IMG/VR virus record: IMGVR_UViG_3300042991_000086
Coordinates: 1-31,073 of that record
Source: a virus
Direction: 5' to 3' (one strand)
DNA: 31,073 nt
This document shows positions 1 through 31,073 of this stretch, in pieces; the first letter of the stretch is position 1, and each line of letters starts with the position of its first letter. The notes under the pieces were generated by a model. It was not told where the DNA came from, made no database searches, and saw only the letters and a program-made list of their open reading frames with translations. The translations under genes and the position numbers were made by a program.

Positions 1-1
1 A

Positions 2-253
2 AATCCTGTAAGTGTTATTTTTAATCACTTGCCAAAATTATTTTATCTCCAACCCTACGAACATGGTCACGGTGAAACAAAAAAGAATGGTTTTGCTTTG
101 CATGGGTTGAAGCCGTTAAAGCCCACAAATAAAGTTGACGGACGAGAACAACGAATTTGGAAAATGCCCCCATCGACAAATAGAAAACGAGATAGGAGCC
201 AGACTTTCTCAGGTGTAGCGAAGGCTATCGCAGAACAGTGGGGGGTGTCATGA
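2..253 (+). CDS. C-terminal part of a phage DNA methyltransferase-like protein (5' end outside window)
   Basis: The reading frame is open from the left edge, so this is the tail of a longer gene. A TTG at 29 is only an internal possibility. The visible 83 or so residues contain the pattern YEHGHGETKKNGFALHGLKP, then KMPPSTNRKRDRSQTFSGVA and KAIAEQWG. This matches, from memory, the C-terminus of a widespread phage family often annotated as DNA (cytosine) methyltransferase-like or DNA methylase (consensus like 'W.fGhpetKat.lwLkgLP' ... 'MPPs..r...RS.TypGIA.AMAeQWG'). The catalytic part lies outside the window, so enzymatic activity cannot be judged. It would act on phage or host DNA in the cytoplasm. 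It overlaps the next gene by ATGA. Family assignment is fairly sure; the methylation function is only the customary label. Confidence 0.6.
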   Translation, partial: NPVSVIFNHLPKLFYLQPYEHGHGETKKNGFALHGLKPLKPTNKVDGREQRIWKMPPSTNRKRDRSQTFSGVAKAIAEQWGVS

Positions 254-651
254 AAAATAATGGAAAATACCTTGAAAACCAAGTCTCTGACTATATTAAA
301 GCTTTAAATGACCCGGGTGTGTTGATACACAGGCTCTCGGATTCCACGTCAGCAAGAAATATTTCGTCTGCCCAGCCCGCAGATTTTATCTTAGTTGTAC
401 GGGGAAAACCTTTTCTGTTAGAATGTAAATCAGTAAAACAAGCCGACAGATTACCAAAGTTTGCCCAACATCCCCGTTTACAGCGATGGCTGCTGGCCGG
501 CGTATCATCAAAACTCTTAATCCATCATTATCTTGAAGGAAATTATAGGTTGATCGATGTCTCTACCCTAACACTTGGGCAGGCGTCATTTAATTTACAA
601 CACATTTTACCGAAAAACTTTGAAGAAATAATGGAGGCATTACTTGCATGA
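250..651 (+). CDS. RecU-like PD-(D/E)XK nuclease (putative Holliday-junction resolvase)
   Basis: A 133-residue protein. The start is the ATG at 250, overlapping the upstream stop as ATGA; a GTG at 238 in the same frame is less likely. The core PADFILVVRGKPFLLECKSV gives the PD-(D/E)XK nuclease signature: D in PAD, then E and K of ECK about 15 residues later. An N-terminal GKYLENQV helix and the RLSDSTSARNISSAQ segment precede it, as in RecU and related phage resolvases. These metal-dependent enzymes cut branched DNA. Its position directly before SbcD and SbcC genes (4-nt overlap) supports a role in recombination or replication-fork processing. It is shorter than bacterial RecU (about 170-200 residues), so a VRR-NUC-like or other endonuclease role is possible. 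Confidence 0.65.
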   Translation: MKNNGKYLENQVSDYIKALNDPGVLIHRLSDSTSARNISSAQPADFILVVRGKPFLLECKSVKQADRLPKFAQHPRLQRWLLAGVSSKLLIHHYLEGNYRLIDVSTLTLGQASFNLQHILPKNFEEIMEALLA

Positions 652-1631
652 GAACTTTAATAATTAACGATCTGCACCTTGGCGTGAAGCGTCAGGGTGG
701 CACCACGAAAGAGTCCAGGCTGGCTTTAGAAGCTTGGATGCTGAATAATTTTACCAAATTGTTACAAATCCCTCACGACAGGTTGATTATTCTGGGCGAT
801 TTGTTTGATTCCCGGAATGTAGAGGAACATATCATGGCCACAGTAACCCAGCAACTCAGGAACGAACCGGACTGCATCGTTGTTGCTGGTAATCACGATC
901 TTGGTGGTGTATTCGACCACACGATGTCTTCCGCTGAACTCGTAGCAAAGTTATCAAATGCTGAATGGGTGAATGAACCAACTCAGATTGACAACTTTTA
1001 TATAGTCCCGCATCTATACAATCAAGCCGATTTTGACAAGGCCATAAGTAAGTGCCCGAAAGACGTCAATCTATTGCTTCACTGCAATGTGGACTCACCA
1101 TTTACTCATGGGGATCACAGTCTGAATTTATCAATGCAGCAGATAGTTGACCTTGGGAAGCGGGGAGTCGATGTCATAGTAGGCCATGAACACTCCCACA
1201 GACTCTATTCTGAAAACTTAATGGTGATTGGGAATCAAATCCCGTCGTCTATAGCAGACCTCTCACACACTGAGAAAAAGTTCTACATGATTGCGGATGA
1301 CCAGGGAGTGTACGCTGAAGAATTCGATTACAGCGCAACATTCAGCAGGGTTCACACTGAGGGTACTGTGACCGTAGGGGAGTTGAAGGAAATTCCAGGA
1401 GAGTTTATTGAGATTCTTGGAGAGTGTGAGCCTCTTGAATATCCAGCTATTGTAAAAGCTATAGCAGAATTTAGAAAGACATCTTCGGCGTTCATCATCA
1501 AGAACAGTGTCAAGATACGAGAGTCTGAAGACTCAACTCCTGAACAGACTGTAACCAAGTTCAACATAATGGAACTGTTGTTGGACTCTATTCCAGAATC
1601 TATAAGAAAGGACGTAAAATCATGTATTTAA
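648..1631 (+). CDS. sbcD: SbcD/Mre11-like exonuclease subunit (T4 gp47 type)
   Basis: A 327-residue calcineurin-like phosphoesterase. Metal-binding motifs appear in the expected order: DLH (D8, H10), GDLFDSR (D51), GNHD (N82-H83-D84), an isolated H145 in LLHCNVD, and GHEHSH (H180, H182). In the Mre11/SbcD family the protein is the nuclease subunit that trims DNA ends and opens hairpins in complex with the Rad50/SbcC ATPase; in phage T4 (gp47/gp46) the pair drives recombination-dependent replication and host DNA breakdown. The gene overlaps the RecU-like gene by 4 nt and the SbcC-like gene by 10 nt, so the subunits are probably translationally coupled. The C-terminal part is short, consistent with phage versions. 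Identification is firm. Confidence 0.93.
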   Translation: MRTLIINDLHLGVKRQGGTTKESRLALEAWMLNNFTKLLQIPHDRLIILGDLFDSRNVEEHIMATVTQQLRNEPDCIVVAGNHDLGGVFDHTMSSAELVAKLSNAEWVNEPTQIDNFYIVPHLYNQADFDKAISKCPKDVNLLLHCNVDSPFTHGDHSLNLSMQQIVDLGKRGVDVIVGHEHSHRLYSENLMVIGNQIPSSIADLSHTEKKFYMIADDQGVYAEEFDYSATFSRVHTEGTVTVGELKEIPGEFIEILGECEPLEYPAIVKAIAEFRKTSSAFIIKNSVKIRESEDSTPEQTVTKFNIMELLLDSIPESIRKDVKSCI

Positions 1632-3700
1632 CTAAACTGGTTGTTAATAAGTTCGGTGCTCTACGTTCAGGGACTTACACCTTTACCGATGGGCTGAACA
1701 TAATTCGAGCCGCCAATGGGACTGGCAAGTCTACAATGATAGAGGCTGTCCTATATGCTATGTTCGGAACCTCTTCATTGAGAGGCTCTCTTGACGATGC
1801 AGTTACAGAGGGGGTGCCTGTAGCAGACTTGAAAGTGGAAGTGACGTATGGCCCCTATAAAGTGTCAAGATCAAAGTCTTCAGCCTCCCTGGAGGGTCAT
1901 GGGGTGAAGCTGTCTGGCCAGGCCAACGTGTCGGACTTTTTCTATGATCTGTTGGGTATTAGCAAAGGTACGGAATCAAGTGTTCTTGTATCAGAGCAAG
2001 GAGATACAGCGGGGATAGTGAGCGGCAAGTCATCTGAGATAACTGAGTTAATTGAAACTCTTGCAGGTTTTGATCAAATCGACAAGTTGTTGGAACGTGT
2101 AAAAGAAAAATTTCCTTCCGGCAATCAGACTTTACTTGAAGAGTTGTTGAGTGTTGCTAAGGCGGAATTGTCTGAGAAGGAAAATAAACCAGAAGAAGAC
2201 AAGTCGAAGTACGACAACACCGCTCTCATGCAGCAACTTCAAGAAGTAGATTTGAAGTTAAAGAATGTAGATGAAAAATTAAATGGCGCTCGTATAGAGC
2301 TGGCTCAAGCTGAAGGGCTGAAAGCCAATCTGAGGAGCCTCACTGGGAGACATGAGGCTATAGTTGACTCTGTAAAGCATAAAGAAGATTATTTAAAAGT
2401 TTTGACTTTAAAGTCGAAAGAGTCTGTTGAAGATGTCAGTGTCGAAGAGGCCTATCTTGCCTCGTTCACAGAGATGCAAGCTCAATACAACCTGTATAGG
2501 GCTGTAACGTCTTTCATTCAGCCAGAGACTACGTGGGATGGAGACCTGGAGTCTTTTGAAGTTGAGTTGCAGTCTGTGTCTGACTCTATAGCATCCCTGC
2601 AAGATCGTAGAGGTGGGCTATCAGCCAGTATAGACCACTACAAGTCTCTCATAAATGATGACAAGACATGCCCTATGTGCAAGCAGGACGTATCACACCT
2701 GTATGTGGAACTGAACGAAACAGCGAGGGTTAAAGTAGCAGAATTGACATCTGAATTTATGAAAGTAAACTCAGACCTGAAAGAGTCTAAAGATCAGCTG
2801 GATACGCTTACAGTCATTAAGGAAGAACAAAGGCTGCGTAACAACTTCCGTGAATATGCCGATGAGTCCGTGTTGCCATGGGCTATCTCGTGGAAGGGCG
2901 ATGTGGCCGTCGAGCCGTCAACTTCTGAATTCCAACGGTGCAGGGCAGCTGTGCAAGCGGCGAACAATCATGAAAGGTCAATCACTCAGGCTGTAGAGTT
3001 AATAGGTACTGTAACCAAGGATATAGAAGCTCTGGAAGTAGAGCTTTCTGAGGTGTCTGCGGCTATGAAGTCTATAATCATCACCCCTACAAGTGACTTA
3101 GAGCTTAAAGTAGAGAAGTTCAGGTCAGATAAGATAGCTGTGTCAGACTTCTTACATGCCTTAAACAGTAAAGTTGTGGCCAACACAAAGGAACTTGCAA
3201 GGGTAGAGGCTGATAATCTCAGCAGGGGCGTGGAAATAAAGAATCTCAAGACAAAGTGTGAAGAACTTGAAGGGCGGATTAAAGCTGACTTGAAGAATTC
3301 CTTTATTAAGAAAGAGGTTATGAAGGCAAAGCCAGTGGTCTTGAATCAAGTTTGGGATTCTGTTCTTGTGGCCGTGTCGTCAGCGTTTTCAATCTTGCGA
3401 GGAAAGGAATCTATTGTACTCAAGACTGCTAAAGGTTTTTCAGTGAATGGTTTACCAGTTCACAGGTTGTCTGGCTCTGAAAAATCCATACTGGGCATAG
3501 CTCTAAGGTCAACTCTCAGAGACATATTCGCGCCTGTTTCAAATTTGATGATCTTCGACGAGCCATCTGCTGACTGTGACAGCGACAGGACTGCCGCTGT
3601 AGCAGCGGCCTTAGCCTCATTACGAGGGCAGGTTCTCATGATAACACATGAAGACGTTTCAGATGGTCTTGCCAATAACATTGTGGAGGTTGCATGGTAG
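1622..3700 (+). CDS. sbcC: SbcC/Rad50-like ATPase subunit (T4 gp46 type)
   Basis: A 692-residue SMC-like ATPase. Walker A is ANGTGKST (about residues 31-38). A zinc-hook CPMC lies in mid-protein (C350, C353) between two long heptad-rich arms. The ABC signature LSGSEKS starts near residue 616, Walker B is LMIFDEPSAD (D646, E647), and an H-loop MITHED follows. All parts needed for ATP-driven DNA-end binding are present. It is shorter than E. coli SbcC (about 1050 residues) and somewhat longer than T4 gp46, so the coiled-coil arms are short. It pairs with the SbcD-like product just upstream for end resection in phage recombination. The next gene starts inside its last codons (7-nt overlap). No frameshift is seen. 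Confidence 0.93.
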   Translation: MYLTKLVVNKFGALRSGTYTFTDGLNIIRAANGTGKSTMIEAVLYAMFGTSSLRGSLDDAVTEGVPVADLKVEVTYGPYKVSRSKSSASLEGHGVKLSGQANVSDFFYDLLGISKGTESSVLVSEQGDTAGIVSGKSSEITELIETLAGFDQIDKLLERVKEKFPSGNQTLLEELLSVAKAELSEKENKPEEDKSKYDNTALMQQLQEVDLKLKNVDEKLNGARIELAQAEGLKANLRSLTGRHEAIVDSVKHKEDYLKVLTLKSKESVEDVSVEEAYLASFTEMQAQYNLYRAVTSFIQPETTWDGDLESFEVELQSVSDSIASLQDRRGGLSASIDHYKSLINDDKTCPMCKQDVSHLYVELNETARVKVAELTSEFMKVNSDLKESKDQLDTLTVIKEEQRLRNNFREYADESVLPWAISWKGDVAVEPSTSEFQRCRAAVQAANNHERSITQAVELIGTVTKDIEALEVELSEVSAAMKSIIITPTSDLELKVEKFRSDKIAVSDFLHALNSKVVANTKELARVEADNLSRGVEIKNLKTKCEELEGRIKADLKNSFIKKEVMKAKPVVLNQVWDSVLVAVSSAFSILRGKESIVLKTAKGFSVNGLPVHRLSGSEKSILGIALRSTLRDIFAPVSNLMIFDEPSADCDSDRTAAVAAALASLRGQVLMITHEDVSDGLANNIVEVAW

Positions 3701-3969
3701 AGGGTGAAGATTGCAAAAGAACAAAGGTTCTTTATCGCGGCGAGAACCTCTACGTGACCGTCTCCCCTCGAAGAGTTGACTTGTCCATTCAGAACACTGA
3801 CCAGTTCAAGACTCTTGCTGGATTAGCTTTGGTGGAGCGTTTGATGAATGAGTTGCTTGACCTTGGCTTCTCGCTGGAAGAGTTGTCCAACATCTGTTTT
3901 GAGAATTCTTACAGGGGCGACGACTTGCCAGCATTATTATCAAAAGTTTTAGATCAGGATTTGAAATGA
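3694..3969 (+). CDS. Small TSCPD-like protein, function unknown
   Basis: A 91-residue protein that overlaps the SbcC-like gene by 7 nt and the kinase gene by 4 nt, so it is clearly an operon member. The pattern GENLYVTVSP, a beta hairpin VDLSIQN, then an amphipathic helix TLAGLALVERLMNELLDLGF, SLEEL, and a final DLPALLSKVLDQ helix resembles the TSCPD domain. That domain occurs at the C-terminus of class II ribonucleotide reductases and as stand-alone phage proteins. The characteristic cysteines of the TSCPD motif are missing, so the match rests on the helix and strand pattern only. A role near nucleotide metabolism would suit the neighbouring dNMP kinase, but that is inference. Confidence 0.55.
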   Translation: MVEGEDCKRTKVLYRGENLYVTVSPRRVDLSIQNTDQFKTLAGLALVERLMNELLDLGFSLEELSNICFENSYRGDDLPALLSKVLDQDLK

Positions 3970-4475
3970 TTATTGGATTTTCAGGTTTAGCAGGCGCAGG
4001 AAAAACAACTGCCGCCAATTACTTTGTAGAGCAGGGGTTTAGAAAAGACGCTTATGCCAGGGTGATGAAGCAAGTTGTGTCCCAACTATTTTCTATTCCG
4101 ATAGAAAAATTACTTGGCAATGCAGAACAAAAGAACCAAGTTGATTCATTCTGGGGGCTATCTTACAGGCAAATTCTACAGAAGTTTGGGACTGAGGCTT
4201 GCCGGCACACCTTTGGAGATGACTTTTGGGAGAAAGTTTTGTGGTCAAACCACAGAAACATGGACTACGATCTGGTTATTGATGATGTAAGGTTTCCGAA
4301 TGAGGCGGAGGCCATATTGAGAAAAGGCGGAATAATGATTGAGGTTATTCGTCCAGGTATTGAACAAATGAACCACGCTTCTGAAATTCCACTGCCGGAG
4401 AGTCTTCTTACCCATAGAGTGATTAATGACGGAAGTGTCGAAGATTTATTCAACAGGTTGGAGAAAATGAAATGA
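3966..4475 (+). CDS. dmk: Deoxynucleoside monophosphate kinase (T5 Dmk / T4 gp1 type)
   Basis: A 169-residue P-loop kinase. It starts with MIIGFSGLAGAGKTTAANYF (Walker A at residues 7-15) followed by KDAYARVMK and RQILQKFGTE. Next come FWEKVLW, a Walker B-like strand DLVIDDVRFPNEAEAI, and VIRPG, which is the lid/base-binding region of phage dNMP kinases. The enzyme phosphorylates dNMPs, including phage-modified ones in T4, to dNDPs with ATP, feeding phage DNA synthesis. ATGA overlaps on both sides show tight coupling to its neighbours. Length and motif order match the phage family well. Which dNMPs are used cannot be read from the sequence. Confidence 0.85.
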   Translation: MIIGFSGLAGAGKTTAANYFVEQGFRKDAYARVMKQVVSQLFSIPIEKLLGNAEQKNQVDSFWGLSYRQILQKFGTEACRHTFGDDFWEKVLWSNHRNMDYDLVIDDVRFPNEAEAILRKGGIMIEVIRPGIEQMNHASEIPLPESLLTHRVINDGSVEDLFNRLEKMK

Positions 4476-4960
4476 GCAAAGCAACTAACCAATCGTTACT
4501 TTACCTATCCTTAACAGCAGGAATCTTTTCTGAAATCAAGCGTAGGAATTTGATTTGCAGGGTGGATTTACAAAATCTGGTTCAAAGTGCATACAATCAA
4601 ACCATCCAGTTAATTAACTCGTGGGACGAGACAGGCTGCCCGAAAAGGAACACAGTTTGGATGACAGAGGCATTGACCCGCTGGGACAGGGAAGCTTTTG
4701 AAAATCAAAAGTTACAGAGGGTGGAGTCGTTAGTTGCCATGGCTGACCTAATTGTGACTGATTTATTGGAAAAACTAAAGAATAAAAGAAAGATAGCGGG
4801 GGTAAATGATCTTCACAGCCGCATCAATCTACTGCTTGATTTTACCGATTATAACAGAGAGAGGTTCACCGCCTTTGAAGAGTCAGATGCTTTGTTAAAA
4901 ATCTTGTATCGAGTGGTAAACGATGTATCAAATACATTACAGGTAGGGGAAGAATTATGA
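4472..4960 (+). CDS. Hypothetical helical phage protein
   Basis: A 162-residue protein that I do not recognise. It is predicted mostly alpha-helical with no signal peptide or membrane segment. Features are an N-terminal LLYLSLTAGIFSEIKRRNLI helix, a Trp-containing middle (INSWDE, TVWMTEALTRWDREAFE), a charged helix DLLEKLKNKRKI and an acidic end. It overlaps the kinase gene by ATGA and the following DUF262 gene by ATGA. It has no catalytic motif that I can see. Its location suggests an early-phase phage function, possibly as a partner of the DUF262 protein, but that is only context. Confidence 0.7.
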   Translation: MSKATNQSLLYLSLTAGIFSEIKRRNLICRVDLQNLVQSAYNQTIQLINSWDETGCPKRNTVWMTEALTRWDREAFENQKLQRVESLVAMADLIVTDLLEKLKNKRKIAGVNDLHSRINLLLDFTDYNRERFTAFEESDALLKILYRVVNDVSNTLQVGEEL

Positions 4961-5475
4961 AGTTTTCAGATATTAAAAAACTTACTCCAACTGGTACTTA
5001 TCAAGTCAATCAAAGTTGGAAGAACATCAAGGACACTCTGGAATATTATAAGAATGAAAAGCTGTGTCCATTAGATTTGAACCCTAAGTTTCAGCGAGGT
5101 CATGTCTGGACTGAGGAACAACAGATCGCTTATGTGGAGTTTAAGCTCCGAGGCGGTTTGGGTTCTGACAGGATATTGTTCAACTGTCCAGGCTGGATGA
5201 ATGATTATCGTGGGCCGTTTGTGTTGGTAGATGGAAAGCAAAGATTAAATGCGGTGTTGAGATTCTTTGATAATGAGATAAAAGTTTTTGGTCATTATTA
5301 TAGAGAGTTTGAGGATAGTCTTCCTTCTTTCCAACCTGACCTTGTTTTCTGTATTAACAATTTACCGTCAATGGAGGATGTGTTAAATTGGTATATAGAG
5401 CTAAACTCTGGTGGTACTCCACATACTGAAGAAGAAATTGGACGAGTTCGAGGAATGTTAAATGAAGCTAAATGA
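4957..5475 (+). CDS. DUF262 (ParB/GmrS-N-like) domain protein
   Basis: A 172-residue single-domain protein of the DUF262 type. The hallmarks are LNPKFQRGHVWTEEQQIAYV (the 'xxxQRxxVW' strand-helix element) and FVLVDGKQRLNAVLRFFDNE (the DGxQR nucleotide-binding motif). In bacteria DUF262 forms the N-terminal NTPase/nickase-like half of GmrSD-type modification-dependent enzymes and of many defence proteins, where it is related to the ParB/Srx fold. Here it stands alone with no DUF1524 (HNH) partner in the window, as in several phages. The start ATG overlaps the preceding stop, and AGGTAGGGGAAG lies upstream. Possible roles are DNA partition, regulation or interference with host defence; none is proven. 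Confidence 0.8.
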   Translation: MKFSDIKKLTPTGTYQVNQSWKNIKDTLEYYKNEKLCPLDLNPKFQRGHVWTEEQQIAYVEFKLRGGLGSDRILFNCPGWMNDYRGPFVLVDGKQRLNAVLRFFDNEIKVFGHYYREFEDSLPSFQPDLVFCINNLPSMEDVLNWYIELNSGGTPHTEEEIGRVRGMLNEAK

Positions 5476-5884
5476 TTTGGTAAACCTTATTGTGGATAAC
5501 CCAGTTAAAAAACTGGTTACGGACGGGGAACTGGAACAAAGAATTATGCTCTGTTGTGAATCAATATGGGGAAAAGAGTCCCTATTACAGATAGGGGAGT
5601 TTATGAAAGAATTATGTGAGAATGAAAGAACGGCACAAGCAGACAGGAAGTTAGAAAATGACTTTAAAATCTGGGAAGCTGAAGATATAAAACCAGGCCG
5701 CCGTTATAGCAAGAGTGCTACTGGAGAGGTATGGCTCATAGGCTACCGTGCGGATGCTGACGATTACAAAGCCTGTTATGTTTCCATATTGGAAAATGAT
5801 GGGATGGTTACATCACCATACACTAAAGAAGAACTGGCGAGAATACTCAATGAAAACGGGTATGTACCAGTTGACTTTTTATAA
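5462..5884 (+). CDS. Hypothetical phage protein
   Basis: A 140-residue protein of unknown function. The ATG at 5462 lies 14 nt inside the end of the DUF262 gene with a GAGG element about 10 nt upstream. The N-terminal half is helical (LNDLVNLIVDNPVKKL, QIGEFMKELCENERTAQADR). The C-terminal half looks like a small beta domain (ATGEVWLIGYRADADDYKAC), followed by TKEELARILNENGY. The last part resembles phage proteins that carry a compact strand-helix C-terminal domain, but I cannot name a family. It may be co-translated with the DUF262 protein. Confidence 0.65.
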   Translation: MKLNDLVNLIVDNPVKKLVTDGELEQRIMLCCESIWGKESLLQIGEFMKELCENERTAQADRKLENDFKIWEAEDIKPGRRYSKSATGEVWLIGYRADADDYKACYVSILENDGMVTSPYTKEELARILNENGYVPVDFL

Positions 5885-5896
5885 AAGGAGAAGATC

Positions 5897-6112
5897 ATGA
5901 CAGAAAAACCGTTACCACATCCATTGTATCCGTGCCACTTTTGCGGTGATGAATGCTCCCATCCCGCCGACGCATTGTTTTGGTCAAAGGTACTTAAAGT
6001 ATGGGTGTGTGAAAACTGCTGGGATCACCAGCCAATGCACTGGAGCGCACCAGCCATCCCTGGCTGCCAACGGGGCATAAGTTTGAAAGAAGAACTGAAG
6101 AACAGAAACTAA
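5897..6112 (+). CDS. Small putative zinc-binding protein
   Basis: A 71-residue protein with AAAGGAG about 8 nt before the ATG. It carries CHFCGDEC and later CENCWDH, spaced by about 23 residues, giving a treble-clef or zinc-ribbon-like C-x2-C ... C-x2-C site with an extra Cys and His. The rest (HPADALFWSKVLKVWV) is hydrophobic and aromatic. Such small zinc proteins are frequent in phage early operons as regulators or host-factor binders; the target here is unknown. It is separated from its neighbours by short gaps rather than overlaps. Confidence 0.7.
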   Translation: MTEKPLPHPLYPCHFCGDECSHPADALFWSKVLKVWVCENCWDHQPMHWSAPAIPGCQRGISLKEELKNRN

Positions 6113-6132
6113 TCAGTACTCGGAGGATTACT

Positions 6133-6306
6133 ATGGAAAAACTGAAAATAATCGAAAATGGAAAAGTCGTATTGGTCATGACATTGGAGGAAGCTCAATT
6201 TCTAAAAAGCCTCGTGCAAAACCCTAATTGCCCTCTGGATGAAGAGCCAGAGGATAATCGAGAAATGAGAAAAATGTTTTGGGATGCCCTTCCTACTTGG
6301 GTTTAA
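6133..6306 (+). CDS. Small hypothetical protein (57 aa), last gene of the rightward operon
   Basis: A 57-residue reading frame from ATG 6133 to TAA 6304-6306. CGGAGGA (6121-6127) sits 5 nt before the start, a good ribosome-binding site. The sequence begins MEKLKIIENGKVVLVMTLEE and ends MRKMFWDALPTWV, mixed beta then helical. I do not recognise a family. It is the last rightward gene before the convergent gap. A 7-bp inverted repeat (CCTCTGG, 8-nt loop, CCAGAGG, 6232-6253) lies inside it but has no T-run, so it is not a convincing terminator. Confidence 0.6.
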   Translation: MEKLKIIENGKVVLVMTLEEAQFLKSLVQNPNCPLDEEPEDNREMRKMFWDALPTWV

Positions 6307-6466
6307 AACCAATCCATCAACGACATTCCCGTTATGACCGGATGCGGGGACTGGCACACACCTCACCAATCGGGCAGTGCTTCGAACACCAGCATCTCCT
6401 CCCCGATCTTCCCGCAGTGCTTACCAGGGCGCACGAGCGTGTCGTATTAATCCGGTTGCCTGGATT
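6307..6466. other. Convergent gap between the rightward and leftward operons
   Basis: This 160-bp stretch separates the convergent operons. It is visibly richer in G and C than the coding DNA on either side. A weak inverted repeat (AATCC, 8-nt loop, GGATT) near 6449-6466 precedes a T-rich run on the + strand, but the 5-bp stem is too short to call a terminator. On the - strand a short frame from 6446 down to TGA 6363-6365 would encode a peptide containing RPGKHCGKIGEEM and EALPDW. Past that TGA the frame stays open to 6303. It has no good start of its own, and may be a decayed gene. Confidence 0.4.
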
Positions 6467-6820
6467 TCATTTTGTGATGTCCTGTTTAATCGTGAATTTC
6501 TTCTTTTCATTCCAACTTCTGACAGTACCACCAACTGACCACTGGATATCATAATAGAACTTTCCTACGGTTACAGTATCAGCAGACGTAGGAGTGAAGG
6601 ACACTTTGCCTTTATTGGTCACTTGATCGGGATCAACCACACCCGCGACTTGAAAAATCTGGTGAGTTATGTCTGTCGGATCTTTCTCACTGTTCACCGT
6701 GAGCAGGAACGCATACCCAGTCAGGTCAATCGGCAAGCTGGTTGACTTGCTTTTAACAGTTAATATCAACGGGTAACTGTCAGCCCTTGTCATCTCAATA
6801 TCGCCTAAAATCTCACTCAT
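6467..6820 (-). CDS. BppU-N/Ig-like baseplate or fibre-associated protein
   Basis: A 117-residue protein starting MSEILGDIEMTRADSYPLIL. The ATG at 6820 has GAGGT about 6 nt upstream and overlaps the upstream stop; longer in-frame starts lie inside the previous gene. The pattern 'D..Pl.l.v.......pIDLTGY.flLTVn', then GKVSFTP..ADTVTVGKFYYDIQ and a final KKFTIKQDITK strand, matches the N-terminal domain of lactococcal-phage BppU and related Ig-like modules. In those phages it attaches receptor-binding fibres to the baseplate. It is the last gene of the late operon, just after an acidic small protein, and probably belongs to the fibre assembly. The exact partner is unknown. Confidence 0.7.
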   Translation of the reverse strand: MSEILGDIEMTRADSYPLILTVKSKSTSLPIDLTGYAFLLTVNSEKDPTDITHQIFQVAGVVDPDQVTNKGKVSFTPTSADTVTVGKFYYDIQWSVGGTVRSWNEKKKFTIKQDITK

Positions 6821-7073
6821 GGCATACCTCAATATAATAATCAGTATCATCAACGGTCATTTCAAAGCCGGTGTCATCAAGTTCTAACTCAAGCTCACTG
6901 TCTTCAACTTCAAGATCAAACATATCATCCTCCATAGTGAGCAGGTATTCATCGACAAGGATGGTACAGTCTCCCCCTCCACCGCCTTCCTGTGCATTCA
7001 GATGCTCCCAAGCATCATAGCTACCAGCAGGTGTAAGGCTGCTGGTACTTGTTAAGGTTTCCCAGGCGTCCAT
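6813..7073 (-). CDS. Acidic small structural-region protein
   Basis: An 86-residue, strongly acidic protein. The N-terminal part contains two similar elements, DAWETLTSTSSLTPAGSY and DAWEHLNAQEGGGGG, with a pentaglycine linker. The C-terminal 45 residues alternate acidic and hydrophobic residues (FDLEVEDSELELELDDTGF), which suggests a row of short beta-strands. There is no signal peptide. The start overlaps the previous stop as TAATG, and the end overlaps the next gene. Similar acidic beta-repeat proteins occur in phage tail-fibre modules. A DNA-mimic role cannot be excluded but has no direct support. Confidence 0.65.
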   Translation of the reverse strand: MDAWETLTSTSSLTPAGSYDAWEHLNAQEGGGGGDCTILVDEYLLTMEDDMFDLEVEDSELELELDDTGFEMTVDDTDYYIEVCHE

Positions 7074-7786
7074 TATTCAATGTATCCCGACACTCTTAAT
7101 CGTTGGCTAACAAGATAGGTTAGATCATCCCGAATTACTATTTGGAGTTCATCATTGGTCGCGCCATCCAGTCTAAAATACTGACCCGTATCTGTGACCT
7201 TCCACCTGGCCGTAACAAATTCATTGCCAGAGCCGAAAGCGTGATAATTGAAGTCTATCGCCATCGAGGCAAGGTCAATATGAGATTTGATTTCACAATT
7301 AAAAAGCTGCGTGGTTACACCATTGACAGACTTTTGGAATATTATACCATTTGTCAAAGGGACACCGCCATTATTCCCCCACCCAGAAGAATCAAAAGAG
7401 CCTGTATCTTCAATAGTAAGCATCCACCATGCGAATCTGTACACCTCTGTTGGTGGTGGTTTAATTCTGAATATTACGGGAGTAACCGAACCATTCACAT
7501 TCATGTTGATGCTACCAGTCCCATCCCCGACAGTGTCTGCTTGCCTACAGATAATAGTTTTTTGTGCGCCTGTAAGCGTGTTGTTCGAATTATCAACAGT
7601 TACAGTTCCACTAACTGGTTGAGTTGCAGGAAAGTTTGAAACTTCAACAGTTCCACTTACCGGTTGAGTTGCAGGAAAGTTAGAAACTTCGTGCTTCAAT
7701 ATTTGAGGATCAATATCAGTTCCAGCACCAGACGCACTTAAATATTTAGTTGTTCCTGTGGAGTCTTTTACCGTTAAATTAGCCAT
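7073..7786 (-). CDS. Tail fibre-like structural protein with VSNFPATQPVSGTV repeats
   Basis: A 237-residue protein. The N-terminal MANLTVKDSTGTTKYLSASG is followed by a 15-residue repeat, VSNFPATQPVSGTVE, present twice in a row. A divergent third element, VTVDNSNNTLTG, follows. This 'NFPATQPVSGTV' repeat is common in phage fibre and head-decoration proteins. The remaining 160 residues (RFAWWMLTIEDTGSF, FNYHAFGSGNEFV, RLDGATNDELQIVIRDDLTY) form a beta-rich C-terminal domain, probably a jelly-roll-like trimeric tip. It is placed between the larger fibre genes and the BppU-like gene, consistent with a role in the adsorption apparatus. Confidence 0.75.
   Translation of the reverse strand: MANLTVKDSTGTTKYLSASGAGTDIDPQILKHEVSNFPATQPVSGTVEVSNFPATQPVSGTVTVDNSNNTLTGAQKTIICRQADTVGDGTGSINMNVNGSVTPVIFRIKPPPTEVYRFAWWMLTIEDTGSFDSSGWGNNGGVPLTNGIIFQKSVNGVTTQLFNCEIKSHIDLASMAIDFNYHAFGSGNEFVTARWKVTDTGQYFRLDGATNDELQIVIRDDLTYLVSQRLRVSGYIE
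7604..7693 (-). repeat. Two-copy 45-bp in-frame direct repeat
   Basis: GGTTGAGTTGCAGGAAAGTT (+ strand) occurs near 7618 and again near 7663, 45 bp apart, with nearly identical flanks. Each unit encodes VSNFPATQPVSGTV plus one residue in the fibre gene on the - strand. Boundaries are approximate. Confidence 0.8.
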
Positions 7787-8959
7787 TTATATTACCCCTA
7801 TTAAGTAAGAATTATTTACATCATCGAAACTTAACGAATCATCAAATGTAGGCTGTGAACCTGACCGAGTATACCCCCAAACAGCCTCAGCAATCTCATC
7901 TCCGTGAACCAATTTGGAATGATCGACGACAGCAGTCCCCGTAGTATGATCTACTAAATCCCCTGCCCCTGAAATATCCCATCCTCCAGCAGTGATACTG
8001 GAGTCTAATTCGCAATACCCGTTAAAATTTATACTTGAGTAAACGCCGTCAATGTTACGATTGATTATTTTTAAATTTCCCGCCCAATTTCTTATAATCA
8101 ATGGCACAGTTCCATTGGCACAGTCTATCACAACAGATTGGTTAGTGTACGATGCCGAATAACAATTCAAAAGAATGGCCGGAAACACCCCACTCAGTGT
8201 CACGGGAGCTTCAGTGAAAGCACACTCATGAAAAATTCCGCTAAAATAATTTACGCCGTTGACATAACAATCTCTCAATAGACACTCACCGTCAAGGTAT
8301 CCCGATACTTGAATGTCTTTAAATTCACAACGAGTCAACACAGCAGATGATTCAAGAGTAATACTGCTATTGGCCGCGTTTATACCTTTTAAAGTAAACC
8401 CAGTAAGGTCAACATTGGCAATAGTGAAATCGCCAACCACAAATATAGTAGTGAACCCTCTATAGTTAGCAATAATTTTTGCGTCCTGAAGGTTATTCAC
8501 AGGACTCATTGGTGTTCCTATAGGATACACTGTACCCGCAACACCAGTAACATCAACAGTCACAACCCCGTTAAATATCCCATGCTGAATCTCAGCCATT
8601 TGCACTAAGCCAGCAGAGTTATTCGATCTTATCTGTACAGTCGTAAGGTTTGTTCTATCCAGGATATTATTGTTCGAACCAATAAGATTACAAATCCAGG
8701 CCCCACCCGTATCGTCAAAAGTAATCGTGTAAGGTGTAAGGATTTCTATGATCCGGGCATACTCAATGCCGCCCAGAAGAACACTGGTATTATGGTTATG
8801 TGTTTTAGGAAACGCCATCCCGTCCCAGTCATCCTCACGGTCTTTCAAAGCCCGTCTGAATAAGTCGGTATTAAGATCATAAATAACCCCACCAGCCCAA
8901 GTCATGAACGAGTCCGTCTTTGCAATTGTGATTATGCCAGAAGGCCAATCTATATCCAT
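7787..8959 (-). CDS. Tail fibre/spike-like protein with beta-helix region
   Basis: A 390-residue structural protein beginning MDIDWPSGIITIAKTDSFMT. The N-terminal 110 residues (FPKTHNHNTSVLLGGIEYAR, ILTPYTITFDDTGGAWICN) resemble attachment domains seen in other phage fibre proteins. Residues of about 130-330 show short repeating strands typical of a right-handed beta-helix (VVGDFTIANVDLTGFTLKGI, NAANSSITLESSAVLTRCEF, LLRDCYVNGVNYFSGIF). The C-terminal segment contains HGDEIAEAVWGYTRS, a motif often seen at the end of phage structural proteins. It follows a small coiled-coil gene with a TAATG overlap. A receptor-binding role is inferred from fold and context. Confidence 0.75.
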   Translation of the reverse strand: MDIDWPSGIITIAKTDSFMTWAGGVIYDLNTDLFRRALKDREDDWDGMAFPKTHNHNTSVLLGGIEYARIIEILTPYTITFDDTGGAWICNLIGSNNNILDRTNLTTVQIRSNNSAGLVQMAEIQHGIFNGVVTVDVTGVAGTVYPIGTPMSPVNNLQDAKIIANYRGFTTIFVVGDFTIANVDLTGFTLKGINAANSSITLESSAVLTRCEFKDIQVSGYLDGECLLRDCYVNGVNYFSGIFHECAFTEAPVTLSGVFPAILLNCYSASYTNQSVVIDCANGTVPLIIRNWAGNLKIINRNIDGVYSSINFNGYCELDSSITAGGWDISGAGDLVDHTTGTAVVDHSKLVHGDEIAEAVWGYTRSGSQPTFDDSLSFDDVNNSYLIGVI

Positions 8960-9181
8960 TTACCGTACCCCCGCTTCGTAGAGTTGAGCTTGAAGTAAAG
9001 CTACCTTCTGATTGAGACCATTAACCTGTTGAGTAAGTTGAGTAACTGCCATCATTAGGTCTTCCACTCTTTGCGCATCAGCAGATCGCTTGCTCTCAAA
9101 ATGGTTCAAAGCAACAAAGATGGATTCAATGTTTCTTGTGGCAGCAATTACCCGCCCATCATATTCAGAATCATATGCCAT
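8960..9181 (-). CDS. Short coiled-coil protein of the fibre module
   Basis: A 73-residue protein, MAYDSEYDGRVIAATRNIES..., with a long C-terminal heptad region (LMMAVTQLTQQVNGLNQKVA, LLQAQLYEAG). It is probably an oligomeric (trimeric?) connector or chaperone. It overlaps the stop of the giant spike gene (TAATG) and abuts the next fibre gene, so all three are likely made together. I know no named family; the coiled coil is clear from the sequence. Confidence 0.75.
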   Translation of the reverse strand: MAYDSEYDGRVIAATRNIESIFVALNHFESKRSADAQRVEDLMMAVTQLTQQVNGLNQKVALLQAQLYEAGVR

Positions 9182-12100
9182 TATTCGTCACTCAGTAATA
9201 ATGCTGTAAGGGAAACACCGAGTTCTGTATCTATTGTTCCAGAAATTGGGCCTGTTTTATAGTAAGGTGCGGATGTTGATTTTCTGGCCCATCCACTAAC
9301 AGGTTGATCTACAGAGAAAATCTTGTTCATGCTTATCTGTCCATTCGCATCGGTTGTTCCGTACAATGCTGTCCAAGTAGAAGTTATTGTTCCCGTTGGA
9401 TTACTCCCTGGTGCGCTTCCCATTGTGTAGGTGTACTGGTCAACGGACGTTACTACTATCGCATAGACCCCATTATTTGCGTCAAGAGAAGCATCATCAA
9501 TGAGAACTTTATCATCTGTCAACATCCCATGGGCAGTGTGCGCTACGGTTGCGGTCGTCCCTGAATTGGTAATAGTTACCGTTTCTTGATAAGGAAGATC
9601 ACCTGTTGCGTCCTTGGCATAAAGAGCTACTGCCGCACTTGATATTGGAGTACCTGTATCTGTTGTGACGGTAATGGTTACATCCACACCAGGGTCAAGC
9701 GGGTAAAGATCAGCCCCCTGCGCTGCCGCCGTGGTAAGTGTGTCTATCCGCAAATACGTTATCGGCGTAGTATTGGCCGTGGTAGTGGTAATCCTGATTT
9801 TGAGTTTGAACCCGACAGTAGAATCAACCGTCAAGGTCGATAGATTTGCCCCGTTCAATGTTGACCACGAGCCGCTATATCCTGACCCCGTATCGGCCTG
9901 GAACTCAAGAGAGTAATTGCCAATCGTCCCACCACTCATAACAGCAGCAGTATTGACAAACCCCGTATGCCCCTTGGCAAAGTATGGCATCTCCCAGATA
10001 CATTGGTTGCCGACCACAGCCATTAGCAACCCACCCGAAGAGTTGAATTTCGCCGTGCCTGAGACCATTGTAAACTGACTTGTCGTCTCGGTCGTTGGTT
10101 CGTTGAAGCAGAGCAGTTGCCGCCCATAAGTGGCTGACATAAAGAAGTCAACAAAATGCGTCCCATACACAGACGCTTGACCAGTGGTACTGTTTATTTC
10201 CTGGCACCCTCTGATTGTAGCGTTCAAAACTGCGTGGCTAATATTAAGGATTGTTTTATTTGAATAAACATACATTCCCGCCATAACTTGTTCATAGAGC
10301 ATTCCCTTGTCAGAGTTGGTAAAAGAATAAGGAGCCGACCGGCATTTATCAAGGAAGCATCTCTGTGCCTTTATATCTCTATTATTCCCGCCAGTGTTGA
10401 ACACATAGTTACACCCATAGGCATTTGGCACCCAGGTTCCGCCGGACAGTGGCGCGTTGTAAGTCCCTATATTCCTGAATTTCACGTTGGAAACCGCTGT
10501 CGCCATAACAACATAGGCAGAGGGGTGGCAGTCCGGTATCGTGCCATTAAATCCAAATGTTACCCCATCAATTATGCAGTCATAACAACCCTGATTAATT
10601 AAAATAGCACCAGATGCGGTCGTTATATTCGTTCGTCCATTGTATCGGTCACAATAATCAAAATTAGTAACAGATACCTTTGATGAAACCGACTCCACAC
10701 GATTGTTAATGCCTCGGCAGTTGTTAAAAGTGATATTATCACTGTAAGCAACATAGTAAGGGAGACCAGTATTTCGTACATACTGAATGATTCCCCCCTG
10801 AACGCCATCAAGGGTCATGTCTTTGCAATAACCAATGTAAATAGCGTGGTCTGATGCGCCAGGGACATTTCCACGCTCGAACCGACTTCTTTTTATCAGA
10901 CCACCGGCAAAGTTTGAGGCCATACTAAGTGTGTAAGTATCAAGCGCCGAGTACATCCCCACCGTCAGTCCCTCTACATCAAGGGCTGTTGCTGTCTCAT
11001 TGATAATAGTAGTATCAAAGATGAGGCAGTTTTTCAGCCGCAACGAGTACGCCTGACCAAAGTTGAAATACCCACTTGTGCAGTACAGGTATTCAAGATC
11101 AATCGCACCTGCCGATGTTGTTGCCCACTCAGGACGAGTTCCTAATGTCGCATTGGGGGCCGTATTTGTTGCTCTTGCTGCCGTGGCAACCTCTGCCAGG
11201 ATGATATTGGGAATCCAGACCTTGCAACCAGCGGGGGCAGTATGCCCGATAGTCCGCTTCATCGTCACATTGCTTGACGCTATCACTGCCGAATGGGCAA
11301 AATTAATTCGGTAGTTATTGGCATCGACAACGGTCTTGATCGTGTACTGTCCGTCATCCCCTGCACCACTGGTAAAATCAAGATAAATTTTATTACCAAC
11401 TGCTAAACCGTGGCCCGTGAAAGTGATTGTCAGAGAATGAAGCACCGAGACATTGCCACTGGTAATCGCTACTATTGAAGGGTACTTAATGGCGTAGGTG
11501 GTATAGGCAATATAGATTTCATACGTCCCATCAACTCCTGTACCTGAAGTAAAGGCACAATAAACTTGCTCTCCGAGATTCTGGAGATGCGAGGCAAAGG
11601 TAATGGTTATTCCAGGCCTTGATGTTACATTGCCAGCAGTGCCAGAACCAGTCAGATCAACCGTGAAATGGTATGGGCTGATAACGGTAACAGCGTAAAT
11701 CCCATCATAGGCCGTGGCCCCACCAGAGGTGAAATCAAGGCCGGTTTGTTGACCCGTCTCAAGAGTATGTCCGGAGGCGTAGTAACAGGTTACTTTATTG
11801 TCTATCCAGGTGTAGGTACACGACTGAGATATACCAGCATAGGTTGACGCCTGGGCGGCAAGGGAGGCATAGGTGGAAATCTGCTCATACGCCTCACCCA
11901 TCTGCATAATGCCACCGGCAATGGCCTTAAGGAATTGCTGCCGCTTGTCCGTATCCCCGAAAGCCTCGCCAATATGTTGATGCGCCCATCCATTCGTAGA
12001 GCCATTCAGCGCAGGCCAGGCGGTATAATCATCATCCGTGTCAGCTGAACCAGATGAATTTTCCACAAACGCTCCAGGCGCAAACTGCACCGTGGAGCCA

Positions 12101-12654
12101 TTCGTCGGAATCTGAAACTGCTGGCCGACTGTCCCGTCTGTAGTCCCAAGGTAAAAACGCCCACCTCTGGATGAGTGTTTTCCGAGCCTCGGAGTGGTAA
12201 AGTTGGCCGCTGCATCAGCTGCAATCTCCATCCAGCTCAACACATCGGCACCTGTGGCGTATGCGTTGACTCCAGACAATATCCCAGCCGCAAAAGCACC
12301 ACCTGTTACCTCACGGAACTTGATAAATCCCGATATTGGCATCATTGCTCCAACAGCAGTAGGAGCGACAGTCTTCGAGGCCCAAACCCCTAAAAGATAG
12401 CCACTCACCCCGCCTTGCGTAACAGACGTGCCGATAGCAGGGACAAGGCCAGCTCCAGTGTTAAAATCAACCTGCCGGATATTCTGGCCGTCCCAGATAA
12501 TCTCACCCTCAGTAATCGTCTGCGAACCGATACTCCCTGTCATGGATGCCGGAGCGTTGGCATGGACGCGGGTGTCTGTGCGTGTTGTCAAACTTGCCGT
12601 GGCACCATTGATCGTCATCGGCTCGCCAGCAGTACGGGCAGTACCACCGTCCAA
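9181..12654 (-). CDS. Giant tail spike/fibre protein with beta-helix and repeated modules
   Basis: About 1157 residues from the first conventional start (TTG 12654). The frame continues upstream to 12681 and reads (I)ANITVASFLDGG, where an ATC stands 6 nt after a strong Shine-Dalgarno GGGGAGGTG (12686-12694). The true start may be there; see findings. Three consecutive modules of about 55-60 residues (centred on TGLDFTSGGATAYDGIYAV, YCAFTSGTGVDGTYEIY and YLDFTSGAGDDGQYTIKTVV) occur at about residues 285-460, and a divergent fourth (NNGVYAIVVTSVDQYTYTMG) lies near the C-terminus. Between them is a long stretch of short strands (KDMTLDGVQGGIIQYVRNTG, NITFNNCRGINN, VSVTNFDYCDRYN) typical of a right-handed beta-helix spike. 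An Ig-like module follows (VDVTITVTTDTGTPISSAAV). It probably binds or degrades a surface polysaccharide; no catalytic residues can be named. Confidence 0.8.
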   Translation of the reverse strand: MDGGTARTAGEPMTINGATASLTTRTDTRVHANAPASMTGSIGSQTITEGEIIWDGQNIRQVDFNTGAGLVPAIGTSVTQGGVSGYLLGVWASKTVAPTAVGAMMPISGFIKFREVTGGAFAAGILSGVNAYATGADVLSWMEIAADAAANFTTPRLGKHSSRGGRFYLGTTDGTVGQQFQIPTNGSTVQFAPGAFVENSSGSADTDDDYTAWPALNGSTNGWAHQHIGEAFGDTDKRQQFLKAIAGGIMQMGEAYEQISTYASLAAQASTYAGISQSCTYTWIDNKVTCYYASGHTLETGQQTGLDFTSGGATAYDGIYAVTVISPYHFTVDLTGSGTAGNVTSRPGITITFASHLQNLGEQVYCAFTSGTGVDGTYEIYIAYTTYAIKYPSIVAITSGNVSVLHSLTITFTGHGLAVGNKIYLDFTSGAGDDGQYTIKTVVDANNYRINFAHSAVIASSNVTMKRTIGHTAPAGCKVWIPNIILAEVATAARATNTAPNATLGTRPEWATTSAGAIDLEYLYCTSGYFNFGQAYSLRLKNCLIFDTTIINETATALDVEGLTVGMYSALDTYTLSMASNFAGGLIKRSRFERGNVPGASDHAIYIGYCKDMTLDGVQGGIIQYVRNTGLPYYVAYSDNITFNNCRGINNRVESVSSKVSVTNFDYCDRYNGRTNITTASGAILINQGCYDCIIDGVTFGFNGTIPDCHPSAYVVMATAVSNVKFRNIGTYNAPLSGGTWVPNAYGCNYVFNTGGNNRDIKAQRCFLDKCRSAPYSFTNSDKGMLYEQVMAGMYVYSNKTILNISHAVLNATIRGCQEINSTTGQASVYGTHFVDFFMSATYGRQLLCFNEPTTETTSQFTMVSGTAKFNSSGGLLMAVVGNQCIWEMPYFAKGHTGFVNTAAVMSGGTIGNYSLEFQADTGSGYSGSWSTLNGANLSTLTVDSTVGFKLKIRITTTTANTTPITYLRIDTLTTAAAQGADLYPLDPGVDVTITVTTDTGTPISSAAVALYAKDATGDLPYQETVTITNSGTTATVAHTAHGMLTDDKVLIDDASLDANNGVYAIVVTSVDQYTYTMGSAPGSNPTGTITSTWTALYGTTDANGQISMNKIFSVDQPVSGWARKSTSAPYYKTGPISGTIDTELGVSLTALLLSDE

Positions 12655-12668
12655 AAAAGATGCTACCG

Positions 12669-13424
12669 TTATATTTGCGATGACACACCTCCCCGGCTAA
12701 AGGTATAGCCATGAACAGTTTTTAATCTTCCAGAAAGGTGTTTATGAATGGTAGCCTTGTGTGCCATGATTGCGCCAGCAGCTTGTTTCACAGAATCAAA
12801 AATGACACCATCACTCCTTAAAAGTTTTATGCTTTTACGAGGCAATAGAACTCCAGTTTTAGAAGCGGATATTTTGGCTTTGGTTTCTTCTGATAAAGGT
12901 ATTCCCTTGTTCCATCCAGGCCTTCCTATACTTGCCATTCTTGCCTTTTCTCTATCAAGCGCAGACGGCCTATGCCCACACGCTTTCATTGCAACGCTTT
13001 GCCTATGGCGTGTCTCTTCACTTCGTTTTTGGCCTAAAACTGCCTGCCGCCGTTTTTCAACCACCTCACGCGGGTGTACCTTTCCTTGCTGCGCTTTTGA
13101 TAGCCGTTCCCTCGTTGATTCAGATACAAAAGTTGGTGCATTTCCACCAGAGTTCAGGTTATAGCCATTCGGAGTGAGTGTGTTCATTTCCCTAATCCAA
13201 TGAACCTCCCGGTTGTTAAGTTCACACCGTGGACACTCTTCAAGGACTGTAAAATTGAACGATTCTACTCCATACTTCTTGATCACAAACACAATAGCTG
13301 AACGCCCAAGTTCTTTCAGCCTCTTATGCGCCGCCCATCTTCTCTTAATATCAACTGACTGACCCACATAGCACTTTCCATTAGTGGTGTTTTTTATGCA
13401 ATATATACCGGTTATGTTCGCCAT
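12669..13424 (-). CDS. GIY-YIG homing endonuclease with NUMOD3 and HTH modules
   Basis: A 251-residue free-standing homing endonuclease. The N-terminal nuclease domain has GIY (residues 6-8) and YVG (19-21), Arg in RRW (28-29) and the catalytic Glu in NREVHWI (E73), followed by NGYNLNSGGN. The linker carries NUMOD3-type elements (SEETRHRQSVAMK and GRPGWNKGIPLSEETKAKIS). The end (FDSVKQAAGAIMAHKATIHK, then HLSGRLKTVHGYTF) is an IENR1/NUMOD1-like helix-turn-helix. Such enzymes cut a cognate gene lacking the insertion and spread by repair. The gene lies between two structural genes: its ATG follows the upstream stop as TAAATG, and its last codons cover the Shine-Dalgarno sequence of the spike gene. 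Codons and role mark it as a mobile passenger. Confidence 0.93.
   Translation of the reverse strand: MANITGIYCIKNTTNGKCYVGQSVDIKRRWAAHKRLKELGRSAIVFVIKKYGVESFNFTVLEECPRCELNNREVHWIREMNTLTPNGYNLNSGGNAPTFVSESTRERLSKAQQGKVHPREVVEKRRQAVLGQKRSEETRHRQSVAMKACGHRPSALDREKARMASIGRPGWNKGIPLSEETKAKISASKTGVLLPRKSIKLLRSDGVIFDSVKQAAGAIMAHKATIHKHLSGRLKTVHGYTFSRGGVSSQI
12679..12694 (-). promoter_or_regulatory. Strong Shine-Dalgarno followed by ATC where the spike gene should start
   Basis: On the - strand GGGGAGGTG (12694-12686) is followed, 6 nt after its GGAGG core, by ATC (12681-12679) in the frame of the spike protein. The next codons read ANITV, like the MANLTV start of the fibre gene at 7786. This looks like a complete initiation site whose ATG has become ATC. 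Confidence 0.6.
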
Positions 13425-15164
13425 TTATTCGTCCGATTGCCGAAGTACGGAAATTGAACCGCCAGCAGAGCCGAAAGTCCCAGTTCCCTCAAACGTCTTA
13501 ATAGGCGTAGCCTTCCCATCTCGAATACGCCCAAACAAAGAACGATCCGAATGATAAGTTGCGGAATAGCTAAGGGCGGTAGCATCAGCCAGCATGTCGA
13601 TGTAGCTGATATAAACGTCATTGTCGACTGCCGCCGTAGGACAACCAGAACAACCGGTGAAGGTAATTGTAGAAGCCTGAACAGTGAACCCCGTATAAGG
13701 GATTCGGTAATAGATACCATCATCACCTTCAACCCGAATTGTCCCTGTAGTCGGTGTATCTGTAGCAGACTGTGTGCCAGTCCCAGGAGTTTCTGTTCCC
13801 ACCTTTGTGACAACAGAAACTGAAGCTCCGGTAATAGCTGTATTCAGCAAGAACTGACCAGAGTCAATATCGGTGCTTCCAGCGTTCTTCAATCCAAGAA
13901 GAACGTAATCTTCTGTAGAAACAACACCATTTACATAAAATATCTGATTGTTAGGCGGATTCCTCTGCACGTTATCAAGGGCTGTGATCTTGTCATTACT
14001 GGTAAGATCGTCAGTCTCAACGCCAAAGCCATAGCCACCAAGAAGAGCAGAACCAGTTGACTGTCCACAAGATGGGAAGCTCAGTGTCCGCTCTGTCATT
14101 GTTGAGATGGTAGCAGAAGCCGCATCCGGTACCGTCTGTGAGATGGTGTTGGTAGCAACAGGTGGCGCACCGGTGAGCATCTGTACCCACATAACACCTG
14201 AGCCATCATCCGCCAAAATCTGTGCAGTGCCCCCACTGCTGAATGTTACAGGATTGCTGTCATCAAAGACACCTGTGAGAGAAGCATAGGCAACTTGATG
14301 AGTGACGCCCCGGAACAATTCGCCGTTTAGTCCATAAACCGTAGAGGCTGATGCTTGCCTCTGAAGCCATTTGATCCGCTCATAGAAATTATTTATCGAG
14401 CGAGTCGGTTTATTGACATTCCACTTTGAGTAGTAATATTCGTTGACTGTATTAGCGTCAATATCAATGGCATTATACCCTTCCGTGGTCAGGGTAATAT
14501 CTGTCCATGTTGCTACTGTGGCCTCAGCAGTGAGGTTATTATTGTCAGCCGCATAGTTCAGGGCAATAACATTGTTACCGCGAGCAGAGCCGTTTACAAG
14601 GAACTCTGAATAAGTGTATCCAAAAACACGTGTTTGTCCAAGAACCCTTCTCAGGTCAGTATCAGTTCCAGAGCTTCGTACTTTCAGCAAGAAACGGGAC
14701 GCAATTCCTTTTGTAAGATCACGATTCAATCCCTTAGTCGTTTCACCACTGGGGACGGTATTCCAAAAGTCATTGGCAACAACCGCCCCATTCTGCACAA
14801 CCTGAAGATCGCAACCCTCACCAGCAATCAGGGCAAAACCATCATAAATATCATCGCCGCTGTTCATAATGACCGAACAATCATAAAGATGTTCAATCAG
14901 CGTCTCAGTGAGGGTATATCCATTCAACATCTGGATAATCTGGTCGATACCATTTCTCTGAGATGGCGTCAACTTCGTCATATCCATATAGTCGCCGGAA
15001 GACCCAGAAGCCTGCGCATCATCCGCCAAGCTCCCCAACCATCTATGCAGATAAATACCTGTATAATATCCCGCTGCTGCTACTCCATGGGCAGTCCCAA
15101 CATAGGTGATAACCTTCGTTGCTTTATCTACCGTCACGTCTGCCGCGATGTCTTCGTAAGCCAT
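13425..15164 (-). CDS. Large phage structural protein (fibre/appendage)
   Basis: A 579-residue protein starting MAYEDIAADVTVDKATKVIT. The N-terminal half is alpha/beta (LTPSQRNGIDQIIQMLNGYT, IASRFLLKVRSSGTDTDLR, VLGQTRVFGYTYSEFLVNGS, INNFYERIKWLQRQAS). The C-terminal half is beta-rich and Thr/Gly/Ser-rich. It contains a linker ETPGTGTQSATDTPTTG, a strand region (IYYRIPYTGFTVQASTITF) and a CSGC motif. It ends ISVLRQSDE, similar to the LLLSDE end of the spike protein. It resembles large virion proteins found after the lysis genes in other siphophages, but I cannot assign a named family. It is read just before the homing endonuclease gene and presumably belongs to the adsorption apparatus. Confidence 0.7.
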   Translation of the reverse strand: MAYEDIAADVTVDKATKVITYVGTAHGVAAAGYYTGIYLHRWLGSLADDAQASGSSGDYMDMTKLTPSQRNGIDQIIQMLNGYTLTETLIEHLYDCSVIMNSGDDIYDGFALIAGEGCDLQVVQNGAVVANDFWNTVPSGETTKGLNRDLTKGIASRFLLKVRSSGTDTDLRRVLGQTRVFGYTYSEFLVNGSARGNNVIALNYAADNNNLTAEATVATWTDITLTTEGYNAIDIDANTVNEYYYSKWNVNKPTRSINNFYERIKWLQRQASASTVYGLNGELFRGVTHQVAYASLTGVFDDSNPVTFSSGGTAQILADDGSGVMWVQMLTGAPPVATNTISQTVPDAASATISTMTERTLSFPSCGQSTGSALLGGYGFGVETDDLTSNDKITALDNVQRNPPNNQIFYVNGVVSTEDYVLLGLKNAGSTDIDSGQFLLNTAITGASVSVVTKVGTETPGTGTQSATDTPTTGTIRVEGDDGIYYRIPYTGFTVQASTITFTGCSGCPTAAVDNDVYISYIDMLADATALSYSATYHSDRSLFGRIRDGKATPIKTFEGTGTFGSAGGSISVLRQSDE

Positions 15165-15176
15165 TTGTTTTTCTCC

Positions 15177-15626
15177 TTATGCGTAAGTGGTATAATTCCT
15201 TACATACTGATCCACTGTAGCCTTCCCCAACTCAGTGTTCCAGTATTTTTTATAATATTTCGCCTGTAATACCAGACCTTCTGGTATTGCTTCTTTTATA
15301 CGACGATAAAAGATGCGGGCCATTATTATCTGGTATATGAGATTGCCCTCCAGATGCATCGGATTAGGGCTAAACACGCCGGATATTATACCGATAAGAT
15401 CAACCAAATCTTTTCTGACAATGTAATCCCATAAATCTGTTTCGGTGGCCGGTTCCATCTGGAAAACCCCTTTTGCCGGGCCATTAATCTGGGCTATGTA
15501 TTTGCCCAGACAACTTTCCTGTGCCGCCGTGCCCATCAGCAAGTCCTCTGCTTCTTGTGACCATAAATCATGGGGTTGAAGAACACGTTTTATCAAACTT
15601 CTTAGTTGGTTTTTTTCTATTGTCAT
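15177..15626 (-). CDS. Putative endolysin (lytic transglycosylase-like)
   Basis: A 149-residue protein. The segment LLMGTAAQESCLGKYIAQIN, GPAKGVFQMEPAT, then DLWDYI is the lysozyme-like/SLT signature: catalytic Glu (E37) in 'AAQES' followed by the 'GvfQmeP.T' substrate-groove motif. The C-terminal part (IMARIFYRRIKEAIPEG, YYKKYWNTELGKATVDQYVR) matches the rest of this phage family. It would cleave peptidoglycan glycan strands during lysis. There is no N-terminal signal peptide, so release through the holin encoded upstream in the same operon is expected. It overlaps the preceding zinc-ribbon gene by ATGA. An alternative is a virion-associated wall hydrolase. Confidence 0.75.
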   Translation of the reverse strand: MTIEKNQLRSLIKRVLQPHDLWSQEAEDLLMGTAAQESCLGKYIAQINGPAKGVFQMEPATETDLWDYIVRKDLVDLIGIISGVFSPNPMHLEGNLIYQIIMARIFYRRIKEAIPEGLVLQAKYYKKYWNTELGKATVDQYVRNYTTYA

Positions 15627-15877
15627 ATCTCATTCCCCGCGTCAAGCCCTGCCTCAATTTCATGCTCTACCGTCACACAAGACGGCTTATAACGGCAGCA
15701 CAGACAGCACCCATACTCTCTTATGCACTGGGCATTGTCTGCCGTGTCAAGCCATTTTTTGCCACATATAGGACATCTTACCATTTCGTAGTGGATTGTT
15801 TTAGTTGCACGGCTAAATTCTTCATTGATTCGTGACAATACTGATTCCTCTTGATTGTGCAAATTATCAATTCCCAA
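15623..15877 (-). CDS. Small cysteine-rich zinc-binding protein (lysis region)
   Basis: About 84 residues if started at TTG 15877, just after the upstream gene's TAA and preceded by GGAGAGAG. An alternative in-frame GTG at 15943 would make 106 residues but would overlap the upstream gene by 65 nt. The N-terminal helix (NQEESVLSRINEEFSRATK) is followed by MVRCPICGKKW, then C and CCLCC, giving at least six clustered cysteines. This suggests a zinc ribbon with C-x2-C ... C-x2-C pairs. It overlaps the endolysin gene by 4 nt. Function unknown; it belongs to a run of small cysteine-rich genes. Confidence 0.65.
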   Translation of the reverse strand: MGIDNLHNQEESVLSRINEEFSRATKTIHYEMVRCPICGKKWLDTADNAQCIREYGCCLCCRYKPSCVTVEHEIEAGLDAGNEI

Positions 15878-15878
15878 T

Positions 15879-16079
15879 TTATTTATACTCTCTCCAGTTA
15901 CACGCTGGACAGCTATTCGTGCCAGGTGACAGCTCTGATCCACATACAGGGCAACTTTTCATTGGCGCAAGCTCTCGACGACGCTTTGACCGACAAAGTG
16001 TGCAATTACATATTGCACCACCACGGGCCTCTGGCGGGTAGGACTTTGCGTTGTAATGCTTACTGTTGACCCAAACCAT
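15879..16079 (-). CDS. Small double-CxxC zinc-ribbon protein
   Basis: A 66-residue protein. The start ATG (16079) overlaps the upstream stop as TAATG. The C-terminal part KSCPVCGSELSPGTNSCPAC is a textbook zinc ribbon (C-x2-C-x10-C-x2-C). The N-terminal half has another CNCTLC element after an Arg/Lys- and Pro-rich stretch. The compact fold would bind one or two zinc ions. Function is unknown; it is one of five cysteine-rich small genes between 15623 and 17571. Confidence 0.75.
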   Translation of the reverse strand: MVWVNSKHYNAKSYPPEARGGAICNCTLCRSKRRRELAPMKSCPVCGSELSPGTNSCPACNWREYK

Positions 16080-16432
16080 TATTTCACGCCAGGAAAAGCC
16101 AGAAATGATTCAACACCCGGCAGAGGGACAATAATACACACTTCCTTTGACATTTCAGACTTGTTGCCTTTATCGTCAACGGCGTCCATAGTGAAGCACA
16201 TGGATTGCCCAATAACTAATGGCATCAAGTGATAATAGTTTCTCTTTGTCCGATCCGTAATCTTCACAAGAGGTTCGGTCTTGCCAACTTGGTAGATATT
16301 AAATCCAGTATGGGCGGCATAGTCTCCATACTCCCATTGGAAATCTATTCCTTTATAAGGAGACGGGGTTTCAGCCTGTGCAAGCGTGGAGATCAAAAAA
16401 GCAAACACTGTGGCCAATATTAATTTATTCAT
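16079..16432 (-). CDS. Secreted/periplasmic fibronectin-III-like small protein
   Basis: A 117-residue protein with a clear Sec signal peptide: MNKLILATVFAFLISTLAQA, with likely signal peptidase I cleavage after AQA. The mature part (FQWEYGDYAAHTGFNIYQVG, then PLVKITDRTKRNYYHL, MCFTMDAVDDKGNKSEMSKE) has the pattern of a single FN3-like domain ending in 'fav.AvD..GnESe.S'. There is no lipobox, so it is not an obvious outer spanin. Such secreted FN3 proteins are seen in phage lysis or superinfection regions; a role at the envelope is inferred from the signal peptide and neighbours. Confidence 0.75.
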   Translation of the reverse strand: MNKLILATVFAFLISTLAQAETPSPYKGIDFQWEYGDYAAHTGFNIYQVGKTEPLVKITDRTKRNYYHLMPLVIGQSMCFTMDAVDDKGNKSEMSKEVCIIVPLPGVESFLAFPGVK

Positions 16433-16436
16433 ATTA

Positions 16437-16814
16437 TTATCCTATGTTTGTAACTGTTCCATAAACTCGCAAACCAGCATATCGAACTTTAGCCTGCATC
16501 CAACTCATCCCGTCTTCTCGACACAACTCGCAATAGAGCTTGTCCGCCGCAGGTCTGGTGGATGCAGGCAGCAATCCTTGAGATATCATTCTGCACAAGG
16601 CGTCATGAAAAGCTGATGCTCGCATACACTCCGGCGTGTCCTGGACAAATGAACTCCCATTCCACCAAAAGCTCTGACTCAAGGTTAAAAGACCATCAAA
16701 TGTCAACTCCATCAATTCCGCTTTGACATAATGACCGGTTATCTTTGTCTGGACAGAGATGCTCGGTTCATCCAGAAAGTACATATGAGGAACCTTGGAT
16801 GATGAAAATTTCAT
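16437..16814 (-). CDS. DUF1353 family phage protein
   Basis: A 125-residue protein. The start is ATG 16814 (MKFSSSKVPHMYFLDEP), which overlaps the holin stop as ATGA; a longer in-frame extension to 17174 only shadows the genes upstream. The second half MRASAFHDALCRMISQGLLP, then ADKLYCELCREDGMSWMQAK and YAGLRVYG, matches the DUF1353 pattern ('rasilHDaLY ... AD.lF...l...G....ra...y.aVr..G'). The family is common next to holin/lysis genes in siphophages, and its conserved His-Asp is sometimes suspected to be a hydrolase site. Molecular function is not established. Confidence 0.8.
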   Translation of the reverse strand: MKFSSSKVPHMYFLDEPSISVQTKITGHYVKAELMELTFDGLLTLSQSFWWNGSSFVQDTPECMRASAFHDALCRMISQGLLPASTRPAADKLYCELCREDGMSWMQAKVRYAGLRVYGTVTNIG

Positions 16815-17011
16815 ACCTTCTTCGCCAACCCCCGGCTGATGGCATAAGAGCCGCCGGAAATTACCGCCATGACCCCGCCAATGATCTGCCCGGAAGCATC
16901 GCCCAAAACCTGACCCTGATCCGGGGTAACAACTCCGGTCAACATGCACAATGCCAGAACCTGTCCAACTAATGCCATCCAAAATTCCGTGGTCTTCCAG
17001 CCTTCTTTCAT
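16811..17011 (-). CDS. Holin-like membrane protein
   Basis: A 66-residue protein, MKEGWKTTEFWMALVGQVLA..., with two hydrophobic segments: about residues 11-28 (MALVGQVLALCMLTGVV) and 42-60 (IIGGVMAVISGGSYAI). They are separated by a polar turn (TPDQGQVLGD), and the end is a short basic tail (RGLAKKV). A short N-terminal amphipathic region with 'KTTEFW' is typical of small phage holins. It would form holes in the inner membrane to release the transglycosylase encoded downstream. AGGAG lies 6 nt before the ATG. It overlaps the DUF1353 gene by ATGA. Confidence 0.75.
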   Translation of the reverse strand: MKEGWKTTEFWMALVGQVLALCMLTGVVTPDQGQVLGDASGQIIGGVMAVISGGSYAISRGLAKKV

Positions 17012-17037
17012 TTTGTTCTCCTTTTAGTCCAAGTTTT

Positions 17038-17232
17038 TCAATCCCAGAATTCCCCTTTTGCCCTGGCATGTGGGGTAATAGGATAATTTGCCCCGCACCG
17101 TGGGCACTCGAAAGTCCCCTGCGCCGGAGTCCATTCGTTACTGTATATCTCAGTCGAAAGCCCACACTCTGCACAAACGATTCGATACAGCATCATCTCT
17201 TTTGGCGTACCAATGCAGGTATGATGTTTCAT
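17038..17232 (-). CDS. Small zinc-ribbon protein
   Basis: A 64-residue protein with C-x2-C (IVCAECGLSTEIYSNEW) and C-x2-C (GTFECPRCGANYPI) pairs about 19 residues apart, a classical zinc ribbon of the kind found in phage proteins that bind nucleic acid or stabilise small folds. The start (ATG 17232) overlaps the preceding gene by 4 nt. It lies just before the holin gene. Function unknown. Confidence 0.75.
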   Translation of the reverse strand: MKHHTCIGTPKEMMLYRIVCAECGLSTEIYSNEWTPAQGTFECPRCGANYPITPHARAKGEFWD

Positions 17233-17462
17233 TTAGCACCCTGTTTCTTTTCGTACTGCCATTCCGGTTTTAGATGGCCATAATCCCGTGGCTCAGTCAC
17301 CGGCACACCATCCCGGTCACAGATATCACATTTGCCAAGGTGGTATGTCGCAACCCCACTGCTTGGACTGCGCCCATATTCAACCCCACATTGGATGCAA
17401 ATCCATGTCGGGTACTCTTTGCCCGGCGCACCCTGCCCCGGTTTATCTCTATCAGCAGTCAC
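17229..17462 (-). CDS. Small zinc-ribbon protein with GTG start
   Basis: A 77-residue protein. GTG at 17462 is preceded by the GAGGTGGAG of the upstream mini-gene, with which it overlaps by 11 nt. WICIQCGVEYG and LGKCDICDRDGVPVTEPRDYGH give C-x2-C ... C-x2-C about 20 residues apart. The downstream pattern 'C.iC.........p.dyG' resembles zinc ribbons found in phage HNH-like or unknown small proteins. No catalytic HNH core is present. Function unknown. Confidence 0.75.
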   Translation of the reverse strand: MTADRDKPGQGAPGKEYPTWICIQCGVEYGRSPSSGVATYHLGKCDICDRDGVPVTEPRDYGHLKPEWQYEKKQGAK

Positions 17463-17571
17463 ACTCCACCTCGCACCCGCAACACAGACACTCCATTGCG
17501 TTCGGGGCCAGTCGGCATCCGCAGTGTAAGCAAGTTAGCGTGGTTCCTCTCTTTCCATCTTCTTCATACAT
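17452..17571 (-). CDS. 39-aa protein with nine cysteines (mini zinc-ribbon/metallothionein-like)
   Basis: A short reading frame from ATG 17571 to TGA 17454-17452. GGAGAAGG (17586-17579) sits 7 nt before the ATG, which is an excellent ribosome-binding site. The product starts MYEEDGKRGTTLTCLHCGC and ends CEVECDC, with cysteines at 14, 17, 19, 28, 30, 31, 33, 37 and 39. C14-x2-C17 and C28-x2-C31 with 'APNAMEC' between them look like a zinc ribbon; the five extra cysteines suggest a second metal site or a metal cluster. It overlaps the coiled-coil gene upstream by 37 nt and the GTG-started gene downstream by 11 nt. It is too short for usual gene callers. Function unknown. Confidence 0.65.
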   Translation of the reverse strand: MYEEDGKRGTTLTCLHCGCRLAPNAMECLCCGCEVECDC

Positions 17572-18023
17572 ATGCTTACCTTCTCCATTTGCTCGTCCCA
17601 TTGCGTGACCCGCTCAATTATATAATCATGCTCCCGTTTATTCTGGGCCATGAGGTTCTCAAACCGCTCTCGCCAGAGATTCTGATTACCTTCATAAAGT
17701 TGCTTTGGAGTCATAAGTGCTAAAAGCTCTTTCATATCTTCTTTGTGCTGGCGTCTCATCTCCGTAAGGTCTTCTTTGTGCTGATTGTCCCGGTCAGTAA
17801 TACGTCCATGAGCGGCTGTCGCCCGTTCTTTCACGCTCTTTTGTAAATCTTGAATGTCCTTACTAAAATTCCTTTCAATATTTTGTATCTCATCCCGATA
17901 ACCACTCTTGATATCCACCAGTTCTTTCTGTATCGACTGAAGCTCCCGGCGGAATGCGTAAAATGCAATTCCGAATAATAGGGTCATAACGCCCTGGACA
18001 ACAAATTCCGGTAGTGTAATCAT
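17535..18023 (-). CDS. Membrane-anchored coiled-coil protein of the lysis region
   Basis: A 162-residue protein. One N-terminal membrane segment (about residues 6-24, EFVVQGVMTLLFGIAFYAF) is followed by a long charged coiled coil (RRELQSIQKELVDIKSGY, IERNFSKDIQDLQKSVKERA, EMRRQHKEDMKELLALM) and a C-terminal helical, Trp- and Met-rich region. This architecture recalls inner-membrane spanins or holin-associated membrane proteins, but no outer spanin lipoprotein is seen nearby. Position between the tail-tube-like gene and the small zinc-ribbon/holin group fits a late envelope function. A tail-associated function is an alternative. Confidence 0.65.
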   Translation of the reverse strand: MITLPEFVVQGVMTLLFGIAFYAFRRELQSIQKELVDIKSGYRDEIQNIERNFSKDIQDLQKSVKERATAAHGRITDRDNQHKEDLTEMRRQHKEDMKELLALMTPKQLYEGNQNLWRERFENLMAQNKREHDYIIERVTQWDEQMEKVSICMKKMEREEPR

Positions 18024-18044
18024 TTAATTGCCTTAGTCATAAGT

Positions 18045-18605
18045 TTACGCAGATTCAATCAACAATCTTCCTAAAGGGTCAGAAGACCATATAGAGTTTA
18101 TAAGTGGTTGAGCATGAATGGTGATATGATTACTTGCTACGCCCCCTACAGAAAAGCTAACATCCATACCGATTTGTATAGTAGCTTTAGGGATTATTAA
18201 AATCAACCTTTTTTCTCCTCCGCAGTAATTACTGACAACCTCAACTCTTAAAGCCAACAGGTCTTCAGGTGTTATTTGAAATGAAGCGTCAGATGGAGGG
18301 CAGCCACTGGGAGAAACTCCAGTAGTTAACCCAAGCATATTCTGTATGCTCCAATTATTAAGATTGTTTACTGTAGCAGAGACGACTAACGAATGATTTT
18401 TATATCCGATTACCTCTTCATATATAGACCCATATAAACTCTTACTCATAATGATAGGTTCCGAAGATTTGGTAAATGAAGCTTCAGTTTGGAACCCTAT
18501 AGAATTAGCAGAAGATAAGGCTGGAATATAAGTATCCACATAGTCGGCATACGGAGCAATTCTTACATCAGCCAACCCTATTAGAGTTGTTTTCGTATTT
18601 GACAT
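18045..18605 (-). CDS. Tail-tube-like structural protein
   Basis: A 186-residue protein, MSNTKTTLIGLADVRIAPYA.... The pattern 'ANSIGFQTEASFTKSSEPII', 'YEEVIGYKNHSLVVSATVNN', 'NWSIQNMLG' and a late strand pair (KATIQIGMDVSFSVGG, HITIHAQPL) resembles the fold pattern of siphovirus tail tube proteins (a layer of strands, a helix with 'n...l..llG', then more strands). Its position after the tip protein rather than before the tape measure is unusual for the major tube protein. It may be a tip-proximal ring or a second tube-like protein. The assignment is by pattern only; a plain 'virion structural protein' label is the safe alternative. Confidence 0.55.
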   Translation of the reverse strand: MSNTKTTLIGLADVRIAPYADYVDTYIPALSSANSIGFQTEASFTKSSEPIIMSKSLYGSIYEEVIGYKNHSLVVSATVNNLNNWSIQNMLGLTTGVSPSGCPPSDASFQITPEDLLALRVEVVSNYCGGEKRLILIIPKATIQIGMDVSFSVGGVASNHITIHAQPLINSIWSSDPLGRLLIESA

Positions 18606-18621
18606 TTGTCACCCCGCAATT

Positions 18622-21459
18622 TTAACTTCTTGTAAACGATATATTCCATTCATTGAAACTGGTCAACGTGTCTCTAACAGACTCCAGCTCTATACGAAGT
18701 GAGGAATTTAATCCAGACAGTTGGGAAGCAATAGAATCTGGTGGAGTAAAATTAGCTGTGTATATAGCTATCCCTGGCCTCACTATAAAATCATCCATAT
18801 ACCCAATGTAATCCATAGTGGTATCTGCTGAGTTTCTACCAATATAAAATATACCAGCAAGACAGTCCGTAGCTAAAGTTTTTGACCCTTGCAAAACACC
18901 ATTAAGCCACAGTTTGAATACCCCACCTTCTCTTGTTAAAGCTACATGATTCCAAGCTGATAAATTAAAAGTATCCGTTCCAACTGTAGTAGAGGAATCT
19001 CCATACAAATAAAGTGACAATTTATCCGTTGTATCCCAATCAAGCCTAAAGCCAGAAGAGGTAGTATTTTGATAAAATAATGTATCACCTGGAATTGTAG
19101 GAGTCGCAGGTTTCCATACCCACAGTTCTATTGTAAAATCTGCTGTACCAAAAGTTAAATCAGAAGAATCTACGGTAAGATAGTCATCTGTACCATCAAA
19201 ATAGGCACTTGCACTGCCATACTTAGTCTCGGTGCTGCTTAATTGGACATCACCATAAGCTGTAACAGTATGATTTTTTAAATCTATAAAAGAATTTGTC
19301 CCTACAGTTCCGTCCATTGATAAAGCCAATTTTAAATAACTAAAATTTCCAACAGGGGAACCCTTATCTGTAAGCTCATCAGTTATGAGATAAGTATAGT
19401 TGGTTACGGTAAGGCCAGTAAGAGACTTCCTCAAAACGTCAGAGTCTCCATATATATTGAGATTATAAGTTACACCGGCTTCTGGTCCTATATCCCCTTC
19501 ATCTTGTCTGTTAAGGGTTACAGTTTGTGTCCGTCTATCCCTGTGTGCCCAGTTTATCTTTAACTCCCTGCCTTGCTGTATTGATGTAGGCCAACGATAA
19601 TCACAAAATGTTAAATTCCCAGGTGGGTACGGTCGCATCATCCTACCAACACAAGTAATGGTATCAATAGGGGCAAGAGATATATCCAACCTCCCGAGAG
19701 AGGTACTTGGAAGCATCTTTACTTCCACAGCCTCCGTAACTGCTCGTTCCGTTTCATCTAAACCATACATTGATTGGTGAACCCATAAAACTTCCCCTAC
19801 AGTATGTTCAACTGGTACAGTATCTAATATGCCCCTATCTACTGTTAAAGTTTTACTGACAGTATCAATAGCAGTAATTGCTACCAATTCATCACCTAAT
19901 TGAGCATACATCCCAACACTTACAAGGCTGGTGTCAAGATAACTTGTCTGTAATTGCAATATTGAACTGACTTCTGACGACACTGCTAAGGAAAGAGTAG
20001 CAACGAATGGAAAAGATTCTACATCCTTAATAACAAAATCTGTTGCGCCAACATTACGGTCGAGCATTTGGTAGTTCAGAGCGTCTGAACTTGGGCGGTT
20101 GCAAAAACAAGTGACTAAAGTAGAATTATTGTCAATTTCCGCCAATACTGCTTCAGACTCCCCAAATGCCATTACAAATTGCCACCAGGTTATCTCTTCC
20201 AGTTTTCTATTTAACGCATGGGATGGTGGATGTAGGGGGTTAGTCCACAGATTTTCAGGTGGCTGAACTAAAGATACCATGCCTACTCCATATACATCCC
20301 TGGCAAAAGTTACAAGAATTGTGTTATCGGCTAATTCACCAACCTCAATTTCTACAACTCTCATAACCATTTCTGATATTCCGATAGGCCCCCATGTGAA
20401 TTTAAAACAATCTCCTGGCCCTAAGCTCCAATTTTTACGATTAATTTTTATTTTACCTGAACTTATAGGGACACAAACTTGTTGTAATTCTCTGGAAGCT
20501 ACTTTTTGAGCTAAGTCTTCCACAGCTACCCCAACAAACTCCATATTTAATGGGATAACTCTTCCAGCCCTACTAATACCAGCAATATCTTGGACTGTAG
20601 TTGATCGAGCATTATTATCTCTGTCAACCCAATTTACTGTTACTTGGTTTATTGTCTCCAAGCAAGTTGGGGTAATAAAATCTACTAACTCTATAACATT
20701 GCTTTCATTCAAAATTGGTAACATTGCTAAAGTGTAATCGTTACGGATTAACCGTAGAGTAAGTAAACCAGTAACATGGGAAAAGAATAAAATTCCGTCT
20801 ATATGATTACATACTAAACCTATGAAATCTTCTACGCTTGAGTCTTCAGACCACAGCAAAGATAGCCCCAACGCTTCCTGTCTTGAATCTGTCCCTTGAG
20901 CCAATATATAAGCAGCATCAGCAAAAGAATCATCATCCAAGTCTGCCGTTGGATATGCTAAACCGCCCCAGGAAGTGTTGGTTAATGTTTCCCTAATTAT
21001 ATGTACTGGATTCATATCAATGAATCCGTCAGATGCCGTAATGTTAGCTAAGTCCTCTCTCCACCCTGTTGCTGTTCTGGTTCCTAATATACTCCACTCT
21101 TTAATATATGGATTTAAAGCAGATAACTGACAATGATTAATTACTAAACCAAATAACCCACGGTAAGCTGGGATAGAAGAACCTAAAATGGATTGTAAAT
21201 AACTATTTTTTGGTTGAGAAGCCCCCCCAAAGCAAATATCTACATTCCCAACAATGCCACCTTCTTTATCATCCCCACCAAATAATTGTGGTTGATTAAT
21301 AAAAATAGTTTGACTGGCAGTTATGTCCCCTTCCCAAGCTATCTCATCCCCTACTATTATTTTTTTGAGATGATCCAGTGCATGACAAAACACTAAGTGT
21401 AAGCCAGCAAAATAACGGTACCCAACAGTGTAACACTGGTTTCCTTTACCACCGCCCAT
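18622..21459 (-). CDS. TipJ-like tail tip/host-specificity protein with LamG-like insertion
   Basis: A 945-residue central tail tip protein. The start MGGGKGNQCYTVGYRYFAGL overlaps the previous stop (TAATG). The N-terminal part (KKIIVGDEIAWEGDI, FGGDDKEGGIVGNVDICFGG) and the following tail-hub region (LNPYIKEWSILGTRTATGWR, MNPVHIIRETLTN) are typical of GTA-gp15/TipJ-type proteins. After an FN3-like region (about 615-695) comes a concanavalin/LamG-like domain at about 700-905 (GSASAYFDGTDDYLTV, DFTIELWVWKP, WNHVALTREGGVFKLWLNG, YIGYMDDFIV). The last 40 residues (LNSSLRIELESVRDTLTSFN...) look like the completion of the interrupted FN3-like domain. It forms the tip contacting the receptor; the LamG-like part probably binds carbohydrate. 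Confidence 0.88.
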   Translation of the reverse strand: MGGGKGNQCYTVGYRYFAGLHLVFCHALDHLKKIIVGDEIAWEGDITASQTIFINQPQLFGGDDKEGGIVGNVDICFGGASQPKNSYLQSILGSSIPAYRGLFGLVINHCQLSALNPYIKEWSILGTRTATGWREDLANITASDGFIDMNPVHIIRETLTNTSWGGLAYPTADLDDDSFADAAYILAQGTDSRQEALGLSLLWSEDSSVEDFIGLVCNHIDGILFFSHVTGLLTLRLIRNDYTLAMLPILNESNVIELVDFITPTCLETINQVTVNWVDRDNNARSTTVQDIAGISRAGRVIPLNMEFVGVAVEDLAQKVASRELQQVCVPISSGKIKINRKNWSLGPGDCFKFTWGPIGISEMVMRVVEIEVGELADNTILVTFARDVYGVGMVSLVQPPENLWTNPLHPPSHALNRKLEEITWWQFVMAFGESEAVLAEIDNNSTLVTCFCNRPSSDALNYQMLDRNVGATDFVIKDVESFPFVATLSLAVSSEVSSILQLQTSYLDTSLVSVGMYAQLGDELVAITAIDTVSKTLTVDRGILDTVPVEHTVGEVLWVHQSMYGLDETERAVTEAVEVKMLPSTSLGRLDISLAPIDTITCVGRMMRPYPPGNLTFCDYRWPTSIQQGRELKINWAHRDRRTQTVTLNRQDEGDIGPEAGVTYNLNIYGDSDVLRKSLTGLTVTNYTYLITDELTDKGSPVGNFSYLKLALSMDGTVGTNSFIDLKNHTVTAYGDVQLSSTETKYGSASAYFDGTDDYLTVDSSDLTFGTADFTIELWVWKPATPTIPGDTLFYQNTTSSGFRLDWDTTDKLSLYLYGDSSTTVGTDTFNLSAWNHVALTREGGVFKLWLNGVLQGSKTLATDCLAGIFYIGRNSADTTMDYIGYMDDFIVRPGIAIYTANFTPPDSIASQLSGLNSSLRIELESVRDTLTSFNEWNISFTRS

Positions 21460-21680
21460 TATCCCACCACACTAATAGGTTCTTTAGACCAACCTGTAGA
21501 TTCCGCAAAACGAACAACTGCTATAGCTTGACTATTCCCAGAAGATATTAATACTTCCGCAGACACCCCATTTTCTAAAAAGTCATCCCACGTAATCCCC
21601 ATATTTAGAAGCCAGGGACGCATTTGTCTATTACAGTACCTCAATACTTTAGCATGCCAATAGTAAACTCTATGTTCCAT
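21459..21680 (-). CDS. Short tail tip assembly protein
   Basis: A 73-residue protein starting MEHRVYYWHAKVLRYCNRQM. ATG 21680 is chosen because GGAGGG lies about 8 nt upstream and the ATG overlaps the preceding stop (TAATG); the upstream in-frame ATG at 21701 would place the ribosome-binding site inside the gene. It contains the conserved-looking 'C.rqmRpwl...gitwddFlenGv' pattern found in small proteins located between the hub and TipJ genes of GTA-like phage tails. Such proteins probably serve in tip assembly. No catalytic motif; it does not look like the NlpC/P60 peptidase often found here. Confidence 0.7.
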   Translation of the reverse strand: MEHRVYYWHAKVLRYCNRQMRPWLLNMGITWDDFLENGVSAEVLISSGNSQAIAVVRFAESTGWSKEPISVVG

Positions 21681-21910
21681 TATTTCTTCCCTCCAGAACA
21701 ACTTCTAATTGGGGTGGTACCTACGTCCCCATACCAAATACAGTTAGTTCTCGTCATTAATCGAGTGCCGAATAACACGGGAACTGGAGAGGAAGCGTCT
21801 ACTAAAGTGGTCTCAACATTACCAGGCTTCGGGGTTGACGGTACAGTGGGTTTAGGACGTAACAGATAAGATAATATCGTGAGGGCTACCCACGCAACAA
21901 ATTGCCACAT
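21680..21910 (-). CDS. Small tail tip protein with hydrophobic N-terminus
   Basis: A 76-residue protein. A hydrophobic N-terminal segment (WQFVAWVALTILSYLL) is followed by RPKPTVPSTPKPGNVETT and SSPVPVLFGTRLMTRTNCIW, ending in a lysine tail. The part 'P..p.P.......t.eeg.piPvvfGtr....p.v.WygD' is the same motif that begins many TipJ-like tip proteins, here encoded as its own gene two positions ahead of TipJ. It is probably a tip component or the split-off N-terminus of the tip complex. Confidence 0.7.
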   Translation of the reverse strand: MWQFVAWVALTILSYLLRPKPTVPSTPKPGNVETTLVDASSPVPVLFGTRLMTRTNCIWYGDVGTTPIRSCSGGKK

Positions 21911-21913
21911 AGT

Positions 21914-22702
21914 TTACACCTGGTCAAACGGATTTTTAGAGGGCAGGTATGGAAGACCACCATAGTTATCAAGATTGTTAAACTTATTCAAACATGAATC
22001 CATAGTATGGGCACATCCAGGCCATAAGTAAACTGTACTCCCTACTGTAGCAGAAGCAATATAATCTACAACAGTTACAGTATTACCAGAATGAGCTACT
22101 ATCATCCTCAACTCATTATTACACTGTACCATCCCGCCAACAAAATATCCGTTACCGTAAGCTGCTATACCAGGGACAGTCAACAGAGTAGCAGTTACAA
22201 CAGATAGCGTACCAGAAACTTTATAAGACGCTTCATTAATTCTGCAAGCAGTACCATATAGTGCATGTGGACAACCAACTTGATAGTGTCTTCTTAAACT
22301 GGCTTGAGGCAGCATAGTTGATGCAGATTCGGATGTCAACTCTGCCGTAGAACCCTGCCATTTACAATTAACCACCCTCCCTTTCCATATTACCGCAAAA
22401 TCTACATCCCCATAGTGGTGTCTAAAAATTGTTAGCATAACTATACCGGTAAGCCATCCAGAACGGTAAATAAGGGCTAACGGATTATCAGCCGCCACAG
22501 TAATATTTACAGTTGCTTTTCTATAGTCCCCTGTATTTGTCAGTCTTGACCTTGTTATATATACTGGCTGATATTCCTCTGTAAGTTTAGATATTACTCT
22601 GTCTGCACTGGTATATAGCCATATGTCAGCTCCCATTGAAAAACGGTATAGCTCAACGGGCATACCATCATAATCTGATTGTTCATAAGCTGTAAAACTC
22701 AT
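21914..22702 (-). CDS. BR0599/DUF2163-family tail hub protein with Fe-S type cysteines
   Basis: A 262-residue tail hub protein. The N-terminal half (MSFTAYEQSDYDGMPVELYR, YRKATVNITVAADNPLALIY) is the DUF2163 part. The C-terminal half is BR0599-like: VGCPHALYGTACRIN (C144, C153), PGCAHTMDSCLNKFNN (C230, C237) and NYGGLPYLPSKNPF. The cysteine spacing (9 and 7 residues apart) equals that of lambda gpL-type tail tip proteins, where four cysteines hold an iron-sulfur cluster. It forms the hub between tail tube and TipJ-like protein. The genes on both sides are other tail tip components, with a 4-nt overlap with the upstream one. Strong family call. Confidence 0.88.
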   Translation of the reverse strand: MSFTAYEQSDYDGMPVELYRFSMGADIWLYTSADRVISKLTEEYQPVYITRSRLTNTGDYRKATVNITVAADNPLALIYRSGWLTGIVMLTIFRHHYGDVDFAVIWKGRVVNCKWQGSTAELTSESASTMLPQASLRRHYQVGCPHALYGTACRINEASYKVSGTLSVVTATLLTVPGIAAYGNGYFVGGMVQCNNELRMIVAHSGNTVTVVDYIASATVGSTVYLWPGCAHTMDSCLNKFNNLDNYGGLPYLPSKNPFDQV

Positions 22703-24264
22703 GGTAACACCACTATAGGCAAAGATATTTCAAGAATATGCGTGGAAATCCAATGAAATGCTATTTTATCATCAGCTAATCTAACTTTCTCTAACCACGT
22801 ACTACGCAATACATTAGATACAGAAACTTCTACTGGTAGTGGATTAGCTAAAAACAGTTTTTCTTCAAAGGATGGTAATGTTTCGACACTTAATATTTCT
22901 TCTCGTATAATTGTACCATCTATCAGTTCAATATGAATATATGATCTTGCCTCACTGTCCAAAAGTTGTGAAGAATAATCCATTGGGGAAATAATAATAA
23001 AGTTCTGGCTTACTGGAGCTGTTATAGCTAACTCAAAACCTTGATCTAAGGCAGGAATCCACCATGGTTCCCGCATACCAACAAGGTTGTATAGGAAAGC
23101 AGTAAAAGTCATAATGTCCTGCCTTCCTGATAATAGAAATTTTAACTCTTTCGATATTACTGGTTCTCTTCCTTGGATATCGTAGTTTATTACACCGGTA
23201 TCATTATCTAAGGCTACCCATTTATTATTGAGTGTTTCAGATGGGTCAACCCAATTAGGCCAGAATGGGCACACTGGGATTCCTTTATAAGTATCTACTG
23301 TATCCCCAGTAGGATTCCACAAGTCATCTTTAGCCATAACCGGAACAGTAATAGCTGCCGTGGTATCTGTAATCCTTTTAATGTCTCGTTGATTTAAACA
23401 ATGGCACACCCTTACTGGACCTACCATAGATGTATGTGCAGGCCAGGAAAGATCAAAAGGAGCTTCCAAAGATACATAGTTTGCACCGCCACCTTGAACA
23501 TATTTCAATTCAGAGTGCTCCTCTGCATCCCATACCGCTAACCATGTGCCTGTCACATAATTACCGTGGTCATTATCAAGGTATATAACAGAATCTCCAG
23601 CAGTAATGGCGTTCTCTAAAGTTACAGTATGCTGCCACATAGGAGTTACAAGATACCGAACAGTACGCATTCCAATCCAGGCTTCCAGTTTGCGCCTAAT
23701 CTCATCTGATACCAACAAGGATAACGTCCAAGAACGTCTTGGCATGGTACGCAAAGCTATTCTTTGCTCAGTGCGGTCAAATGCAATTAGGGTATCTGTT
23801 TTCCACTCCACCTCTTCTGTCAGTCCATTACTCCAATCGTGGGGCATGAACAAATAACCAATATCTCCTGATAGTTGCGACGCTCTGGTGCCTATCAACC
23901 TAAACGTCGGGTCAAAACTACAAGCCGATTCAAAGACCAGTAAAGCGTCAAAAGTAAGCGGCCCATCCATCTCAATGGTAAAGATGACTCGAACTGAACT
24001 CCTGCGTATTATGGTCGTGGGCGGTACAATATCCCAGGTAATCCCGTCGGCCTCACTGTCATGTCCTACATTGGTAATAGTTAAATCTGAGGATTCACTG
24101 CCGTTCCACAACCATACTGCCCGTTTACGCTCTCTTGTTACATACCCTAAATCTTCAATGTTCGGGCCAAACGGAGTGAAGGCGAAAGCGGCAGAGTTGG
24201 TCGTCCTGGCAGACAACCCTGCCATCGGCGCATAGAAACTTGACGCTATTGCCCCCAGAGACAT
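22699..24264 (-). CDS. Large tail tip structural protein (distal-tail type)
   Basis: A 521-residue protein between the tape-measure group and the BR0599 hub, the place of the distal tail protein in lambda/GTA-like tails. The N-terminal 150 residues form a beta-sandwich-like region (RKRAVWLWNGSESSDLTITN, VRVIFTIEMDGPLTFDALLV). The following part contains 'RTMPRRSWTLSLLVSDEIRR', 'IGMRTVRYLVTPMWQHTVTL' and later 'TFTAFLYNLVGMREPWWIPA', which fit the distal-tail/DUF2460-like pattern of repeated strand-helix elements with 'W.P'. There is no peptidase motif. It overlaps the hub gene by ATGA. Confidence 0.75.
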   Translation of the reverse strand: MSLGAIASSFYAPMAGLSARTTNSAAFAFTPFGPNIEDLGYVTRERKRAVWLWNGSESSDLTITNVGHDSEADGITWDIVPPTTIIRRSSVRVIFTIEMDGPLTFDALLVFESACSFDPTFRLIGTRASQLSGDIGYLFMPHDWSNGLTEEVEWKTDTLIAFDRTEQRIALRTMPRRSWTLSLLVSDEIRRKLEAWIGMRTVRYLVTPMWQHTVTLENAITAGDSVIYLDNDHGNYVTGTWLAVWDAEEHSELKYVQGGGANYVSLEAPFDLSWPAHTSMVGPVRVCHCLNQRDIKRITDTTAAITVPVMAKDDLWNPTGDTVDTYKGIPVCPFWPNWVDPSETLNNKWVALDNDTGVINYDIQGREPVISKELKFLLSGRQDIMTFTAFLYNLVGMREPWWIPALDQGFELAITAPVSQNFIIISPMDYSSQLLDSEARSYIHIELIDGTIIREEILSVETLPSFEEKLFLANPLPVEVSVSNVLRSTWLEKVRLADDKIAFHWISTHILEISLPIVVLP

Positions 24265-24267
24265 ATG

Positions 24268-24714
24268 CTACAACCTCCCCAGCAAGACTGCACATTGTTC
24301 CCAGGGAAACATCCCCGAAGGAGACATTGAACCAAGACCTGTGTCCCAGTGAATCATATCTATTGGCTCGTTGTGAGTAAGACTCCCAAAAAGAGTGGAT
24401 ACCGTGCCACTGGGAATATAAGGAAAATCACTGCTGGCTGGGGACGCCAGTATTGCATCCCTAAGCCTCGCTGGCAGGTAAGAATAAGCAACATATGGCA
24501 GGGCAAACAAGTCCCCATAAACTGTACCATGCGTCAGCAGTAAGGAATGTTTCAATACCGTATTGGTATTGTCCTCCTCAGCCAACAGCAGTAAGGAATG
24601 TTTCAATACCGTATTGGTATTGTCCTCCTCAGCCAACAGCAGTAAGGAATGTTTCAATACCGTATTGGTATTGTCCTCCTCAGCCAACAGCAGTAAGGAA
24701 TGTTCGACAGACAT
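24268..24714 (-). CDS. Small tail protein with N-terminal 17-residue tandem repeat
   Basis: A 148-residue protein. After MSVE it carries HSLLLLAEEDNTNTVLK three times in perfect copies and then a truncated fourth unit (HSLLLTHGTV). The C-terminal 90 residues (FALPYVAYSYLPARLRDAIL, YIPSGTVSTLFGSLTHNEPI, MFPWEQCAVLLGRL) are non-repetitive. The repeat is predicted helical with acidic patches. The gene lies between two structural tail genes, so a virion protein is likely. The start sequence shares a 12-nt block (TAGCATATGTCT) with the next gene. Family not recognised. Confidence 0.65.
   Translation of the reverse strand: MSVEHSLLLLAEEDNTNTVLKHSLLLLAEEDNTNTVLKHSLLLLAEEDNTNTVLKHSLLLTHGTVYGDLFALPYVAYSYLPARLRDAILASPASSDFPYIPSGTVSTLFGSLTHNEPIDMIHWDTGLGSMSPSGMFPWEQCAVLLGRL
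24541..24693. repeat. Three perfect 51-bp direct repeats with an embedded 19-bp inverted repeat
   Basis: TAAGGAATG recurs at 24541, 24592, 24643 and (partial unit) 24694, a strict 51-bp period with no substitutions visible between units. Each unit holds CAATACC-GTATT-GGTATTG, a 7-bp perfect inverted repeat with a 5-nt loop (first copy 24553-24571). The period keeps the reading frame of the tail gene on the - strand (17 codons). Confidence 0.95.
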
Positions 24715-24722
24715 ATGCTAAT

Positions 24723-25049
24723 TCACGCTCGCAACAGCTTCCACGGGAAAACCCGCCCCGTGCCGGTGGTCTGGATCAGGGTGCAAATGATCTCAATGTC
24801 CACTGGCACTGGTATAGAATACTTATGTGGTTCGGTCTGCTCCCCGATAATTTCTGTCTTGTATGCCGTTGTGGAGACCCCAGTGGACAATCTCTTGGTC
24901 TTTATTCGCAGAAACATGGTATCTCCCACAAGCATGTTAGTGGTGTCCACAAGCAGAACATAGATACCAATGCCTGTCTGTTGCGTGAGTGAGTGCTCGG
25001 TAGAAATTACCGCTGTCTGATCGCCGTGTGCTATTGAAAGTAAACCCAT
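24723..25049 (-). CDS. Small tail structural protein
   Basis: A 108-residue protein, MGLLSIAHGDQTAVISTEHS.... It is predicted beta-rich (IGIYVLLVDTTNMLVGDTMF, LRIKTKRLSTGVSTTAYKTE, HKYSIPVPVDIEIICTLIQT). The 'TEHSLTQQTG' segment near the N-terminus recalls the 'VEHSL' start of the repeat protein encoded next. The pattern (a short barrel-like protein encoded after minor tail proteins) is common in siphophages of Pseudomonas and related hosts. Specific role unknown. Confidence 0.7.
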   Translation of the reverse strand: MGLLSIAHGDQTAVISTEHSLTQQTGIGIYVLLVDTTNMLVGDTMFLRIKTKRLSTGVSTTAYKTEIIGEQTEPHKYSIPVPVDIEIICTLIQTTGTGRVFPWKLLRA

Positions 25050-25050
25050 T

Positions 25051-25887
25051 TTATGCTCCTAATTTAACTAATAAAGTATGATTTGTTGGGACGTTATACC
25101 TTCCCTCGATTACAATGTAGTCACTGCCAGAAATACTTATTATTTCCTTATCTACGTACACATCCCCACTTCCTATCCTATACACGTTAGGCACAAAGCC
25201 TAACGTGTGCCAGACCGTTGCGGTAGCAGAATTAGCTTTACATAGTGGTACTGGAAATGGGAGGATGGAAGCGTTAAAGGAAGTTGGTTGGGATATTCCC
25301 AAGTTAGTCGGGTTAATCGCGTCATCATTAACCGCTAAACCAATAAGCCTGTCCACCCCGGTTGAGGATTTGGCTGTCCATTGTCCGTTAACATAAGCAA
25401 AAGCTATCTCCCCCATGGAGGAGGGGAATGTATCGTTACTCAGGGTGTACCATACACAGAAGTTCTTTACAAAGATGCCATCCGCCCAAACCCCTACTTT
25501 ATCCGTGATATTACCGATGTACATTACTGCCCTACAGAGGTAAGAAGAGTAAGTATAACGTTTGACAACCATAATACCTATACAGGATATTAAATATACG
25601 GTATCCCCGACAACAAATTGGTTATAGCTTGACGGTGTTGGGGAAGTGTTTGGTTGGGTGCTATTTGTTGCTCCGGCATCATACCCTGTACAACCATACA
25701 AGATAAATCTGTTGTTAAGAGCGTCAACGAGCATGTCAAAATGGGCAACCCCTTTATGAATATGCAAACGGTAGTTTGTCCCCTCAGAGTATAAATCAGT
25801 TGTCCAGCCATTAGCTTCTGCAAACAGCTTTAGTCTTGCAAGCACGTCATTGGCCGTTGTGTATGTAAATTCTTCAAAATATGCCAT
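25051..25887 (-). CDS. Minor tail/virion structural protein (paralogue of the upstream gene)
   Basis: A 278-residue protein. Its start, 'ANDVLARLKLFAEANGWTTD', parallels 'SDYKNLLSLMVTFAAANGWV' of the gene read just before it, so the pair probably arose by duplication. The rest is beta-rich (RFILYGCTGYDAG, IMVVKRYTYSSYLCRAVMYI, WYTLSNDTFPSSMGEIAFAY) and ends in a compact strand domain (SGSDYIVIEGRYNVPTNHTL). Proteins with this N-terminal 'ANGW' motif are known as virion structural proteins in siphophages. A role in the tail tip, perhaps in cell attachment, is inferred from location. Confidence 0.75.
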   Translation of the reverse strand: MAYFEEFTYTTANDVLARLKLFAEANGWTTDLYSEGTNYRLHIHKGVAHFDMLVDALNNRFILYGCTGYDAGATNSTQPNTSPTPSSYNQFVVGDTVYLISCIGIMVVKRYTYSSYLCRAVMYIGNITDKVGVWADGIFVKNFCVWYTLSNDTFPSSMGEIAFAYVNGQWTAKSSTGVDRLIGLAVNDDAINPTNLGISQPTSFNASILPFPVPLCKANSATATVWHTLGFVPNVYRIGSGDVYVDKEIISISGSDYIVIEGRYNVPTNHTLLVKLGA

Positions 25888-25888
25888 A

Positions 25889-26752
25889 TTAGTTCATCCT
25901 CAATGCGCAGAAGTCCCCTATTGCTGATCTGCTGCAATCTTGAAATGCCATGTAATTTATACCACCCACCGTGATAATATTCTCAGAAGCCTGATTATAC
26001 CCACTCACATAGAACAAGCCCTCTATCGCCCCAAATGTATCTACAGTCACATCATACGCTAACTCTTTCCTCATATACAACTGCTCCAGCATATAGTAGC
26101 CATCTGGGGATGTTGCTATATTTGCTCTGAAATAATTGGTGAAGTTAGTTCCCAGTACTGAAGAACTCTTAAAGGACTCTTTGGCTCTGATAGGGAGCCA
26201 ATTCCCGCCGGGCACACAAAGCATACCACCCGCTTTACTGTAAGATGCACAATTCCAGTATGCGGAACGATTTGCATTGGTATAATTTTCAGTCTTTAGG
26301 GCACCGCTACCCCCTATAAGAAGGGGATAAGGGTATTGATTTTCCGTTCCAGGGACAGTTAATAACCCCAGATGCACATGCTGGAATGTCGAGCCTACCT
26401 GGGCAACAACGATGATTCTTCTTGGGGTAGCAACTATCCAATATGGGATTGCTTGATTCCAAAAATAGCCAATAGCGTTATCCAGCCCAGACGACAGAGG
26501 CATGACATTATAGGTTCTTCCTGCCCTATAGGCCCAGGCGCCATTTAAAATCCAGTTGTAACAACCATTTGGAGCGTCCTCATAAGTTGTGACTCCCACA
26601 TAAATCTCGTCCAGGCCAGACGATCCTGTTCCGTGCATGAATACTTTGTCGGAAGTCTGTTCATCCACGACCCAGCCGTTAGCAGCGGCAAAAGTAACCA
26701 TAAGTGACAGCAGGTTTTTATAATCCGAGGCAGTTCCGCTTGTGTACGCCAT
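25889..26752 (-). CDS. Minor tail/virion structural protein with ANGW motif
   Basis: A 287-residue protein directly after the tape measure (3-nt gap). It opens MAYTSGTASDYKNLLSLMVT and continues FAAANGWVVDEQTSDKVFM, 'GLDEIYVGV', 'IVVAQVGSTFQHVHLGLL' and a late 'VGGINYMAFQDCSRSAIGDF'. This matches the widespread siphophage virion protein family that follows the tape measure in Pseudomonas-type phages. It is predicted all-beta. The function is structural; whether it binds receptors is not known. Confidence 0.78.
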   Translation of the reverse strand: MAYTSGTASDYKNLLSLMVTFAAANGWVVDEQTSDKVFMHGTGSSGLDEIYVGVTTYEDAPNGCYNWILNGAWAYRAGRTYNVMPLSSGLDNAIGYFWNQAIPYWIVATPRRIIVVAQVGSTFQHVHLGLLTVPGTENQYPYPLLIGGSGALKTENYTNANRSAYWNCASYSKAGGMLCVPGGNWLPIRAKESFKSSSVLGTNFTNYFRANIATSPDGYYMLEQLYMRKELAYDVTVDTFGAIEGLFYVSGYNQASENIITVGGINYMAFQDCSRSAIGDFCALRMN

Positions 26753-26755
26753 AGT

Positions 26756-29700
26756 TCACGCTCCGAGAATAGTACGAATAGATGACCCATTGCGGCGGAT
26801 CATATTAATGAGGGCTGTTTCCCCTGCTACAGTATTCATATAATCTGTTACTAACCCCTTATCAAGAACATTAATTACTTTCAGTTTAGTATCGCCCCCT
26901 TTATAAATTGTAGGCTCAGGAGAGGCGGAGATGCCTCCTCCGTCAGCGTAACCTTTTGCCGCCGGTACATAGCTAAGGTTTCTGATAGACTCCATAAACC
27001 CAACTCCGTAGTGGTCTACCGCCCTAACCGGTTGTACAAATTCTCCTGCTGTAAGATTAGCTGGAATGTTATCAGCCCTTGGATGAGGACTGCTACCCCT
27101 CACTGTGCCGCCTGATGCCAGTTTTTGTGGAACTAATCCACCATCAGCAGCACCCCCAGCAATTAAACCAGCATCCTTTAGAGCATTATAAATAAGTTGT
27201 TGTGCTATCATCTGCGCTACCATGGATATAGTTGATCTCGCCAAATCCATCATAGCTTCTTTCGCTGTCTTACTGCCTTCAGCCATAGACTGAAAAGCAT
27301 CAGCAAGGCCACTTCCAATATGGTTAATTACCTGCCCTACTGCATCAGCTACAAACTCTGAATCAGACTGTACAGTAGCAGACCAATCAGAGGATCCCAA
27401 CTTCATCGCGGCAAGAGCATCATTCCCAGACAACACCATTAGTCTGTCATGTTTCTCTTTATCTATAGCAGTGGTGTTTAAAGCCTCACTAACTGCTGCT
27501 TGGTACTCTTCAACTGAAACATTCCCTCTACGCCATAAGTCATCCATAACACTTAGACGTTCAGCTGCTATAGCCCTCTCATTAGAGATTAACTTTGAGG
27601 AATTATTTATTCGCAAATCAAGAAGGTCATTATTCTTCTGCATTATAGCTTCTACATAATCCCCCTCTAAACCTTTAAGTACCTCTAATTCTGCGGTGGT
27701 ACGTCGGACTCTCTCTTCCCCAACCTGTATTTCAATAGTCTTTTCTGCTTCAAGTTGTGCAAGTTTAGTTGGCAGTAAACTGCTCTTCAACCTTTTCTGC
27801 TCTAAATCCATGATCTTTTTGTCAGAAGCTAACCTCAATTCATAGTTAGCGGTTTCTGTTACAGCATCACGGATAGACCGCTCGCCTTCTATCCTGGACT
27901 TAACCCTGTCAGTCTCCGCTTTCATTAGGTTGGTCTGTAACTGTACCTGTTTTACTGAGCCACCAGAAGCAGCAGCAACAGCCGCATCAACATTTTTCTG
28001 CAAACGTTTAGACTCATCAGAATCCAGCATAGCCGAGGAGTCTTTTTCAAATTTATTAAACTCTTCTTTGGCCTTCTTTCTCTTACTGAGGTGCTCTGAA
28101 TTCATAGAGGTTACTGCTGACAATTCCGCCTTTATACTGTTTATACGATTCTGATGTGCTTGATCTTCCAACTCTGCTAACTTTGTCACTTGATCGAGTT
28201 TTGTTGGTAAGTCCGCAGCCTCTAACTTTTGAATCTCTATGATAGATAGACGACGCTCCAGGTCATAATTTCTATTAGCAGCCACAAGTTCTTCAGCTTG
28301 TTGCATAGCTGCCCTATGCCGAGAGGCATCCTGCCCAGTCTCTTTTGCTGAAACTCTGGGTCCATTGAATTGGGGGGTTCTTGTGTCGAAGTCAGCCTTT
28401 ATAGTAAATACTGGAAGAGTAGCTTCAGCTTCACTGACCAACGCACTGATACCTGATTGCAGTGCTGAGATACTTTCAGACTTGTTTATAAGGTCAAACT
28501 TAGGAGTCACTTCAAAGAGTATAGTATCAGGGATATAGTCACCAGTGAGCATCGTGTTCAGGTCAGCAACCATAGCATCAAAAGCCCCAGCAACGTCAAG
28601 CATTAGCTTACGAGATGCCGCTATAAAAGGGTCTTTGGAAGGAAGTTCCAAAGATTTCAGAAACGCTTTCCTGAATCTATCCTTATTATTATACAGTATC
28701 TCAGTGGCTTTCTCACTCCACTGAGCGTACTTGGAAATATAGTCGTCAAAGTCTCGCTCAGTCTGCCTCAAACCTTCTTTGAGTTCTTCAATGTCAAAAC
28801 CAGCGTTTTTATAACGATGTGGTTGTTTAGACTGATCTATACTACTCTGATCGCTCAGTGCTTTATCGATCTCTTTACGCATCCGTTCTATAGACGCTAC
28901 ATATTTATCTATTTTAGCATCTATGTCTGCTTCATCCTTACCTGACAACATAAACTCTGGCAGCCATGAATCCTCGACCTTTCTTTCTCGTTCTGCTTGT
29001 AATTTTTTAACCTTTGACAATAGTTTATCCAAAGCATCTCCATCAGCTGCGGCTCTGACCTGCTTGTTCCATGCTTCCTGGCTCTCGGCAGCTTCTTTTG
29101 CATTCTTATGTGCCAGATATAAACCTGTTGCTACCCCAGCTATAGCTGCTCCAGCCAGCACATATGGATTTGAGAGCATGGCAGCGTTCAAACCGAGGAA
29201 CGTAAACGTGGCAGCTTGACCGACACGAATCAACTCCAGAAAACCGACGATGAAAGCCGAAATTTTTAAACCAGCTATAATGGCGGCAAATACTGTTATT
29301 ACGTCAACAAAATTCACTGCAAACTTTGTAACAATGAACAAAGCGTTGCCCAGCGACAAAACAGTATCAACAAAGGCTTGTAGGCCACCTGACGCCACAG
29401 ACTCCTGTATAGACGCAATAAGATTACTTAAAGCCCCAGAATCAAAAGATTTAACAAGTTCACGTCTAACGTCTGCTATCATCAACTTCAGCTGTGATAA
29501 AGTATTATCAGTGAGCATAGAGAACTTTGTATCCAGCCATTCAGAAGTTGCTGCGGCTGCTATCATCTCCTTTCTGAACTTCTCAAATTCCACTCCTACA
29601 GTACCAAAATTGTCAGAGAATTCCTTGATCATAGCTGCGCCGCCCTCACCAGCCCGTAACTGGAATATCTCGGCTATAGCCTCCATCTTCACACCTTCTG

Positions 29701-31073
29701 GCAAAGTGTTCAAACCAGCAGCCAAATCAGCAAACGCCGCAGACATCCCTTTAATAGACCCATTACCATCACGCATTGTGAAGTTTATTCTGTTAAATAC
29801 TTCTTGCACTTTATTGGACGGTGCGATGAGACTTTGCATTGAGCTTCTGAGAGCGGTAGCAGCTGTGGAGCCTAACCCCATATTGGACATAGTAGCTAAA
29901 GCAGTGAGGAGTTCTGAAAATGAAGTCTTAGTCTTTAAGGCCATACCAGAGGTATGCTTCAGCATAGTTGACATTTCGCCCATGTCTGTGGAGGAGTTTA
30001 TGGCAGCGTAGCTCAACATTGTAGCTGCCTCTGCCACGTTCTTCACCCCTCTCTCACTGCCTACTACAGCAGCGTCCCAAGCCTTGAACTGTTGAACGGC
30101 GGTCTCTGTCACCTTTGTTAAATCTTCCTGTGCTATATAAGCTACTTTAGAAAGAGTTGGCAAAGCTTCCAAAGACGCCTGAGCATCGAATCCCGCTTTT
30201 GTCATCTCCTTCAGAGCGTCAGCAAGTTTCGCGGGAGAGTCTACTGTATCTCCTATGCTAAGGATTCCATCACGGAGACTCTCAAGAGACACAGTAGCTT
30301 TAGTTGCACTGTCTGAGAATGTTTCTACATACTTTGTAGCAAACTCGAAATTGAGAGTCTCTTTCACGGCGGCCAATTCAGTAGCTCCGACAGCAAACCC
30401 AGCCATAAGAGGAACCATCTGTCCGTAGGTCACCCACAGCTGCCCTGCGGAGCCGGAAAGTCCACGGAATGCATCGTGCAGGGACTTTGAAGATTTAGTT
30501 AGTTTGTTGGTTTGGGTGTCAACGGTGCCTATGGCAGAAGCAAGCTTATTTTTAACTGCTATATTTTCAGCCTCCTTACGAGACAACTGTCCTGTAGAAG
30601 CCATCAAATTAGCTTGTTCAACAACTTGTTGTCTCAACAGATTAAGATCTCTGGTTGATACGTTGGATGTAGAGGAGGAGGCTACGTCTGCTGAAAGTTG
30701 TCTTGCAATTAAGTCCTGCTGTAAAGTATTAGTCCTGAAGTCACCTAAAGCCGCCTGGTTTAAGGCTATCTCTGCTTCACGCTGAGCGGCTAAAGCTACA
30801 ATGTTTTCCTTTATCGCTGTAGTTTCTTGATGCTCCAGGATTATAGCATTCTTCCTGAAGTCACCTAAAGCCGCCTGGTTTAAGGCTATCTCTGCTTCAC
30901 GCTGAGCGGCTAAAGCTACAATGTTTTCCTTTATCGCTGTAGTTTTTTGATGCTCCAGGATTATAGCATTCTTCCTGAAGTCACCTAAAGCCGCCTGGTT
31001 TAAGGCTATCTCTGCTTCACGCTGAGCGGCTAAAGCTACAATGTTTTCCTTTATCGCTGTAGTTTTTTGATGC
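26756..31073 (-). CDS. Tail tape measure protein, TP901 family (N-terminus outside window)
   Basis: The frame is open to the right edge, so at least 1439 residues are present and the start is not seen; an in-frame TTG at 30637 is internal. The N-terminal visible part consists of 40-residue tandem repeats (see repeat). Next comes the TP901/PhageMin_Tail core: LSYAAINSSTDMGEMSTMLK, TSFSELLTALATMSNMGLGS and TALRSSMQSLI. Two hydrophobic stretches (FVDVITVFAAIIAGLKISAF and LAGAAIAGVATGLYLA) are typical for insertion into the host membrane during DNA delivery. Long coiled-coil arms follow. The C-terminus has GGLVPQKLASGGTVRGSS and AGEFVQPVRAVDHYGVGFME, a usual ending. It sets tail length and is ejected with DNA. 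Confidence 0.93.
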   Translation of the reverse strand, partial: HQKTTAIKENIVALAAQREAEIALNQAALGDFRKNAIILEHQKTTAIKENIVALAAQREAEIALNQAALGDFRKNAIILEHQETTAIKENIVALAAQREAEIALNQAALGDFRTNTLQQDLIARQLSADVASSSTSNVSTRDLNLLRQQVVEQANLMASTGQLSRKEAENIAVKNKLASAIGTVDTQTNKLTKSSKSLHDAFRGLSGSAGQLWVTYGQMVPLMAGFAVGATELAAVKETLNFEFATKYVETFSDSATKATVSLESLRDGILSIGDTVDSPAKLADALKEMTKAGFDAQASLEALPTLSKVAYIAQEDLTKVTETAVQQFKAWDAAVVGSERGVKNVAEAATMLSYAAINSSTDMGEMSTMLKHTSGMALKTKTSFSELLTALATMSNMGLGSTAATALRSSMQSLIAPSNKVQEVFNRINFTMRDGNGSIKGMSAAFADLAAGLNTLPEGVKMEAIAEIFQLRAGEGGAAMIKEFSDNFGTVGVEFEKFRKEMIAAAATSEWLDTKFSMLTDNTLSQLKLMIADVRRELVKSFDSGALSNLIASIQESVASGGLQAFVDTVLSLGNALFIVTKFAVNFVDVITVFAAIIAGLKISAFIVGFLELIRVGQAATFTFLGLNAAMLSNPYVLAGAAIAGVATGLYLAHKNAKEAAESQEAWNKQVRAAADGDALDKLLSKVKKLQAERERKVEDSWLPEFMLSGKDEADIDAKIDKYVASIERMRKEIDKALSDQSSIDQSKQPHRYKNAGFDIEELKEGLRQTERDFDDYISKYAQWSEKATEILYNNKDRFRKAFLKSLELPSKDPFIAASRKLMLDVAGAFDAMVADLNTMLTGDYIPDTILFEVTPKFDLINKSESISALQSGISALVSEAEATLPVFTIKADFDTRTPQFNGPRVSAKETGQDASRHRAAMQQAEELVAANRNYDLERRLSIIEIQKLEAADLPTKLDQVTKLAELEDQAHQNRINSIKAELSAVTSMNSEHLSKRKKAKEEFNKFEKDSSAMLDSDESKRLQKNVDAAVAAASGGSVKQVQLQTNLMKAETDRVKSRIEGERSIRDAVTETANYELRLASDKKIMDLEQKRLKSSLLPTKLAQLEAEKTIEIQVGEERVRRTTAELEVLKGLEGDYVEAIMQKNNDLLDLRINNSSKLISNERAIAAERLSVMDDLWRRGNVSVEEYQAAVSEALNTTAIDKEKHDRLMVLSGNDALAAMKLGSSDWSATVQSDSEFVADAVGQVINHIGSGLADAFQSMAEGSKTAKEAMMDLARSTISMVAQMIAQQLIYNALKDAGLIAGGAADGGLVPQKLASGGTVRGSSPHPRADNIPANLTAGEFVQPVRAVDHYGVGFMESIRNLSYVPAAKGYADGGGISASPEPTIYKGGDTKLKVINVLDKGLVTDYMNTVAGETALINMIRRNGSSIRTILGA
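30734..31073. repeat. 120-bp tandem repeat in the tape measure gene (at least 2.8 copies)
   Basis: Units at 30734-30853, 30854-30973 and 30974-31073 (cut by the window edge) are identical except for one base (C at 30826, T at 30946 and 31066), which changes Glu to Lys. Each unit encodes 40 residues, including the stretches ENIVALAAQREAEIALNQAA and LGDFRKNAIILEHQ. It continues beyond the window. Confidence 0.96.

Follow-up and report, generated by a model that had tools for sequence, protein, structure and literature searches.

Free-standing genes of the GIY-YIG type are known from T4-like phages as the seg genes, which carry the I-TevI catalytic domain and in which coupling of translation to the upstream gene, as well as overlap with its ORF, has been described (PMC2988022). 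In fungal mitochondria, mobile ORFs split atp6, atp9, cox2 and nad3 and add a divergent 3' end of the gene (Allomyces atp6; Glomus atp6, atp9, cox2 and nad3; PMC3630166). Phage homing endonuclease genes (HEGs) are also positioned at borders of genetic exchange, and in the passages of that paper on duplication, start codon and N-terminus neither capture of a gene start nor renewal of a 5' end is mentioned (PMC10448857). The ShiLan-type case consists of an out-of-frame HNH insertion in a phage methylase gene (PMC11855218).

The window analysed here, a whole stretch of 31,073 nucleotides of virus DNA, carries on its minus strand, in this order, an upstream structural gene, a GIY-YIG endonuclease gene, a spike ORF, a small ORF and two genes without PHROG family (Table 1). 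We propose, with a probability of about 70%, that a free-standing homing endonuclease is lodged in the 5' end of the tailspike gene, that its N-terminus derives from an older spike allele and that a diverged but complete spike 5' end with its own Shine-Dalgarno (SD) stands behind it. Like the T4 seg genes, this gene combines a GIY-YIG nuclease with a NUMOD-type DNA-binding part, is free of introns, lies beside an essential structural gene and has its start coupled to the upstream stop; unlike them, its N-terminus would be a captured piece of the start of the downstream gene, and that gene would restart at a second, diverged start inside the endonuclease end. The closest functional parallel is given by the fungal mitochondrial mobile ORFs, where an endonuclease ORF also lies within a gene, sometimes in phase with the native part, and a divergent copy of a segment keeps the gene whole. 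The phage arrangement is their mirror image: the fungal elements act at the 3', C-terminal end of mitochondrial genes, whereas in these phage tail genes it is the 5' end that is renewed, together with its start codon and SD. Because the duplicated part is the 5' end and not the 3' end, the phage arrangement works like the fungal type without being a member of it, and the restored spike keeps its own reading frame. As with the HEGs at borders of genetic exchange, the nuclease gene marks the boundary where a conserved gene meets a highly variable one, with the difference that the exchanged gene is here a tailspike. As in the ShiLan case, a non-splicing homing gene sits within a protein gene that is not destroyed, but there the host gene reads through in frame, whereas here the host gene would begin anew at a duplicated 5' end. 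Searches of the openly accessible full-text literature gave no phage example of such an arrangement.

Table 1 Features of the endonuclease-tailspike locus in the window
Feature	Position	Strand	Evidence or remark
Upstream structural gene, 579 aa, ends TAA	13425..15164	-	No Pfam or PHROG family; conserved anchor
Putative captured start block ATGGCGAACATAACC, leader MANIT; spike-type gene start, now endonuclease start	13410..13424	-	L005 spike ATGGCAACTATAACC, same place; L126 spike GTGGCGAACATTACA
GIY-YIG + NUMOD3 homing endonuclease, 251 aa	12669..13424	-	Pfam, PHROG, I-TevI domain, alignment
Shine-Dalgarno GGGGAGGTG within endonuclease 3' end	12686..12694	-	-12.3 kcal/mol; 6 nt before ATC
ATC at ancestral start-codon position of the spike	12679..12681	-	ATG in L005 and L014
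Second start block ATCGCAAATATAACG, containing endonuclease stop TAA (12671-12669)	12667..12681	-	Read from sequence
Spike codons 6-10, patch of local divergence	12652..12666	-	5/15 nt identical to L005, likewise to L014
TTG, first canonical start codon in spike frame	12652..12654	-	Weak SD, -3.0 kcal/mol
Tailspike-like gene, intact, 1166 codons counted from ATC	9181..12681	-	dN/dS about 0.12 vs L005; low-confidence model

An earlier note on this DNA had placed the endonuclease directly behind the stop of the upstream gene and its end over the spike start, and both junctions were confirmed: the ATG (13424) adjoins the upstream TAA with zero gap, and the 3' end overlaps the tailspike gene by 13 nt, with the TAA falling within the opening codons of the spike. 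A TAG at 12699-12697 closes the spike frame, which then reads CCG GGG AGG TGT GTC ATC GCA AAT ATA ACG; the noted succession of SD and ATC is thus present, with ATC GCA AAT ATA ACG (12681-12667) lying 6 nt past GGAGG and in phase with the spike ORF of 1157 residues. No ATG, GTG or TTG occurs in this frame until the TTG at 12654. With the in-frame TAG just upstream and this TTG as the next candidate, the sole conventional in-frame start lies 9 codons inside the spike gene. The two start blocks are alike, as had been noticed, with 11/14 of the first nucleotides identical, or 9/12 after the start codon, and a match this good is reached by 0.42% of random gene-start pairs from these phages (276/66,066). 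The MANLTV start of a neighbouring gene (7786-7073) was also found as noted. When the exact junction was searched as a DNA pattern in the viral contigs, no second copy appeared.

The endonuclease product matched PF01541 (GIY-YIG, 1.2e-10) and PF07460 (NUMOD3, 2.1e-11) in Pfam, a match to PF22083 remaining under its cutoff, and belonged to PHROG 314 (5e-39). Residues 5-91 matched the solved catalytic domain of I-TevI (E 3.3e-10), and the alignment showed that the catalytic Tyr, Arg, Glu and Asn are kept (invariant Y8, Y19, R29, E73 and N89). The gene thus fits a GIY-YIG homing endonuclease, with catalytic domain and NUMOD-type region, whose cleavage activity is predicted. Only two homologues, both distant, were found in the viral collection, together with sequences of 30-35% identity in phage records, none of them close.

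The upstream gene was used as query against 2.9 million viral contigs, which gave ten relatives. Orthologues with 78-97% amino acid identity are present in L002-L005. In L005, the gene order is identical and the same spike is present without endonuclease, its ATG following straight after the upstream TAA: GGACGAATAAATGGCAACTATAACCACC. In L014, the same spike, again without endonuclease, lies behind a different gene and starts ATG GCC ACG ATT ACT. The endonuclease is thus a presence/absence polymorphism at one site, and protein alignment places the ATC of the window on the ATG codons of both relatives, from which it follows that an insertion took place and that the start-codon position is now ATC. 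The uninterrupted junction that the earlier note had predicted for endonuclease-free relatives exists in L005 in a near but not identical form, and the view of the ATC as a mutated start agrees with its position. An SD energy of -3.2 kcal/mol was obtained at the endonuclease start and at the L005 spike start alike. The idea that the endonuclease took over the translation start of the spike stands in that the L005 ATG follows the TAA and the weak SD context was kept, but a simple copy of one target is improbable, the leaders of L046, L075 and L006 probably coming from other alleles (see below). In the same way, invasion at the start of the spike gene is supported, whereas the proposed codon 5 may be a shortened remnant, since the insertion point in relatives can be codon 31-32. 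Compared with L005, the spike is under purifying selection (dN 0.081, dS 0.649, dN/dS about 0.12).

The search with the upstream gene also gave a distant relative, L006, in which the same gap is occupied by another, different GIY-YIG gene; relatives of this GIY-YIG gene stand in front of spikes of the same family in L046 and L075. In L046, the endonuclease begins with MTAFVASNGLVNNFDAYTGGSVVATLDSTIS, 31 residues of spike type, continues with MCIYTITH and is followed downstream by a complete spike, MAAYTHNTGGTVFYDTLTGGSANATLDTHVIS. In L075, a leader of 20 residues, MTAFVASNGAVSAPLDSKIS, precedes MCIYTITH, and the complete spike MTAFVVNSGGF... lies downstream; in L006, the leader VTALTCNSASVV has about 12 residues (VTALTCNSA) before MCIYTITH, and the complete spike starts MAAFTASSG. 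The leaders of L046 and L075 end just before a block encoding NQxTLxxRTDxYSCxNHS. A second, divergent copy of a spike segment hence accompanies the endonuclease clearly in L046 and L075, over a short length in L006 and over 5 codons in the window. An HMM of the spike N-terminus, built from endonuclease-free loci only (45 N-termini, 28 unique), recognised the leaders of L046 (4.6e-13) and L075 (0.014), control endonucleases scoring 0.37 or worse; it missed that of L006 (E=0.8), which is too short for the profile. The first 27 nt of the L006 leader are identical at 22/27 positions to the GTG-started spike of L112. As a match to the leader, the own downstream spike ranked only 28/36 in L046, 14/36 in L075 and 26/34 in L006; since other alleles match better, the leader and the restored spike in these loci probably stem from different alleles. 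A search with the spike N-terminus gave 50 loci, and among those inspected a GIY-YIG gene was at the spike start only in L006, L046 and L075, all three endonucleases having such leaders. The same layout in related phages points to a recurring way for such elements to precede receptor-binding genes.

Judged from its relatives, the window's pair of start blocks probably represents two spike alleles and not a simple duplication. Its leader would by itself be weak evidence of capture: it is no longer than 5 codons, and other tail genes also have MANxT-like starts (MANLTV at 7786 in the window). The leader resembles the spike start of the more distant L126 (13/15 nt) better than its own downstream neighbour, a likeness over 15 nt only that weakly suggests a foreign allele. 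The earlier idea of invasion and start takeover was right in outline, and the relatives make the arrangement a recurring one.

We compared the 5' ends and SDs of the spikes at the four independent loci with an endonuclease at the spike start (window, L006, L046 and L075). Relative to the nearest relative, the 5' ends of these spikes diverge more than the bodies, with ranks 1, 3, 6 and 11 of 40 (one-sided p=0.0013), and their SDs are stronger than those at endonuclease-free loci, with ranks 1, 2, 6 and 7 of 34 (p=0.0021); with four loci and related sequences behind both tests, these p values serve as guides only. Between L006 and L100 the spike body is 87% identical and the first 32 codons 53%. 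In the window, the patch at codons 6-10 (5/15 identical to L005 and L014) is followed by blocks with 12-15/15 identical positions. This divergence could instead reflect rapid escape evolution and not a segment that was carried in.

An ordinary insertion between two genes, in which the endonuclease brought its own MANIT and its likeness to the spike start is due to chance or common start usage, appears improbable. MAN, MAK and MAT starts are indeed common here (MANLTVK at window 7786, MAKIRDY in L002), and at eight other GIY-YIG genes that have an ORF close downstream no such likeness is seen, for which reason we rejected the idea that all GIY-YIG genes capture starts; but the similarity is rare among random gene-start pairs, as given above, and the leaders of L046, L075 and L006 at the same place are clear spike N-termini. 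Blocks of about 15 nt at both ends of the insert might also be read as a direct target-site duplication made by the inserting cut. This is very unlikely, as enzymes of the GIY-YIG homing type, I-TevI among them, produce overhangs of 2 nt, third positions are not the same in the two blocks and the duplicated part in relatives reaches up to 31 codons from different alleles. Least probable, and strongly disfavoured, is a group I intron, an intein or a frameshift fusion of HEG and spike by which the spike would be restored once transcribed or translated. Introns often encode GIY-YIG enzymes, and the endonuclease frame does overlap the spike; against this, Rfam gave no match over 12400-13700 even at E 1, be it a group I intron or another RNA family, Pfam gave no intein match in the region, the ORF occupies the entire insert, a TAG 18 nt upstream stops the spike frame and inspection of the overlap revealed no obvious slippery site.

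Returning to the captured-leader reading, its least certain part is the use of ATC as start codon, which is likely but unproven as read from the sequence. AUC and AUU starts are rare exceptions, as in infC, and initiation at AUC is very inefficient in E. coli. The SD at the ATC is the strongest among the genes scored, and a non-canonical codon at the start position and a strong SD are thus both present at the window spike; such a pairing of a very strong SD with a very weak start codon would fit compensation. The RNA structure around the ATC was ordinary (z -1.42). Canonical codons account for virtually all natural bacterial starts (AUG 82%, GUG 14%, UUG 4%; PMC11497404). An ATC that stems from faulty sequencing or assembly, or from a minority variant, with ATG as the true codon, would concern one base at one site in one metagenome-type record whose junction has no second copy in the viral collection, and we regard this origin as unlikely but the more plausible of the two alternatives at this codon: there is no positive sign of error, spike and endonuclease being otherwise open, and in L094 this codon is ATT, preceded by a good SD, which gives weak support at 37 nt from a contig end. 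A spike that begins at the TTG (12654), 9 residues shorter and with the ATC block as a vestige, would use a normal start codon and would agree with the divergence of codons 6-10. It is rather doubtful, because there is almost no SD at this TTG (-3.0 kcal/mol, vs -12.3 with a 6-nt spacing at the ATC), the frame is open up to the ATC with ANIT still encoded, and both close relatives keep the full N-terminus. The ATT of L094 (37-39) occupies the start-codon position of another spike of the same family, behind GAAGGAG.

For the proposed capture and renewal of the spike start, the following course may be envisaged. The endonuclease would cut a conserved stretch near the spike 5' end of a co-infecting phage lacking it, and repair from the carrier would copy the endonuclease along with the downstream spike 5' segment, whose divergence may protect it from cutting. 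Translation of the endonuclease would occur by stop-start coupling from the old weak start of the spike, and that of the spike from the new SD within the last endonuclease codons, the most likely start being the ATC now in place of the ancestral ATG. We suggest, as a tentative extension, that endonuclease and renewed spike 5' end form one mobile unit, which might cut the start region of rival alleles and install itself there along with a 5' end resistant to cutting, a strong SD and, in some cases, a weak start other than AUG that holds spike output near its former level. If this were true, phages would have in these 'start-capturing' homing genes a general means to exchange or reset receptor-binding genes among themselves. 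In this arrangement, a homing gene without intron or intein can occupy the 5' end of an essential phage gene, taking its start and leaving a renewed one. Such elements come to stand before the genes for tailspikes, which decide host range, where conserved tail genes give way to variable ones, and the strongest scored SD with an apparent AUC start offers a natural and simple test case for compensation of a start codon by SD strength.

The spike sequence had no match among solved proteins. Its structure model, mostly beta, was poor (mean pLDDT 46.5), with much of residues 520-990 at 50-87, and its best matches among PDB structures were phage tailspikes and depolymerases (best E 1.4e-05). As the gene also lies downstream of tape-measure, tail-assembly and tail-tip genes, tailspike is a sensible working name on the basis of this low-confidence model. 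Neither the spike nor the upstream gene, used as queries, found relatives among bacterial and archaeal genomes.

Several side observations were made around the locus. The upstream gene (window 13425-15164; L002-L005) precedes quite different spikes in close relatives, and conserved tail modules are thereby sharply set off from exchangeable ones. A small ORF of about 73 codons (window 8960-9181, minus strand; start MAYDSEYDGR), below the ORF size cut-off, overlaps the spike stop as TAATG and is conserved in L002-L005, where it lies between spike and next gene. At the next border, between the spike and the following gene, homing-type endonucleases are found in L002 (10592-11110, HNH-like by eye), L006 (5136-5813) and L007 (8485-9180), the latter two of GIY-YIG type; their leaders weakly resemble the start of the following gene in L006 (8/12 nt) and L007 (9/12 nt) and were left uncounted. 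In L006, a 17-codon ORF (1726-1776) between upstream gene and endonuclease starts at the place of the L007 spike start and is a possible remnant of an earlier event. In the L006 phage (G006 10505-11617) there are several more matches to GIY-YIG, among them one (L028 826-2157) in which NUMOD-like repeats form long runs. On the opposite strand of the window (648-3700, plus strand), SbcD-like and SbcC-like subunits of a palindrome-specific nuclease are encoded.
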